DNA of 61,788 bases from Paeniroseomonas aquatica (lineage in GTDB: Bacteria > Pseudomonadota > Alphaproteobacteria > Acetobacterales > Acetobacteraceae): assembly GCF_030409335.1 (NCBI RefSeq), contig NZ_JAUFPN010000205.1, positions 1 through 61,788 on the forward strand, read 5' to 3'. This document shows, piece after piece, positions 1 through 61,788 of this stretch. A program made the position numbers and the translations under genes. Numbering within the stretch: position 1 is the stretch's first letter; each line of letters starts with the position of its first letter. The notes beneath the pieces are model-generated. The model was given only the letters and a program-made list of their open reading frames with translations. It was not told where the DNA came from and ran no database searches.

Positions 1-1385
<1,385 letters not shown>

Positions 1386-1389
<4 letters not shown>

Positions 1390-2747
1390 GCCAGGCTGGG
1401 CTCCGCTGCGGCCGCCGGGCGCGGCAGGGCGGCCGCGAGCGGACCGGCCGGGGCAGGAGCGGGGGCGGGGGCAGGGGCGGCGCTGGGGGCACCCACCACC
1501 GCCTGCAGCAGGGCATCCACCTGGGCGAAGTGGTCGCTCCAGCGCGGCGCGGTCCAGTGGCGCAGGCGCTCGAGCTGGGCGGCGCGTTCCGGCGACCCGG
1601 CGGCGGCATAGGCCTCGATCCGCTGGCGCCAGACCGGGCCGTCCAGGGGGTCGAGGTAGTCCGGCACGGCGCCGCCGACCTCGCGCAGCGGGGCGACGTC
1701 GCTGCAGAGCACGGGCACGCCGAGCGCCAGCGCCTCGGCGACCGGCAGGCCGTAGCCTTCGACGAAGCTGGGGTAGAGCAGCGCCCGGGCGCCGGCGAGC
1801 AGGGCGGCGACCTGATGGTCCGGCGGGCTGCCGAGTTCCTGCACGGTGCCGCGCAGCATGTCGCAGCGCTCCAGCAGGTCGACCACGTTCTCGTTCTCCC
1901 AGCCGCGGCGGCCGATGAGGAGCAGGCGGGGCGGCGGCGGGGCGCCCGGCCCGGCGGCGGCACGGCTGATCATGTCCCGCCAGACATGCAGCAGCAGCAG
2001 GTGGTTCTTGCGCGGCTCGATGGTGCCGAGGCAGACGAAATAGGGCCCGGCCGGGGGCGGCGGTGCCGGGGTGGGCGGCGATTCGATGCCGAGCGGGGCG
2101 ATCACCAGCGGCGGCACCGGGCGCCCGTGCAGCGCCAGCCGCGGCAGCAGCGTGGCGGCGGTGGCGGCGGAGTTGACGATGATGCCGTCGGCCTGGGTGG
2201 CGGTGGTGGCGACCCGGGCGGCGTGGCAGCCGATCTGGCGCGGCCGGGAATACTCGGGGTGGGTGAGCGGGATCAGGTCGTGGATCAGCGGCACGAATCG
2301 GGCGCCGGCCCGGCGGAGCGCCGCGATCGGCGCCTCATGCTCGAGCGACCGGTGGGAGACCAGCAGGAAGACGGCACGGCGCTGGCCCGCGAGGGTGGCC
2401 TGCAGCGCGGCGCGGCCGCGGCCGAGGGCGAGCTGGGCGAGGATGCCCACCGCGACGCGGCGCGCCCGGTTGCGCGGGGCCAGCGGGCCGGGCGCCGCGT
2501 GGCTGGGGCCGAAGGTCCAGGCCTCGTCCAGGGCCTGGACCAGACTGGCGGCCTGCTGGCGGGCGATGCTGGCGAAGCTCCCCCAGGGCGTCTGCGCGAC
2601 GAAGCTGCACTGCGCGGCGGGCTGCTGCAGCCAGCGCTTGGCATAGGCCATCTCGACCCGGTCGATGCCGGAGGGGGACCTGCGGTGGACACAGGAAAGC
2701 AGGCGGGAAACATCGAGGATGACGTGCAATGCCGCTCCGCCCACCAT
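1386..2747 (-). CDS. GT4-family (group 1) glycosyltransferase
   Basis: A protein of 453 residues with a GT-B fold pattern. The C-terminal half has the donor-binding signature CLGTIEPRKNH, then the strand/helix with FVEGYGLPVAEALALG, whose two spaced glutamates are the E-x7-E motif of retaining GT4 enzymes, then PVLCSDV. The tail is an Ala/Pro-rich low-complexity stretch of about 35 residues that is probably disordered. It transfers a sugar from an activated donor; acceptor and sugar cannot be told from the sequence. It is the promoter-proximal gene of a two-gene unit with the polyketide synthase (4-bp ATGA overlap), which suggests glycosylation of a polyketide or of an envelope glycan. Confidence 0.85.
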
Positions 2748-2913
2748 AAGTTGCCCTTTTCCGTCCGGTGCCGTGACCGCTGACCGTCAGGCCGGCCCTG
2801 CAGTCGCTGCACACTTCGGCGGCAAATCATTCCAATATCGTAACTGAGATACCATGCCTGGGTTGGGTAGCCTAGGGTCTAGGACACGGTCAACACATTC
2901 GCGAGCCTCTGAC

Positions 2914-2942
2914 GGTTGTCCGGATTTAACTGTTTGACAACC
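2914..2942. repeat. Inverted repeat in the divergent intergenic region
   Basis: GGTTGTC (2914-2920) and GACAACC (2936-2942) form a perfect 7-bp inverted repeat with a 15-base AT-rich spacer. It lies in the 258-base region between the glycosyltransferase (leftward) and the thioesterase (rightward). Such a site could be an operator or a hairpin in the thioesterase leader. A TTGACA hexamer falls inside it (2934-2939), but no good -10 follows at 16-18 bp. Confidence 0.35.
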
Positions 2943-3005
2943 CTTGGATCAGGCCGTGCAGCAAGGCTTAGGTCCAGCCCATGACCGGAAAATGAAGGGA
3001 CGCGT

Positions 3006-3434
3006 ATGACGAGCATCTGGCAGCGGCCAGTGACCCCGGCCGAATTCGCCGCCCGGCTGGAGGGGACCCTGCCGGGCCTCCTCGGCATCGAGCTGGTGGA
3101 GATCGGGTCGGATTTCGCCCGGGCGGCGATGCCGGTGGACCGGCGGCACATCCAGCCGCACGGCATACTGCACGGCGGCGGGAGCGTCGTGCTGGCCGAG
3201 ACCCTGGGCTCCTTCTGCGGCAGCATGGCGGTGGCCGAGGGACGGACCTGCGTCGGGGTGGAGGTGAATGCCAGCCACCTGGCACCGGTGCGGGACGGCG
3301 ACCGGGTGACCGCGGAGTGCCGGGCGCTGCAGCTCGGCCGCAGCATCCAGGTCTGGCAGATCGAGCTGCGCCGCGGCGATGGCACGCTGACCTGCGTCTC
3401 CCGCCTGACGACGGCGGTGCGGGAGGTGCGATGA
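3006..3434 (+). CDS. Hotdog-fold acyl-CoA thioesterase (PaaI/MenI-like)
   Basis: The 142-residue length is typical of single-domain hotdog thioesterases. The signature HGILHGGGSVVLAETLGS (around residues 55-72) contains the HGG turn and the catalytic Glu of the YdiI/MenI/PaaI group, which hydrolyse aryl- or acyl-CoA to free acid and CoA in the cytoplasm. ATG at 3006 follows a purine-rich AAGGGA. It is a single gene between the divergent glycosyltransferase and tRNA-Thr, so its substrate is not indicated by context. Confidence 0.82.
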   Translation: MTSIWQRPVTPAEFAARLEGTLPGLLGIELVEIGSDFARAAMPVDRRHIQPHGILHGGGSVVLAETLGSFCGSMAVAEGRTCVGVEVNASHLAPVRDGDRVTAECRALQLGRSIQVWQIELRRGDGTLTCVSRLTTAVREVR

Positions 3435-3548
3435 GCCCGGCCCCCCGGGCGCCGTCCCGGCCGGATCGGATCGATGGCGGAAATCCCTGGTCCGGGGTTG
3501 CGTTCGCCTCGCGGGAAAGCTAGGAAGCGCCGGCCCGCAGGCCGGTAC

Positions 3549-3623
<75 letters not shown>

Positions 3624-3676
3624 TCCCGCCGTGCATGGCACACCCCGACCCGAAGCCTGCCCGCCGCCTGTCGCCG

Positions 3677-4051
3677 TCAGTTCGGCGTCAGCATCAGCCC
3701 GGCCGCGTTGATCGTCACCGTGCCGGCCCCGGAGACCGCCGCGGCGCTGGCCAGCGGCGACCAGGTCAGCGGGTTGCCGCCGCTCGCGGCGTCGAACAGG
3801 CCGACATGGGTCAGCGTGCCCGCCGCGGCGGTGAAGGTGAAGCGGATCGCGTCGGTGTTCTGCTGCGCTCCGGTGCCGGTGAAGGTCACCCGCTGCCGGG
3901 CATAGCCGGTGCCGGTGGGCTCGCCGGTCAGCCCGGTCGGATCGCTGCCGCCGGTGCCGAGGCCGAGGTAGACCTGGCTCGGCAGGGCCGGCAGCCGGGC
4001 GCAGAGGGCGCGGCCGAGCAGGTTCTTCGCGTAATCGGTCAGATCGGTCAT
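3677..4051 (-). CDS. Phage tail-fibre-like protein (small)
   Basis: 124 residues starting MTDLTDYAKNLLGRALC; ATG at 4051 has a GGAG six bases upstream, so I prefer it to a longer in-frame start that would overlap the neighbour's leader. The composition (Gly/Thr/Ala-rich, beta-strand repeats, TFTGTGAQQNTDAIRF, VGLFDAASGG) matches small phage tail or tail-fibre proteins found beside tailspikes. It is the last gene of the four-gene leftward cassette. The precise function is unknown; the phage-structural assignment rests on sequence character and neighbours. Confidence 0.6.
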   Translation of the reverse strand: MTDLTDYAKNLLGRALCARLPALPSQVYLGLGTGGSDPTGLTGEPTGTGYARQRVTFTGTGAQQNTDAIRFTFTAAAGTLTHVGLFDAASGGNPLTWSPLASAAAVSGAGTVTINAAGLMLTPN

Positions 4052-4103
4052 GGGAGACTCCTTCTGCTGCGGGGACGGGGCGGCTGCGGCGGATGGCGCC
4101 GGC

Positions 4104-4406
4104 TCAGCAATCGACGGCGTCGCGGAACCAGACGATGCCGTCGGTCGCCGGCTGGCACCGGGCGGCAGCATAGAGCGTCGGCGTCGTCACCTCGTGCAGC
4201 GACGGGATCGCCAGCGCCTCGGGCGACAGCCGGAACGCGATGCAGGGCAGCGGCGTCTTCCCCGCCGCCCGGGCGTCCTGGTCGGGATAGCCGCAGAGCC
4301 GGAATTCGACGATGCCGGCCTCGTAGTCGGTCTGGCTGTGGGTCAGCCGCCAGTAGGCCGTGACCAGGCCGGTGTTGCGGATCTCGATCGGCTTCAGGAA
4401 GGCCAT
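4104..4406 (-). CDS. Hypothetical protein of the tail cassette
   Basis: 100 residues, ATG at 4406 with a strong AAGGAG seven bases upstream. It begins MAFLKPIEIRNTGLVTAYWRL and contains about four Cys. I recognise no enzymatic motif. The opening, with the phrase ETYWR/AYWRL followed by polar strands, resembles short proteins that sit between tailspike and tail-fibre genes in alphaproteobacterial prophages, so it is probably a structural or assembly component; this is inference from position. Confidence 0.55.
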   Translation of the reverse strand: MAFLKPIEIRNTGLVTAYWRLTHSQTDYEAGIVEFRLCGYPDQDARAAGKTPLPCIAFRLSPEALAIPSLHEVTTPTLYAAARCQPATDGIVWFRDAVDC

Positions 4407-4449
4407 GGGAAGCTCCTTGGGATGCAGGCTTGGGCGGGATGGCCGGGCG

Positions 4450-7206
4450 TCAGCCCACGGCCTCGACGGACAGGATGCGGGCCACCCAGTTGATGGACTT
4501 GCCGGCCTCGCCGGTGCCGCTGACCGCGAGGCAGCCGCTGGCGGTGTCGACGTCGAGGGTGAGCCGCCAGCCGGCGGCGCCGGCGTCGCTCATCCCCGGC
4601 CCGAAGGCGGTCCCCGCGGTGACGGCGGCCGGGCTCATCGCCGCGGTCGTGGTGCGGCCGCCGACGAAGGCGGTCGCGGCCGCGTTCGCCCCGCGGCGCA
4701 CCAGCAGGTCGGCCTCCCAGGTGGCGCTGTCCCCGGCGGTGCCGGCGCCGCCGCCGGTCTGCCGCGCCAGCACCATCAGCTTGACCCGGTAGCTGCCGTT
4801 GTTCGGCAGGTTGACGCTGTTGGTGCCACCGCTCGGGGCGCCGCCGTCGGCGGTGAGCCGGGTGGCCGCGGCATCGGTCGTCTGCCGCCGGAGCACGAAT
4901 TCGCCGGCCTGGGCATCGCCGCCGGCGGCGAACATCCCGGAGGCCCAGGCGCCCCGGCCGAAGCCGCCGCGCAGGCTGGCACTGGCCCCGCCCGGGATCC
5001 AGCCGCGCGAGCCATCGGCGATGTTGGCATTGCCGCCGGCGATGGCGGCGAAGGAGGCCGCGGCGCTGTTGGAGGACCCCCCGGCGACGGTCGCCTGGGC
5101 GCCGATGGCGGTGTTGTTCTGGCCGCCGCCGAGGACCGCATTGGTCCCACTCGCCACCTGGGTCGCGGTCGCACGGTTGGTCTGCCAGTCGACGGCATTG
5201 CTGCCGCGGGCATTGCCGCCGGTCGCCGTGCCGTCCGCCACGGCGGCGGCGATCGCGCCATTGCCCTTGGGGCCGAGCGCCAGGCCGATGCTGCTGTCGG
5301 CGCCCTCCGCCAGCACCGCGACGCCGGCGCCGGCGCCGCTGCCGTAGAGCCCGAGGCGGTTCACCGCGCCGGCCACCGCGGCGAGCCGCACCACCTCGAG
5401 CCCGTTCACCGAGGCGGAGAGCCCGCCCGCCGCGGGGCGGGACAGGCCGGTGCCGGCATTGCCGGCGAAGCCCAGCCCGGGCGCCGCGCTGGTGCCGTCG
5501 GCCAGGCTCGCGGTCGCCGCGGCGACGAGGTAGTTCTGCGCCCGCACGTAGGCGGTGGTCGCCACCGCGGTGGAGTTGTCGCTGCCCGGCGGCGTCACCG
5601 CCCGCACCAGCCCGCTGCCCTTCGGCGCCAGGGTGATGCCGATGCTGGCATCGGCGCCCTGGGCCTGGATGGCCAACGGGGTCCCGGTCGCGCCGCCGCT
5701 GAGCAGCAGCCGGTTCACCGTCCCGACCGGGGTCGCCACCTCCAGCGCATGGCCGCCGGGGGCCGCGCCCAGGGTGAGGCCGCCGCTCGCGGTCGCCCGC
5801 AGCACCTCGGTGCCGCCGGCCGCCCCGGCCAGGCTGCCGGTCGCCGCGAGGAACAGGCCGGTATCGGTGCTGCCGAGCGCGAGTCCGGGGCTGGCGGCCC
5901 GGCCGGGCGGGGTGCCGGAGGCCAGGATCGCATTGGTCCCGTCGTTCACCAGCACGCCGCCGCTGCCCGGCTCCAGCAGGGCCGGCGAGCCGAGGTAGAC
6001 GGCATTCGGCGTGCCGGCGCCGCTGTCGGCGAGGTGGAGGGCGGCGGCGCCGTTGCCGCGGGTGTTGTAGCGCAGGCAGCGCAGGGCGAAGATGTCGAGG
6101 CGGTTGCCGGCGCCGTTCACCCGCACCGGGTTGTCCTCGACCGCGTCGATGCGCAGGTTGCCCACCTGCATCCGGGTGTTCGAGCCGTCGACCTGGATGG
6201 CGCTCGACCCGGGCAGCGGCGCGCCGTTGCCGGCGAAGACCTCGTTCTGCGAGGTGAAGCTGGCGATCTGCCCGTCGGTGCCGCTGGCCTCGACCCAGAC
6301 CCCGTATTTGACGAAATCCGCATAGGCTTGGCCGATGTAGAATTTCGTCGTCACCCCGGTGGCCGAGCTGCCGAAGCGGGCCAGGCTGCGGTAGCCGAGG
6401 GCGAAGGCTTGGTCGATGAAGACCCCGTCGCAGCGGCGGAAGATCATGGCGTCGCCATTGGCCTGCTGCCAGGCGATGACGTGCGCGGCCGAGGTCCAGA
6501 AGGTCCAGAAGTGCAGGCTGTGGATCCGCGGGACGTCGAGGCACTCGTCGATCTCGACGCCGGTGGCGAAGACCTGGCCGCGCAGCCGGCGGATGTCCAG
6601 CCGGCCGGAGTTGCGGCAGTAGATCCCCTTGTTGACGTTGGCCAGGAAGACGTTGTCGAAGTCGATGCCGCCGAAGCAGTCCTCGACCCGGAAAACATAG
6701 TCGTAGCCGGTCGGCGCCCAGCCGCTGGTCGGCGCCGCGGCATGGGTCTGCTGCACCGCGATGTCGCAGACGCCGGCGCCCCGGCTGTTCGCCCCGGTGA
6801 AGGTGAAGGGGGTGAAGCCGGTGGTGGTGATGCGCAGCCAGGTGCCCTGGCCGGGACCGGAGCCCTCGGTGAAGCCGGCGCCCTGCAGCCGGACGGTGGC
6901 GCCGTTCAGCACCACGGCGGAGCCGATGCGATAGACCCGGGGCCCGAAGAACAGCGTGCCGCCGCCCTTGGTCTTGAGGTCGTCGATCGCCGCCTGGATG
7001 GCGGGGGCATCGTCGGTGCTGCCGTCGCCCTTGGCGCCGTAGTCGCGCACATGCGCGCCGCGGTCGGCCAGCACCGCGCCGCGCAGCTGCGCCAGCGTCG
7101 CCCGGCGGGTTTCGGTGGTGGCGCCGCTGGCCTGTACCAGCGGGGCGATGTCGCTATCGCCCAGGGTGGTGGCGAGGGGCAGCTCGCTGATCCTTGCGTC
7201 GGGCAT
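4450..7206 (-). CDS. Tailspike-like protein with pectate-lyase (beta-helix) domain
   Basis: 918 residues from ATG 7206, chosen because GGAG lies five to six bases upstream; an ATG nine codons earlier lacks this. The N-terminus (ARISELPLATTLGDSD) is a typical phage particle-attachment start. Next, VRDYGAKGDGSTDDAPAIQ is the hallmark entry into a right-handed parallel beta-helix of the Pectate_lyase_3 type. The middle holds at least two degenerate repeats of about 100 residues, each ending SIGxxLxPKGxG. A YadA-head-like stretch (GGGQNNTAIGAQATVAGGSSN) precedes a C-terminal beta domain. It probably binds or cleaves a surface polysaccharide. No head, portal or terminase genes are nearby. Confidence 0.8.
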   Translation of the reverse strand: MPDARISELPLATTLGDSDIAPLVQASGATTETRRATLAQLRGAVLADRGAHVRDYGAKGDGSTDDAPAIQAAIDDLKTKGGGTLFFGPRVYRIGSAVVLNGATVRLQGAGFTEGSGPGQGTWLRITTTGFTPFTFTGANSRGAGVCDIAVQQTHAAAPTSGWAPTGYDYVFRVEDCFGGIDFDNVFLANVNKGIYCRNSGRLDIRRLRGQVFATGVEIDECLDVPRIHSLHFWTFWTSAAHVIAWQQANGDAMIFRRCDGVFIDQAFALGYRSLARFGSSATGVTTKFYIGQAYADFVKYGVWVEASGTDGQIASFTSQNEVFAGNGAPLPGSSAIQVDGSNTRMQVGNLRIDAVEDNPVRVNGAGNRLDIFALRCLRYNTRGNGAAALHLADSGAGTPNAVYLGSPALLEPGSGGVLVNDGTNAILASGTPPGRAASPGLALGSTDTGLFLAATGSLAGAAGGTEVLRATASGGLTLGAAPGGHALEVATPVGTVNRLLLSGGATGTPLAIQAQGADASIGITLAPKGSGLVRAVTPPGSDNSTAVATTAYVRAQNYLVAAATASLADGTSAAPGLGFAGNAGTGLSRPAAGGLSASVNGLEVVRLAAVAGAVNRLGLYGSGAGAGVAVLAEGADSSIGLALGPKGNGAIAAAVADGTATGGNARGSNAVDWQTNRATATQVASGTNAVLGGGQNNTAIGAQATVAGGSSNSAAASFAAIAGGNANIADGSRGWIPGGASASLRGGFGRGAWASGMFAAGGDAQAGEFVLRRQTTDAAATRLTADGGAPSGGTNSVNLPNNGSYRVKLMVLARQTGGGAGTAGDSATWEADLLVRRGANAAATAFVGGRTTTAAMSPAAVTAGTAFGPGMSDAGAAGWRLTLDVDTASGCLAVSGTGEAGKSINWVARILSVEAVG

Positions 7207-7276
7207 GAGGCTCCGGTCCGGCTGGGCAGGCAAGGCCTGCGAGGGGTGATGGGGACGTCGGGCGCGGCAGGGCGCG

Positions 7277-7330
7277 CTACTGCTTCAGCACGCCGCCGGC
7301 TTCGTTGAGCAGGCGGGTATCGTCTTCCTA
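7277..7330 (-). other. In-frame extension behind an amber codon
   Basis: Directly after TAG (7328-7330) the frame of the preceding gene reads EDDTRLLNEAGGVLKQ and stops at TAG 7277-7279. The residues read as a natural amphipathic continuation of LRLLL. This could be a recent nonsense mutation in a decaying phage cassette, or simple chance, given only 16 codons. Confidence 0.4.
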
Positions 7331-7930
7331 CAGCAGCAGCCTGAGGTCGGCGCCGACGTTGAAGCTGCGCGAGACCACGCCCAGCGCCGGGTCGGCCGCA
7401 TCCTCGACCCGGATGCGGTAGCCGGTGCCGACCGGCGGCGCCGCGAAGCTGGCGGCGGCGGCGCCGGCGACCACCGTCACCACCTGCACCGGCGGCACCA
7501 CCGCGCCGCTGCCGTCCCGCAGGCTGAACACCACCTGGCTGACCGGCCCGGCGATGCTCGCCGAGACCGGGATGATGGTGCCGGTGACGATCCCGGCGGC
7601 GAAGGGGGCGAGGATGATGGTGCGCACCACCGCCGCCGCCGCCTGGCCGAGCGAGAAGCCCTGCGCCGCGGCGCGCACGGTGTTGAGCGGGCCGACCGCG
7701 CCGTCCAGCGTCACGCCGGTGCCGAGCGCCGGGCCGCTGCGGATGGGCACCAGGGCCACGGCGTCGGCGGCTTGCAGCACCATCAGGTCGCCGGGCTTCA
7801 GGCTGCCGGCGACGGCGGCGAAATACCCGCCGGCACTGACCGCCGCGCGGGTGTCGGTGGTGCGGTATTGCCAGAGGGTGAAGGTATTGCCCTGGATCAG
7901 GGCTGCGAGATTGGCCGGGCTGAAGGGCAC
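7328..7930 (-). CDS. Phage-tail-cassette structural protein, possibly truncated by an in-frame TAG
   Basis: 200 residues. I choose the GTG start at 7930 because GGAG lies exactly six bases upstream and the protein then begins MPFSPANLAALIQGNTFTLW; an ATG twelve codons earlier has no such site. Ala/Gly/Val-rich beta-type sequence with no enzymatic motif; resembles structural proteins next to tailspikes. The ORF ends LRLLL-TAG, but the same frame continues for another 16 sense codons (EDDTRLLNEAGGVLKQ) to a second TAG, see the separate entry. Confidence 0.55.
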   Translation of the reverse strand: MPFSPANLAALIQGNTFTLWQYRTTDTRAAVSAGGYFAAVAGSLKPGDLMVLQAADAVALVPIRSGPALGTGVTLDGAVGPLNTVRAAAQGFSLGQAAAAVVRTIILAPFAAGIVTGTIIPVSASIAGPVSQVVFSLRDGSGAVVPPVQVVTVVAGAAAASFAAPPVGTGYRIRVEDAADPALGVVSRSFNVGADLRLLL

Positions 7931-8185
7931 GGGGGTCTCCGTCGGCAGGCGCCCGCGCAGCGGCACGGACCCGCGGAACGGGCCGGTGCCGGGCGGATGC
8001 GGTGTGTGCGGGGAGGGGGAACGCCGGGCGCAACTCTGCCGTCGGCCCGCTGGAGGTAGCGGATCGTTGCGAATATGTCAAGGACAATGTTCCTAGAAGC
8101 CAAGCTCCGGCGGCGATTTCGCCCGCCCGGCATTCGGCCTAGTCTGCCGCCTCTCCGATGCCGCCTCGAACCTTGCGGGAGCCCG

Positions 8186-9283
8186 ATGCGCCGCCCAATC
8201 CTCGCCCTGATGGCTTCGCTGCTCGCCGCCCTGGCGCCGCAGCCCGCGGCGGCCCAGCCGGTGCTGAACGTCTACAACTGGACCGACTACATCGACCCCC
8301 ATGTGGTTCAGCGCTTCCAGCAGGAGACGGGCATCCGCATCCGCTACGACGTCTACGACAGCCTCGAGACGCTCGAGGGCAAGCTCTCCGCCGGCCGCAG
8401 CGGCTACGACGTGATCGTCCCGACCAGCGAGCCGACCTTCGCCCGGCTGGTCCGCGCCGGCGCGCTGCGGCCGCTCGACCGCGCCCGCATCCCGAACTGG
8501 CGCAACCTCGACCCGGCACTGCTGGCCCGCGTCGCCGCGATCGATCCCGGCAACGCCCATGGCGCCATCTACCTCTGGGGCACGGTCGGTCTGGGCCTGC
8601 GGCTGGACAGGGTCCGGGCGATCGCGCCGGAGCTCGATACCGGCAGCCTCGACCTGCTGCTGAAGCCGGAGAATGCCGCGAAGCTGGCGGGCTGCGGCCT
8701 GGCGGTGATGGACAGCGCGACGGATGTGCTGCCCTCGGTCCTCCGCTGGCTCGGCCGCAGCCCCGACAGCGCCGATGCCGCCGACCTGCGCGCGGCCGAG
8801 GCGGCGCTGCTCGCCATCCGCCCGCATCTCCGCGCCATCCCCGGCTCCGGCGCGCTGCTGGACATGCTGGCGACCGGGGAGGTCTGCGTCGCCCTGGCCT
8901 ACAGCGGCGACGTCATCCAGGCGGCGGCCCGGGCGCGGGAGGCGGGCAGGGGGGTGGAGCTCGCCTATGTGCCGCCGCGGGCCGGGCCGCACCTGTTCTT
9001 CGACATGCTGGCGGTCCCGGCCGATGCGCCCAACCCCGAGGCGGCGCATGCCTTCATCGACTTCCTGCTGCGGCCCGAGGTGATCGCCGCCGTCAGCAGC
9101 CATGTCCGCTACCCCAATGCGGTGCCCGCGAGCCGGCCGCTGATCGTCCCGGCGGTGCGCGACGACCCGAGCGTCCATCCCGCCCCCGCCGCCCTGGCCG
9201 AGGCCTTCGTCCCCGGCACGCCGCCGGCCGCCGCCGAGCGCCTGCGCAACCGGCTCTGGAGCCGCTTCCGGGCGGGGCGCTGA
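8186..9283 (+). CDS. potF: Polyamine-type ABC transporter periplasmic binding protein
   Basis: 365 residues beginning with a signal peptide (MRRPILALMASLLAALA, cleavage near AAAQP), which is why I start at ATG 8186 and not further upstream. Mature N-terminus VLNVYNWTDYIDP is the PotD/PotF signature, followed by YDVYDSLETLEGKLSAG and SGYDVIVPTSEP, and IYLWGTVGLG. It captures putrescine or spermidine in the periplasm for the importer encoded by the next three genes. The stop is two bases before the ATPase start. Substrate preference between putrescine and spermidine cannot be decided by eye; the symbol reflects gene order potFGHI. Confidence 0.88.
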   Translation: MRRPILALMASLLAALAPQPAAAQPVLNVYNWTDYIDPHVVQRFQQETGIRIRYDVYDSLETLEGKLSAGRSGYDVIVPTSEPTFARLVRAGALRPLDRARIPNWRNLDPALLARVAAIDPGNAHGAIYLWGTVGLGLRLDRVRAIAPELDTGSLDLLLKPENAAKLAGCGLAVMDSATDVLPSVLRWLGRSPDSADAADLRAAEAALLAIRPHLRAIPGSGALLDMLATGEVCVALAYSGDVIQAAARAREAGRGVELAYVPPRAGPHLFFDMLAVPADAPNPEAAHAFIDFLLRPEVIAAVSSHVRYPNAVPASRPLIVPAVRDDPSVHPAPAALAEAFVPGTPPAAAERLRNRLWSRFRAGR

Positions 9284-9285
9284 GC

Positions 9286-10332
9286 TTGGCGCTGCTCCGG
9301 GTCGAGGGCCTCAGCAAGCGCTTCGGCCCGACGCTGGCGCTCGACGGGCTGGACCTGGAGGTGCGGCCCGGCGAGTTCCTCGCCCTGCTCGGCGGCTCCG
9401 GCTCGGGCAAGTCCACCCTGCTGCGGCTGGTCGCGGGCTTCGAGGCGCCGGATTCGGGGCGCATCCTGCTGCAGGGCCGCGACCTCGCCGGCCTGCCGCC
9501 GCCGGCCCGGCCGCTCGGCATGATGTTCCAGAACTACGCGCTGTTCCCCCACCTCAGCGTCTTCGACAACGTCGCCTACGGGCTGCGGCGCGAGGCGCGG
9601 CCGCGGGCGGAGATCGCCCGCCGCGTCGCGGAGGCGCTGGCGATGGTCGGGCTGGAGGCGCTGGCGGCGCGCCGGCCGCACCAGCTCTCGGGCGGTCAGC
9701 GGCAGCGGGTGGCGCTGGTCCGCGCCCTGGTGAAGCGGCCGCCGCTGCTGCTGCTGGACGAGCCGCTGGGCGCGCTCGACGCCGGGCTGCGCGAGCGCAC
9801 CGGCTTCGAGCTGCGCGCCCTGCAGCGCGCCACCGGCGCCGGCTTCATCCTGGTGACGCATGACCAGGCCGAGGCGCTGGCGCTGGCCGACCGGGTCGCG
9901 GTGCTCGACCGCGGCCGGGTCGCCCAGTGCGGCCCGCCGGCCGAGCTGTACGAGCGGCCTGCCAGCCGCTTCGTCGCCCGCTTCCTCGGCGCCGCCAATG
10001 TGCTGGAGGGGCGGGTCGCCGCCGATGGCGCGGTCGAGGCGGCCGGCGGCCGGCTGGCGCTGGACCACGGCCTCGCGCCCGGCGGCGCCCTCGCCCTGGC
10101 GCTGCGGCCGGAGCGCATCCGCCTGCTGGCCGGGCCGCCGCCGGCGGTCAATGCCGTCGCCGGCACGCTGCGCGAGCTGGCCTATCGCGGCGACGGCTGG
10201 ATCGCGCTCGTCGCGCTGGCCGACGGCACCGAGCTGCGGGTCGCGCTGCCGGCCGCGGCCGCGCCGCCGCCGCCCGGCAGCGCCGTGACCCTGGGCTGGG
10301 ACGCCGCCGCCCTGGTCCCGTTGGCCGGATGA
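9286..10332 (+). CDS. potG: Polyamine-type ABC transporter ATP-binding protein
   Basis: 348 residues from a TTG start at 9286, placed just after the stop of the binding-protein gene; no ATG or GTG in frame precedes the conserved LLRVEGLSKRFG. Walker A GGSGSGKST, Q-loop MMFQNYALFPHLSV, ABC signature LSGGQRQRVALVRAL, Walker B LLLLDEPLGALD and switch His in LVTHDQAEALALAD are all intact. The C-terminal ~100 residues form the TOBE-like regulatory domain of PotA/PotG ATPases. It powers the PotH/PotI channel at the inner face of the membrane. Its stop overlaps the potH start (ATGA). Confidence 0.92.
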   Translation: MALLRVEGLSKRFGPTLALDGLDLEVRPGEFLALLGGSGSGKSTLLRLVAGFEAPDSGRILLQGRDLAGLPPPARPLGMMFQNYALFPHLSVFDNVAYGLRREARPRAEIARRVAEALAMVGLEALAARRPHQLSGGQRQRVALVRALVKRPPLLLLDEPLGALDAGLRERTGFELRALQRATGAGFILVTHDQAEALALADRVAVLDRGRVAQCGPPAELYERPASRFVARFLGAANVLEGRVAADGAVEAAGGRLALDHGLAPGGALALALRPERIRLLAGPPPAVNAVAGTLRELAYRGDGWIALVALADGTELRVALPAAAAPPPPGSAVTLGWDAAALVPLAG

Positions 10333-11183
10333 TGCGCCGCCTCGCCCTGCTGCTGCCGCCCTACGCCTGGCTGCTGCTGCTGGTCGCCGCGCCGGTGGCG
10401 ATCCTGCTCGTCGTCGCCCTGGCCGAGGCCGGGCCCGGCGTGCCGCCCTTCCTGCCGCCGCTGGCCTGGGACGGCGGCCCGGTCTGGGCCGGCAGCCTCG
10501 ACAGCCTGCGGGCCCTGGTCGCCGACCCCTACTACGCCGAGGCCCTGCTGCGCTCGGTCGGCGTCGCCGGGGTCACCGCCGCGCTCTGCCTGCTGCTGGC
10601 CTATCCGATGGCGCTGGGCATTGCCGCCGCCCGCCCGGCCTGGCGGCTGCCGCTGCTGCTTCTGGTGCTGCTGCCCTTCTGGACCGGCTTCCTGCCGCGG
10701 GTCGGCGCCTGGATCGGCATCCTGCGCGACGGCGGCTGGGTGAACGGGGTGCTGGCGGCCTTCGGCATGGCGCCGCTGCGGCTGCTGTTCACCGATGCGG
10801 CGATGTTCCTCGGCATGGTCCATGCCTACCTGCCCTTCGCGGTGCTGCCGCTGGCGGCCGCCCTGCTGCGGCGGGACCTCGGCCTCGAGGAGGCCGCCGC
10901 CGACCTCGGCGCCGGCCGTTGGGTGGTCTTCCGCAGCATCACCCTGCCGCTGTCCCTGCCGGCGGCGGCGGCCGGCTTCCTGCTGGTCTTCATCCCGGCC
11001 GCGGGGGAATTCGTCATCCCCGAGCTGCTCGGCCCGCCCGAGGCGCAGCTCATCGGCCGGGTGCTCTGGGGGGAGTTCTTCCAGAACCGCGACTGGCCGC
11101 TGGCCGCCGCGCTGGCGGTGGCGCTGCTGGCGCTGCTGCTGCTGCCGATCCGGCTGTTCCAGCGGCTGGACCGGCGGCCATGA
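10329..11183 (+). CDS. potH: Polyamine-type ABC transporter permease
   Basis: 284 residues with about six hydrophobic helices; the first is LALLLPPYAWLLLLVAAPVAILLVV. The cytoplasmic EAA loop that docks the ATPase is visible as LEEAAADLGAGRWVVFRSITLPLS. ATG 10329 overlaps the potG stop by four bases, and the C-terminus overlaps potI by four bases, so the four genes form one translationally coupled operon. It is the first of two inner-membrane permease subunits. Confidence 0.9.
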   Translation: MMRRLALLLPPYAWLLLLVAAPVAILLVVALAEAGPGVPPFLPPLAWDGGPVWAGSLDSLRALVADPYYAEALLRSVGVAGVTAALCLLLAYPMALGIAAARPAWRLPLLLLVLLPFWTGFLPRVGAWIGILRDGGWVNGVLAAFGMAPLRLLFTDAAMFLGMVHAYLPFAVLPLAAALLRRDLGLEEAAADLGAGRWVVFRSITLPLSLPAAAAGFLLVFIPAAGEFVIPELLGPPEAQLIGRVLWGEFFQNRDWPLAAALAVALLALLLLPIRLFQRLDRRP

Positions 11184-11992
11184 GTCGCCTCGGCCTGGCG
11201 CTCGGCCTCGGCTTCCTCTGGGCGCCGATCCTGCTGCTGGTCGGCTACGCCTTCAGCGCCGGGCGCATCCCCTTCCAGTGGGGCGGCTTCTCGCTGCGCT
11301 GGTTCGCGGCGCTCGCCGCCGACGAGCGGATGCGGGAGGCGGCCTGGCTCTCGCTCCGCATCGCCGCCGGCAGCGCCACCCTGGCCATGCTGCTCGGTGG
11401 CCTCGCCGGCTGGGCGCTGGCGCGGTTCGGCGTCTTCCGCGGCCGGGCCCTGTTCGGGGCGCTGGCCGGCGCCCCGCTGGTGCTGCCGGAGGTGGTGACC
11501 GGGCTGTCGCTGCTGCTGCTCTTCGTGGTGGCGCAGGGTGCGGCGGAGCGCTGGTTCGGCTGGCGGCTGGGGAGGGGTGCCGCCACCATCCTGCTGGCGC
11601 ATGCGACGGTCGGCCTCGCCTATGTCGCGGTGGTGGTCCAGTCCCGGCTCGCCGGCCTCGACCGCGGGCTGGAGGAGGCCGCCGCCGACCTCGGCGCCGG
11701 TCCCTTCACCGTCTTCCGCACCATCACCCTGCCGCTGATCGCGCCGAGCCTCGCCGCCGGCTGGCTGCTGGCCTTCACCCTGTCGCTGGACGACGTGGTG
11801 GTGGCCAGCTTCGTCTCCGGCCCGGCCGGCACCACCCTGCCGATGCTGGTGTTTTCCGCCCTCAAGGTCGGCCTGACGCCGGAGGTGAATGCCCTGGCGA
11901 CCCTCATCCTGGCCGCCGCCGGGCTGGCCACCGGGGTGGCCGGGTTGATTTTCGCCCGGATTTCGAGCCGGGGGGCGAATGGCGCGGGTTGA
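11180..11992 (+). CDS. potI: Polyamine-type ABC transporter permease
   Basis: 270 residues, last gene of the potFGHI-type operon. It has six predicted membrane helices and the EAA loop LEEAAADLGAGPFTVFRTITLPLI, followed by the SLDDVVVASFVSGP segment characteristic of PotC/PotI permeases. It partners PotH to form the polyamine channel. ATG 11180 overlaps the preceding stop (ATGA). Confidence 0.9.
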   Translation: MSRLGLALGLGFLWAPILLLVGYAFSAGRIPFQWGGFSLRWFAALAADERMREAAWLSLRIAAGSATLAMLLGGLAGWALARFGVFRGRALFGALAGAPLVLPEVVTGLSLLLLFVVAQGAAERWFGWRLGRGAATILLAHATVGLAYVAVVVQSRLAGLDRGLEEAAADLGAGPFTVFRTITLPLIAPSLAAGWLLAFTLSLDDVVVASFVSGPAGTTLPMLVFSALKVGLTPEVNALATLILAAAGLATGVAGLIFARISSRGANGAG

Positions 11993-13258
<1,266 letters not shown>

Positions 13259-13263
13259 CCGCC

Positions 13264-14466
13264 ATGCCCGCACTCGCCCAGCGCCTGGCGGAGGTGAAGG
13301 TCTCCGCCTCAGCCGCCATGACCCAACGGGCCCGGGCGCTGCGCGCCGAGGGCATCGCGGTCATCAGCCTCTCGAACGGCGAGCCCGACTTCGCCTCGCC
13401 GCCGCATGCCATCGAGGCCGCCCACAAGGCCGCACTCGCCGGCGATACCAAATACCCGCCGCAGGGCGGCACGCCGGCGCTGAAGGCCGCCATCGCCCGC
13501 AAGTTCAAGCGCGACAACGGCCTCGACTACGGGCCGGACGAGATCATCGTCGGCAACGGCGGCAAGCAGGTCATCTTCAACGCCTTCATGGCGACGCTCG
13601 ATCCGGGCGACGAGGTGGTGATCCCGTCCCCCTTCTGGATCAGCTACGCCGACATGGCGAAGGTCGCCGGCGGCGTTCCCGTCACCGTGCCCTGCCCGCA
13701 GAACAACGGCTTCAAGCCGCGCCCCGAGGACATCGAGGCGGCGATCACCCCGAAGACGAAGTGGGTGCTGCTGAACTTCCCCGGCAATCCCACCGGCGCG
13801 GTGCCGACCCGGGCCGAGATGCGCGCCATCGCCGAGGTGCTGCTGCGCCACCCGCATGTCTGGGTGATGACCGACGACATGTACGAGCACCTGCTCTACG
13901 ACGGCTTCGAATTCAGCACCATCGCCGAGGTCGAGCCCGCCCTGAAGCCGCGCACCCTGACGGTCAACGGCTGCTCCAAGACCTATGCGATGACCGGCTG
14001 GCGCGTCGGCTTCGGCGGCGGCCCGGCCGAGCTGATCAAGGGCATGTTCAACATGCAGGGCCAGGCGACCGCCGGCGTCTCCACCATCAGCCAGGCCGCC
14101 GCCGCGGCCGCGCTCGACGGGCCGCAGGAGTTCGTCAAGGCGAATGCCGAATCCTACCGCCAGCGCCGCGACATGGTGGTCGAGATGCTGAACGCCGCCC
14201 CCGGCATCACCTGCCACAAGCCGGAAGGCGCTTTCTACGTCTTCCCCAACCTTGCGGGCTGCCTCGGCAAGACCAGCAAGGGCGGACGGCGGATCGAGAC
14301 CGACACCGACTTCGTCCAGGCCCTGCTGGAGGAGAAGCGCGTCGCCTGCGTCCAGGGCACCGCCTATGGCATGTCGCCCTACATGCGCATCTCCTACGCG
14401 ACCGATACCGCCAGCCTGACCGAGGCCTGCGGCCGCATCCAGGAGTTCTGCCGGGAGCTGGCGTGA
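13264..14466 (+). CDS. Class I PLP aminotransferase, tandem paralogue (copy 2)
   Basis: Also exactly 400 residues and alignable from end to end with the previous gene. It keeps LSNGEPDFASPP, TKYPPQGGTPALKAAI, LNFPGNPTGAVP, GCSKTYAMTGWRVGF with the PLP Lys, and the Arg in MRISYA. Substitutions cluster in the substrate region: NFPGNPTG replaces NNPCNPTG, and YEHLLYDGFEFSTI replaces [14 protein letters not shown]. Divergence of specificity after duplication is therefore likely. Its GTGA overlap with the GNAT gene makes a three-gene run. Confidence 0.9.
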   Translation: MPALAQRLAEVKVSASAAMTQRARALRAEGIAVISLSNGEPDFASPPHAIEAAHKAALAGDTKYPPQGGTPALKAAIARKFKRDNGLDYGPDEIIVGNGGKQVIFNAFMATLDPGDEVVIPSPFWISYADMAKVAGGVPVTVPCPQNNGFKPRPEDIEAAITPKTKWVLLNFPGNPTGAVPTRAEMRAIAEVLLRHPHVWVMTDDMYEHLLYDGFEFSTIAEVEPALKPRTLTVNGCSKTYAMTGWRVGFGGGPAELIKGMFNMQGQATAGVSTISQAAAAAALDGPQEFVKANAESYRQRRDMVVEMLNAAPGITCHKPEGAFYVFPNLAGCLGKTSKGGRRIETDTDFVQALLEEKRVACVQGTAYGMSPYMRISYATDTASLTEACGRIQEFCRELA

Positions 14467-15452
14467 CCATCCGCCCGGGCCGGGACGCCGATGCCGCCGG
14501 CTTCATCCGGCTGATAGGCGACTGCTGGGCGGAATTCCCCGGCTGCATCCTCGACGTGGACGGCGAGGTGCCGGAGCTGCGGGCGCTGGCCAGCTACTTC
14601 GGGAATGCCGGCGGCGCCCTCTGGGCCGCCGAGGCCGGGGGCGCGCTGGTCGGCATGGTCGCCACCCGGCCGCTGCGCAGCGACGACGCCTACGAGATCT
14701 GCAAGATGTACGTCGCCCGCGACCAGCGCGGAACCGGGCTGGCGCACCGGCTGATCGAGACCGCCGAGGCCCATGCCCGCGCCGCCGGCGCCCGCCGCCT
14801 GGTGCTCTGGACCGATACCCGCTTCGATGCCGCGCACCGCTTCTACGAGAAGCGCGGCTACGTCCGCCAGGGCGCCATCCGCATCCTCGACGACCTCTCG
14901 AAATCCCTCGAGTTCCGCTACGCCAAGCCGGCCGCCGGGCTGGTGGTGGAGGCCCTCGATGCCGCCGCCGCCGCCAGCGCGGAACGTCGGCTGAGCGAGA
15001 TCCTCATCGCTTGCGTCGCGGTCGGGGCCAGCGTTTCCTACCTCAGGCCGCTGGCGCCGGAGGTGGCGCGCGGCGTCTGGCGCAAGGCCGCCGCGGATGT
15101 CGCCGGCAGCCGCCGGGTGCTGCTGGGCGCCTGGCTGGAGGGGGCGCTGGTCGGCACCGTGCAGCTCGACCTCGACATGCCGCAGAACCAGCCGCACCGG
15201 GCAGCACTTGCCATGCTGCTGGTCGACCCCGCCGCCCGCCGCCGCGGCGTCGCCCGCGCCCTGCTGCGGCGCGCCGAGCAGGCCGCCCAGCGGCTCCGCC
15301 GGCCGCTGCTGGTGCTGGACACAAGGGCGGGCGACGTGGCGGAGCCGCTCTACCGCAGCCTCGGCTGGCAGGAGGCCGGGCGCATCCCGGGCTTCGCCCT
15401 GGACGCCGCCGGCACCGAGCAGGATGCCGTCTTCTTCTGGAAGCGGGTCTGA
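14463..15452 (+). CDS. Protein with two GNAT acetyltransferase domains
   Basis: 329 residues from GTG 14463 (GTGA overlap with the aminotransferase stop). Two N-acetyltransferase domains are visible. The first (about 1-160) has the acetyl-CoA loop DQRGTGLAHRLIETAEAHA followed by a RFYEKRGYVRQG terminal strand; the second (about 165-329) has PAARRRGVARALLRRAEQAA and LYRSLGWQEAG. Both keep a recognisable R/Q-x-x-G-x-G/A motif, so both may bind acetyl-CoA. Target molecules are unknown. Position after two aminotransferases suggests an amino-acid-like or amine substrate, as inference only. Confidence 0.82.
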   Translation: MTIRPGRDADAAGFIRLIGDCWAEFPGCILDVDGEVPELRALASYFGNAGGALWAAEAGGALVGMVATRPLRSDDAYEICKMYVARDQRGTGLAHRLIETAEAHARAAGARRLVLWTDTRFDAAHRFYEKRGYVRQGAIRILDDLSKSLEFRYAKPAAGLVVEALDAAAAASAERRLSEILIACVAVGASVSYLRPLAPEVARGVWRKAAADVAGSRRVLLGAWLEGALVGTVQLDLDMPQNQPHRAALAMLLVDPAARRRGVARALLRRAEQAAQRLRRPLLVLDTRAGDVAEPLYRSLGWQEAGRIPGFALDAAGTEQDAVFFWKRV

Positions 15453-15458
15453 CCGGCC

Positions 15459-15980
15459 ATGATCTCCCCCGCCTGGTGCCGCATGATGGCGGCCTACAAT
15501 GCCGAGATGAACCGCCGGCTCTATGCCGCCGCGGCGGAGCTGCCGGATGCGGCCCGGCGCCAGGACCGCGGCGCCTGGTTCGGCTCCATCCATGGCACCC
15601 TCTGCCACCTGGTCTGGGGCGACCGGCAATGGATGAGCCGCTTCGCCGGCTGGGACCCGCCGCCGCCCGGCATCAAGGGCAGCCCCGCCCTCATCGCGGA
15701 TTGGGACGAGATGCGCGCCGCCCGCACCGCGCTGGATGCGCGGATCGAGGCCTGGGCCGCCGGGCTGACGCCGGAGTGGCTGGCCGGCACGCTGGTCTGG
15801 TTCAGCGGCGCCTCGGGGACGGAGATGACCTCGCCCCGCGCCGTCACCCTGACCCATGTCTTCAACCACCAGACCCACCACCGCGGCCAGGCGCATGCGC
15901 TGATCACCCAGGCCGGCATCCGCCCGGCCGATACCGACCTGCCCTGGATCGTGGATCTCAAGGCGCTCGGCATCGGCTGA
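15459..15980 (+). CDS. DinB-family metalloprotein
   Basis: 173 residues of the DinB/YfiT four-helix fold. The metal-binding His triad is recognisable: HGTLCHLVWGDRQW (early helix) and HVFNHQTHHRGQAHALI (late helix). Family members are often thiol-dependent transferases (bacillithiol or glutathione) or stress-induced proteins of unknown chemistry. ATG 15459 lies six bases after the GNAT stop, so it probably belongs to the same transcript as the aminotransferases. Confidence 0.85.
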   Translation: MISPAWCRMMAAYNAEMNRRLYAAAAELPDAARRQDRGAWFGSIHGTLCHLVWGDRQWMSRFAGWDPPPPGIKGSPALIADWDEMRAARTALDARIEAWAAGLTPEWLAGTLVWFSGASGTEMTSPRAVTLTHVFNHQTHHRGQAHALITQAGIRPADTDLPWIVDLKALGIG

Positions 15981-15993
15981 GGCCGGGCCGTCG

Positions 15994-16965
15994 CTACTCC
16001 ATGGTGATGCCGGCCTCGCGGATGGTGCGGCCGAGCACCTCGACCTCCCGCCGCGCCAGGGCATCCATCTCGGCCGCGCTCAGCGGCCGCAGCAGGACGC
16101 CGCCCTCCTCCGCCCGGCGCTGCACCTCGGGCGTCGCCGCCGCCTCGCGCAGCGCCTGGTTGAGGCGCTGGACGATCCCGGTCGGGGTCCCGGCGGGGGC
16201 GAATACCGCGAACCAGGCATCCACCGTGAAGCCCGGCATCCCCGCCTCGGCGGTGGTCGGCACCTGCGGCAGCGCCGGGATGCGGGCGGCGCTGGCGATG
16301 GCGAGCGCCTTCACCTTGCCCGCCTGCGCCAGCCCGATCGCCGAGGAGGGCGTGGTGATCAGCATCTCCACCCGGTCCCCGGCGACGTCCTGCAGCGCCG
16401 GCGCCGCGCCCCGGTAGGGCACATGCACCATCGGCACGCCGATCGCCTGGCTGAACAGCACCCCGGCGATATGCTGGATCGAGCCGTTGCCGGAGGAGCT
16501 GTAGTTCAGCCGGCCCGGCCGCGCCCTGGCATAGGCGATGAAATCGGCCAATGTGGTCACCGGCAGGCCGGGCGCGACGAAGATGCCGTGCGGCGCCACA
16601 TCCGCCATGCCGACCGCGACCAGGTCCCGGTTCGGGTCCCAGGGCAGGTTCGGCATCATCGCCGGATTGCCGGCGTGGTAGCCGGAGTATTGCAGCAGAA
16701 GGGTATAGCCATCCGGTGCCGCCCGGGTGACCGCCTGGATGGCGATGTTGCCGTTGGCGCCCGGCTTGTTGTCGATGACCACCGCCACGCCCAGCAGCCG
16801 GCTCAGCGTGTCCTGGTAGAGCCGTGCCGCGAAGTCGGTGCCGCCGCCGGGCGGGTTCGGCACGACGAGGGTGATCGGCCGGGCCGGCCAGGCCTCCGCC
16901 CATGCGGCGAGGGGCGCCGTCAGCGCGGCGGCGGCAAGCAGGCTGCGGCGCGGGATCCTGGGCAT
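15994..16965 (-). CDS. Bug/TctC-family tripartite tricarboxylate transporter binding protein
   Basis: 323 residues from ATG 16965, which has GAGGA seven bases upstream and is directly followed by a signal peptide (MPRIPRRSLLAAAALTAPLAAWAEA). The mature N-terminus WPARPITLVVPNPPGGGTD and later VVIDNKPGANGNIAI and MVHVPYRGAAPAL are Bug-family signatures. It should bind a carboxylate or related small acid in the periplasm. No TctA/TctB membrane partners are in the window, as usual for these expanded families. It is convergent with the DinB gene and divergent from the amidohydrolase, whose substrate it might supply. Confidence 0.87.
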   Translation of the reverse strand: MPRIPRRSLLAAAALTAPLAAWAEAWPARPITLVVPNPPGGGTDFAARLYQDTLSRLLGVAVVIDNKPGANGNIAIQAVTRAAPDGYTLLLQYSGYHAGNPAMMPNLPWDPNRDLVAVGMADVAPHGIFVAPGLPVTTLADFIAYARARPGRLNYSSSGNGSIQHIAGVLFSQAIGVPMVHVPYRGAAPALQDVAGDRVEMLITTPSSAIGLAQAGKVKALAIASAARIPALPQVPTTAEAGMPGFTVDAWFAVFAPAGTPTGIVQRLNQALREAAATPEVQRRAEEGGVLLRPLSAAEMDALARREVEVLGRTIREAGITME

Positions 16966-17225
16966 GCTCGTGTCCTCACTGGCCGTCGTGCCGCGGGCGG
17001 TGCCGGGCACCGCCACGGCGCTCCTAGCCTGAGCTTCCCGGCTTGGCGCGATGCCGTCAACGGCGGCACCGGCACCCGCGCGCGGGACCGCGGCACCCAT
17101 GCCCTTCGGCCCGGCGCACTCGACATTCCCCGCCGGGGCGCTAGCCTTTCGGCCGGGAACCCCGGGGCACGCCGCCCGGAATGCCGCCCGGCCGGGGCGA
17201 TGCCGTGCGACAAGGAGCCATCGCC

Positions 17226-18263
17226 ATGCGCAACCTCGCCCAGCCCACCCGCTACGGCCGGATCTTCCCGCCCAACCCCGCCTGGCTGGCGCAGCGCCCG
17301 CCGGAGCCGGCGTTGGAGCCGGACCTGCCGATCATCGACGCCCACCACCACCTCTGGGACCGGCCGGACCAGCGCTACCTGCTGGAGGAATTCCGCGCCG
17401 ACCTCGGCACCGGCCATCGCATCGCCGCCACCGTCTTCGTCCAGTGCCACGCCATGCACCGCGCTACCGGGCCGGAAGCACTGCGCCCGGTTGGGGAGAC
17501 CGAATTCGTCGCCGGCATCGCCGCGATGAGCGACAGCGGCGGCTATGGCCCGACCCGCATCGCCGCCGGCATCGTGGGCTTCGCCGACCTCACCCTGGGC
17601 GCCGGCGTGGGGCCGGTGCTGGATGCGCATATCCGCGCCGGCGGCGGCCGCTTCCGCGGCGTGCGCCACTCCGCCGCCTGGGACGCCGACCCCGTCATCG
17701 GCAACGGCCACCACGCGCCAGGCCTGCTGCTGCGGCCGGAATTCCGCGCCGGGCTGGCCGAGCTGACCAAGCGCGACCTCGCCTTCGACCTCTGGGTCTT
17801 CCACACCCAGCACGCCGAGGCGATCGACCTCGTCCGTGCCTGCCCGGCGACGCAATTCATCCTCGGCCATTGCGGCGGCCCGCTCGGCTACGGCCCCTAT
17901 GCCGGGCGGCGGGACGCGGTCTTCGCGCAGTGGAGGTCCGGCATGGCCGAGCTGGCGCGCTGCCCCAACGTGGTGGTGAAGCTCGGCGGGATGTTGATGC
18001 GCCTCGCCGCCTACGACTACGGCGCGCTCGAGCGGCCACCGACCTCGGCCGAGCTGGCCGCGCATTGGGACGCCTATATCACCACCTGCATCGAGTTGTT
18101 CGGCGCCGGGCGCTGCCTGTTCGAGAGCAACTTTCCGGTGGAGAAGATGGGCATCGGCTACGGCGAGATCTGGAACGCCTTCAAGCGGCTGGCGCAAGGC
18201 GCCTCGGCGGCGGAAAAGCAGGCGCTGTTCAGCGACACCGCCGAGCGGGTCTATCGCCTCTAG
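17226..18263 (+). CDS. Amidohydrolase-2 family metal-dependent hydrolase
   Basis: 345 residues. I start at ATG 17226, which has AAGGAG nine bases upstream, rather than a site 15 codons earlier. The metal-binding HxH is in IIDAHHHLW (H40/H42); a later His is in ILGHCGGPLGYG and an acidic/Asn region in LFESNFPVEK. Family members include lactonases and decarboxylases such as 2-pyrone-4,6-dicarboxylate hydrolase. It probably opens a lactone or decarboxylates a carboxylated intermediate. A TauD-type dioxygenase follows 65 bases downstream, suggesting one short catabolic unit. Confidence 0.85.
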   Translation: MRNLAQPTRYGRIFPPNPAWLAQRPPEPALEPDLPIIDAHHHLWDRPDQRYLLEEFRADLGTGHRIAATVFVQCHAMHRATGPEALRPVGETEFVAGIAAMSDSGGYGPTRIAAGIVGFADLTLGAGVGPVLDAHIRAGGGRFRGVRHSAAWDADPVIGNGHHAPGLLLRPEFRAGLAELTKRDLAFDLWVFHTQHAEAIDLVRACPATQFILGHCGGPLGYGPYAGRRDAVFAQWRSGMAELARCPNVVVKLGGMLMRLAAYDYGALERPPTSAELAAHWDAYITTCIELFGAGRCLFESNFPVEKMGIGYGEIWNAFKRLAQGASAAEKQALFSDTAERVYRL

Positions 18264-18328
18264 GCAAGCGGCTTTACCGCGGGCGCCGCCGGGGCGCATG
18301 CTCCCCGGACCGGCACGGGAGGGGACTG

Positions 18329-19204
18329 ATGAACGCTTTGCGCAACCGGCCATTCCGGCACATCGAGGTCCACCGCATCGCCGGCTCGCTCGGCGCCGAG
18401 GTCTCCGGCCCCGACCTGTCCGAGGAGCTCGACGACGAGGTGCTGGCCGAGATCCGCCAGGCCCTGCTCGACAATCTGGTGATCTTCTTCCGCGGCCAGG
18501 CGCTGACGCCGGCCCGGCAGCTCGCCTTCGCCCGCCGCTGGGGCGACATCCACCTGCACCCCTTCATGCAGGGCATGGCGGATTTCCCCGAAGTGCTGGA
18601 GATCAAGAAGACGCCGGCCGACAAGAAGAACTTCGGCGGCGACTGGCATTCCGACCAGATGTTCACCGAGCGCCCGGCCATGGGCACCATGCTCTACGCC
18701 AAGGAAGTCCCCTCGGCCGGCGGCGATACCCTCTTCACCAACCAGTACCTCGCCTACGAGGCACTGAGCCCCGGCATGCGGGCGATGCTGGACCCGCTGA
18801 AGGCGATCAGCCGCGGCGACCGCCTCGCCAGCCAGGGCGGCCAGACGCGGCAGCAATTCCACGGCAGCAACAGCGTCTCGATGAAGGCCAAGGACCCCGG
18901 CAAGGTGCAGACCACGACCCTGCATCCGCTGATCCGCACCCATCCCGAGACCGGCCGCAAGGCGCTGTTCATCGGCGGCCATGTGCACGGCCTCGAGGAC
19001 ATGACGGAGGCCGAGGCGAAGCCGCTGATCGACTTCCTGATGGCGCATTCGACCCGGCCGGAATTCACCTGCCGCTTCCGCTGGGCCAGCGGCTCCGTCG
19101 CCTTCTGGGACAACCGCTGCACCCAGCACTACGCCATCAACGACTACCCGGCCGAGACGCGCATCATGCACCGCGTCACCATCTGCGGCGACGTGCCCTT
19201 CTGA
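18329..19204 (+). CDS. TauD/TfdA-family Fe(II)/2-oxoglutarate dioxygenase
   Basis: 291 residues, ATG 18329 with GGAGGGG just upstream. The iron triad is complete: H107 and D109 in DWHSDQMF and the distal H267 in CTQHYAINDY; R278 in ETRIMHR is placed to hold 2-oxoglutarate. The typical TauD openings VSGPDLSEELDD and VIFFRGQALT are present. It hydroxylates an organic substrate with loss of CO2 from 2-oxoglutarate, as for taurine, 2,4-D or other sulfonate/ether compounds; the true substrate is unknown. Its stop directly abuts the stop of the convergent metallophosphoesterase. Confidence 0.9.
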   Translation: MNALRNRPFRHIEVHRIAGSLGAEVSGPDLSEELDDEVLAEIRQALLDNLVIFFRGQALTPARQLAFARRWGDIHLHPFMQGMADFPEVLEIKKTPADKKNFGGDWHSDQMFTERPAMGTMLYAKEVPSAGGDTLFTNQYLAYEALSPGMRAMLDPLKAISRGDRLASQGGQTRQQFHGSNSVSMKAKDPGKVQTTTLHPLIRTHPETGRKALFIGGHVHGLEDMTEAEAKPLIDFLMAHSTRPEFTCRFRWASGSVAFWDNRCTQHYAINDYPAETRIMHRVTICGDVPF

Positions 19205-19987
19205 TCAGGGGCTGAAGCTCCAGCCCGCCGGGGCGCGGCCGAGCCAGCGCTCCGGCTCCCCCGGCCAGCGCGGGGAGCCGGCCAGCGACACGCCCCAGGC
19301 GGCGCCGACGCCGAGCACGCGAAGGCCATCCGCCGCCTCCGCCCGGTAGCCGATATGGTGGTGGCCATGCACCACCAGCCGGGCGCCCATGGCGCGTGCC
19401 AGGTCCTCAAGCACGGCGACGCCGCTGGGGTGCGAGGTCGGCGCCTCATGGGTCACCAGCACGTCCGCCCGCTGGCCGGCGAGCGCCTCGACATCCTCCG
19501 GCCAGATCGCCATGACCGAGAGGGAATGCGCCAGCGCCGCGGTGGATTCGGCGCTCCAGCCCGGACCCAGCGTGGCGAGGTCGGCGGCCAGATCCGCCCG
19601 GCGGCGGATGCGCGGCGGGTTGGGCGGGTGCCAGACCCGCGGCCGGAAGGTGCCGCCGAGGCCGGCGATCCGCACGCCCGCGATCTCCCGCACCCGGCCG
19701 TGCAGCGCCCCGGCTGTCGTGGCCGGGTTCAGCGCTGGCTCGGCGAGGTTGGCCCACATCTCCGGCCCGCCGTCGTAGTCGTGGTTGCCGAAAATCCAGT
19801 GCAATTCGGCGCCGGTCTGGAGGATCGGCGCCGCCAGCCGGTCCAGCGGCTCGGTGCATTCCATGTCGCCGAGCAGCACCACCGCCTCCGGCGGCCGGGC
19901 GAGGGCCGCCAGGCCGCGCGCCACATGGTCCCAGCGCCGGTGGATGTCGCCGACGAAGACGATGCCCTCATGCGCGAAGCCGGTCAG
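19205..19987 (-). CDS. Calcineurin-like metallophosphoesterase, apparently CTG-initiated
   Basis: 260 residues if read from CTG at 19987-19985. The metal motifs appear in order: GDIH (13-16), GD (40-41) in VVLLGDMEC, GNHD (67-70), THEAP and VHGHHH. A GTG 21 codons further in would remove the GDIH metal ligands, so it cannot be the true start. There is no ATG, GTG or TTG upstream in frame before a region shared with the preceding gene. The CTG has GGAGGG six bases upstream and overlaps the TGA of the CoA-transferase (CTGA). It hydrolyses a phosphoester; substrate unknown. Confidence 0.8.
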   Translation of the reverse strand: MTGFAHEGIVFVGDIHRRWDHVARGLAALARPPEAVVLLGDMECTEPLDRLAAPILQTGAELHWIFGNHDYDGGPEMWANLAEPALNPATTAGALHGRVREIAGVRIAGLGGTFRPRVWHPPNPPRIRRRADLAADLATLGPGWSAESTAALAHSLSVMAIWPEDVEALAGQRADVLVTHEAPTSHPSGVAVLEDLARAMGARLVVHGHHHIGYRAEAADGLRVLGVGAAWGVSLAGSPRWPGEPERWLGRAPAGWSFSP

Positions 19988-22554
19988 ATCACGCCCTCCG
20001 CCGCCAGCGCCGCGATCTCGGCGCCGGAATAGCCCAGCAATTCGCCGAGCAGCCGCTCATTGTCCTCGCCATAGCCGGGAGCGCCGCGGCGGGTGATGCC
20101 GCCGGCATGGCCGGGCGTCGTCGAGAGCTTCACCGCGGGAAGCTCGGTCACCGGCCACCGGCCGATCCGGGTGCCCTCGATCTCGGTCAGCCAGTCGAGC
20201 GCCGCCAGCTGCGGGTCATGCTCGCAGCGGTCCTCGGCATCCTGGCAGACGCCCGCGGCCACGCCCGCCGCCTGCAGGGCCAGCATGGCGGCCGGCGCCC
20301 GCTGCGTCACGGTCCAGGCGGTGACGGCGGCCTCCAGCGCCGGCTGATGCGCCAGCCGTGCCTCAAGCGTGGCGAAGCGCGGGTCGGCCAGCCAGCCCGG
20401 CTGGCCCGCGACCGCGGCCAGCGCCCGCCACTCCCCGTCGGTGAAGCAGGCGATCGCCAGCCAGCGATCCTCGCCCATGCAGCGGAAGGCCCCGTGCGGC
20501 GCCGCCGGCTTGTAGGGCGAGCGGTTGCCGATGCGCTGCCAGATGCTGCCATTGGCCGAATGATCCAGCACCGGCACCGCGCCGAGGAAGATGCCGGACT
20601 CGCACTGGGAGCCGTCGATCCACTGGCCGCGTCCGGTCCGGTCGCGGTGCAGCAGCGCCCCGAGGATCGCCATGGAGAAGCCATAGGCGCCCATCCAGTC
20701 GAGGAAGGAATAGCCCCAGCCCGCCGGCATCGCCGGCTCCGGCAGGCCGGACATCTCCGAGGTCCCGGCGAAGGCCGCCGCCACCGGGCCGATGGTGCGG
20801 AACCGCCCGTAGCTGCCGACGCCGCCCATCCCGGATTGCTGGACATAGATGATATCCGGCCTGATCGCGCGGAGCGCCTCATACCCGAGGCCCAGGCGGG
20901 CCAGCACGCCGGGGGAGAAGCCCTCGGCCACCACGTCGGACTGGGCGATCAGCCGCCGGGCGATCTCGAGGCCCTTGGGATGGCGGATGTTCAGCGAGAG
21001 GCCGGACTTCCCGGCATTCTTGTTGTTGAACTGCCCGCCCATGTCGGGGTCGGTCACCGGCGGCAGCGGCGCCGTCGCGGCCCGCCGGGCCTCCCGCCCA
21101 CCGACCGGTGCCATGGCGGCGAGGCGGGTGTCCGGGTTCTCCTTCCACTCCACCTTGATGACGTCGGCGCCGAGCGCCGCCGCCAGCCGGGTGCCGCCGG
21201 CCGAGGCGAGGAACCAGGAGAAGTCGAAGATCCGCACCCCCTGCAGGGGGAAGGCCTTGCCATGCGCCGAAAGCCGCGTAGGCGCCGCGGCCCGCGGCCG
21301 CGCAGGCAGGGCCGTGGCGGGGGAGGGTGCCTTGATCTCGGCCAGCACCGCCGCCGTATCCTCGCCCAGCAGCGGCGCCCGCCGCCCGGCCTGCCAGCGG
21401 GTCTCGGTGCTCAGCCAGCGGCTCACCGGATAGGTGAAGCGGCGGTCCAGCTCCGGATGCTCCACCTCGGCGAAGGTCCCACGCGCCTGCCAGTGCGGGT
21501 CGCCGGCATTCTCGTGCGGCTTGCGCAGCGGCGCCCAGAGCAGCCCGGCCCCCTGCGCCTCCCGCCAGGGCAGGGTCTCCCAGGTATGGGCGCGGATGAA
21601 GCGCTGGACCACCTCGGTGATATGCGCCGCCGCCTCGCCGGCGGTGCCGGAGCCGGGGACGTTGCGGGCGCGGGTATCGGCGCCGTCGCCCGGTGCCTGC
21701 AGGTCGGCCTGCATGCCGTAGCGCGCGAGGAAGGGGACCAGGTTGGCCTGGTCCCGCACCGAGACCCCTGTCGCGATGCACCAGCGGCCGTCCTTGGTAT
21801 GGCCGATGCTCGGCACATGCGTCGGCGTCTCCCCGGCATGGCGGCAGGTCATGCGGAACAGCGGGGCGCGCCGCATCACCCAGGACATCACGTCCAGCTC
21901 GGGGTTCTTCGAGACGGCCTCATGCACCGCGCAGGAGAGGTCCTGGCCTTCGCCGGTGTGCAGCCGGTGCAGCAGCGCGGCGAGGATGCCGACCATCAGC
22001 TGCTCCCCGGCGATGTGATAGGCCTGCCAGAGCTGCGGCGCGATCGGCGGCAGGTCGTAGCGCTTCGCCGGATCCGGATCGTAGCCGCAGTTCATCATGA
22101 TCCCGCCGAGGGCGAGATGCACCAGGTCGCTGCCCTTGAAGTCCCGCCACGGCCCGGTATCGCCGAAGGGCGTCATCCGGGCGACTACCAGCCGCGGATG
22201 CCGTGCCCGCAGCGCCGCGACATCGAGGTCGCGCCGCGAGGTCAGCAGGATGTCGGCCCGCGCCAGCAGCGCCTCGCCCTCCGCGCTCTCCAGCGCCAGG
22301 GCGGCCGAGCGCTTGCCCCGGTTGTAGGCCCAGAAATGCAGCGACCGCTCCGGCCCCGCGACGTCGTCGAGGAAGGGCCCGATCCGCCGCGTCGCTGCAC
22401 CCTCCGGCGGCTCCAGCTTCACCACCTCGGCGCCGAGGCCGGCCAGCATCAGCCCGCAGTATTCCGCCGTCTCGTCCGCGATCTCCACCACCCGCATCCC
22501 GCTGAGGAGGCCGGGCGCATCGGCGGGCAGCTGCCCGGGGAGGGGCGCGGTCAC
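19984..22554 (-). CDS. Fused double-domain class III (CaiB/BaiF) CoA-transferase
   Basis: 856 residues, about twice the usual length. The first half starts MRVVEIADETAEYCGLMLAG and GAEVVKLEPPEG; the second half restarts at about residue 430 with GVRIFDFSWFLASAGGTRLAA and GADVIKVEWKENP, the same N-terminal Rossmann signature. The fusion therefore carries both subunits that are usually made separately. The second half has LSLNIRHPKGLEIARRLI and GYEALRAIRPDIIYVQQSG. It would move CoA between carboxylic acids. GTG 22554 overlaps the DUF35 gene stop by four bases, and the next gene overlaps its stop, so it is the centre of a four-gene leftward operon. Confidence 0.87.
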   Translation of the reverse strand: MTAPLPGQLPADAPGLLSGMRVVEIADETAEYCGLMLAGLGAEVVKLEPPEGAATRRIGPFLDDVAGPERSLHFWAYNRGKRSAALALESAEGEALLARADILLTSRRDLDVAALRARHPRLVVARMTPFGDTGPWRDFKGSDLVHLALGGIMMNCGYDPDPAKRYDLPPIAPQLWQAYHIAGEQLMVGILAALLHRLHTGEGQDLSCAVHEAVSKNPELDVMSWVMRRAPLFRMTCRHAGETPTHVPSIGHTKDGRWCIATGVSVRDQANLVPFLARYGMQADLQAPGDGADTRARNVPGSGTAGEAAAHITEVVQRFIRAHTWETLPWREAQGAGLLWAPLRKPHENAGDPHWQARGTFAEVEHPELDRRFTYPVSRWLSTETRWQAGRRAPLLGEDTAAVLAEIKAPSPATALPARPRAAAPTRLSAHGKAFPLQGVRIFDFSWFLASAGGTRLAAALGADVIKVEWKENPDTRLAAMAPVGGREARRAATAPLPPVTDPDMGGQFNNKNAGKSGLSLNIRHPKGLEIARRLIAQSDVVAEGFSPGVLARLGLGYEALRAIRPDIIYVQQSGMGGVGSYGRFRTIGPVAAAFAGTSEMSGLPEPAMPAGWGYSFLDWMGAYGFSMAILGALLHRDRTGRGQWIDGSQCESGIFLGAVPVLDHSANGSIWQRIGNRSPYKPAAPHGAFRCMGEDRWLAIACFTDGEWRALAAVAGQPGWLADPRFATLEARLAHQPALEAAVTAWTVTQRAPAAMLALQAAGVAAGVCQDAEDRCEHDPQLAALDWLTEIEGTRIGRWPVTELPAVKLSTTPGHAGGITRRGAPGYGEDNERLLGELLGYSGAEIAALAAEGVI

Positions 22555-22973
22555 GCAGCGCCGGCGGGGCGGAATTTCGGCAAGGTGAGCGTGTCGTCGA
22601 CCGCCTCGAAGACCACTTCCAGCGCCTCGCCGACCTGCAGCGATTCCGGCTCGGCGCCCAGCAGGTTGCTGATCATCATCGGGCCTTCCTCAAGCCCGAC
22701 GAGGATGACGTTGTAGGGCACCTCCTCGCGGAAGCCGTCCCAATAGGCGCGGTGGAAGCGCACCCAGGACAGCAGCTCGCCGCGGCCCGACACCGGCGCC
22801 CAGCTCTGCCGGGAGGAGAGGCAGTTCGGGCAGACCGGCGAGCCCGGGTAGTGGCTGTGGCCGCAGTCGTCGCAGCGCTGCACCGTCAGCGTGCCGGCCC
22901 GCGCGGCATCCCAGAAACCGCGGTTGGTCGCGTCGATCATCGGCCGCGGCTTGGCGGGAGGGGTATCGTGCAT
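22551..22973 (-). CDS. DUF35 zinc-ribbon/OB-fold acyl-CoA-associated protein
   Basis: 140 residues. An N-terminal rubredoxin-like zinc ribbon has C34/C37 (CDDC) and C48/C51 (CPNC); an OB-fold domain follows (SGRGELLSWVRFHRAYW, VPYNVILVGLEEGP). DUF35 proteins form complexes with thiolase-like partners (for example ChsH2-Ltp2 in steroid degradation) and deliver acyl-CoA. The gene sits between the thiolase-like gene and the CoA-transferase, 12 bases after the former and overlapping the latter, which supports exactly that partnership here. Confidence 0.88.
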   Translation of the reverse strand: MHDTPPAKPRPMIDATNRGFWDAARAGTLTVQRCDDCGHSHYPGSPVCPNCLSSRQSWAPVSGRGELLSWVRFHRAYWDGFREEVPYNVILVGLEEGPMMISNLLGAEPESLQVGEALEVVFEAVDDTLTLPKFRPAGAA

Positions 22974-22985
22974 CGGGGCCTCCGC

Positions 22986-24119
22986 TCAGCCGGGGGTGTA
23001 GATGATGGAGCGCGAGCAGGGCGTGGTGGCGGCGAATTGCACCACCTGCGCATCCGGCACCTGGCGGGCGCCGCATTCGCCGCGGATCTGCCGCACCGCC
23101 TCGACGTTCAGCGCCCAGCCCTGCATGTAGGAATTGGACAGATGCCCGCCGTCGGTATTGGTCGGCAGCCTGCCACCGAGCCGCAGCGTGCCGCCCTCGA
23201 CGAAGCCGCCGCTCTCGCCCTGCTTGCAGAAGCCGAGGCCTTCCAGGCTGAACAGCACGGTCGGGCTGAAATTGTCGTAGCACATCAGCGCATCGACATC
23301 CCCCGGCCCGACGCCCGCCATGCCATAGGCCTGGTCCGCGACGTCGCGCACCTCGTCGTACCAGAAGTTGCGGTCGAAATTGGGCAGCGAGGCATTGGTG
23401 TAGGCCTCGCGCGCGCCGATGCCGGAGATCATCACCGGCCGCTTCCGCAGGTCTCGCGCCCGCTCCTTCGTCGTCAGGATCAGGCAGACCGCGCCGTCGT
23501 TGATCAGGCAGTAGTCCAGCAGCCGCAGCGGCGCAGTGATGGGCCGCGCCGCTTCATGGTCCTCGATGGTGATCGGCTGCTTCATCACCGCATCGGGGTT
23601 GAGGCAGGCATGGTGGCGGATGGCGACCGAGACCTCGGCCAGCTGCCGGGTGGTGGTGCCATAGAGCGCCATGTGCCGCTGGAACATCAGCGCATGCGCC
23701 GCCCCCGGCGAGGTGTAGCCATAGGGGTCCCAGACGCCGGGGCTTTCCTCGCCGCCGTAGTTCACCCGCCGGGAGCGGCCGATATTGGCGTAGATCAGCG
23801 CGGCATAGTCGCAGAGCCCGGCCTCGAGCGCCGCCGCCGCCTCGATGATGGCCATGGCGGACATCCGGCCATGCGCCGGGAATTGCACGGTCCAGCGCGG
23901 GTTCAGCCCGAGGATCTCGCCCATGCGCGCGTAGTAGGGCAGGCGGCAGACGCCGAGCCCGTCGACCTGGTTCTTGTCCAGGCCGCAATCCTCGACGGCG
24001 CGGCGGAAGGCCTCGGCGCCGAGGCCGTAGTCGTCGGTATGCGGGAAGTTGCCATAGGCGGTATTGCCGACGCCGACGACCGCGATCCGGTCCTTGAGGC
24101 GATGGAAGGCGGGGGTCAT
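22986..24119 (-). CDS. Thiolase-like (SCP2/lipid-transfer type) protein without nucleophilic Cys
   Basis: 377 residues of the thiolase superfamily: RIAVVGVGNTAYG start, helix AIIEAAAALEAGLCDYA, GDVDALMCYDNFSP, and the late His motif TNTDGGHLSNSYMQGWALNVEAV. Where biosynthetic or degradative thiolases carry the active-site Cys, this protein has HGRMS (83-87), with no Cys, so ordinary Claisen chemistry is unlikely. The related Ltp2 proteins act as retro-aldolases with a DUF35 partner. With the DUF35 gene next door, an aldolase or acyl-CoA lyase role is my favoured reading. First gene of the leftward operon. Confidence 0.85.
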   Translation of the reverse strand: MTPAFHRLKDRIAVVGVGNTAYGNFPHTDDYGLGAEAFRRAVEDCGLDKNQVDGLGVCRLPYYARMGEILGLNPRWTVQFPAHGRMSAMAIIEAAAALEAGLCDYAALIYANIGRSRRVNYGGEESPGVWDPYGYTSPGAAHALMFQRHMALYGTTTRQLAEVSVAIRHHACLNPDAVMKQPITIEDHEAARPITAPLRLLDYCLINDGAVCLILTTKERARDLRKRPVMISGIGAREAYTNASLPNFDRNFWYDEVRDVADQAYGMAGVGPGDVDALMCYDNFSPTVLFSLEGLGFCKQGESGGFVEGGTLRLGGRLPTNTDGGHLSNSYMQGWALNVEAVRQIRGECGARQVPDAQVVQFAATTPCSRSIIYTPG

Positions 24120-24291
24120 GCGCCGGAGACCGGGGACGCAGGGCGCCCTGGCGGCAGTTCGTTCATTCCTGCGTTTCCCCTCGGCGGCGCCCCCGGACCA
24201 GGGCGTCTCGCCGCCACGCTAGCGTGCAGCCCGCGCGGCCGGCAATAGCGGCCGGGACGTCGTCGCATCGGCTGGAAGGGGAGGGAACCGG

Positions 24292-24366
24292 TGGTGGGCG
24301 CGACAGGGATTGAACCTGTGACCCTTCGCGTGTGAAGCGAATGCTCTACCGCTGAGCTACGCGCCC
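24292..24366 (-). tRNA. tRNA-Val (anticodon CAC), CCA encoded
   Basis: On the minus strand: acceptor GGGCGCG/CGCGCCC, D arm GCTC/GAGC, anticodon stem TTCGC/GCGAA with loop TTCACAC (anticodon CAC, codon GTG), T arm ACAGG/CCTGT with loop TTCAATC, discriminator A and encoded CCA. All stems pair fully. It lies between the thiolase-like gene and the flavin monooxygenase with no associated mobile genes. Confidence 0.97.
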
Positions 24367-24585
24367 GAACCGTGTTGGGAGCGGGTTAGTAAGGGCAACG
24401 CCGCCCCGGCGCAAGCCCCTTCCGCCGCCGTTCCGGGTGGATATTGGCTCCGCGGCGCCACGGGTCGCCCCCGCATTCGCTGGATGGATCGTATCCGCCG
24501 GATGGATGCCGCCGAGCCTTGCGGGCGGGCCGCCGCCGCCGCAACTTCGGCGGCGACGATGACCGGCCCGCGAAAGGTCCCTTCG

Positions 24586-25917
24586 ATGAGCAGCAGACGG
24601 CAGTTGCGCCTGGGCGCCTTCATGCGGCCGGTGAGCATCCATACCGGCGCCTGGCGCTACCCCGGCGCCTTCCCGGACGCCAACTTCAACTTCGCCCACT
24701 ACAAGCGCTTCATCCAGACGCTGGAGCGCGGCCGGTTCGATGCCTTCTTCATGGCCGACCACCTGGCGCTGCTGAACATGCCGGTCGAGGCGCTGAAGCG
24801 CAGCCATACCGTCAGCAGCTTCGACCCGCTGACCCTGCTGCCGGCGCTCGCCGCCGTCACCGAGCACATCGGGCTGATCGCCACCGCGAGCACGACCTAC
24901 AACGAGCCCTACCACATCGCCCGGAAATTCGCCTCGCTCGACCACATCAGCGGCGGCCGCGCCGGCTGGAACCTGGTCACCACCTCGAACCCCGACGCGG
25001 CCAAGAACTTCGGCCATGACGAGCACATGCCGCATGGCGAGCGCTACCAGCGCGCCCGCGAGTTCTTCGACGTCGTCACCGGCCTCTGGGACGGCTGGGC
25101 CGACGACGCGCTGATCCGCGACGCGGGCAGCGGCATCTACTTCGACCCCGACCGGGTCCATGTGCTGGACCACAAGGGCCCCGAGTTCAGCGTCCGCGGC
25201 CCCCTGAACGTCGCCCGCCCGGTCCAGGGCTGGCCGGTCATCGTCCAGGCCGGCGCCTCCGAGGCCGGGCGGCAGATCGCCGCCGAGACCGCCGAGGCGG
25301 TCTTCGCCAGCCAGGCGACGCTGGCCGAGGGGAAGGCCTTCTACGCCGACATCAAGGGGCGCATGGCCCGGCTCGGCCGCGACCCGGACCACCTGAAGAT
25401 CCTGCCCGGCGCCTTCGTCGTGGTGGGCGACACGGTGGCCGAGGCGCGCGCCAAGCGCGCCCATCTCGACAGCCTGGTGCACTACGACAGCGCCATCGCC
25501 TCGCTCTCGATCGCCCTCGGCACCGATGCCAGCCGCTTCGACCCGGACAGCCCGCTGCCGCCCATTCCCGACACCAACCAGAGCAAGAGCGGCCGCGAGC
25601 GCACCATCGCCCTGGCCGAGCGGGAGGGGCTGACCGTCCGCCAGCTCGCCCAGCGCCTCGGCGGCTACGGCGGCCTCGCCATGGTCGGCACCCCCGCGAC
25701 CATCGCCGACGAGATGGAGCAGTGGCTGGTCGAGGGCGGCTCCGATGGCTTCAACGTGATGTTCCCCTGGCTGCCCGGCGGGCTCGACGATTTCGTCGAC
25801 CAGGTGGTGCCCGAGCTGCAGCGTCGCGGCATCTTCCGCCGGGAATACGAGGGCCGCACGCTGCGGGAGAACCTCGGCCTGCCACGGCCGAAGAGCCGCT
25901 TCTTCCCCGCCGGCTGA
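24586..25917 (+). CDS. LLM-class FMN-dependent monooxygenase (NtaA/SnaA/DszA family)
   Basis: 443 residues, typical for this family. Signatures: FDAFFMADHLAL, the long DPLTLLPALAAVTEHIGLIATASTTY core, GRAGWNLVTTSNPDAAKNFG, WPVIVQAGASEAGR and VGTPATIADEMEQW. These enzymes use FMNH2 from a separate reductase and O2 to oxidise chelators (NTA, EDTA), organosulfur compounds or long-chain substrates. I start at ATG 24586, just before conserved RLGAFMRPVSIHTGAW; a start 34 codons upstream would add unconserved Ala-rich sequence. No reductase gene adjoins. Confidence 0.9.
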   Translation: MSSRRQLRLGAFMRPVSIHTGAWRYPGAFPDANFNFAHYKRFIQTLERGRFDAFFMADHLALLNMPVEALKRSHTVSSFDPLTLLPALAAVTEHIGLIATASTTYNEPYHIARKFASLDHISGGRAGWNLVTTSNPDAAKNFGHDEHMPHGERYQRAREFFDVVTGLWDGWADDALIRDAGSGIYFDPDRVHVLDHKGPEFSVRGPLNVARPVQGWPVIVQAGASEAGRQIAAETAEAVFASQATLAEGKAFYADIKGRMARLGRDPDHLKILPGAFVVVGDTVAEARAKRAHLDSLVHYDSAIASLSIALGTDASRFDPDSPLPPIPDTNQSKSGRERTIALAEREGLTVRQLAQRLGGYGGLAMVGTPATIADEMEQWLVEGGSDGFNVMFPWLPGGLDDFVDQVVPELQRRGIFRREYEGRTLRENLGLPRPKSRFFPAG

Positions 25918-25953
25918 GTTGCGGCGGGGCGGGCAGGGGCCATATCCAGCGGC

Positions 25954-26808
25954 ATGGGAAACCGACACCTGCTCGCCGGCTGTTCCGCCCTGTTCGCCAC
26001 CCTGGCACCGGCCGATGCCGGGGCGACGCCGCTGGTCGCCCGCTACGAGGCCACCGCCGGCGGCATGACCATCATGCAGTTCGACGCCACCTTCGACCTC
26101 GAGGGCCCGCGCTACGCCATCCGCATCCAGAGCCGGATGCGCGGCGTCGCCGCCTGGCTCGCCAGCGGCGAGCAGGTGACCTCGGTCGAGGGCCGCTGGG
26201 AGGGCAACCACCCCATCCCCGACCGCTACCGCCAGGAGGGCACCTTCCGCGGCAAGCGCCGGGTGGTCGCCATCGACTATGCCCCCGCCGGCATGCCCCA
26301 GCTCCGCGCCCTTGAGCCGCCGAACGACGGCGAGCGGGAGCCGGTGCCCGCGGCGCTGCGGCAGGACACCATGGATGGGCTCTCGGCCCTGGCCAAGCTG
26401 GTCCGCAGCGTGTCCCGCACCGGCCGCTGCGACACCACCGCCCAGGTCTTCGACGGCCGTCGCCGGTCCAACTACAGTGTCCGCACCGTCAGCCAGGACG
26501 TCATGCCGGCCTCGGCGGGCTATGCCGGCCCGGCGCTCCGCTGCGCCTTCGAGAGCCGCATCCTCGCCGGTTTCCGGCTCGACCAGGACCGCGAGGCCGA
26601 GGCGAAGATCCCGCACCCCGCCACCGCCTGGCTCGGCCATCCCTGGCCGGGGGCAGGGCCGGTGCCGGTGCTGATCGAGATGCCGACCCGCTGGTTCGGC
26701 CCGGTCCGGGCGACGCTGGTCTCGATCGCCTCGGCCGGCTCAGGCCAGGCGGTGGCCCAGGGCGGCGCCCCCGAGGCCGGTCCGCGGCCGGGCCAGCAGG
26801 GCCGGTAG
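25954..26808 (+). CDS. DUF3108 periplasmic/envelope protein
   Basis: 284 residues with an N-terminal export signal (HLLAGCSALFATLAPADAGA). The body (ARYEATAGGMTIMQFDATFDLEG, YRQEGTFRGKRRVVAIDY, DTMDGLSALAKLVRSV) follows the pattern of DUF3108 proteins, all-beta proteins of unknown function exported to the periplasm. The last 23 codons overlap the 3' end of the convergent phosphatase gene by 69 bases, an unusually long tail-to-tail overlap, and the tail residues there (Gly/Pro/Gln-rich) look non-conserved. Confidence 0.72.
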   Translation: MGNRHLLAGCSALFATLAPADAGATPLVARYEATAGGMTIMQFDATFDLEGPRYAIRIQSRMRGVAAWLASGEQVTSVEGRWEGNHPIPDRYRQEGTFRGKRRVVAIDYAPAGMPQLRALEPPNDGEREPVPAALRQDTMDGLSALAKLVRSVSRTGRCDTTAQVFDGRRRSNYSVRTVSQDVMPASAGYAGPALRCAFESRILAGFRLDQDREAEAKIPHPATAWLGHPWPGAGPVPVLIEMPTRWFGPVRATLVSIASAGSGQAVAQGGAPEAGPRPGQQGR

Positions 26809-27438
26809 CAGTTCGGCCAGCTCCTCCGGCCGTGCCGCCACCGCCGTGGCCCCCTCGGCCATGGCCGGGGTCCCGTAGCCCCAGGCGGCGAAGATGCAGG
26901 GCAGGCCCGCCCCGGCGCCCGCGATAACGTCGTTGCGGTGGTCGCCGATCATGATGGCCCGGTCGGGGCTGCCCCCGGCCAGCGCCAGCGTCGCCTGCAC
27001 ATGCGCCGGGTCCGGCTTGCGGGTGGGGAAGCTGTCGCCGCCGCCGACCGCGGCGAATCGCCCGGCGAGGCCGAGCGCCCCGAGCAGCGCCGCGGTCGCC
27101 GCCGCCGGCTTGTTGGTGCAGACCGCCAGCCGCCAGCCCGCTGCCTCCAGCCCCGCCAGCACCGCGGCGATGCCGGGAAACAGCGCGGTCCGCTCCGCCG
27201 CGCGGGCGGTGTAGTCGGCGGCGAAGGCGTCCAGCGCCGCTTCCTCGAAGGGCCGGCCGCGGGCGGCCAGGGCACGCTCCACCAGCCTCCGGACCCCGTC
27301 GCCGATCATCCCGACGACCTCGGGCCGGCTGTAGCCGGGCAGGCCGAGGCCGGCCGCCAGCCGGTCCAGGGCCGCATGGATGTCGGGCGCGCTGTCCACC
27401 AGCGTGCCATCGAGGTCGAATACGGCTACAGGATGCAT
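26740..27438 (-). CDS. gph: HAD-family phosphoglycolate phosphatase
   Basis: 232 residues from ATG 27438, directly before VAVFDLDGTLVDSAPDI, the HAD motif I with nucleophile and acid Asp. Cap helix GMIGDGVRRLVERAL is typical for Gph. Motif II is VCTNKP, the motif III Lys is in TRKPDP, and motif IV is IMIGDHRNDV. It dephosphorylates 2-phosphoglycolate made by DNA repair or RuBisCO oxygenation. It diverges from glmU; its 3' end overlaps the DUF3108 gene. Confidence 0.86.
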   Translation of the reverse strand: MHPVAVFDLDGTLVDSAPDIHAALDRLAAGLGLPGYSRPEVVGMIGDGVRRLVERALAARGRPFEEAALDAFAADYTARAAERTALFPGIAAVLAGLEAAGWRLAVCTNKPAAATAALLGALGLAGRFAAVGGGDSFPTRKPDPAHVQATLALAGGSPDRAIMIGDHRNDVIAGAGAGLPCIFAAWGYGTPAMAEGATAVAARPEELAELLPALLARPRTGLGGAALGHRLA

Positions 27439-27657
27439 GCCCCACCCTGCCGCGCCGGCGGTCCGAGGGCAATCCATGCGGGCCCCGGGGCGGAGGCCTG
27501 CGCGGCGTCCCGACGGTTGCCGCGGGCCGTTTCCCGTTTCACCGTTCGGATAGTGTATCGGTGTCACATCCGGCAATCCGACTTGACCTCCTTCGGCCCC
27601 CTTCCCCTCCCCGGGGGGCTTGCCGCCACCACCCGCCAGCGACTACCGGAGATGCCC

Positions 27658-28959
27658 ATGCCCGCCGCCATCATCCTCGCCGCCGGTCTCGGGACCCGCA
27701 TGTGCAGCAGCCTGCCCAAGGCGCTGCACCCGGTCGCCGGCCGGCCCATGCTCAACCACCTGATCGCCGCCTGCGAGCAGGTCTTCGACCGCATCGTGGT
27801 GGTGGTCGGGCCGGGGATGCCGGCGCTCGAGGCCGCCGCCCGGCCGCATGCGACGGTTGTGCAGGCCGAGCGCCTGGGCACCGGCCATGCCGCAGCGCAG
27901 GCGGCCGGGCTGCTGCGGGACTTCCCCGGCGACGTCGCGGTGCTCTACGCCGACAATCCGCTGATCCCGGTCGAGACCCTGCACCGCCTGGTCACCCGCC
28001 GGGCCGAGGCCGGGCTGGCCCTGCTGGCGATGCGCCCGGCCGACCCCGGCCGCTACGGCCGCGTGGTGGCCGATGCGGCGGGCGACGTGGCGCGGGTGGT
28101 CGAATGGGCCGATGCCGACGCGGCCGAGCGCGCCATCCCGCTCTGCAACGCCGGCGTCGTCTGCGCCCCCGCCGCCGACCTGTTCCGCTGGCTGGACGCG
28201 GTGCGGCCGGAGAACGCCAAGGGCGAGTACTACCTGACCGACATCGTGGCGCTGGCCGTGGCCGACGGCCGCCGCGTGGTGGCCGAGGAGGCCGCCGAGG
28301 CCGACCTCGCCGGCGCCAACAGCCGGGCCGAGCTCGCCGTGCTGGAGGCCGGGATGCAGTCCCGCCTGCGCGCCGCCGCGATGGCCGGCGGCGCCACCCT
28401 CGTCGCGCCGGAGACCGTCTTCCTTGCCTGGGACACGGTGCTCGGCCAGGACGTCACCATCGGCCCCAACGTGGTCTTCGCCCCCGGCGTGACGGTCGAG
28501 GACGAGGTCGAGATCCGCGCCTTCAGCCACCTCGAGGGCTGCCTGGTCCGCCGCGGCGCCGTCATCGGCCCCTATGCCCGGCTGCGCCCGGGCACCGAGG
28601 TGGGGGAGGCGGCGCATGTCGGCAATTTCGTCGAGCTGAAGGCGACCACCCTCGGCCGCGGCGCCAAGGCCAACCACCTGAGCTACCTCGGCGATGCGGC
28701 CGTCGGCGCCGGGTCCAACATCGGCGCCGGCACCATCACCTGCAACTACGACGGCGTGGCCAAGCACCGCACCGAGATCGGCGCCGGCGCCTTCATCGGC
28801 AGCGACACCGCGCTGGTCGCCCCGGTGCGGATCGGCGACCGCGCCCTGGTCGCGGCCGGCAGCGTCATCACCGAGGACGTGCCGGACGACGCCATGGGCA
28901 TCGCCCGCGGCCGGCAGGCGAACAAGCCCGGGCGCGGCTTCAAGGGCAAGAAAGGCTAA
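27658..28959 (+). CDS. glmU: Bifunctional UDP-GlcNAc pyrophosphorylase / GlcN-1-P acetyltransferase
   Basis: 433 residues. The uridylyltransferase domain opens IILAAGLGTRMCSSLPKALH and includes the TGHAAA and YADNPLI metal region; after about residue 240 a left-handed beta-helix of hexapeptide repeats follows (GQDVTIGPNVVF to GDRALVAAGSVI) with HLSYLGDA and GAGTITCNYDG. Of two nearby ATGs, 27658 has GGAG six bases upstream and is preferred. It makes UDP-GlcNAc for peptidoglycan and lipid A. It is immediately followed by glmS, giving consecutive pathway steps. Confidence 0.95.
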   Translation: MPAAIILAAGLGTRMCSSLPKALHPVAGRPMLNHLIAACEQVFDRIVVVVGPGMPALEAAARPHATVVQAERLGTGHAAAQAAGLLRDFPGDVAVLYADNPLIPVETLHRLVTRRAEAGLALLAMRPADPGRYGRVVADAAGDVARVVEWADADAAERAIPLCNAGVVCAPAADLFRWLDAVRPENAKGEYYLTDIVALAVADGRRVVAEEAAEADLAGANSRAELAVLEAGMQSRLRAAAMAGGATLVAPETVFLAWDTVLGQDVTIGPNVVFAPGVTVEDEVEIRAFSHLEGCLVRRGAVIGPYARLRPGTEVGEAAHVGNFVELKATTLGRGAKANHLSYLGDAAVGAGSNIGAGTITCNYDGVAKHRTEIGAGAFIGSDTALVAPVRIGDRALVAAGSVITEDVPDDAMGIARGRQANKPGRGFKGKKG

Positions 28960-28964
28960 TCATC

Positions 28965-30788
28965 ATGTGCGGCATCGTCGGCGTCATCGGCAAGGCAAGC
29001 GCGGCCCCGCTGCTGCTGGAAGCGCTGCGGCGCCTGGAATACCGCGGCTACGACAGCGCCGGCATCGCCACCCTGGTGGAGGGCGCAATCGACCGCCGCC
29101 GCGCCGAGGGCAAGCTCGGCAACCTCGCGGCCGTGCTGGAGCGCGACCCGCTGCCCGGCACCACCGGCATCGGCCATACCCGCTGGGCGACCCATGGCGC
29201 CCCCACCGAGCGCAACGCGCATCCGCACAGCACCGCCCGGGTCAGCGTGGTGCACAACGGCATCATCGAGAACCACGCCGAGCTGCGCGCCGAACTCGAA
29301 GGCAAGGGCGCGGTCTTCGAGACCGAGACGGACACCGAGACCTTCGTCCGCCTGGTCGACGACTTCCTGCACCAGGGCCGCACGCCGCAGGCCGCCTTCG
29401 CCGCCGCGCTGAAGCGGGTGCATGGCGCCTTCGCGCTCGCCGCCATCTTCGCCGGCCATCCGCGCCTGCTGCTGGCCGCGCGCCAGGGCGCGCCGCTCGC
29501 CATCGGCTACGGCGAGGGCGAGATGTTCGTCGGCTCCGACGCGCTGGCCCTCGCCCCGCTCACCCGCCGCATCGCCTACCTGGAGGAAGGCGACTGGGCC
29601 GAGCTGACCGACGACGGCGCGCAATTCTACGACGCGGCGCATCAGCCGGTCTCCCGCAAGGTGGTGGTCACCGCCGTCTCCGGCGCCGCCGTCGGCCGCG
29701 GCAACTACCGCCACTTCATGGAGAAGGAGCTGCACGAGCACCCCGCGGTGCTCGGCGACACGCTGCGGCAGTACCTCGACCCGAAGACGCTGGAGGTGCG
29801 CCTGCCGCGGCTGCCCTTCGACCCCGCCAAGATCACCCGCCTCACCATCTCCGCCTGCGGCTCCGCCTTCCTTGCCGGCATGGTCGGGCGCTACTGGATC
29901 GAGCAGCTCGCCCGGCTGCCGGTCGATGCCGATGTCGCCTCCGAGTTCCGCTACCGCAACCCGCCGCTGGCCGAAGGGGGCGCGGCCATCCTCATCAGCC
30001 AGTCCGGCGAGACGGCGGACAACATGGCCGCGCTGCGGCTGCTGAAGGACGCCGGGCAGCACGTGCTCTCGGTGGTCAACGTGCCGGAATCCTCCATGGC
30101 GCGGGAGAGCCATGGCGCGCTGCTGACCGTCGCCGGGCCCGAGATCGGCGTCGCCTCGACCAAGGCCTTCACCGCCCAGCTCGCGGTGCTCGCCTGCCTC
30201 GCCATCGGCTTCGGCCGTGCCCGGCGCGAGCTCTCGACGCTGGACGAAGGCCGCCTCGCGCAGACCCTGCTGGAAGTGCCCAGCCACGCCGCCGCCATCC
30301 TGGAACAGGACGCGCAGATCCGGGCCCTCGCCGTCGAAGTGGCCAAGGCGCGCGACGTGCTCTTCCTCGGCCGCGGCGCGCTCTACCCCATCGCCCTCGA
30401 GGGCGCGCTGAAGCTGAAGGAGATCAGCTACATCCATGCCGAGGGCTATGCCGCCGGCGAGATGAAGCACGGCCCGATCGCGCTGATCGACAGCGAGGTG
30501 CCGGTCATCGCCCTCTGCCCCTCGGGCCCGCTGTTCGAGAAGACCGCGAGCAACCTGCAGGAGGCCGCGGCGCGCGGCGGCCGGGTCATGGCCTTCACCG
30601 ATGCCGAGGGTGCCGCGGCGCTCTCGCGCTTCGCCGAGCGGGTCATCATCCTGCCGAAGGTCGGCGAATTCTCGACGCCCATCCTCTACGCCATCCCGGT
30701 GCAGCTGCTGGCCTATCACGTGGCGGTGCTGAAGGGCACCGACGTGGACCAGCCGCGCAACCTGGCGAAGAGCGTGACGGTGGAATAG
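28965..30788 (+). CDS. glmS: Glutamine-fructose-6-phosphate aminotransferase (isomerizing)
   Basis: 607 residues starting MCGIVGVIG with the nucleophilic Cys as residue 2 (class II amidotransferase), plus GHTRWATHG and HNGIIENH in the glutaminase half. The isomerase half has two SIS domains (SACGSAFLAGMVGRYW, ISQSGETADNMAAL, VASTKAFTAQLAVL, FLGRGALYPIALEGALKLKE) and ends in AKSVTVE, the conserved C-tail. It produces glucosamine-6-phosphate, the precursor for GlmU. ATG 28965 is five bases after the glmU stop; co-transcription is very likely. No glmS ribozyme is seen. Confidence 0.96.
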   Translation: MCGIVGVIGKASAAPLLLEALRRLEYRGYDSAGIATLVEGAIDRRRAEGKLGNLAAVLERDPLPGTTGIGHTRWATHGAPTERNAHPHSTARVSVVHNGIIENHAELRAELEGKGAVFETETDTETFVRLVDDFLHQGRTPQAAFAAALKRVHGAFALAAIFAGHPRLLLAARQGAPLAIGYGEGEMFVGSDALALAPLTRRIAYLEEGDWAELTDDGAQFYDAAHQPVSRKVVVTAVSGAAVGRGNYRHFMEKELHEHPAVLGDTLRQYLDPKTLEVRLPRLPFDPAKITRLTISACGSAFLAGMVGRYWIEQLARLPVDADVASEFRYRNPPLAEGGAAILISQSGETADNMAALRLLKDAGQHVLSVVNVPESSMARESHGALLTVAGPEIGVASTKAFTAQLAVLACLAIGFGRARRELSTLDEGRLAQTLLEVPSHAAAILEQDAQIRALAVEVAKARDVLFLGRGALYPIALEGALKLKEISYIHAEGYAAGEMKHGPIALIDSEVPVIALCPSGPLFEKTASNLQEAAARGGRVMAFTDAEGAAALSRFAERVIILPKVGEFSTPILYAIPVQLLAYHVAVLKGTDVDQPRNLAKSVTVE

Positions 30789-30794
30789 CGGCGG

Positions 30795-32123
30795 TCAGAA
30801 CGGATACTTGATCCCGGAGAAGACGGCGAGGCCCTCGCTGCCATAGCCGATATCGACATAGCCGACGATGAACGGCCGGGCCACGGCACGGAACCCGAGC
30901 CCGCCCACGGCGTGGAGCGAGGCGAGCGGGTTGCCCGTGAGGTCGTGGTACACGCGCCCGACCTCGACGAACGGGGCCAGCTCGACGCTCAGGGTCGTCT
31001 TGAACAGATCCAGGTCGAGCATGGTGTAACGCAGCTCCAGGCTTGCCGAGACGGCATTCCGGTCGATGAAGCGGCCGGCGCCGAACCCGCGCAGCGGCTG
31101 CGCGCCGGCCAGCACGCTGCGGTCGCCGCCCAGGCTGCCCAGGGCCCAGAACGGTGGGGTGACGCCGGTCGGCATGGTGCGCAAGGCGGCATGGCTGGCG
31201 ACGATGAGGTCGCGCGCCACCGGCCAGAAGTGCCGGGCGTCGATCCCTGCGACGGAATAGGAGGCGGCACTGCCGACCGGGGGCGACACGCCGGCATAGG
31301 CCGCGAGCGCGACGCCGCGGGTCGGGACATCGAGCGAATCACGCGTATCGTAGGTGACGGAGAGCAGGTTGAGCAGATCGTAGCCGGCGCCGAGCCGGCC
31401 GGTGCCGGGGAACACGGCCTGGATCGAAGGGAGTTCCCGGGACACGCCGGCCTCGACATCGACCCAGCGCGGACGCAGCAGGTAGGCGACCTGCCAGTCA
31501 TGGCTCGCATTCCAGCCGACCCTGACCTCGGCGAAGGCCTGCCCGGTGACGAAATTCGTCTGGTCCGCACGCCGCGCTCCGTTGCCGATACCGAAGAAGC
31601 GCGAAGTGCCGCTGCGGTCGTAGACTGCCTGGACAGACCAGGACCATGCCTCCTGGCGCAGCCGGCCGGTGGTGTAGAGCGCGTCGAACTCCCGCTCCAC
31701 CCGCTGCTTCAGCCCGCCGACGACGTACCACTGGGTATCCTCCGAAGGGTAGCTGAAGATCCGGCCGCGGCTGCCGAAGCCGAAATCCGGATGATGGATG
31801 ACATCCGGCGCGAGGATGCGCCGGATCTCCCGCTGCTCGTCGGTGGTCAGGAACACCGACAGCAGCCCGGTGGTCGTGCCGCTGTTGGGGTCGGTACCGA
31901 CTTCCGGGATGGGGATGAAAGGCAGGTCGCGGAAGTTGAGGGCGTTGAGGAAGCTTGGCGCCTGCACGGGACCGCCGGGTTGCGGTGCGCCCGGCTGGGC
32001 GAAGGCACCGGCCAGGCAGAGGATCCACCCGAGCAGCGACCCGGCGAGGCAGCGGAGTCCGGGCGTCCCGGCGACGAGACGCCCGCACGCCCCTCGGAAA
32101 TGCCCGGACAGGACCCCACGCAT
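30795..32123 (-). CDS. Omp85/D15-type outer-membrane beta-barrel protein
   Basis: 442 residues from ATG 32123, with a hydrophobic signal region (LRCLAGSLLGWILCLAGAFAQ); another ATG 27 codons upstream is possible. The body is made of alternating amphipathic strands, holds LRGFGAGRFID, the loop-6-like motif of the Omp85 superfamily, and ends in KYPF with the terminal Phe recognised by the BAM machinery. No POTRA domains are visible, so it belongs to the short barrel-only surface-antigen type rather than BamA. Function (porin or export) unknown. A possible FNR-like site lies upstream. Confidence 0.75.
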   Translation of the reverse strand: MRGVLSGHFRGACGRLVAGTPGLRCLAGSLLGWILCLAGAFAQPGAPQPGGPVQAPSFLNALNFRDLPFIPIPEVGTDPNSGTTTGLLSVFLTTDEQREIRRILAPDVIHHPDFGFGSRGRIFSYPSEDTQWYVVGGLKQRVEREFDALYTTGRLRQEAWSWSVQAVYDRSGTSRFFGIGNGARRADQTNFVTGQAFAEVRVGWNASHDWQVAYLLRPRWVDVEAGVSRELPSIQAVFPGTGRLGAGYDLLNLLSVTYDTRDSLDVPTRGVALAAYAGVSPPVGSAASYSVAGIDARHFWPVARDLIVASHAALRTMPTGVTPPFWALGSLGGDRSVLAGAQPLRGFGAGRFIDRNAVSASLELRYTMLDLDLFKTTLSVELAPFVEVGRVYHDLTGNPLASLHAVGGLGFRAVARPFIVGYVDIGYGSEGLAVFSGIKYPF

Positions 32124-32305
32124 CACAGGACGCCCGCCGTCCGCAGGACGGCCCGGATCACCGATGCCCGGCCGGCGTCCCTGCCTCCGGGCATGCGGGC
32201 GCATCGGCTGGACCGAGGCTGCATCCTTGCTCCACGGGGCTGTCGGGGGCGCGTCCAGCCGACAGCGATGCTGCCTTCCCCTGACAGACTCCGGGCGCCC
32301 CGTCC

Positions 32306-32319
32306 TTGATCCGGATCAG
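32306..32319. promoter_or_regulatory. FNR/Anr-like box
   Basis: TTGAT-CCGG-ATCAG matches nine of ten positions of the FNR-family consensus TTGAT-N4-ATCAA and lies within a near-perfect palindrome. It sits 102-196 bases upstream of the possible starts of the Omp85-like gene and inside no gene. An oxygen-responsive FnrL-type regulator is common in alphaproteobacteria. A chance match is possible. Confidence 0.4.
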
Positions 32320-32394
32320 GGCTACCGCTCGGAGCGCCGCGCCCGCGCCACCGGGAAAGGCGTGCCGGCTGCCGCCGCCGGCACCCATGGCGGC

Positions 32395-33183
32395 CTAGCC
32401 GTCCAGGATCGCCACCGCCCGGGTCCAGCCGGCCGAGCCCTCATGCACCTTCACCGGGAAGCAGGAGACCATGAAGCCATCGGCCGGGAGCACCTCCAGG
32501 TTGTGCAGCTTCTCGAGGTGGCAATAGCCGATCTCCCGCCCGGCCCGGTGCCCCTCCCAGATGATGTCGGGCGAGGCGCCCTCGGCCAGCCGCCGCTTGG
32601 TCACGCTGAAGGGCACGTCCCAGGACCAGGCATCGGTGCCGCAGAGCCGGATGCCCTGCTCCAGCAGGAACATCGTCGCGGCGCGGCCCATGCCGCAGCC
32701 GACGTCGACGTAGTCGTCCTCGCCGTAGCGCCGCCCCGCGGCGGTGTTCACCACGACGATCTCGAGCGGCGCCAGCACATGACCGATCCGCCGGAGCTCC
32801 GCCGCCACGTCGTCCGGCTGCACGGTGTAGCCATCGGGCAGGTGGCGGAAGTCCAGCTTCACCCCGGGCTGGAAGCACCAGTCGAGCGGCACCTGGTCGA
32901 TCCGCATCGACGGCTCGCCGCCGGGGACCAATGCCTCGTTCATGCGTGGGAAGAAATGATAGGGGCTGTCGAGATGGGTGCCCGCATGGGTCGAGATCTG
33001 CACCTGCTCCCGCGCCGCGTACTTGCCCTCCGGCAGCGCCTCGAGGCCGATGCCGAAATAGGCGGCGATCGGCGGCGCCGTCATGTCGTGGTCATGGTAC
33101 TCGATCTTCGGCAGCGCCCAGGGCGGGTCGGACCTGATCCCGGCCTTGAGCGGGACCGAGATGTCGATGATGCGGCGCGGCAT
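32395..33183 (-). CDS. Cyclase-family (kynurenine-formamidase-like) metal hydrolase
   Basis: 262 residues. The family motif HAGTHLDSPYHF supplies the metal-binding HxGTHxDxPxH residues; a second conserved part is VVVNTAAGRRYGEDDYVDVGCGMG, and a late His is in DIIWEGHRAG. Members hydrolyse amides or lactones such as N-formylkynurenine, isatin or polyketide intermediates. ATG 33183 begins RRIIDISVPLKAGI, the standard start. It is divergent from gabD by 113 bases. Confidence 0.85.
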   Translation of the reverse strand: MPRRIIDISVPLKAGIRSDPPWALPKIEYHDHDMTAPPIAAYFGIGLEALPEGKYAAREQVQISTHAGTHLDSPYHFFPRMNEALVPGGEPSMRIDQVPLDWCFQPGVKLDFRHLPDGYTVQPDDVAAELRRIGHVLAPLEIVVVNTAAGRRYGEDDYVDVGCGMGRAATMFLLEQGIRLCGTDAWSWDVPFSVTKRRLAEGASPDIIWEGHRAGREIGYCHLEKLHNLEVLPADGFMVSCFPVKVHEGSAGWTRAVAILDG

Positions 33184-33296
33184 GGACGTTCTCTCCCCCC
33201 GGTTGCGGAAAGCCTAGGGGCGCAGGCGATTTCGGGCAACGCGATGACACGGCGGATGCCCCGCCCTATCTTCCGGGCCTCGGGAAGGAGACCATC

Positions 33297-34775
33297 ATGC
33301 TCGACGCCCTCGCAAAGCTGCCGCTGAAAGACCCGGAGCTGTTCCGCCAGGCCAATTGCATCGACGGCCAATGGGTCCAGGCCGACAGCGGCAAGACCCT
33401 GACGGTCCGCAATCCCTCGACCGGCGAGGCGGTCGGCACCGTGCCCGCCATGGGCCAGGCCGAGACCCGCCGCGCCATCGAGGCCGCCAACCGCGCCCAG
33501 CCCGCTTGGCGCGCCATGCTGGCCAAGGACCGCGCCACCATCCTGCGCCGCCTCTTCGACCTCATGCTGGCGAATACCGACGACCTCGCCGCCATCATGA
33601 CCGCCGAGCAGGGCAAGCCGCTGGCCGAGAGCAAGGGCGAGATCGCCTATGCCGCCAGCTTCATCGAGTGGTTCGCCGAGGAAGGCAAGCGCGTCTACGG
33701 CGAGACCATTCCGCAGAACGCCAAGGGCCGCCGCATCATCGTGACGAAGGAGCCGATCGGCGTCTTCGCGGCCATCACGCCCTGGAACTTCCCGGCGGCG
33801 ATGATCACCCGCAAGACCGGCCCCGGCTGGGCCGCCGGCTGCACCGGCGTCATCCGCCCGGCTTCGCAGACGCCCTTCAGCGCCCTGGCCCTGGCCGTGC
33901 TGGCCGAGCGCGCCGGCATGCCGCCCGGCGTCTGCAACGTCATCACCGGCCCCTCGGGCGAAACCGGCAAGGAGCTGACCAGCAACCCGCTGGTCCGCAA
34001 GCTGACCTTCACCGGCTCCACCGATGTCGGCCGCCTGCTGCTGGCGCAATGCGCGCCGACCATCAAGAAGACCAGCATGGAGCTCGGCGGCAACGCCCCC
34101 TTCATCGTCTTCGACGACGCGGATCTGGACGCCGCGGTGCAGGGCGCCATGGCGTCGAAGTACCGCAACACCGGCCAGACCTGCGTCTGCGCCAACCGCA
34201 TCCTGGTCCAGGACGGCGTCTACGACGCCTTCTCGGCCAAGCTGAAGACCGCGGTCGAGGCGCTGAAGGTCGGCGACGGCATGGAGGCCAACGTCACCCA
34301 GGGCCCGCTGATCAACCGTGAGGCGGTCGAGAAGGTCGAGGAGCACATCGCCGACGCCACCAAGCGCGGCGCCACCATCGTCACGGGGGGCAAGCGCCAC
34401 AGCCGCGGCGGCAATTTCTTCGAGCCGACGATCCTCGCCGATGTCCCGCATGACGCGATGATCTTCACCGAGGAGACCTTCGGCCCGGTCGCCCCGCTGT
34501 TCCGCTTCAAGGACGAGGCGGAAGCCATCAAGCTCGCCAACGACACCCCCTTCGGGCTGGCCGCCTATTTCTACGCCCGCGACGTCGGCCGCATCTTCCG
34601 GGTGGCGGAGGCGATCGAGGCCGGCATGATCGGCATCAACGAGGGGCTGATCAGCACCGAGGTCGCCCCCTTCGGTGGCGTCAAGCAATCCGGCCTGGGC
34701 CGCGAGGGCAGCAACCTCGGGATCGAGGAATACCTCGAGGTGAAGTACCTGGCGCTCGGCGGCATCGGCACCTGA
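33297..34775 (+). CDS. gabD: NAD(P)-dependent succinate-semialdehyde dehydrogenase
   Basis: 492 residues. ALDH landmarks: FAAITPWNFPAAMITRK, SGETGKELTSN with FTGSTDVGR, ELGGNAPFIVFDDADLD with the general-base Glu, NTGQTCVCANRI with the nucleophilic Cys, ETFGPVAPLFRF, and SGLGREGSNLGIEEYLEVKY, the GabD C-terminus. It oxidises succinate semialdehyde to succinate, the last step of GABA or putrescine breakdown. The usually invariant Lys in KPA is Arg here (VIRPASQTP). ATG 33297 follows GGAG. Two hairpins follow the stop. Confidence 0.92.
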   Translation: MLDALAKLPLKDPELFRQANCIDGQWVQADSGKTLTVRNPSTGEAVGTVPAMGQAETRRAIEAANRAQPAWRAMLAKDRATILRRLFDLMLANTDDLAAIMTAEQGKPLAESKGEIAYAASFIEWFAEEGKRVYGETIPQNAKGRRIIVTKEPIGVFAAITPWNFPAAMITRKTGPGWAAGCTGVIRPASQTPFSALALAVLAERAGMPPGVCNVITGPSGETGKELTSNPLVRKLTFTGSTDVGRLLLAQCAPTIKKTSMELGGNAPFIVFDDADLDAAVQGAMASKYRNTGQTCVCANRILVQDGVYDAFSAKLKTAVEALKVGDGMEANVTQGPLINREAVEKVEEHIADATKRGATIVTGGKRHSRGGNFFEPTILADVPHDAMIFTEETFGPVAPLFRFKDEAEAIKLANDTPFGLAAYFYARDVGRIFRVAEAIEAGMIGINEGLISTEVAPFGGVKQSGLGREGSNLGIEEYLEVKYLALGGIGT

Positions 34776-34780
34776 GCCGG

Positions 34781-34856
34781 GATCCACGCCGCCTCGGCGT
34801 GGATCGCTAGCCATGCACGGATAGCAGGGCGGGGTTTCGTGCCCCGCCCTGCCTTT
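34781..34856 (+). terminator. Double hairpin terminator after gabD
   Basis: First hairpin: GATCCACGCC (34781-34790) and GGCGTGGATC (34796-34805), ten perfect pairs with a five-base loop. Second hairpin: CAGGGCGGGG (34825-34834) and CCCCGCCCTG (34842-34851), ten pairs, followed by CCTTTCC. Neither has a long U-run, but the pair sits directly after the gabD stop, where a terminator is expected. Confidence 0.65.
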
Positions 34857-34919
34857 CCTGGTGGAAACCGGACCTCGGCTGTCCCATTTCCCCGGCGTCA
34901 CGCCAGGGAAGCCGCGCCG

Positions 34920-36152
34920 ATGTCCGCCTCCACCTGTGCCGCCGCGCCGCTGCCGGCGCGACGGGTCGCCGTCAATACCCCCGCCGCGCTGGCCTCGGGC
35001 GCCATCCTGCTGCTCGGCGCCGGGCTGCTCGGCCAGGTGGTCAGCCCGCGCCAGGCGGTGCTGTACCTGCTCGGGGCGGCGCTGGGCCTGGTGCTGTACC
35101 ATGCCGCCTTCGGCTTCACCTCGGCCTGGCGGGTCTTCATCGCCGACCGCCGCGGGGCCGGCCTGCGCGCCCAGATGGTCATGCTGGCGGTCGCGGTGCT
35201 GCTGTTCTTCCCGGTGCTGGCCGCCGGCAGCCTGTTCGGCCAGCCGGTGCAGGGGCTGGTGGCGCCGGTCGGCGTCTCGGTCCTGGTCGGGGCCTTCATC
35301 TTCGGCATCGGCATGCAGATGGGCGGCGGCTGCGCCTCGGGCACGCTCTATACGGTGGGCGGCGGCTCGGTGCGGATGCTGCTGACGCTTGCCGCCTTCG
35401 TCGCCGGCTCGGCCCTCGGCGCGGCGCACCTCCACTGGTGGTCGGCGCTGCCGCACCTGCCGCCCATCTCCCTGGTGCAGCTCTGGGGCCCGGTGCCTGC
35501 CATCGCCGTCAACCTCGCGGTCTTCGCCGGCATCGCCTGGCTGACCGTGGTGCTGGAGCGCCGCCGCCATGGCCGGCTGGTCGAGCCCGATGCCGCCCCG
35601 CGCCAGGGCCTGCCCCGGCTGCTGCGCGGCCCCTGGCCGCTGGTCGCCGGCGCCGTCGCCCTGGCGCTGCTGAACTTCGCCACCCTGGCGCTGGCCGGCC
35701 GGCCCTGGGGCATCACCTCCGCCTTCGCCCTGTGGGGCTCCAAGGCCGCGGCGCTGATCGGCTTCGACCCGGCGAGCTGGCCCTTCTGGTCCAGCCCGGC
35801 CCAGCGCGCCGCGCTCGAGGGCAGCGTGCTCAACGATGTCACCTCGGTCATGGATTTCGGCATCATCTTCGGCGCCCTGCTGGCCTCGGCCCTGGCCGGC
35901 CGCTTCGCCCCGAAATGGGGGGTGCCGCTGCGCTCGGCCCTGGCCGCGGTCTTCGGCGGGCTTCTGCTCGGCTATGGGGCGCGCCTGGCCCATGGCTGCA
36001 ACATCGGCGCCTATTTCTCCGGCATCGCCTCGGGCAGCCTGCACGGCTGGGCCTGGATGGTCGCCGCCTTCTTCGGCAACGTGCTCGGCACCCGCATCCG
36101 CCCCGTCTTCGGGCTGGAGGTCGAGCGGCTGCCGCGCCAGACCGGCTGCTGA
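34920..36152 (+). CDS. YeeE/YedE-family sulfur-compound (thiosulfate) transporter
   Basis: 410 residues, about ten membrane helices. The two inverted halves each carry the family signature: GGGCASGTLYTVGGGS in the first and LAHGCNIGAYFSGIASGS in the second; the Cys residues in these are the ones that relay thiosulfate in TsuA-type proteins. I start at ATG 34920, before ALASGAILLLGAGLLGQ. It imports thiosulfate or a related sulfur compound through the inner membrane. A glutathione reductase gene follows 76 bases downstream, a possible thiol-metabolism pair. Confidence 0.85.
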   Translation: MSASTCAAAPLPARRVAVNTPAALASGAILLLGAGLLGQVVSPRQAVLYLLGAALGLVLYHAAFGFTSAWRVFIADRRGAGLRAQMVMLAVAVLLFFPVLAAGSLFGQPVQGLVAPVGVSVLVGAFIFGIGMQMGGGCASGTLYTVGGGSVRMLLTLAAFVAGSALGAAHLHWWSALPHLPPISLVQLWGPVPAIAVNLAVFAGIAWLTVVLERRRHGRLVEPDAAPRQGLPRLLRGPWPLVAGAVALALLNFATLALAGRPWGITSAFALWGSKAAALIGFDPASWPFWSSPAQRAALEGSVLNDVTSVMDFGIIFGALLASALAGRFAPKWGVPLRSALAAVFGGLLLGYGARLAHGCNIGAYFSGIASGSLHGWAWMVAAFFGNVLGTRIRPVFGLEVERLPRQTGC

Positions 36153-36228
36153 ACCGGCTCTCCCGACGGGCCGGGGTTACCCTGAGCGGCCTTCCATCGC
36201 ATATGATCGCCGAAACGGAGGGCTGACC

Positions 36229-37605
36229 ATGGCTTACGACTTCGACCTCTTCGTCATCGGCGGCGGCTCCGGCGGCGTCCGCGCCGCCCGGATCGCCGCC
36301 ACCCATGGCGCCCGGGTCGGCATCGCCGAGGAGCGCTTCTGGGGCGGCACCTGCGTCAACGTCGGCTGCGTGCCGAAGAAGATCATGGTCAATGCCGCCG
36401 AATACGGCCTCTGGGCCGACGACGCCGCCGCCTTCGGCTGGGAGGTGACGAAGGGTCCCTTCGACCTGGCGAGGCTGGCCGCGCGGCGGGATGCCGAGGT
36501 CGCCCGGCTGAACGGCATCTACGGCCGGCTGCTCGGCGGCGCTGGCGCCACCAGCTTCGATGCCCGCGCCACCTTCATCGACGCGCATACGCTGGATGTC
36601 GGCGGCAAGCGCGTCACCGCCGAGCGGATCATCATCGCCACCGGCGGCCGTGCCACCCGCCCGGACCTGCCCGGCGCCGAGCTCGGCATGCTCTCGGACG
36701 ACGTCTTCGACCTGCAGTCGGTGCCGAAGCGGCTGCTGGTGGTGGGCGCCGGCTACATCGCGCTCGAGTTCGCCTGCGTCTTCCAGGCCCTCGGCGCCCA
36801 GGTCGACGTGGTCTTCCGCGGCGCCCTGCCGCTGCGTGGCTTCGACCAGGACATCCGCGAGGCGCTGCCCGAGGCGCTGGAGGCCCAGGGCATCCGCCTG
36901 CACCCCAACACGACGCCCGCCCGGCTCGACCGCCAGGGCGACCACCTCCGCCTCAGCCTGCTCGGCGGCGCCAGCCTGGAGGCCGATGCGGTGCTGTTTG
37001 CCACCGGCCGGGCGCCCAATACCCGGGGTCTCAACCTGGCCGCCGCCGGGGTCGAGTGCACCGCCCTCGGCGCGGTCGAGATCGACGACGACCACCGCAC
37101 CACCGCCCCCAACATCTGGGCGATCGGCGACGTGACCGACAAGCTGAACCTGACCCCGATGGCGACCGCCGTCGGCCACGCCCTGGCCGATACCCTCTTC
37201 GGCAACATGCCGCGCCGGGCGAGCTACGAGAACGTGCCCACCGCCGTCTTCACCTCGCCGCCGATCGGCACGGTGGGGCTGACTGAGGCGGATGCCGTCA
37301 TCCATGGCCCGGTCGACATCTACCTCACCCGCTTCAACACCATGCGGCACGTCATGACCGGTCGCCCAGGCCGCAAGACCCTGATGAAGCTGGTCGTCTG
37401 CCAGCGAAGCCGGAAGATCCTCGGCGCCCATATGCTGGGGGAGGATGCGGCCGAGATCATGCAGGGCATCGGCATCGCCGTAGTCATGGGCGCGACCAAG
37501 GAGGATTTCGACCGCACCATCGGCATCCACCCGACCGCGGCCGAGGAATTCGTGACGTTGCGCACCCGCACCCGGCAGGCCGGGCTGCAGGCCGCGGCGG
37601 AATAG
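36229..37605 (+). CDS. gor: Glutathione-disulfide reductase
   Basis: 458 residues of the pyridine nucleotide-disulfide oxidoreductase family. FAD site [17 protein letters not shown], redox-active [18 protein letters not shown] site [14 protein letters not shown], second FAD motif [16 protein letters not shown], and C-terminal [18 protein letters not shown] with the catalytic His-Glu pair. The GCVPKK end of the active site and the TRTR tail match the glutathione reductase branch. It regenerates GSH from GSSG with NADPH in the cytoplasm. GGAGG lies eight bases before ATG 36229. Confidence 0.92.
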
Positions 37606-37675
37606 CGGCCCGCGCCTGGGTTCACCCGGGCCGCGGCATGGGCTAGGCTGGCCAATTCCAAGGGAGAAAGCAGTA

Positions 37676-39055
37676 ATGGTCGCGCGCGGTTGGCACCCCG
37701 GTAGCTGGCGGGACATGCCGATCCGGCAGGTGCCGGATTACCCCGATATGGCGAAATTGGCCGAGGTCGAGGCCCGTCTCGCCCGCTTTCCCCCGCTGGT
37801 CTTCGCCGGCGAGGCCCGGCGGCTCGAGGCCGCGCTGGCCCGTGCCGGCCATGGCCAGGGCTTCGTCCTGCAGGGCGGCGATTGCGCCGAGAGCTTCGAG
37901 GACTTCACCGCCAACATCATCCGCGACACCTTCCGGGTGCTGCTGCAGATGGCGGTGGTGCTGACCTTCGGCGGCGGCACCCCGGTGGTGAAGCTCGGCC
38001 GCATGGCGGGACAATTCGCCAAGCCGCGCTCCTCCGATACCGAAACCGTCGACGGCGTCAGCCTGCCCTCCTACCGCGGCGACATCATCAACGGCCCGGA
38101 GTTCAGCGCCGCCTCGCGGCTGCCCGACCCGGCGCGGATGGAATTCGCCTACATGCAGTCGGCGGGCACGCTGAACCTGCTGCGCGCCTTCGCCACCGGC
38201 GGCTACGCCGACCTGCACCAGGTGCATCGCTGGAACCTCGGCTTCGTCGAGCGCAGCCCGCTGGCCTCCCGCTACCAGGACCTCGCCTCGCGCATCGACG
38301 AGACGCTGAGCTTCATGCAGGCCTGCGGCATGTCGGACAGCCCGCAGGTGCGGGAAACCGACTTCTACACCTCCCATGAAAGCCTGCTGCTGCCCTACGA
38401 GCAGGCGCTGACCCGGGTCGACAGCACCACCGGCGATAGCTACGCCTGCTCGGCCCACTTCCTCTGGATCGGCGACCGCACCCGCCAGCCTGATGGCGCC
38501 CATGTCGAGTTCCTGCGCGGGGTGAAGAACCCGATCGGCATGAAGGTCGGCCCGAGCATGGAAGCGGATGAGCTTGTGAAGCTCACCGAGATCCTGAACC
38601 CGGCCAATGCCATGGGCCGCCTCACGCTCATCACCCGCATGGGCGCCGACAAGCTGGAGGCCAAGCTGCCGCCGCTGCTGCGCGCGGTGAAGCGGGCCGG
38701 CCGCAACGTGGTCTGGCTCTCGGACCCGATGCACGGCAACACCACCACCGTCGGCGGCTACAAGACCCGGCCCTTCGACGCGGTGCTGACCGAGGTCCGC
38801 CGCTTCTTCGACGCCCATGCGGCCGAAGGCACCCAGCCCGGCGGCGTGCATGTCGAGATGACCGGGCAGGAGGTCACCGAATGCCTCGGCGGCGCCCATC
38901 GCCTGTCCGAGGCCGACCTCGCGCTGCGCTACCAGACCTTCTGCGACCCGCGGCTGAACGCCGAGCAGTCGCTCGAGCTGGCCTTCCTCATCGCGGCGGA
39001 GCTGAAGGCGCGGCGCGCGCCCAGCGCCTCGCTGCCGGCCCAGGCCGCGCAGTAG
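37676..39055 (+). CDS. Class II 3-deoxy-7-phosphoheptulonate (DAHP) synthase
   Basis: 459 residues, plant/Mycobacterium-type rather than E. coli AroG-type. Signatures: [28 protein letters not shown] with the metal Cys, [51 protein letters not shown] and [18 protein letters not shown]. It condenses phosphoenolpyruvate and erythrose-4-phosphate, the first step to aromatic amino acids. AAGGGAGAAAG lies upstream of ATG 37676. The next gene starts two bases after the stop. Confidence 0.94.
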
Positions 39056-39056
39056 C

Positions 39057-40244
39057 ATGGACGCGCTGCCTCCCCCGGGCGACCCGCCACCGGAAGGCCC
39101 GGATGCGGCGATCACCAGCCATACCGACGTCTACTTCAACCGCACCCGGGCGATCGTCCAGCGCTTCGGCGATTGCCAAGTCACCTATGCGGTCTTCCTC
39201 CGCCGCCCGGTGGTCAGCGCGCCGCGGCTGATGCTCGAATGGCTGGAAGGCGTGGCGCGGGACCGCGGCACCCAGTTCGGCATCGAGGTGATGCACCCCG
39301 AGGGCACCTGGGTGGGGGCGGGCGATCCGATCCTCTACCTCACCGGCTCCTTCGCCCAGCTCGCCGACCTCGAGACCCTGTATCTGCAGAAGCTCGGCCC
39401 GCCCTGCGTCGCCGCGCACAATGCCTACCAGATGTGCCTGGAACTGCCGGCGGTCGCCTTCCTGGCGATGGATGCCCGGCACTGCGCCGGGGCCGAGATG
39501 GCCAACATGATGGCCTATGCCGCCAGCGTCGGCAGCGAGGCGGCCAAGCGGGAAGGGGCCCGCGGCTTCGTCGGCAATGCCACCGACGCGACCGCCCACT
39601 GGTTCGGCGCCTCGCGCGGCTTCGGCACCATGCCGCATGCCCTGATCGGCTATGCCGGCAGCACCCTCCGCGCCGCCGAGATGTTCCATGCCAACTACCC
39701 GGAGGAGAACCTCACCGTCCTGGTCGACTACTTCGGGCGGGAGGTGACCGATGCGCTCGGCGTCTGCCAGCGCTTCCCCGAGCTGGGCGCCGCCGGCCGC
39801 CTGGCCTTCCGGCTGGACACCCATGGCGGCCGCTTCCTCGAGGGGCTCGATCCGGCCGAGAGCTATGCCGTGCTCGAACGCCATGCCCCCGGCGCCATCC
39901 GCCGCTACCGGTCGGAGACCGAGCTGCGCCACCTGGTCGGCACCGGCGTCTCCGCCGCCGCCGTCTGGAAGATGCGGGAGGCGCTCGACGCCGCCGGCTT
40001 CCCCAAGGTCCGCATCGTCGCCTCCTCCGGCTTCGGCGTGCAGAAGTGCCGGGTGATGGCCGAGGCCCGCGCGCCGATCGACGTGGTCGGCACCGGCAGC
40101 TTCATCCCGGACACCTGGTCCGAGACCTATGCCACCGCCGATATCGTCGCCTATGACGGGGTGCCGCGGGTCAAGCTCGGCCGCGAATTCCTGCTGCGCC
40201 GCAACGGCGAGCGCAAGCGCACCGGGGCCGTCGCGCCGGGCTGA
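39057..40244 (+). CDS. pncB: Nicotinate phosphoribosyltransferase
   Basis: 395 residues. Early TSHTDVYFNRTR, VMHPEGTWVGAGDPI, and the catalytic/phosphate part AHNAYQM...DARHCAGAEM, GFVGNATDAT, then FRLDTHGGRF, VRIVASSGFG and VGTGSFIPD, which bind the ribose phosphate. The order and length fit the short PncB branch of bacteria and archaea. It makes nicotinate mononucleotide from nicotinate and PRPP in NAD salvage. The start is two bases after the DAHP synthase stop, so it is co-transcribed although the pathways differ (both use phosphorylated sugars). Confidence 0.88.
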   Translation: MDALPPPGDPPPEGPDAAITSHTDVYFNRTRAIVQRFGDCQVTYAVFLRRPVVSAPRLMLEWLEGVARDRGTQFGIEVMHPEGTWVGAGDPILYLTGSFAQLADLETLYLQKLGPPCVAAHNAYQMCLELPAVAFLAMDARHCAGAEMANMMAYAASVGSEAAKREGARGFVGNATDATAHWFGASRGFGTMPHALIGYAGSTLRAAEMFHANYPEENLTVLVDYFGREVTDALGVCQRFPELGAAGRLAFRLDTHGGRFLEGLDPAESYAVLERHAPGAIRRYRSETELRHLVGTGVSAAAVWKMREALDAAGFPKVRIVASSGFGVQKCRVMAEARAPIDVVGTGSFIPDTWSETYATADIVAYDGVPRVKLGREFLLRRNGERKRTGAVAPG

Positions 40245-40258
40245 AGCCCGGGCGCCGG

Positions 40259-41032
40259 TCAGCCCGGCGGCACGGCGGCTGGCTCGGCCGCCGGCGGCCG
40301 GGGCTTCTCCAGCACGCAGTAGGACTGGCCCAGCACATGCAGCCCGGCCGGCACCGCCTCGGTCGCCGTCTCCGGCGTCACCTGGATGGAGGGCTCGTCG
40401 CCGCGCCTGATGGCGACGACCCGGAAGCCCAGCCGCCGGGCCCAGATCTCGATGTCGCCGGCATGCATGAAGACGTTGATGTGGCCGAGGTAGGAACGCT
40501 TGCGCACCCAGTCGACGTTGCCCTCGAAGACGCTCCACTGATCCTCGACCGCGAATTCGAAGAAGGAGAAGACCACCCGCCCGCCCGGCGCCAGCACCCG
40601 GTAGGTCTGCTCGAGGTAGGCGTAGGATTCCTCGTGCAGCAGATGGGTGAAGACCGAGAAGTAGGTGACGAGGGTGGCCCAGCCGTCGGGGGCCGGCATG
40701 GTGTTGCCGGCGACCTGCTCGAGCCTGAAGTCCGCCCGGGCCGCCTTCCGCCGGTTGTAGTCCAGCAGTTCCGGCACCACGTCGAGGCCGATGTACTGCA
40801 GCTTCGGGTAGCCCACCAGCTGTTTGGTCAGCCGCCCGGCGCCGCAGCCGACATCGATGACCCGGCTGTCGGGCTGCAGCCCGTATTGCAGCAGCAGGCT
40901 GTGCTCCAGGACCCCGAAATGCTCGAAGGCGCCGCCGACCGACCGGGCCACCGCCTCGTCTTCCGGAAAGGCGGCCAGGTAGGCCCGCACCATGGCCGCG
41001 TAGCTCTGCACGTACTGGAATTGGGTACTCAT
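40259..41032 (-). CDS. SAM-dependent methyltransferase (class I)
   Basis: 257 residues. Motif I is VIDVGCGAGRLTKQL, followed by IGLDVVPELLDYN (acidic residue for SAM ribose), a TLVTYFSVFTHLLHEE segment and the APGGRVVFSFFEF strand. The C-terminal half (HAGDIEIWARRLGFRVV) is a common class I ending. The tail is Pro/Ala-rich. Substrate is unknown; the FEHFGVLEHSLLLQYGL opening recurs in methyltransferases of glycan or lipid loci. It is convergent with pncB and divergent from the small paralogue pair. Confidence 0.82.
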   Translation of the reverse strand: MSTQFQYVQSYAAMVRAYLAAFPEDEAVARSVGGAFEHFGVLEHSLLLQYGLQPDSRVIDVGCGAGRLTKQLVGYPKLQYIGLDVVPELLDYNRRKAARADFRLEQVAGNTMPAPDGWATLVTYFSVFTHLLHEESYAYLEQTYRVLAPGGRVVFSFFEFAVEDQWSVFEGNVDWVRKRSYLGHINVFMHAGDIEIWARRLGFRVVAIRRGDEPSIQVTPETATEAVPAGLHVLGQSYCVLEKPRPPAAEPAAVPPG

Positions 41033-41100
41033 GCGCGCTCCGGCGGGTCAGGGCGGTGAATTGCTGAAGCCTGCTGCTATCATGCGTTGTGCCGGAAGGT

Positions 41101-41124
41101 CCAGGCGTGGCGCGTCACGCCTGG
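41101..41124. repeat. Perfect 9-bp inverted repeat between divergent genes
   Basis: CCAGGCGTG (41101-41109) and CACGCCTGG (41116-41124) with a 6-base spacer, in the 230-base region between the methyltransferase (leftward) and the small paralogue pair (rightward). No U-run follows in either direction, so an operator or leader hairpin is more likely than a terminator. Confidence 0.45.
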
Positions 41125-41262
41125 TCGCCGCCGCCCGTGCCGGGCCGCCTGCGTTGACCCGGATGGACCGCGCCGAATACAACCCGCGCACGCCATCCGG
41201 CCGCGCGCCTCGGGGCCTGGCTGGCCCCATCCCACCATCAACTGCCATGCGGGGCTGCCATC

Positions 41263-41682
41263 GTGAGCGATGACGACGAGGATCCGATCTTCCAGCCCAA
41301 CCCCTTCCTGCAGGCCGGGCTCTCGGTACGGATCATGGACCTCTCGGGCGCCAACGGCGCCGAGCCGGTCGAGACCGTGACCGGCTTCCGCACCCTGGAA
41401 CACGCCAATGCCTTCGCCCGCCGCTACGTCCGGGACAGCGTCGAGCGCTGCCGCGCCCCCGGCCTCAAGCCGGAGGAGGTGATGTCCACCTGGTTCGCCT
41501 TCGGCGAGGATGCCACGGTGGAGGGCGCCGGCGAGCATGCCTGGACCAGCGGCAGCGAGCTGGCCGATTTCGCCGGCCAGCCGGTGCGCGACGCCGAGGA
41601 TCGAAACTGGCGCGCCCTCGACCCCCGCCGCGACGAGGATGACGCGCCGCCCGGGGATCCGGCGGAGGAGGAGGGAGAGTGA
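41263..41682 (+). CDS. Hypothetical protein, first of two tandem paralogues
   Basis: 139 residues from GTG 41263. Acidic at both ends (SDDDEDP; DEDDAPPGDPAEEEGE). The centre GFRTLEHANAFARRYVRDSVE aligns with GFPSPEAAAEYARRFVRAQIE in the next gene, and STWFAFGEDATVEGAGEHAW aligns with AMYFRFGEYAFAAGLDHAAW, so both share one small alpha/beta domain. I do not recognise a family function. It overlaps the second paralogue by four bases (GTGA) and that one touches gltX, forming an operon. Confidence 0.75.
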   Translation: MSDDDEDPIFQPNPFLQAGLSVRIMDLSGANGAEPVETVTGFRTLEHANAFARRYVRDSVERCRAPGLKPEEVMSTWFAFGEDATVEGAGEHAWTSGSELADFAGQPVRDAEDRNWRALDPRRDEDDAPPGDPAEEEGE

Positions 41683-41993
41683 CCCGCCACGCGGTCCGCT
41701 GCGGCGACTACGCCGACTTCGGCGATGCGGAGGAGGAATGGACCGTCGAGGGCTTCCCCAGCCCGGAGGCCGCCGCCGAATATGCCCGCCGCTTCGTCCG
41801 CGCCCAGATCGAGGATTTGCGGGCCGAGGCCGGCACCGCCGAGGAATTGAGAGCCATGTACTTCCGCTTCGGCGAATACGCCTTCGCCGCGGGGCTCGAC
41901 CACGCGGCCTGGGTCGCCCATTGCATCGCGACGCCGGCCGGCCGCAAGGCCGAGGTCGACTATGCCGCGGCCGAGCCGCGGGGGCGGGCGTGA
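41679..41993 (+). CDS. Hypothetical protein, second tandem paralogue
   Basis: 104 residues from GTG 41679, overlapping the previous stop. Shares the domain described for its neighbour without the acidic C-terminal extension: EWTVEGFPSPEAAAEYARRF then YFRFGEYAFAAG. No signal peptide, membrane segment or metal motif. Its TGA overlaps the gltX ATG by one base, so gltX translation is coupled to it. Function unknown. Confidence 0.75.
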   Translation: MTRHAVRCGDYADFGDAEEEWTVEGFPSPEAAAEYARRFVRAQIEDLRAEAGTAEELRAMYFRFGEYAFAAGLDHAAWVAHCIATPAGRKAEVDYAAAEPRGRA

Positions 41994-43339
41994 TGAAGCT
42001 CCGCTTCGCCCCGTCGCCGACCGGCCTGCTGCATGTCGGCAATGCCCGCGCCGCCCTGGTCAATTGGATGTTCGCCCGGCAGCGCGGCGGCACCGTGCTG
42101 CTGCGTCTCGACGATACCGACCTCGAACGCTCCAAGGCCGAATATGCCCAGGCGCTGGAGGAGGATCTGCGCTGGCTGGGCCTCGACTGGGACGAGAGCT
42201 TCCGCCAGTCCGACCGGCTGCCGCTCTATGCCGCCGCCGCCGAGCGGCTGAAGGCCAGCGGCCACCTCTACCCCTGTTTCGAATCCGAGGACGAGCTGCG
42301 GGTGAAGCGGGAGCTGCGCCTGAAGCAGGGCCGCCCGCCGCTCTATGACCGCGGCGCCCTGAAGATGACGCCGGAGCAGTTCGCCAAGGCCGTCGCCAAC
42401 GGCAAGTCGCCCTATTGGCGTTTCAAGCTGAACAACCGCACGGTGGAATGGCAGGACGGCGTGCTCGGCCGCCGCGGGGTGAAGCTGCCCAGCCTGTCCG
42501 ACCCGGTGCTGATCCGCGCCGACGGCTCGCCGCTCTATACCTTCACCTCGGTGGTGGACGACCTCGACAGCAGGGTCACCCACATCATCCGCGGCGAGGA
42601 CCATGTCACCAATACCGGCGTCCAGCTCGATATCTGGGAAGCCCTCGCCGGGCCGAAGGACATCCGGGCCACGGCGCTGTCCTTCGCCCATCTGCCGCTG
42701 CTGACCGATGCCGATGGCGGGCCGCTGTCCAAGCGCCTCGGCAGCCTCTCGCTCCGCCAGCTCCGCCGCGACGGGGTGGAGCCGGCGGCGCTGGCCGGTT
42801 ACCTCGCCGCGCTCGGCACCTCGCAGGACCCGGTGGTCGGCATGCCGGCCGCGCTGGTCCCCGGCTTCGCGCTGACCGCCATCTCCCACTCGCCGGCCCG
42901 CTTCGACGTGCAGCAGCTGCTGGCGCTAAACCGCAAGCACCTGCATGCGGCTCCTTTCGAGGCGGTGCGGGCGCATCTGCCGGAGGGCGCCGACGAGGCG
43001 TTCTGGCAGGTCGTCCGCGGCAACCTCGATTTGCTGGGCGAGGCCAAGGGCTGGTTCGAGGTCACGAACGGCACCGTGGTCCCGCCAGTCCAGCCGGGCG
43101 AGGCCGAGTTCCTCCACGCCGCCCTGGCCGCCCTGCCGGCCGAGCCCTGGGATGCCACCACCTGGGGCGCCTGGACCGAGGCGTTGAAGGCCGGCACCGG
43201 CCGGAAGGGCAAGGCGCTGTTCCTGCCGCTGCGCCTGGCCCTGACCGGGGAGGACCATGGCCCCGACCTCAAGGCCCTGCTGCCGCTGATCGGCCGGGAG
43301 CGGGCGGCGCTGCGCCTCAGGCTCGGCGCCGAGGCTTGA
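41993..43339 (+). CDS. gltX: Glutamyl-tRNA synthetase
   Basis: 448 residues. Class I signatures: RFAPSPTGLLHVGNAR (HIGH variant) near the N-terminus, LRLDDTDLERS, IRGEDHVTNTGVQ, and PLSKRLGS in the KMSKS position. The overall length is normal for bacterial GluRS. It charges tRNA-Glu (and possibly tRNA-Gln, as in many alphaproteobacteria that make Gln-tRNA by amidation; not decidable here). ATG 41993 touches the preceding stop (TGATG). cysS follows with its own leader. Confidence 0.95.
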   Translation: MKLRFAPSPTGLLHVGNARAALVNWMFARQRGGTVLLRLDDTDLERSKAEYAQALEEDLRWLGLDWDESFRQSDRLPLYAAAAERLKASGHLYPCFESEDELRVKRELRLKQGRPPLYDRGALKMTPEQFAKAVANGKSPYWRFKLNNRTVEWQDGVLGRRGVKLPSLSDPVLIRADGSPLYTFTSVVDDLDSRVTHIIRGEDHVTNTGVQLDIWEALAGPKDIRATALSFAHLPLLTDADGGPLSKRLGSLSLRQLRRDGVEPAALAGYLAALGTSQDPVVGMPAALVPGFALTAISHSPARFDVQQLLALNRKHLHAAPFEAVRAHLPEGADEAFWQVVRGNLDLLGEAKGWFEVTNGTVVPPVQPGEAEFLHAALAALPAEPWDATTWGAWTEALKAGTGRKGKALFLPLRLALTGEDHGPDLKALLPLIGRERAALRLRLGAEA

Positions 43340-43363
43340 GTTTCCGCCCCCAAGCTGCGTAGA

Positions 43364-43402
43364 ATGTCAGCCATGTTCCAGGGCTGTCGCTGCCGCTGCT
43401 GA
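43364..43402 (+). CDS. Cysteine-rich leader peptide ORF upstream of cysS
   Basis: A 12-codon ORF, MSAMFQGCRCRC, or nine codons from the inner ATG at 43373. Three of its last five residues are Cys, alternating with Arg, directly before TGA. It lies between the gltX stop and cysS with no other role. Leader peptides with runs of the regulating amino acid control biosynthesis or synthetase genes by ribosome stalling; a Cys-rich one next to cysteinyl-tRNA synthetase fits that logic. Ten bases after the stop, a 9-bp hairpin begins. Confidence 0.7.
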   Translation: MSAMFQGCRCRC

Positions 43403-43411
43403 TCTCACCCC

Positions 43412-43434
43412 GCGCGCGGGCCTGACCCGCGCGC
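43412..43434 (+). promoter_or_regulatory. Hairpin after the Cys leader (possible attenuator element)
   Basis: GCGCGCGGG (43412-43420) pairs with CCCGCGCGC (43426-43434) around the loop CCTGA. It begins ten bases after the leader stop and ends 30 bases before the cysS start. A ribosome stalled on the Cys codons would sit next to it and one at the stop codon would cover its base. No U-run follows, so control of translation initiation is more likely than intrinsic termination. Confidence 0.5.
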
Positions 43435-43464
43435 CCAGCCGCGTGCCCGTTGCGACCAAGCGCC

Positions 43465-44901
43465 ATGGATGCCCCGATGCCCGACCTTCTGCTCCACAAT
43501 AGCCTGACCCGCGCCAAGGAAGCCTTCGCGCCGATCGACCCCGCGCATGTGCGGATGTATGTCTGCGGCCCGACGGTCTACGACCTGGCCCACCTCGGCA
43601 ATGCCCGGCCGGTCATCGTCTTCGACCTGGTCTTCCGCCTGCTGCGGCGGCTGTATCCGCGGGTCAGCTACATCCGCAACATCACCGACGTGGACGACAA
43701 GATCAACGCCCGCGCGGCCGAGAGCGGCGAGCCCATCGCCGCCATCACCGCCCGCACCACGGCGGATTTCCACGCCGACATGGAAGCGCTGGGCAACCTG
43801 CCGCCGACGGCCGAGCCCCGCGCCACCGCCGCCATCGCGCCGATGATCGCGTTGATCGAGAAGCTGATCGACCGGGGCCATGCCTATGCGGCGGAAGGCC
43901 ACGTGCTGTTCAGCGTGGCCTCCTACCCGGAGTACGGCGCCCTCTCCGGCCGCACCCCGGACGAGCTGGTCGCCGGCGCCCGCGTCGAGGTCGCGCCCTA
44001 CAAGCGCGACGCCGGCGACTTCGTGCTGTGGAAGCCCTCGGACGAGGCGACCCCCGGCTGGGACAGCCCCTGGGGCCGCGGCCGCCCGGGCTGGCACATC
44101 GAATGCTCCGCCATGTCCTGGCAGGCGTTGGGCGAGGTCTTCGACATCCACGGCGGCGGCCACGACCTGCTCTTCCCGCACCACGAGAACGAGGTGGCGC
44201 AGAGCCGCTGCGCCTTCGGCACCGCCGCCATGGCCACGACCTGGCTGCACAACGGCATGCTGCGGGTCGGCGGCGAGAAGATGTCGAAGTCGCTCGGAAA
44301 CTTTTTCACGGTGCGAGATATCTTGAAGCTCGGTTCGTGGGCCGGCGAGGCCTTCCGCCTGTTGGTCTTGAAGACGCACTACCGACAAGATCTGGACTTC
44401 AATTTTCCCTTGCTTAGAGAGGCCAAGGCCGAGCTCGACGACGACTATGCGATGCTGGCCCGCGCCGTGACCGCGCCCGACCTCGAGGTGCCCCGCGCCG
44501 AGATGGTGGCCTGGGCGCTGGAGCCGCTGCACGACGACCTCAACACCGCCCTGGCGCTGACCCGGCTGCGCGACCTCCGGACGCTTGAGAATGTCGCCAG
44601 CGTCGGCGGCAGCGCCGCGACCGTGCTCGCCCGCGCCGGCAAGCCCTGGCCGGTGGTCCCGGGCCTCGCCGCCAGCGCCTTCCGCGAGGTCGCCGGCGTG
44701 CTCGGCCTCGCCGCCTCCGAGCCGCAGGCCTGGCTGCGCGGCGGCGACGACCACGCCTGGGTCGAGGCCGCCATCGCCGCCCGCCTCGCCGCCCGCAAGG
44801 CGCGCGATTTCGCCGAGGCCGACCGCATCCGTGCCGAGCTGACCGCCAAGGGCATCATCCTCGAGGACGGTCCGCAGGGAACCACCTGGCGCCGCGCGTG
44901 A
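43465..44901 (+). CDS. cysS: Cysteinyl-tRNA synthetase
   Basis: 478 residues from ATG 43465 (ATG 43477 is an alternative; neither has a strong ribosome site). MYVCGPTVYDLAHLGNARP carries the zinc Cys and the HIGH motif (HLGN); GWHIECSAMS and DIHGGGHDLLFPHHENEVAQ carry the other zinc ligands; KMSKSLGNFF is the canonical KMSKS loop. It charges tRNA-Cys. The weak ribosome site and the preceding Cys-rich leader suggest regulated translation. It overlaps the downstream methyltransferase by four bases. Confidence 0.96.
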   Translation: MDAPMPDLLLHNSLTRAKEAFAPIDPAHVRMYVCGPTVYDLAHLGNARPVIVFDLVFRLLRRLYPRVSYIRNITDVDDKINARAAESGEPIAAITARTTADFHADMEALGNLPPTAEPRATAAIAPMIALIEKLIDRGHAYAAEGHVLFSVASYPEYGALSGRTPDELVAGARVEVAPYKRDAGDFVLWKPSDEATPGWDSPWGRGRPGWHIECSAMSWQALGEVFDIHGGGHDLLFPHHENEVAQSRCAFGTAAMATTWLHNGMLRVGGEKMSKSLGNFFTVRDILKLGSWAGEAFRLLVLKTHYRQDLDFNFPLLREAKAELDDDYAMLARAVTAPDLEVPRAEMVAWALEPLHDDLNTALALTRLRDLRTLENVASVGGSAATVLARAGKPWPVVPGLAASAFREVAGVLGLAASEPQAWLRGGDDHAWVEAAIAARLAARKARDFAEADRIRAELTAKGIILEDGPQGTTWRRA

Positions 44902-45992
44902 GCCAGACCGCCGAGGATTGGATGGATGCGCTCAAGCGCATCGCCCTGACCGACCCGAAGCGGGCCTGGCTCCGCGCCCATCTCGACGCGCCGGACTGCA
45001 CCGCGACCGAGGCAGCCCTGGCCGAAGCCGCCGGCCAGCCCATCGGCGACTACCATGCGCTGGCCGCCGAATTTGCCGTGGCACTGGACGTCGACCTGCC
45101 TTCGCCGCCGATCGCGTTGCTGGCCGAAAGGGCAGGGGAGGCTTGGCGCCTCCGCACCCCGCTCGCCTTCGCGCTGGGCATCCACCGCGTGGTGCCGGAT
45201 GCCTGGACCCGCGGCGGCAAGGAGGCGGCCAGGCTGCAGCCGGCGCCGGGCGAGAGCCCCATCGTCGTGCTGGTCCGGCCGCAGCTCGCCGAGAACATCG
45301 GCACCACCGCCCGGGCCATGGCCAATGGCGGGCTGTTCCACCTGCGGCTGGTGGCGCCCCGCGACGGCTGGCCGCAGGACCGCGCCTGGCGCACCGCCTC
45401 CGGCGCCGACGCCATCCTCGAGGCCGCCGAGGTCTTCCCCGACGTCCCCAGCGCCCTCGCCGATTGCCACCGGGTCTTCGCCACCTGCCCGCGGCCGCGC
45501 CACATGATCAAGCCGCTGCGCACCGCCCGCGCCGCCGCCGAGGATACCCGCGAGATCAACGGCCGCGGGTTGCGCTGCGCCGTCATGTTCGGCCCGGAAC
45601 GCGCCGGCCTCGAGGCCGAGGACATGGCGCATGCCGACACGCTGGTCCGCTACCCCCTCAACCCCGCCCACATGTCGCTGAACCTGGCCCAGGCGGTGAT
45701 GATCTTCGCCTATGAATGGTGGACCGCGACCGAGCCGACCCCGGCCCGCAAGCTCATCACCAACGGCACGCCGGTGGCGACCAAGGGCCTGCTCGAGGCC
45801 TTCCTCGACCGCCTCGTCAGCGAACTGGATGCCTCCGGCTTCCTCGAGCCGGAGAAGAAGCGGGCCAACATGGTCCGCAACCTGCGCCATTGGTTCGAGC
45901 GCGGCGAGGTGACCGAGCAGGAGCTCCGCACCCTCCATGGGGTGGTGACCGAGCTGTCGGTCGGCCGGATGCGGCGCGGCCGCCCCGATTAG
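44898..45992 (+). CDS. TrmJ/SpoU-type tRNA methyltransferase with extra N-terminal domain
   Basis: 364 residues from GTG 44898 (GTGA overlap with cysS). The SPOUT domain is at about 120-280: motif 1 PQLAENIGTTARAMANGG, motif 2 VMFGPERAGLEAED, motif 3 YPLNPAHMSLNLAQAV. RLVAPRDGWPQ is characteristic of TrmJ, which 2'-O-methylates the tRNA anticodon loop at position 32. The first ~115 residues (DALKRIALTDPKRAWLR, TEAALAEAAGQPIGDYHAL) form an additional helical domain absent from E. coli TrmJ and reminiscent of winged-helix nucleic-acid modules. Co-transcribed with cysS. Confidence 0.83.
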   Translation: MSQTAEDWMDALKRIALTDPKRAWLRAHLDAPDCTATEAALAEAAGQPIGDYHALAAEFAVALDVDLPSPPIALLAERAGEAWRLRTPLAFALGIHRVVPDAWTRGGKEAARLQPAPGESPIVVLVRPQLAENIGTTARAMANGGLFHLRLVAPRDGWPQDRAWRTASGADAILEAAEVFPDVPSALADCHRVFATCPRPRHMIKPLRTARAAAEDTREINGRGLRCAVMFGPERAGLEAEDMAHADTLVRYPLNPAHMSLNLAQAVMIFAYEWWTATEPTPARKLITNGTPVATKGLLEAFLDRLVSELDASGFLEPEKKRANMVRNLRHWFERGEVTEQELRTLHGVVTELSVGRMRRGRPD

Positions 45993-46204
45993 CGCGGCGT
46001 GGGCGCCAGCTTCTTCGCCAGCTTCCGCGCCAGGGCGTAGCCCAGCAGCCCGGCCACAGGCCCGGCCGGCAGCACCAGCAGCCAGCCGACATGGACGTTG
46101 TTCACCACCAGCCCCAGCCCGACGCCGAGCATCAGCCCGCCGACCAGGCTGCCCACCACCCCCGCCGTCAGGCCGAGCACCAGGATCTCTTCGCGTGTCA
46201 CCAT
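45989..46204 (-). CDS. Small two-helix membrane protein
   Basis: 71 residues: short polar start, one Gly-rich hydrophobic helix (LVLGLTAGVVGSLVGGLMLG), a second (GWLLVLPAGPVAGLLGYALA), and a basic C-tail RKLAKKLAPTPR. Convergent with the methyltransferase (4-base 3' overlap) and divergent from rpsD. No family recognised; the hairpin-like Gly-zipper helices suggest inner-membrane localisation. Confidence 0.6.
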   Translation of the reverse strand: MVTREEILVLGLTAGVVGSLVGGLMLGVGLGLVVNNVHVGWLLVLPAGPVAGLLGYALARKLAKKLAPTPR

Positions 46205-46233
46205 GCCCGGGGATTAGGCGCCGGTGGCGCGGT

Positions 46234-46262
46234 TTGACAAGCCACCGGCTGCCTTCTATAGG
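46234..46262 (+). promoter_or_regulatory. Sigma-70 type promoter of rpsD
   Basis: TTGACA (46234-46239) and TATAGG (46257-46262) are separated by exactly 17 bases. This is the best housekeeping promoter in the window. Transcription would begin near 46269, giving a leader of about 125 bases before rpsD. Confidence 0.75.
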
Positions 46263-46395
46263 CCCGCCTCTTCCTGGGAACGTGGACGCGGCTTCGGGCC
46301 GTGCGCCCGTCCTTGCCTGTTCGGGGCTTGGGCCTACCGGGACAACATTGCGATGAGGGGCCGCACCGGCAAACCGGCACGGCACAACGAACCGT

Positions 46396-47013
46396 ATGAC
46401 CAAGCGCGCTGAATCCAAGTACAAGATCAACCGCCGCCTCGGCGTCAACCTTTGGGGCCGCGCCAAGTCTCCGATCAACAAGCGTGAGACGATCCCCGGC
46501 CAGCACGGCGCCCGCCGCAAGCAGAAGCCGACCGACTTCGGCGTGCAGCTGATGGCGAAGCAGAAGCTCAAGGGCTACTACGGCAACATTGGCGAGAAGC
46601 AGTTCCGCAAGTATTACGAGGAGGCCGTGCGCCGCAAGGGCGACACCTCCGAGAACCTGATCGCCCTGCTCGAGCGCCGGCTGGACTGCGTCATCTACCG
46701 CATGAAGCTGGCCGTCACGCCCTTCGCCGCGCGGCAGTTCGTCAACCACGGCCATGTCACCATCAATGGCAAGCGGCTCAACATCCCCTCCTACCAGGTC
46801 AAGGACAACGACCTGATCGAGGTGAAGGAGAAGTCGAAGCAGCTCACCGCCGTGCTCGATGCCGCCCAGAGCGGCGAGCGCGACGTGCCGGAGTACCTGG
46901 AGATCGACCATCGCGCGATGCGCGGCCGCTACCTCCGCGCGCCGAAGCTGGCCGATGTGCCCTATCCCGTGCAGATGGAGCCGAACCTGGTGGTCGAGTT
47001 CTACTCCCGCTAG
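46396..47013 (+). CDS. rpsD: 30S ribosomal protein S4
   Basis: 205 residues, the standard length. Begins [20 protein letters not shown] with the alphaproteobacterial form of S4, followed by [19 protein letters not shown], the S4 RNA-binding domain ([34 protein letters not shown] split over the core) and ends VVEFYSR. It nucleates 16S rRNA folding. It is a single-gene unit with its own promoter and terminator, as in many alphaproteobacteria. The leader could carry autoregulation, but I see no convincing S4-binding pseudoknot. Confidence 0.97.
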
Positions 47014-47038
47014 ATCGGCCGCACCGCCGACCGGACAG

Positions 47039-47067
47039 CGCCGGCCCCGCAAGGGGCCGGCGTTTTT
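47039..47067 (+). terminator. Rho-independent terminator of rpsD
   Basis: CGCCGGCCCC (47039-47048), loop GCAA, GGGGCCGGCG (47053-47062), then TTTTT. Ten perfect GC-rich pairs with a tetraloop and a U-run: a textbook terminator, 26 bases after the stop. Confidence 0.95.
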
Positions 47068-47105
47068 CGTTTGGCGGCCCGGCGCCTCCGGGCCATCTCG
47101 GCGGC

Positions 47106-47864
47106 ATGCGCCTGCTCAACCTGCTCCTTGCCGCCCTGCTGCCGGTCGCCGGCGTCCTTTCCAGCCTGCTCGGCATCGGCCATCCGCTCTGGGCCATGCC
47201 GGGAGTGCGGACGCTGGTGGTGCCGGCGCCCTATGCCTTCAGCATCTGGGGGCCGATCTTCGCCCTCGCCCTGGCCTGGGGCTTCTGGCAGGCGCGGCCG
47301 GCGCAGCAGCGGGCCGAGCCGCGGGTGGCGCGGCTGCGCGGACCGGCGGCGGCGGCCTTCGCGCTGATGCTCGCCTGGATGGTCGCGGCCCAGCTCACGC
47401 CCAATGGCTGGCACCTGCTGGCCATCATGCTCGCCCTGCTGGCGGCCGCGCTGCTGGCCTGTACCCGGGCCGTCGCCTTGCCGGCGGCCACCGCCGGCTG
47501 GCGCTGGATCGTCAGGCCGCTGTTTGGGCTGCTCGCGGGCTGGATCTCGGCGGCGGCGGTGGTGAACCTCTCCGGCGCCGCCGCGGCCGAGGGCTTCGCG
47601 TGGTTCGGCATCGCCCCCGGCTTCGTCGCCATGGGCCTGGTGCTGGTCGCCGCCTGGATCGCCACCGCCGTGCTTCGCCGCACCCGTGGCGACCGCTGGT
47701 ACGCCGGCGCCGTGCTCTGGGCGCTGGCCGCCATCGTCGTGGCCCAGGCGGCCGCCCGGGCGCCGGACCCGGCCGTGGCCCTGGTCGCCGGCCTCGGCAT
47801 GGTCATGGTCGCCGTGGCCAGCTTCCTCGCCGGGCGGCAGCCGCCCGAGGGCTATCCCGGGTAG
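47106..47864 (+). CDS. TspO/MBR-related membrane protein
   Basis: 252 residues and about eight hydrophobic segments. The part PAPYAFSIWGPIFALALAWGFW matches the conserved helix of TspO-like tryptophan-rich proteins, and AGWISAAAVVNLSGAAAAEG matches the second conserved block. Classical TspO is shorter (about 160 residues); this belongs to the longer group. TspO proteins bind tetrapyrroles; that role is plausible but unproven here. It overlaps the convergent GT2 gene by 13 bases. Confidence 0.68.
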   Translation: MRLLNLLLAALLPVAGVLSSLLGIGHPLWAMPGVRTLVVPAPYAFSIWGPIFALALAWGFWQARPAQQRAEPRVARLRGPAAAAFALMLAWMVAAQLTPNGWHLLAIMLALLAAALLACTRAVALPAATAGWRWIVRPLFGLLAGWISAAAVVNLSGAAAAEGFAWFGIAPGFVAMGLVLVAAWIATAVLRRTRGDRWYAGAVLWALAAIVVAQAAARAPDPAVALVAGLGMVMVAVASFLAGRQPPEGYPG

Positions 47865-48826
47865 GCGGCGAAGGGCCCGTGCAGCGGCCGCGGCAGCAGC
47901 GGCATGGCATGCGCCGCCGCCAGCAGCAGCGCCCGCTTCGGCGAGGGCGCCGCCGCCACCGAGGCCCGCAGCCGCTCCAGCCCGCTGGCCCGCTCGCCGT
48001 GGCGGATCAGCTCCCGCCCGACGATCCAGGCGTTCTCCGCCTCGGCCCGCCGCCGCATCCGGGCCAGCCGCCCGGCGCCGAGCCGGTCCGCCAGTGCCGG
48101 GTTGCCGTAGATTGCTGCCATGGCCGGGGCGAAGGCCGCCGGATCATGCGCCATCCGCCGGTAGGCGCTGCCCTGGCGTTCCCGCACGTAGAGCAGCGGC
48201 TCGGTCCCCTCGATCGCCACGAAGGGGCCCTGCAGCGCCAGCCGGATCCAGTATTCCCAATCCTCGCCGTAGCGCAGCTTGGCGAGGAAGGGTCCGGCCC
48301 GCAGCAGCGCATCCCGCCGCAGCAGCAGGTGCCCGCCGTTGACGAAGAGGTTCTGGATCAGCAGCCGCTCCAGCAGGTCGCCGCTGGCGAAGGGGCCGGC
48401 CTTGCGGCGCAGCGGCAGGTCGTCGGGCACGGCGGTCTCGGCCATGACGGCATAGGCGCCATAGGCGCCCACCGCCTGCGGCATCCCGGCCAGGGCGGTC
48501 ACCATCCGCTCCAGCGCATCGGGGGCCAGCCAGTCGTCGGCATCGAGGAAGACCACCGCCTCGCCGCGGGCTTCCGCCATGGCCCGGGTGCGGGCGGCCG
48601 AGACGCCCTGGTTGTCCTGCCGCAGCAGCCGCAGCCGCGGGTCCTGCCGGGCGGTGACCTGCTCGGCGGTGCCGTCGCGCGAGCCGTCGTCGACCACCAG
48701 CATCTCCCAGTTGGGATAGCTCTGGGCCAGGACGCTGTCGACCGCCGTGCCGATGAAGCGGGCGACGTCATAGGCCGGGGTGAGGATGGAGACGGCGGGC
48801 GCCGGCGTTGCCAGGTCACGGATCAT
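47852..48826 (-). CDS. GT2-family glycosyltransferase
   Basis: 324 residues of the GT-A fold. VSILTPAYDVARFIGTAVDSVLAQSYPNWE-type opening, MLVVDDGSRDGTAE for nucleotide binding, and the metal-binding DxD in VFLDADDWLAPDAL; the acceptor side GEDWEYWIRLALQG carries the usual ED base motif. It adds a sugar to a glycan or lipid at the inner face of the membrane. The C-terminal 100 residues are Arg/Ala-rich and uncertain in function. It stands alone. Confidence 0.86.
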   Translation of the reverse strand: MIRDLATPAPAVSILTPAYDVARFIGTAVDSVLAQSYPNWEMLVVDDGSRDGTAEQVTARQDPRLRLLRQDNQGVSAARTRAMAEARGEAVVFLDADDWLAPDALERMVTALAGMPQAVGAYGAYAVMAETAVPDDLPLRRKAGPFASGDLLERLLIQNLFVNGGHLLLRRDALLRAGPFLAKLRYGEDWEYWIRLALQGPFVAIEGTEPLLYVRERQGSAYRRMAHDPAAFAPAMAAIYGNPALADRLGAGRLARMRRRAEAENAWIVGRELIRHGERASGLERLRASVAAAPSPKRALLLAAAHAMPLLPRPLHGPFAAYPG

Positions 48827-48891
48827 CGCGCGGGGGTGCCATGGGCTGGGGTTGTGGTGGGGTCACGGGCGCGTGCTGCCGGGGTGGGGGC

Positions 48892-49039
48892 GGTCGGCCA
48901 TGAAAGGCCGAAAGGGGCTTTGCCCCTCTCGGGCTCTCCCGACCAAAGGCCGAAGGGCCTTTGGAAACCAAGGGGTTAACACCTGGGCTGCAAAGGGCCT
49001 CGGCCCTTGGTGGAGGCGCTTAAGGCGGCGAAGCCGCCT
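48892..49039. repeat. Cluster of palindromic (REP-like) hairpins
   Basis: Several hairpins follow one another in one non-coding gap: GGTCGG (48892-48897) with CCGACC (48939-48944), enclosing AGGGGC-TTT-GCCCCT (48913-48927); CCAAAGGCC-GAAG-GGCCTTTGG (48943-48964, nine pairs); AAGGGCC-TC-GGCCCTT (48993-49008); AGGCGGC-GAA-GCCGCCT (49023-49039). The stems share an AAGGSC/GSCCTT theme. It may combine a terminator for the upstream-reading aldo/keto reductase gene with REP elements. Confidence 0.6.
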
Positions 49040-49061
49040 CAACCTTTCCTTCAACACTGCG

Positions 49062-50042
49062 TCACAGGTAGACGCCCTTCATGCCCCCTGCCGGATACCG
49101 CGTGCCGGCGGCCGCGCCTGCCGGCACCGCGGCGCCGATCCGCGCCACCTCCTCGGCGCTCAACGTCACCGCCAGCGCGCCGAGGTTCTCCTGCAGCCGC
49201 GGCAGGTAGCGGGTACCGGGGATGGCCACCACATCCTCCCCCTGCGCCAGCAGCCAGGCGAGGGTGAGCTGCGCCGGGGTGCAGCCCTTGGCCGCCGCCA
49301 TCGCCTCCACCTGCGCCGCCAGCGCCCGGTTGGCGGCGAAATTCGCCTCCTGGAAGCGGGGATGCGCGGCGCGGCGGCCGTCGACCTGGGCGAGATCCCG
49401 GATCGCCCCGGTCAGGAAGCCGCGGCCGAGCGGGGCATAGGCGACGAAGCCGATGCCGAGCGCCCGGGTGGTGGCCCGGGTCTCCTCCGCCTCCTGCCGG
49501 TACAGCAGGGAATACTCGGTCTGCACCGCGGCGATGGGATGGGTCGCATGCGCCCGGCGGATGGTCTCCGGCGCCGCCTCGGACAGGCCGAGGAAGCGCA
49601 CCAGGCCCCGCTCCACCAGCCGCGCCATGGCGCCGACGGTCTCCTCGATCGGCACCCCGGGGTCCACCCGGTGCTGGTAGTAGAGGTCGATCACCTCGAC
49701 CCCGAGCCGCTCGAGCGAGGCCTCGCAGGCCGCCTGCACATGCGCCGGGGAGCCATCGACCCCGTTCGGGCCGCCGGGGTTCCGGACCTGGCCGAATTTG
49801 GTCGCCAGCACGACCTGGTCCCGCAGCCCGCGCAGCGCCCGGCCGAGCACCCCCTCGTTGTGGCCCCAGCCGTACATGTCGGAGCTGTCGAAGTGGTCGA
49901 CGCCGAGCGCGACGGCATCCCGGATCAGCGCCTCGGAGGCGGCATCGTCGGCATCGCCATAGACGCCCGAGAGCGACATGCAGCCGAGCCCGATGGTGCC
50001 GACCGCGAGGCCGCCGAGGTTGCGCTTCGGGATGGTCGCCAT
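49062..50042 (-). CDS. Aldo/keto reductase
   Basis: 326 residues of the (beta/alpha)8 NADPH-dependent family. GLGCMSLSG start, DHFDSSDMYGWGHNEGVLGRAL with the catalytic Asp and Tyr, VVLATKFG with the Lys, LYYQHRVDPGVPIEETV with the His, and C-terminal VAIPGTRYLPRLQENL for cofactor binding. It reduces an aldehyde or ketone; substrate unknown. The stop of mtnP is 17 bases upstream of its start, so the two may share a transcript. Confidence 0.9.
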   Translation of the reverse strand: MATIPKRNLGGLAVGTIGLGCMSLSGVYGDADDAASEALIRDAVALGVDHFDSSDMYGWGHNEGVLGRALRGLRDQVVLATKFGQVRNPGGPNGVDGSPAHVQAACEASLERLGVEVIDLYYQHRVDPGVPIEETVGAMARLVERGLVRFLGLSEAAPETIRRAHATHPIAAVQTEYSLLYRQEAEETRATTRALGIGFVAYAPLGRGFLTGAIRDLAQVDGRRAAHPRFQEANFAANRALAAQVEAMAAAKGCTPAQLTLAWLLAQGEDVVAIPGTRYLPRLQENLGALAVTLSAEEVARIGAAVPAGAAAGTRYPAGGMKGVYL

Positions 50043-50059
50043 CGCTCTCTCCTGTCGGG

Positions 50060-50947
50060 TCAGGCGGCCCGCAGCACCCGCCCGGCCACCGCATCCAGCT
50101 TCGCCAGCATCGCCGGGTCGCGCTTCTCGGGCGCGGTGATCAGCGCATGGTCCAGCGCCCGGTCGCAGCCGGCCGGGCAGGGGCCGCGCGGCGCGGCCAG
50201 CTTCGGCACCACCGCCTTGACCAGCGCCCGCGCCTTGTCGGCATTGGCGAAGAGCACCTTCACCACCTGGTCCACGGTGACATGGTCGTGGTCGGGGTGC
50301 CAGCAGTCGAAATCCGTGACCATGGCGACGGTCGCGTAGCAGAGCTCCGCCTCACGGGCGAGCTTGGCCTCCGGCATGTTGGTCATGCCGATGACGCTGC
50401 AGCCCCAGGACCGGTACAGCTCGCTCTCGGCCTTGGTGCTGAACTGCGGGCCCTCCATGACCAGGTAGGTGCCGCCGCGGGTGACCGGCAGGGCGAGGCC
50501 GCGCGCCGCATCCTCGAGCGCATCGCCGAGGCGGGAGCAGACCGGATGCGCCACCGAGACATGCGCGACGCAGCCGCAGCCGAAGAAGGATTTCTCCCGG
50601 GCGAAGGTGCGGTCGATGAACTGGTCGACGATGACGAAATGCCCCGGCGGCAGCTCCGCCTTCAGCGAGCCGACGGCCGAGAGCGACAGGATCTCGGTGA
50701 CGCCCGAGCGCTTCAGCGCATCGATGTTGGCGCGGTAGTTCAGGGCCGAGGGCGGCGTCGGATGCCCGCGGCCGTGCCGCGGCAGGAAGACGCAGCGCAC
50801 CCCGCCGAGCCGGCCGAACAGCAGCTCGTCGGAGGGATTCCCCCAGGGCGTCTCCACCTTCCGCCACGCACGGTCTTCCAGGCCGTCGATGTCGTAGAGG
50901 CCGGAGCCGCCGATGAGGCCGATGACGGGTTCGATAAGCGCGGACAT
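50060..50947 (-). CDS. mtnP: S-methyl-5'-thioadenosine phosphorylase
   Basis: 295 residues. IGLIGGSGLYDIDGL (phosphate loop), FLPRHGRGHPTPPSALNYRANI, LSLSAVGSLKAELPPGHFV, the ribose/base part TYLVMEGPQFSTKAESELYRSW and IGMTNMPEAKLAREAELCYA, and TDFDCWH with the base-recognising Asp. It splits methylthioadenosine from polyamine or SAM metabolism to adenine and methylthioribose-1-phosphate. Polyamine import genes lie in the same window at 8 kb, but not adjacent. Confidence 0.92.
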   Translation of the reverse strand: MSALIEPVIGLIGGSGLYDIDGLEDRAWRKVETPWGNPSDELLFGRLGGVRCVFLPRHGRGHPTPPSALNYRANIDALKRSGVTEILSLSAVGSLKAELPPGHFVIVDQFIDRTFAREKSFFGCGCVAHVSVAHPVCSRLGDALEDAARGLALPVTRGGTYLVMEGPQFSTKAESELYRSWGCSVIGMTNMPEAKLAREAELCYATVAMVTDFDCWHPDHDHVTVDQVVKVLFANADKARALVKAVVPKLAAPRGPCPAGCDRALDHALITAPEKRDPAMLAKLDAVAGRVLRAA

Positions 50948-51096
50948 GCGGTGCTCCTGCGGGCGTTCAGCGGCTTTTGGAACACGGTGGCGCCGGGATC
51001 AACCGCAGGCGGCGGCAGGGCGATGGCCAGTGCCGGCCGGAGCGCGCATCCTGGCCCGGTGCCGCGACTGGGCGGGACGCCTGACCGGAGCCCGCC

Positions 51097-51237
51097 ATGA
51101 TCCCCCGACTTGCCCTCCTGCTGCCCCTGCTGGGGGCCGCCCTGCTCGCCTGTTCGCCGACCGTCGCCCCGGTCGAGAGCAGCCGGGTCGAGCGCGGCAC
51201 CGCGCTGCCGCCGCCCGGGCTTGCGGCGCCCCGCTGA
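51097..51237 (+). CDS. Small lipoprotein
   Basis: 46 residues: MIPRLALLLPLLGAALLAC is a signal peptide ending in a lipobox (L-L-A-C, Cys19), followed by a short polar tail rich in Val, Arg and Pro. GGAG lies eight bases before ATG 51097. Mature protein would be a lipid-anchored peptide of 28 residues. It is convergent with the bc1 operon and unlike any family I recognise. Confidence 0.6.
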   Translation: MIPRLALLLPLLGAALLACSPTVAPVESSRVERGTALPPPGLAAPR

Positions 51238-51267
51238 GCCGCCCGCCCGGCCGACGCCGGAATTGAA

Positions 51268-51291
51268 AGGAGCCGCCCGAGGGCGGCTCCT
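51268..51291 (-). terminator. Terminator of the cytochrome bc1 operon
   Basis: AGGAGCCGCC (51268-51277) and GGCGGCTCCT (51282-51291) form ten perfect pairs around CGAG. Read leftward it is followed by TTTCAATT. It lies 25 bases downstream of the last bc1 gene stop; rightward it also follows the small lipoprotein and may serve both. Confidence 0.82.
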
Positions 51292-51315
51292 GCCGATAAT
51301 GCGGTGCCGGCGGGG

Positions 51316-52098
51316 CTAGTGGACGTCCGCCCAGACCTTGCGCTTCACCGCATAGGCGAGGCCGCCCAGCACGGTGAGGAAGAGGATGATCTTCACCCCC
51401 ATCGCCTTGCGCTGCTCGAGCTCCGGCTCGGCCGCCCAGGTGAGGAACTGGGACACGTCGCGGGCCATCTGGTCGATGGTCGACTTGGTCCCGTCGTGGA
51501 ATTCCACCTGGCCGTCGGAGTTCAGCGGCGCCGGCATGGCGATCTGGTGACCCGGGAAGTACTTGTTGTAGTGCATCCCCGCGCCGAGCTGCATGCCGGC
51601 CGGCGGCTCCTCGTAGCCCACCAGCAGGGCATGGAGGTAGTCCGCCCCGCCCTCCCGGGCCTTGGCGATCACCGACAGGTCGGGCGGATAGGCGCCGTTG
51701 TTCGCCGCCCGGGCCGCCTTCTCGTTGGGGAAGGGCGCATGGAAGCGGTCCGAGGCCCGGCCCGCGCGCTCGACGAACTGGCCCTCGTCGTTCGGCCCGT
51801 CCATCACCTGCACGGTGGCGGCGATGCCGGCGACCTCGTTCTCCGACAGGCCGAGGTCACGCAGGTTGCGGTACGACAGCTGGTGCATGCCGTGGCAAGA
51901 GGAGCAGACCTCCTTGTAGACCTGGAAGCCCCGCTGCGCCGAGGCGCGGTCGAAGTGGCCGAACAGGCCATCGAAGGAGAAGCGGGTATCCGGCAGGTGG
52001 ATCTCCCCGCCGGCGGCGAGGGCCGGGGCCTGGACCCCGAGGCCGGCCACCAGGCCGGCGCCGAGAACCAGGGCCTTCAGGCTGCGAAAACCGACCAT
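51316..52098 (-). CDS. petC: Cytochrome c1 of the bc1 complex
   Basis: 260 residues from ATG 52098, which overlaps the cytochrome b stop by one base (TGATG); longer reading upstream would lie inside cytochrome b. A cleavable signal (LKALVLGAGLVAGLGVQAPALA), haem-c site CSSCH (C65, C68, H69), the axial Met188 in HQIAMPAPL and a C-terminal anchor helix (IILFLTVLGGLAYAVKRKVW). It carries electrons from the Rieske protein to soluble or membrane cytochrome c. Third gene of the operon. Confidence 0.95.
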   Translation of the reverse strand: MVGFRSLKALVLGAGLVAGLGVQAPALAAGGEIHLPDTRFSFDGLFGHFDRASAQRGFQVYKEVCSSCHGMHQLSYRNLRDLGLSENEVAGIAATVQVMDGPNDEGQFVERAGRASDRFHAPFPNEKAARAANNGAYPPDLSVIAKAREGGADYLHALLVGYEEPPAGMQLGAGMHYNKYFPGHQIAMPAPLNSDGQVEFHDGTKSTIDQMARDVSQFLTWAAEPELEQRKAMGVKIILFLTVLGGLAYAVKRKVWADVH

Positions 52099-53369
52099 CA
52101 GGCCTTCTCCATCGGCTTGCTCATGGCGCCGGCGGGCAGCGGCCCGCCGCCGCGCAGCACCGGAAGCGAGATGCTCTCCGGCAGCGGCAGCGGCCGCTCC
52201 AGCCGCCCGAGCAGCGGCAGGATCACCAGGAAGTACAGGAAGTAGTAGGCCGCCGCGACGCGGCTGATGGTCACGTAGGGCTCCTCGGCCGGCTTGCCGC
52301 CGCACCAGAGCAGCACGAAGAAGGAGACCACCCAGACCGCGAAGAAGGGCCGGGCCAGCGGGCGGAAGCGCATCGAGCGCACCGGGGAGGTGTCCAGCCA
52401 GGGCAGCACGAAGAGGATGGCGATCGAGCCGAACATCATCAGCACGCCGCCGAGCTTGTCCGGCACCGCCCGCAGGATCGCGTAAAAGGGCAGGAAGTAC
52501 CATTCCGGCACGATGTGCGGCGGCGTCACCAGCGGGTTGGCCGGGATGTAGTTGTCCGGGTGGCCCAGCGCGTTCGGGAAGAAGAACACGATCAGCGCGA
52601 AGACCGCGAGGTAGGCGACGATGCCGACGCTGTCCTTGGCGGTGTAGTAGGGGTGGAAGGGCAGGGTGTCCTGCGGCCCCTTCGGGTCGATGCCGAGCGG
52701 GTTGTTGGACCCGGTGATGTGCAGCGCCGCCACGTGCAGGAACACGACGCCGAAGATCACGAAGGGCATCAGGTAGTGCAGGCTGTAGAAGCGGTTCAGG
52801 GTCGGGTTGTCGACCGAGAAGCCGCCCCAGAGCCAGGTGACGATGGTCTCGCCCACCAGCGGGAAGGCGCTGAAGAGATTGGTGATGACGGTCGCGCCCC
52901 AGAAGGACATCTGGCCCCAGGGCAGCACGTAGCCCATGAAAGCGGTCGCCATCATCAGCAGGAAGATGACCACGCCCAGCATCCAGAGCAGCTCGCGCGG
53001 GGCCTTGTAGGACCCGTAGTAGAGGCCGCGGAAGATGTGGATGTAGACCACGATGAAGAACATGCTGGCGCCGTTCGCATGCGCGTAGCGCAGCAGCCAG
53101 CCGTAGTTCACGTCCCGCATGATGCGCTCGACGGAATCGAAGGCCATGCCGGTATGGGCGGTGTAGTTCATCGCCAGGAAGATGCCGGTGGCGATCATGA
53201 TCAGCAGGTTGATCATGGCCAGCGCGCCGAAATTCCAGAAGTAGTTGAAGTTACGGGGCGTCGGAAACGTCCCGTACTCCTTCTGCATCATGGTGAAGAT
53301 CGGCAGACGGCTGTCGACCCAGCGGATGACCGGGTTGGCGAAATCGCTCTTGTGAAGGCCGATGGACAT
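52098..53369 (-). CDS. petB: Cytochrome b of the bc1 complex
   Basis: 423 residues. Four haem His: H97 and H111 ([20 protein letters not shown]) and H197 and H211 ([20 protein letters not shown]). The Qo-site motif PEWY is in [16 protein letters not shown]. Eight membrane helices. It oxidises ubiquinol and moves protons across the cytoplasmic membrane. It starts ten bases after the Rieske gene stop and overlaps the c1 gene. Confidence 0.96.
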
Positions 53370-53379
53370 CGATGGCTCC

Positions 53380-53943
53380 TCAGCCGATCCGGATCTGCGT
53401 ATCGGAGGTGAAGGCGTAAGTGGGCACCGGCAGGTTCAGCGGCGCCGGCCCCTGGCGGACGCGGCCGGAGGTGTCGTAGGCGCTGCCGTGGCAGGGGCAG
53501 AAGTAGCCGCCGAAGGGACCACGCTCATCGGTCGCCTTCTGGCCGAGCGGGATGCACCCCAGGTGGGTGCAGATGCCGATCAGCACCAGCCACTGGTCCT
53601 TCTTCACCCGGTCCTGGTCGGCCTGCGGGTCCTTGAGCTCGGACATCGGCACGTCGCGCGCCGCCTTGATCTCGGCCTCGGTCCGGCTGCGGACGAAGAC
53701 CGGCTTGCCCCGCCAGACCACCGTGATGGCGGCGCCGGCGGCGATCGGCTTCAGATCGACATCGGTGGTCGAGACGGCGAGCACGTCCTTCGCCGGGTTC
53801 ATCGAATTGATGAACGGCCAGACCATGGCGCCGACGCCCACCGCGGCGAAGGAGCCGGCCACCAGTTGCAGGAAATCCCGGCGGGTTTCGCCGTCCTGCG
53901 GCGCCCCATGCTGCGGCGCCGTTGGCGCCAGACTGTCGGCCAT
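53380..53943 (-). CDS. petA: Rieske iron-sulfur protein of the bc1 complex
   Basis: 187 residues. The twin-arginine start [22 protein letters not shown] acts as an uncleaved anchor. Cluster ligands are C125/H127 (CTHLGC) and C149-C152 region (CPCHGS, with H152), plus the disulfide Cys of each box. It delivers electrons from quinol to cytochrome c1. First gene of the petABC (fbcFBC) operon, reading leftward, divergent from hemF; the 249-base gap should hold both promoters, but I see no clear consensus in it. Confidence 0.95.
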
Positions 53944-54192
53944 GCCTCATCGTCCCTGATCGCGGCCACGCCATCATCCCGGGGCGGGACGGGCGGGGGC
54001 CGATATGCGACTGCTGCGGCGAGGTTCCACCAGCCCGGCCAAGGCCGAACCTGCGCTCCCTCACGCGCCGCGCCGCATATAAAGGTACGCTATGCGGGGT
54101 GGCAATCCGCCGGGGCCGCAATCAAGCTGTATCTTTCCGGCGGCCTTCGCCCCGGCCAAGCCCGGCGGCCGCCGCCACCCCCGGAGGATCGC

Positions 54193-55128
54193 GTGACCAA
54201 GCCCCAAGAGAGCCCATCCCCGGCAGCCCAGGGTGCCGCCCCCATCGGCCCCCCCCCTGGCGACCACCGCCTCGCCGCCCCGGCCCGGGCCTGGTTCGAG
54301 GAATTGCGCGACCGCATCTGCAGCGCGTTCGAATCCCTGGAGGACGCCTGCGACACCGGTCCCCACGCCGGGATGCCGCCCGGCCGCTTCATCCGCACCC
54401 CCTGGCAGCGGGATGGCGGCGGCGGCGGCACCATGGCGGTCATGAAGGGCCGGGTCTTCGAGAAGGTGGGCGTCAACTGCTCCACGGTCCACGGCGAGTT
54501 CTCCCCGGAGTTCCGCGGCAACATCCCGGGCGCCGAGGCCGACCCGCGCTTCTTCGCGACCGGCATCTCGCTGGTCGCCCACCTCCGCAGCCCCCGCGTC
54601 CCGGCCGCCCACATGAATACCCGGTTCCTGTCGACCTCCCGCGCCTGGTTCGGCGGCGGCGGCGACCTGACGCCGATGGCCATGGACGCGCCCGAGTCGC
54701 TGGCCGATGCCGCCCGCTTCCACGCCGGCTTCAAGGCGGCCTGCGACCGCCACGACCCGGCCTACTACCCCCGCTTCAGGCAGTGGTGCGACGAGTACTT
54801 CTACCTGCCGCACCGCGGGGAAACCCGCGGCCTCGGCGGGATCTTCTACGACTGGCTGGGCGACCGCACCCCGGGGCACGGCGCCGATGCCGACTTCGCC
54901 TTCACCAAGGATGTCGGCCTCGCCTTCCTCGAGAGCTACGCCGGCATCGTCGCCGACCGGATGCGCGAGCCCTGGACGGCGGCCGAGCGGGAGCACCAGC
55001 TCATCCGCCGCGGCCGCTACGTCGAGTTCAACCTGCTGCACGACCGCGGCACGCTGTTCGGCCTCAAGACCGGCGGCAACGTGGAGGCGATCCTGATGTC
55101 GCTGCCGCCCGAAGCGAAATGGCCATGA
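54193..55128 (+). CDS. hemF: Oxygen-dependent coproporphyrinogen III oxidase
   Basis: 311 residues from GTG 54193, which has GGAGG seven bases upstream. Signatures: [70 protein letters not shown], and [34 protein letters not shown] divided at the C-terminus. It converts coproporphyrinogen III to protoporphyrinogen IX, feeding haem to, among others, the bc1 complex encoded divergently next door. Confidence 0.96.
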
Positions 55129-55144
55129 GAAGGACCGATAAGCC

Positions 55145-56125
55145 ATGAAAGCCATTTGGTACGACCGCCAGGGACCCGCCGCCGAGGTCCTCACCTATGG
55201 CGAGCTGCCCACCCCGACGCCCGGCCCGGGCGAGGTGCTGGTCCGCCTCGCCGCCTCCGGCGCCAATCCCTCGGACTGGAAGTCGCGCAGCGGCAAGGGC
55301 CGGCCGATGGCCTTCCCCCGCGTCATCCCCCATAGCGACGGCGCCGGCCAGGTCGAGGCGGTGGGCGAGGGCGTCCCCCGCCAGCGGGTCGGCCAGCGGG
55401 TCTGGATCTGGAACGGCCAGTGGAAGCGGCCCTTCGGCACCGCCGCCGAATACATCGCGCTGCCCTCCGAACAGGCGGTGCCGCTGCCGGAGAACCTCGG
55501 CTATGCCGAGGGCGCCTGCCTCGGCATCCCGGCGCTGACGGCGCTGCATGCGGTGCTGACCGATGGCGGGGTCACCGGCCAGCGGGTGCTGGTCACCGGC
55601 GGCGCCGGCGCGGTCGGCCATTACGCCATCCAATTCGCCCGGCTGCTCGGCGCCGCCCAGGTCATCGCCACCGTCAGCGGCGAGGCCAAGGCCGCCCATG
55701 CCCTGGGCGCCGGCGCCGACTTCACGGTGAACTACCGCATCGAGGACACGGTCGAGCGCGTCACCGCCCTGACCGGCGGCCAGGGCGTCGACCGGGTGGT
55801 CGACGTCGATCTCTCCGGCACCGCGCCGCTGCTGCCGGGCCTGCTGGCCCCGGGCGGCATCTGCGCCGCCTATGGCGCCAATAGCGGCAGCTCCACCATC
55901 AACTTCGGCGCCGCCATCATGAAGGGCATCGCGGTCCGCCACTTCATCGTCTACGAGCTGAGCGCCACCCAGCGGGCGACCGCCATCGGCGCGCTCACGC
56001 CCTGGCTGGAGCGCGGCATGCTGACCCATACCATCGCCGCCCATGCGCCGCTGGCGGATTGCGCCGCGGCGCATGATGCGGTGGAGCGTGGCGCCTATAT
56101 CGGCAACCTCGTGCTGGACGTCTGA
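55145..56125 (+). CDS. Zinc-type quinone oxidoreductase (NADPH)
   Basis: 326 residues of the medium-chain dehydrogenase/reductase family, QOR branch. PGPGEVLVRLAASGANPSDWK, HSDGAGQVEAVGEGV, FGTAAEYIALP, cofactor motif VLVTGGAGAVGHYAIQFAR, and GQGVDRVVDVDLSG. Metal-binding Cys clusters of alcohol dehydrogenases are missing, as expected for QOR. It reduces quinones or enals with NADPH. ATG follows hemF by 16 bases. Its end overlaps the convergent sigma factor by 31 bases. Confidence 0.87.
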   Translation: MKAIWYDRQGPAAEVLTYGELPTPTPGPGEVLVRLAASGANPSDWKSRSGKGRPMAFPRVIPHSDGAGQVEAVGEGVPRQRVGQRVWIWNGQWKRPFGTAAEYIALPSEQAVPLPENLGYAEGACLGIPALTALHAVLTDGGVTGQRVLVTGGAGAVGHYAIQFARLLGAAQVIATVSGEAKAAHALGAGADFTVNYRIEDTVERVTALTGGQGVDRVVDVDLSGTAPLLPGLLAPGGICAAYGANSGSSTINFGAAIMKGIAVRHFIVYELSATQRATAIGALTPWLERGMLTHTIAAHAPLADCAAAHDAVERGAYIGNLVLDV

Positions 56126-57018
56126 GCCGGGACCAGCCGCGCCTGGATCGCCGCCAGCTTCTCCGGATTGCGGATGATGTAGATGGCGGCGATCCGGCCA
56201 TCCCGGATCTCCAGCGCCGTGGTCTGCGCCAGCCCGTCCGGCTCCAGCGTGACGAAGCCGGGCAGGCCGTTGATCCGCCCGAGGTGCAGCAGCGGGGCAG
56301 GGGGCAGCTGCCCCTTCCGCGCCAGCCCGGCGAAGAAGCGCCCGACCTTCGCCTCGCCGAGGATCGGGTTGAGCGCCGCGGGGCGGATGCCGCCGCCATC
56401 GGTGTGCAGCACCACGTCCCGCGCCAGCAGCGCCCGCAGCCCCGCCTCGTCCCCGCCGCGGGAGGCCGCGAGGAAGGCGCCGGCGATCCGCCCCGCCTCC
56501 GCCTCGCTCACCGCCTGGCGCGGCACCGCCTCGCCCAGCCGGGCCCGGGCCCGTTCCGCCAGCTTGCGGCAGGCCGGCTCGCCGCGCCCCAGCAGGGCGG
56601 CGAGCTCGGCGAAGGGCGTCTCGAACAGGTCGTGCAGGATGAAGACCGCCCGCTCCGCCGGGGAGAGGCGCTGCAGGGTCAGCAGGAAGGCGACCGAGAG
56701 ATCCTGCGCCTGGACATGCGCCGCCTCCTGCGGCGGCGCCTCCTCCGCCAGCAGCGGCTCCGGCAGCCAGGGGCCGACATAGCGCTCCCGCCGCACCCGT
56801 GCGGATTTCAGGTGGTCCAGGCTCAGCCGGGCCGCCACCTTCAGCAGCCAGGCGCGCGGCAGTTCCACCCGGCCGCGGTCGGCGCCGTGCCAGCGCAGGA
56901 AGACCTCCTGGGCGATGTCCTCCGCCGTCGCCAGCGACCCGGTCATGCGATAGGCGAGGCCGATCAGCTCGGCGCGGAGCGGGGCATAATCCGCGACCGC
57001 ATCGGCCTCGCCCGGCAT
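56095..57018 (-). CDS. ECF41-type sigma factor with C-terminal SnoaL-like domain
   Basis: 307 residues from ATG 57018, which starts two bases after the partner gene stop. Sigma region 2 is ELIGLAYRMTGSLATAEDIAQEVFLRWH, region 4 is LQRLSPAERAVFILHDLFETPFAELAALLGRGEPACRKLAERARARL. A C-terminal extension of about 120 residues is SnoaL/NTF2-like (RFFAGLARKG, INGLPGFVTLE, DGRIAAIYIIRNPEKL); ending in NPEKL matches ECF41/SigJ. In this group the extension, not an anti-sigma factor, controls activity, and the neighbour is a carboxymuconolactone-type enzyme, as found here. Confidence 0.9.
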   Translation of the reverse strand: MPGEADAVADYAPLRAELIGLAYRMTGSLATAEDIAQEVFLRWHGADRGRVELPRAWLLKVAARLSLDHLKSARVRRERYVGPWLPEPLLAEEAPPQEAAHVQAQDLSVAFLLTLQRLSPAERAVFILHDLFETPFAELAALLGRGEPACRKLAERARARLGEAVPRQAVSEAEAGRIAGAFLAASRGGDEAGLRALLARDVVLHTDGGGIRPAALNPILGEAKVGRFFAGLARKGQLPPAPLLHLGRINGLPGFVTLEPDGLAQTTALEIRDGRIAAIYIIRNPEKLAAIQARLVPAQTSSTRLPI

Positions 57019-57020
57019 GC

Positions 57021-57491
57021 TCAGGCCGCCTTGCCGGCTGCCGCCGCGGCGGGCACCGCCCGGAAGCCGATCGCCAGGCGGTTCCAGGCATTGATGGTGG
57101 CGATGAGCAGGGAGAGCTTCACGATCTCCTCCTCGGTGAAATGCGGCAGCAGCCCGGCGTAGTCCGCATCCGGGGCATGGGTCTCGGCCACCAGGGTCAG
57201 CGCCTCGGTCCAGGCCAGCGCGGCGCGTTCCCGCGGGGTGTAGTGCGGTGCCTCCCGCCAGGCATCGAGCAGGAAGAGCCGCGCCGGCGCCTCCCCGGCC
57301 TTCAGCGCATCCCGCGTATGCATGTCGATGCAGAAGGCACAGCCGTTGAGCTGCGAGGCGCGGGTCTTCACCAGCTCGATCAGGCCATGCTCCAGCCCGC
57401 TGGAGACCACCGCCTTCTCCAGCGCGAGCATGGGCTGCAGGGCCTTGGGGGCGGCGGCGAAGTAGTCGAGGCGCGGCGTCATGGCGTTCAT
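57021..57491 (-). CDS. AhpD-like carboxymuconolactone decarboxylase family protein (ECF41 partner)
   Basis: 156 residues from ATG 57491. The core NGCAFCIDMHTRDAL has the CxxC-x3-H catalytic motif of AhpD-type proteins, with LVKTRASQ before it and LSLLIATINAWNRLAIGFR at the C-terminus. Members reduce peroxides or act on carboxymuconolactone. ECF41 sigma factors are known to be linked to such COE genes and to transcribe them. The promoter immediately upstream places the start at 57491 and excludes longer reading frames. Confidence 0.88.
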   Translation of the reverse strand: MNAMTPRLDYFAAAPKALQPMLALEKAVVSSGLEHGLIELVKTRASQLNGCAFCIDMHTRDALKAGEAPARLFLLDAWREAPHYTPRERAALAWTEALTLVAETHAPDADYAGLLPHFTEEEIVKLSLLIATINAWNRLAIGFRAVPAAAAAGKAA

Positions 57492-57515
57492 CCTGGGCAA
57501 GGGGTTCGGCCATAG

Positions 57516-57542
57516 GACGAGGCAGCGGCCGCCATTGTGACA
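57516..57542 (-). promoter_or_regulatory. ECF41-type promoter
   Basis: On the minus strand TGTCACA (57542-57536) is followed, after exactly 16 bases, by CGTC (57519-57516), identical to the published ECF41 consensus TGTCACA-N16-CGTC. It ends 24 bases before the COE gene start and reads into COE and the sigma gene, so the sigma factor probably drives its own operon. Confidence 0.85.
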
Positions 57543-57910
57543 GGACCCGGCCGCGAAAGCGCATCCATCGCCCGCGGTCGGCAGGCAAGGGCATGCTTGC
57601 AATTCCCGAAGGATCCGCTATAGGAAATATATCCTCAATATGCCCGTCGGCGCGACCGGCCCTGCCAGGGCCCGGGCCCGCCGGATGCGCCCGCATGACA
57701 GCCGTCTCAGGCGCAACGCCTTGACCGCGGCCGATATTCTGGCGGAAAGCGGCCGAAAATTGAGGGAAATTGAGCCGAATTTAGTGAAATTGAGCGGAAT
57801 TTAGCAAGATTGAGCGACAGGCCTGCAGGCCCGCCCCGGCATCTTCCACCCGTGCCGATCCGGGCCCATCCTCACGGGCAAGACCTGAACCAGGCCGGGA
57901 GAAAATAGTC
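57543..57910. other. Non-coding gap between the ECF41 unit and the Bug gene
   Basis: 368 bases with no credible gene. It is less GC-rich than its surroundings. Besides the 10-bp phased array listed separately, an AT-rich stretch with the imperfect palindrome AGGAAATATATCCT lies at 57622-57635. Promoter and operator for the Bug-type gene downstream probably lie here. Confidence 0.5.
57758..57817. repeat. Six-copy array with exact 10-bp period (AATTKAG)
   Basis: Units begin at 57758, 57768, 57778, 57788, 57798 and 57808: AATTGAGGGA, AATTGAGCCG, AATTTAGTGA, AATTGAGCGG, AATTTAGCAA, GATTGAGCGA. The AATT cores repeat once per helical turn, so they face the same side of the DNA. This is expected for intrinsically bent DNA or cooperative regulator binding. 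It lies 94 bases before the Bug-type gene. Confidence 0.75.
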
Positions 57911-58897
57911 ATGATCGATCGTCGCACCCTGTTGCGGGGTGCCCCCCTGGCCGCGGCCGCGCTGGTCGCCCCGGCGCTCGGCCAGTCCTACGGGGATTGG
58001 CCCAACCGTCCCATCCGCGCCATCATCCCCTGGCCCCCCGGCGGCTCCACCGATGTCCTGGCCCGGCTGGTCTGCGAACAGCTCGGCACCCGCCTCGGGC
58101 AGAATTTCGTGCTGGAGAACCGCCCCGGCGCCGGCGGCAACATCGGCATGGACGCCATCGCGAAATCCGCCCCCGATGGCTATACCCAGGGGCCGGCGAC
58201 CATCGCCAACCTCTCCATCGCCCAATTCCTCTATGCCAAGCTGCCCTTCGACCCGGAGAAGGACTTCTCCGTCATCTCGATGCACTGGGAGCTGCCCAAT
58301 GTGCTGGTCGCCCCGGCGCAATTCTGCCCGGCCAATACCGCGCAGGAATTCATCGCCTGGGCCAAGTCGCGGCCCAACGGCGTCAGCTTCGGCAGCCCCG
58401 GCGTCGGCACCACGGCGCACCTCTCGGGCAGCATGTTCTGCGACCGGCAGAAGATCGACGGCCAGCATGTGCCCTTCCGCGGCGCGGCGCAGATCATCCC
58501 GGCCATGCTCTCGGGCGACCTGACCTTCGCCCTCGACAACCTCGCCAGCTACATGCCGGTGATCCAGGAAGGCCGGATGAAGGCCTTCGCCGTCACCAGC
58601 CCGGAGCGCTGGCCCTCCCTGCCGCAGATCCCCACCATGGCGGAGGCGGGCATCCCGGATTTCGTCGTCACCTCCTGGTGCACCTGGGTCGGCCCGGCCG
58701 GCATCCCGCGCCCGATCGTCGACCGGGTGAATGCCGCGCTGAAGGACGTGGCGGCCGACCCGGCGATGCAGGCCCGCTTCCTGCAGACCGGCGCCAAATG
58801 CGTCTGGAGCACGCCGGAGGCCGCCAGCGCCTATGCCGCCAGTCAGCGGCCGATGCTGAAGGAGATGGTCCGCATCTCCGGCGCCCGCATGGAGTAG
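57911..58897 (+). CDS. Bug/TctC-family binding protein
   Basis: 328 residues. Twin-arginine-like export start (MIDRRTLLRGAPLAAAALVAPAL), then WPNRPIRAIIPWPPGGSTDV, VLENRPGAGGNIGMDAI, and QHVPFRGAAQIIPAMLSG, all Bug-family hallmarks. It binds an unknown carboxylate in the periplasm. No membrane TctA/B genes adjoin. The upstream gap holds a phased AATT array that may regulate it, and a strong hairpin follows the stop. Confidence 0.88.
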   Translation: MIDRRTLLRGAPLAAAALVAPALGQSYGDWPNRPIRAIIPWPPGGSTDVLARLVCEQLGTRLGQNFVLENRPGAGGNIGMDAIAKSAPDGYTQGPATIANLSIAQFLYAKLPFDPEKDFSVISMHWELPNVLVAPAQFCPANTAQEFIAWAKSRPNGVSFGSPGVGTTAHLSGSMFCDRQKIDGQHVPFRGAAQIIPAMLSGDLTFALDNLASYMPVIQEGRMKAFAVTSPERWPSLPQIPTMAEAGIPDFVVTSWCTWVGPAGIPRPIVDRVNAALKDVAADPAMQARFLQTGAKCVWSTPEAASAYAASQRPMLKEMVRISGARME

Positions 58898-58905
58898 CGG
58901 CGGCT

Positions 58906-58933
58906 CACCGGGTGCCGCCTTCGGCACCCGGTG
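58906..58933 (+). terminator. Hairpin terminator (probably bidirectional)
   Basis: CACCGGGTGCCG (58906-58917) and CGGCACCCGGTG (58922-58933) pair perfectly over 12 bases with loop CCTT; ATTTTT follows 11 bases later rightward. It separates the Bug gene from the convergent small-protein pair and may terminate both. Confidence 0.8.
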
Positions 58934-58939
58934 CTGGCG

Positions 58940-59152
58940 TCAGGATTTTTCCTTGGGGTCGTGGACATGGTGGCGGTCGCGCTCGCCGCCGCCGCCCGAG
59001 ACCCGGCTGCGATCCGGGTTGGTCGCCTCGCCCGGCGCAGGGCCATGGTCGTCGCGGTCGCGGTGGGCCGCGCCATGCCCGCCGCCCTGATGGCTGCTGC
59101 CCGGCCCGCCCTTGTCGCGCCGGACCTCGTGCTCGCCGCGTTGCTGCGTCAT
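58940..59152 (-). CDS. Small hydrophilic His/Gly/Asp-rich protein
   Basis: 70 residues with many Gly, His, Arg and Asp: TQQRGEHEVRRDKGG, SSHQGGGHGAAHRDRD, ERDRHHVHDPKEKS. No hydrophobic core, so probably disordered; the His content could bind metals. ATG 59152 is one base after the stop of the next gene upstream (TGA-G-ATG), indicating coupled translation. Unknown family; resembles small stress-accumulating proteins in composition only. Confidence 0.6.
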   Translation of the reverse strand: MTQQRGEHEVRRDKGGPGSSHQGGGHGAAHRDRDDHGPAPGEATNPDRSRVSGGGGERDRHHVHDPKEKS

Positions 59153-59153
59153 C

Positions 59154-59357
59154 TCACCGATCCTGCTGATAGCCCTGGTTGGTGGTGTTCTGCTTGATGT
59201 CGCCCTGGCGGCCCTGCTGGGCCAGGTTGCGATCCTGGCCGGACTTGTTGGCCTCGGCCTCCTGGGCGGAGAGGTTGCCGTCCTTGCCCTGGGCGCCCGG
59301 CCCATGCGGGGTGCGATTGGCCGGCGGCACCGGCGGCAGATGCGATTTCGTCGACAT
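59154..59357 (-). CDS. Small hydrophilic Gln/Asn-rich protein
   Basis: 67 residues from ATG 59357, with GGGAGG upstream. STKSHLPPVPPANRTPHG then GKDGNLSAQEAEANKS and GDIKQNTTNQGYQQDR: rich in Gln, Asn, Lys and Gly, no hydrophobic stretches, so probably disordered and cytoplasmic. Forms a two-gene unit with the His-rich protein. Function unknown. Confidence 0.6.
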   Translation of the reverse strand: MSTKSHLPPVPPANRTPHGPGAQGKDGNLSAQEAEANKSGQDRNLAQQGRQGDIKQNTTNQGYQQDR

Positions 59358-59492
59358 GGCCTTGCCTCCCTGTTGCGACGGGCCCGGCTCAGCGCCCCGG
59401 GCACCGCCCATCGAACGTCCCGCCGCATGAAGCCGTTCCCCGGCCGGGGCCGGGGTCTTTCATTCACCTCCGCTTCGCCCCATACCCCGGGA

Positions 59493-60158
59493 ATGTCCGC
59501 ATCCCCCGCCGAGGCCGCACCGGGCCGCCAGGCCTGGCTGAACAGCCTCTTCGTCGACCATTCCCTGCTGCGGCTCGGCTGGCGCAATTGGGGGGTGGTT
59601 TCGCCGGGCCGGCTCTATCGCTCGAACCACCCGCTGCCCTGGCAGCTGCGGGCGGCGACCCGCCGCCTCGGCTTGCGGACGGTGATCAACCTGCGCGGCG
59701 AGCGGGTGGATTGCGGCTCGGACCGGCTGGCCCGGGCGGCGGCCGCGGAGCTCGGCCTGGTGCAGATCGACGCCCCCTTCGAGAGCCGCGGCGCCCCGCA
59801 CAAGGACCGCATCCTGCGCCTGGCCGAGATCTTCCGCGGGCTGGAGGAGCCGGCGCTGATGCATTGCAAATCGGGCGCCGACCGCACCGGCCTCGCCGCC
59901 GGGCTCTGGATGCTGCTGCAGGGCCGCCCGCCGGCCGAGGCGCGGGCCCAGCTGACCTTGCGCCATGGCCATATCCGCCAGAGCCGCACCGGCATCCTGG
60001 ACGCCTTCTTCGCCGCCTATGCCGCCGCCCATGCCAGGACCGGCAAGCCCTTCCTCGACTGGCTGCAGGAGGACTACTCGGAGGAAGCGCTGCGCCGCGG
60101 CTTCCAGTCCCAGGGCTGGGCCGACCGTCTGGTCGACGGCGTGCTGCGGCGGGAGTGA
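59493..60158 (+). CDS. Dual-specificity/tyrosine phosphatase-like protein
   Basis: 221 residues. The P-loop HCKSGADRTG (H124, C125, R131) is the HC-x5-R active site of cysteine phosphatases, with an Asp-rich region ahead (INLRGERVDCGSDR) for the general acid. RSNHPLPWQLR at the start is typical of bacterial dual-specificity phosphatases. It could act on phosphotyrosine, phosphoinositide-like or other substrates; unknown. Convergent with the AbrB-type gene, ends one base before it. Confidence 0.87.
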   Translation: MSASPAEAAPGRQAWLNSLFVDHSLLRLGWRNWGVVSPGRLYRSNHPLPWQLRAATRRLGLRTVINLRGERVDCGSDRLARAAAAELGLVQIDAPFESRGAPHKDRILRLAEIFRGLEEPALMHCKSGADRTGLAAGLWMLLQGRPPAEARAQLTLRHGHIRQSRTGILDAFFAAYAAAHARTGKPFLDWLQEDYSEEALRRGFQSQGWADRLVDGVLRRE

Positions 60159-60159
60159 G

Positions 60160-61167
60160 CTAGCCCAGCAGCCCGAGGCGCACCGCCCACTGGTGGATGC
60201 GCCCGACCAGCAGGTTGCACAGCACCGTCCGGGTCAGGTGGAAGCCCAGCACCAGCGGCACGCCGAGCTCCAGCGCCTTGGCGGTCAGCGCCATCTCCGG
60301 CATCCCGCCCGGCGCCATGCCGAGGATCATCGCCGCGCTCGGCAGCCCCGCCAGCCGGCCGATGCCGACCGCCAGCAGCGTCAGCAGCACCGACAGCACC
60401 CCGGCCGAGATCATCGAGGCGATCGCCAGCCGGCGCGAGGAGAGCAGGAAGCTGCGGGTCAGCCTTGTGCCGAGCGAGGCGCCCATCGCCACCTGCGCCG
60501 CGTCCACGAGGCCCGAGGGTACGCCGGAGGGCAGGTGCCCGGTCGCCGCCAGCGTGATGCCCAGCGCGCAGGGCCCGAGCATCCAGGGGTTGGCGAGCCC
60601 CAGCAGCCGCAGCGGCCAGGCCGCCAGCAGCCCCGCCGCCGCCATCAGCGCGAGGCCCGGCCACCAGACCGCCACCCGGGCGCCGGTGAAATCCGAGAAG
60701 TCGCCATGCGGCGCCAGCCAGCCGAGCAGCGGCGGGAAGGTCAGCACCACCACCAGCACCCGCATGGTCTGCGCCAGGGTGACGGTGGCGACGGAGGCGC
60801 GGGCCTCCTGCGCCAGCACCGCCATGACGATGACCCCGCCGGGCACGGCGCAGAAGAAGCCGGTCTGCAGATCCGTCCCGGCCAGGCGGGTGAAGAGCGG
60901 CGCCACCACCAGGCCCGAGAGGATGGCGAGCACCCCGCAGGCCAGCATCACCGGCAGCGCCGCCGTCACCGCCGCCAGCACCGGCCCGGTGAAGGTGCTG
61001 CCGAGGCCGAGGCCGAGGAAGACCAGCCCGGCCGGCCGGGCCCAGCCCGGCACCGCGACCGGGCGGTGCCAGGCCAGCGCCGCGGTCGCGGCCATGGCGC
61101 CGATCATCCAGGCCAGCGGCACGTGCAGCAGGTGCATGGCCGCGCCGCCGAGCGCGGCGGCCGCCAT
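60160..61167 (-). CDS. AbrB-family (AmoA-like) integral membrane protein
   Basis: 335 residues from ATG 61167; a start 45 codons earlier is possible but would leave no room for the divergent promoter region. About ten hydrophobic helices in two repeats, each with Gly-rich motifs: GLGLGSTFTGPVLA, CAVPGGVIVMAVLAQE in the first; GASLGTRLTRSF and MAPGGMPEMALTAKAL in the second. The GGVIVM/GGMPEM pair is the AbrB duplication signature. Physiological role (regulator-like transporter) unknown. Confidence 0.83.
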   Translation of the reverse strand: MAAAALGGAAMHLLHVPLAWMIGAMAATAALAWHRPVAVPGWARPAGLVFLGLGLGSTFTGPVLAAVTAALPVMLACGVLAILSGLVVAPLFTRLAGTDLQTGFFCAVPGGVIVMAVLAQEARASVATVTLAQTMRVLVVVLTFPPLLGWLAPHGDFSDFTGARVAVWWPGLALMAAAGLLAAWPLRLLGLANPWMLGPCALGITLAATGHLPSGVPSGLVDAAQVAMGASLGTRLTRSFLLSSRRLAIASMISAGVLSVLLTLLAVGIGRLAGLPSAAMILGMAPGGMPEMALTAKALELGVPLVLGFHLTRTVLCNLLVGRIHQWAVRLGLLG

Positions 61168-61262
61168 GGTGAGGCACGAAATGCGGAGCTGGGGGGAGGG
61201 GGGCGAGGGCGACAAGGCTTGCAGCCTCGCGCCACAAATTCTTTGCGTCAAACCGCGCCGCT

Positions 61263-61289
61263 TAAGGCTTGCTTCACCCGGGCCGCGAT
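61263..61289 (+). promoter_or_regulatory. Possible sigma-28 (flagellar) promoter
   Basis: TAAGGCTT (61263-61270), 11 bases, GCCGCGAT (61282-61289). Compared with TAAAGTTT-N11-GCCGATAA it matches six of eight and five of eight positions, and the spacer is exact. It sits 18 bases before the FlaG-like gene. Suggestive only. Confidence 0.35.
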
Positions 61290-61307
61290 AGTGTCCGATC
61301 AACCGCC

Positions 61308-61769
61308 ATGATAGCCACCAGCGCCACCCCCCCGACCGCCAGCCGCAGCCCGGAGCCCCTCCACGGGAGCGCCTCCGCCGCTGGGCTGCTGCCGCAGCCG
61401 GACGCCAGGCCGAAATCGGCCGAGGCCGGTGCGGCGCCGGCCTGGCCCAACCCGAGCCTGCGGTTGGACCCGGCCCTCGGCATCATCGTCATGGAGTTCC
61501 GCGACCGCAGCGGCAGCGTCGAAACGACCTTGCCGACCGAGCGGGAGCTCGAGGCCTATCGCTCCGCTGCCACCCGGGGCCATCGGGAAGCGGCCGGCCT
61601 CAGGGCTTCGCCCAGTCCTGGTCAGGCCCCTTCCGGTCCGGCCCCTTCCGGCCTGGCCGAGGCCGAGCGGGCACATCCCGAGCAGACGCCAGCCCGGACC
61701 GCGCCGCCGCCGCCGGCCCGCCCGGCCACGCCGCCGCCCGCGCCGCCGCAGCCCGCCCTGGGCGCCTGA
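61308..61769 (+). CDS. FlaG-like protein with Pro/Ala-rich tail
   Basis: 153 residues. The core LRLDPALGIIVMEFRDRSG and SVETTLPTERELEAYR resembles the FlaG domain, in which two beta strands (V-V-x-x-x-D-x-x-S/T-G) are followed by a short helix after an I-P motif. The N-terminal third is Ser/Pro/Ala-rich, and the C-terminal 45 residues are nearly all Pro, Ala and Gly, likely disordered. FlaG affects filament length; this role is tentative. ATG 61308 lies shortly after a sigma-28-like sequence. Confidence 0.5.
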   Translation: MIATSATPPTASRSPEPLHGSASAAGLLPQPDARPKSAEAGAAPAWPNPSLRLDPALGIIVMEFRDRSGSVETTLPTERELEAYRSAATRGHREAAGLRASPSPGQAPSGPAPSGLAEAERAHPEQTPARTAPPPPARPATPPPAPPQPALGA

Positions 61770-61788
61770 CGTCCCCGCCGGCGCCGGC

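Follow-up and report, generated by a model that had tools for sequence, protein, structure and literature searches.

Classical ribosome-mediated attenuators, of the trpL and hisL type, carry codons of the cognate amino acid in their leader ORF. In mycobacteria, leaderless polycysteine short ORFs were reportedly described in 2020 by Canestrari et al. as cysteine-responsive attenuators. Two further papers likewise treat the mycobacterial leaderless polycysteine ORFs as cysteine-responsive attenuators of downstream genes (PMC9031893, PMC13236596). For the Rhodobacterales, PMC8632094 describes uORFC-8-2, an AUG-started upstream ORF with Cys codons that lies directly upstream of cysS together with an RNA structure and a proposed terminator, and for which feedback through Cys-tRNA is proposed; its two tandem Cys codons are usually codons 14-15, and the words leaderless and Shine-Dalgarno are absent from the main text of the paper (PMC8632094). 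Our literature search, which did not use the name Roseomonadaceae and covered subscription papers thinly, returned no description of such leaders in Acetobacteraceae/Roseomonadaceae. To the known Cys-uORF control of cysS and the known leaderless polycysteine ORFs, the locus analysed here would add, judging from its sequence, a 9-codon and apparently leaderless form in which no terminator was found.

The locus lies in the window (the whole 61,788-nt stretch of Paeniroseomonas aquatica DNA that was analysed, from a genome of 6.5 Mb), between two genes that we take from their protein sequences to be gltX and cysS, the latter in agreement with the first-pass annotation. Its features are the following.

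43336..43341, + strand: -35-like hexamer TTGAGT, overlapping the gltX stop codon (43337-43339)
43360..43365, + strand: -10-like hexamer TAGAAT, 7 nt upstream of the leader ATG
43373..43402, + strand: leader ORF MFQGCRCRC*, 9 codons, leaderless by its geometry, proposed sensor of Cys-tRNA(Cys)
43385..43399, + strand: Cys-Arg-Cys-Arg-Cys codons TGT CGC TGC CGC TGC, predicted to pair with 43435-43456
43412..43434, + strand: perfect 9-bp G+C hairpin with no T-run after it
43435..43456, + strand: conserved segment containing CAGCCGCGTG and TTGCGAC, with which the Cys codons are predicted to pair
43467..43469, + strand: weak Shine-Dalgarno-like GGA, 7 nt before ATG 43477, as read from the sequence
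43477..44901, + strand: cysS (cysteinyl-tRNA synthetase), proposed start 43477 and not 43465

The gltX gene ends at 43339, upstream of the leader, whose codons run from ATG (43373) through TTC CAG GGC TGT CGC TGC CGC TGC to the stop TGA (43400-43402). Cys thus occupies codons 5, 7 and 9 of 9, none of them tandem or contiguous, and the first is the rare TGT. The hairpin, GCGCGCGGG-CCTGA-CCCGCGCGC, begins 9 bases past the leader stop. Both the short ORF ending in C-R-C-R-C before cysS and the 9-bp stem on its 3' side had been pointed out in the first-pass annotation and are indeed there. The ORF is preceded by a sigma70-like promoter, TTGAGT-18-TAGAAT (43336-43365), for which shuffled sequences give a mean of 0.0 (n=50). 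Because this promoter ends 7 nt before the leader ATG, that ATG would sit at about +1 and the 9-codon ORF should be leaderless. A 12-codon reading from ATG 43364 was rejected: its start overlaps the last two bases of TAGAAT, so the longer form would be absent from the transcript, leaving the 9-codon form as the plausible one.

The distance of 62 bases from the leader stop to cysS given in the first-pass annotation is right for ATG 43465, and it does not apply to the likelier start at ATG 43477, which lies 74 bases past the stop. The latter is probably the better choice, since ATG 43465 is missing or out of frame in three of the eight same-genus genomes (ACG in L143 and L035; out of frame in L141).

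Like attenuators in general, the locus combines a conserved short ORF with codons for the amino acid of the downstream gene. It shares with uORFC-8-2 the short AUG-started Cys uORF directly upstream of cysS and the presence of RNA structure. However, uORFC-8-2 peptides are of the type MKSNAIIICCIITC with tandem Cys, whereas the window's leader has 9 codons and ends in CRCRC, and the stems differ. A 3' U-run belongs to uORFC-8-2 as described (PMC8632094), and none was found at the window locus. We built our own covariance model of the Rhodobacterales type (R1, distinct from any model of the authors of uORFC-8-2) from 17 loci, 16 Rhodobacterales-type and one from Devosia; with only 6 base pairs it is mainly a sequence test. 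On six held-out Rhodobacterales-type loci it scored three at E < 1e-9 and one at 0.039, and missed two. R1 had no match at the window's leader locus or in the 14 related loci given to it, and its one match in the window (24793-24874, E 0.14) lies away from the leader. By this model, membership of uORFC-8-2 was rejected or disfavoured. The locus also departs from the motif in its Cys codons, which are not tandem, and in that no terminator with a U-run was found.

With the mycobacterial polycysteine ORFs the leader has in common clustered Cys codons, and it would share a role as attenuator and, by its promoter geometry, a leaderless state; that type, however, precedes cysteine synthesis genes and has contiguous Cys codons, in contrast to CRCRC before cysS. 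As in trpL and hisL, the regulatory codons would be those of the cognate amino acid. Unlike those leaders, the window locus shows no intrinsic terminator with a U-run, and the predicted promoter, if correct, would leave no space in which a Shine-Dalgarno site for the leader could fit.

Conservation of the reading frame in relatives was a test named in the first-pass annotation, and the leader passed it: in all eight same-genus genomes (genus g1, the window's own) the ORF is present with its Cys codons and is followed by a hairpin. The leader ends in CRCRC in seven and in CRC in one, the peptides being MFQGCRCRC (2), MLQACRCRC (2), MFEACRCRC, MFQACRCRC, MSKACRCRC and MSKACRC, the last shortened by an in-frame 6-nt deletion. 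Apart from this deletion the Cys-Arg codons are invariant in the genus, while the linker between leader stop and hairpin drifts. The -10 region TAGAATGT is identical in 8/8 genomes; in L141 the sequence further upstream differs and TTGA is absent, yet the -10 box and leader are kept. In the hairpin, one pair is changed on both sides in two of the eight genomes and broken in one. When the 62-nt spacer was shuffled 3000 times, 0.4% of the shuffles had a perfect stem of at least 9 bp, as did 0.95% of the 62-nt segments of the window. The RNA from 43373 to 43520 folds no more stably than its shuffles (z = -0.38; 65/200 shuffles fold at least as well).

We then considered up to 400 bases upstream of cysS in 146 loci, of which 30 came from a 200-genome family search (cysS match in 195/200), 60 were further matches of that search taken as short stretches, 53 came from genus searches and three were named loci. 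Thirty-nine loci with a gltX distance scored at <60 nt were set aside, one of which (L159) has a leader; in 57 loci without a recognised gltX end, the test covered the last 130 nt. Of the 107 loci tested, 42 have a short ORF ahead of cysS that carries Cys among its last two codons, where shuffles predict 1.5 and the reverse strand gives 3. The criterion (ATG start, 4-16 codons, Cys in the last two) was chosen after the first relatives had been seen. All 42 come from g1, g50, g9, g20, g45 and g56. Such leaders persist beyond the genus: other genera of the clade also have, at cysS, a short ORF whose Cys codons lie close to its end, and their peptides differ: MPILRCCC, with contiguous Cys, and MAILSCCR in g50; MVKSCRCC, MGQSKTCR and others in g9; MSASRLRAPALCR and similar ones in g20; MTRTCCRPC and MNLRSRCRPR in g56; and MHAAPACRRR in Paracraurococcus. 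For the comparisons below, a set of 46 leaders was used, from which L148 and L156 (both among the 42) were left out, their shortest reading being only MVCR.

Many members of the family lack the leader. None of the 46 loci tested among the 60 short-stretch family loci has a Cys-ending leader, and relatives lacking one include 14 g20 genomes, in which gltX and cysS lie close together, as well as g35, g39 and L145 (g50). In L145, CATAAG is kept and no Cys-ending ATG ORF is left, the leader having apparently been lost. A tree of 88 CysS proteins places the window in a group of 82 rows (support 99/99) that contains Paracraurococcus and Roseicella and is labelled Roseomonadaceae; within the genus, the window and L141 stand apart from the other six rows. 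On this tree the distribution of the leader needs 13 changes, at least 12 of them forced by well-supported branches, which fits an old element that was lost repeatedly, repeated gain being a conceivable alternative.

The promoter geometry extends beyond the genus as well. Among the 46 leaders, 42 have TTGA at a distance of 35-37 nt ahead of their ATG, the exceptions being L141, both g56 leaders and Paracraurococcus; the TGA of this TTGA doubles as the gltX stop, which helps to preserve it. A search of 86 loci (746 kb, both strands counted) for short ORFs with this geometry returned 49, of which 42 lie before cysS (Cys is among the last two codons in 38 and comes slightly earlier in four) and seven do not. 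The only one of these seven that ends in Cys, and so the only Cys-ending ORF of this geometry away from cysS in the 86 loci, is MPQPCC on the reverse strand of L039.

As for specificity to cysS, a motif combining the -10 box with the leader, written after the relatives had been seen, occurs exactly once in each of the eight genus genomes searched (one of them 75% complete), each time at cysS. The CRCRC-stop pattern itself has one occurrence in the whole 6.5-Mb genome; it is also found away from cysS in three same-genus genomes (G252, G279 and G255). Looser patterns are more frequent: Cys-x-Cys-stop has 57 matches in the window's own genome, irrespective of frame, and TTGA-ATG-Cys-stop has 5-24 matches per genome in the eight genus genomes. 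The latter include the cysS leader in seven of the eight, G375 being without TTGA; one other such site recurs in seven genus genomes and is out of frame by its letters.

Conservation, specificity to cysS, promoter geometry and the excess of Cys-ending ORFs lead us to regard the leader as probably a ribosome-mediated, Cys-tRNA-responsive attenuator of cysS, whose start would be unmasked by stalling. The feedback loop on CysS proposed in the first-pass annotation is the natural reading of such a leader; on folding predictions, a better candidate for the switch than the hairpin is a helix between the Cys codons and the sequence just ahead of the cysS start. We infer leaderless initiation, stalling, the direction of the response and the unmasking step, which would proceed as follows. 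By the promoter geometry, the transcript would begin at or beside the A of the leader ATG, and 70S ribosomes would start the 9-codon ORF at the mRNA 5' end without a Shine-Dalgarno site. When Cys-tRNA(Cys) is ample, the ribosome would pass the Cys codons and depart, and the freed segment would pair, around the hairpin, with the segment just upstream of the cysS start, holding this weakly marked start closed. If charged tRNA(Cys) ran short, a ribosome would stall on UGU/UGC and cover the Cys-codon segment, the cysS start would open, and more CysS would be made.

In the structure predicted for the genus, TGTCGC and then GCCGCTGCTG pair with CAGCCGCGTG and GCGAC before the cysS start, enclosing the hairpin. 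We compared by computation how much energy it takes to open the cysS start region when the leader is free and when a ribosome halted at the first Cys codon covers it. In the window's genus, covering the leader cuts this cost by 1.5-5.4 kcal/mol in 8/8 genomes; the mean gain is 3.3, whereas shuffled leaders give 0.6, and in any one genome 0-15% of 40 shuffles do as well as the real leader. Gains also exceed those of shuffled leaders in g50 (mean 3.5 vs 1.3, five genomes), g56 (mean 5.5 vs 1.6, two genomes) and Paracraurococcus (3.8 vs 1.6, one genome), and weakly in g9 (2.0 vs 1.3, 13 genomes). Shuffled leaders are not exceeded in g20 (mean 1.5 vs 1.7, 16 genomes) or g45 (-0.2 vs 1.0, one genome), so that pairing of the Cys codons with the start region is favoured by folding in some genera and not in these two; all 46 leaders together give 2.4 vs 1.3. 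Permutation of leaders and start regions across genera was not significant for duplex energy (p = 0.12) or longest helix (p = 0.07; 30 draws gave a median of 0.054, with values of 0.002-0.31). Covariation gives the outer helix no support in the genus, since its pairs hardly vary and the covariation term is unfavourable (+1.06); RNAalifold alignments have one or two pairs changed on both sides each. As g20 and g45 show no effect and the permutations are not significant, the folding model of unmasking is favoured in the window's genus but unproven as a general rule.

A leaderless Cys ORF of this kind could act instead through transcription attenuation, stalling deciding on termination at or after the hairpin, by a weak intrinsic or a Rho-dependent terminator. 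The placement of the hairpins would suit this, the strongest one between leader stop and cysS beginning 0-13 nt past the stop in 40/46 leader loci, and the Rhodobacterales cysS motif is described with a terminator (PMC8632094). In the window, however, no terminator-like site was found in 43200-43600, and the 12 bases 3' of the hairpin hold a single T. In the eight genomes of the genus, the strongest local hairpin is followed by 1-3 T within 12 bases (in L142, L032, L033 and L144 this hairpin exceeds the simple one in size), and nowhere from the leader stop to the cysS start does a run of 9 bases contain >5 T. On this count an intrinsic terminator was rejected for the window's genus, and we consider transcription attenuation unlikely at the window locus. 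Transcriptional control is possible above all in g9, because T-rich tails follow the hairpin there: unlike in the window's genus, the tails of L158, L160 and L164, with 6 or 7 T in 12 bases, are possible terminators, and L154, L155 and L159 have 5.

Readings without any Cys-dependent control fare worse. If the ORF were translated and cysS simply had a plain promoter, its Cys codons could be a by-product of RNA pairing or of G+C-rich codons; the Cys-Arg codons do belong to the best predicted helix, and Arg recurs next to Cys in many leaders. Against this, genera whose leaders otherwise have little in common still have Cys close to the stop, and only one of the seven same-geometry ORFs away from cysS, a small sample, ends in Cys. 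Codon choice speaks against it too: the rare TGT is over-represented in the leaders, where it accounts for 43/88 Cys codons (from related rows, hence not 88 independent cases) as against 7/144 in 25 coding-like ORFs of the window. One tRNA reads both TGT and TGC; UGU might be decoded more slowly, or pairing might be what keeps it in the leaders. We therefore hold the by-product reading to be improbable. Most improbable of all is that the ORF arose by chance within a promoter region that is conserved. G+C-rich DNA does contain many short ORFs, and CRCRC-stop is present somewhere in 103/299 genomes of the order sample, but chance is disfavoured by the excess of Cys-ending ORFs at cysS loci, by the single copy of the -10-plus-leader motif at cysS throughout the genus, and by a conserved frame in which 6-nt gaps inside the ORF are in-frame while the linker after it drifts.

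Returning to the Cys-tRNA-responsive attenuator, the ORF, its promoter geometry, its conservation and its specificity to cysS are observed features; they extend Cys-codon control of cysS, if such it is, past the Rhodobacterales to the clade around the Roseomonadaceae (Acetobacteraceae-type genomes). The system would be compact, with promoter, sensor and target start within about 140 bases, and would make a clean test case for leaderless initiation driving amino-acid attenuation in Gram-negative bacteria. Rhodobacterales-type leaders such as MKSNAIIICCIITC were found among 77 loci (L064-L140), 30 of which fell under a loose criterion; the tandem Cys codons stand at about codons 7-11 in most of them, earlier than codons 14-15. 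Because TTGA or TTGC begins 35-37 nt before the uORF ATG in 9/18 uORFC-8-2-type loci (range L078-L136), these leaders may be leaderless too. More speculatively, and with some doubt on our part, the leader might serve as sensor and lock at once: lacking a ribosome binding site of its own, it would be read by 70S ribosomes from the 5' end, its Cys codons, with the rare UGU among them, would pair with the cysS start region, and a single stalled ribosome would open cysS without a terminator. Leaderless Cys uORFs at cysS would then perhaps be the usual form in Alphaproteobacteria, and in the Rhodobacterales as well. A Cys leader much like the Rhodobacterales ones, MKTKCTIIACIITC, is present in Devosia, which does not belong to the Rhodobacterales, about 143 bases upstream of the cysS match (L101).

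Known RNA families were searched with Rfam. At E up to 5, the region 42800-44000 gave only sub-threshold matches to livK (antisense, inside cysS) and snoU82P (inside gltX); a T-box or other Rfam leader was rejected, with no Rfam match upstream of cysS. Eight loci searched at the gathering score gave one match, which lies away from cysS: PYLIS_3, the pyrrolysine insertion sequence (mttB), at 950-1049 on the reverse strand of the Roseovarius locus L087.
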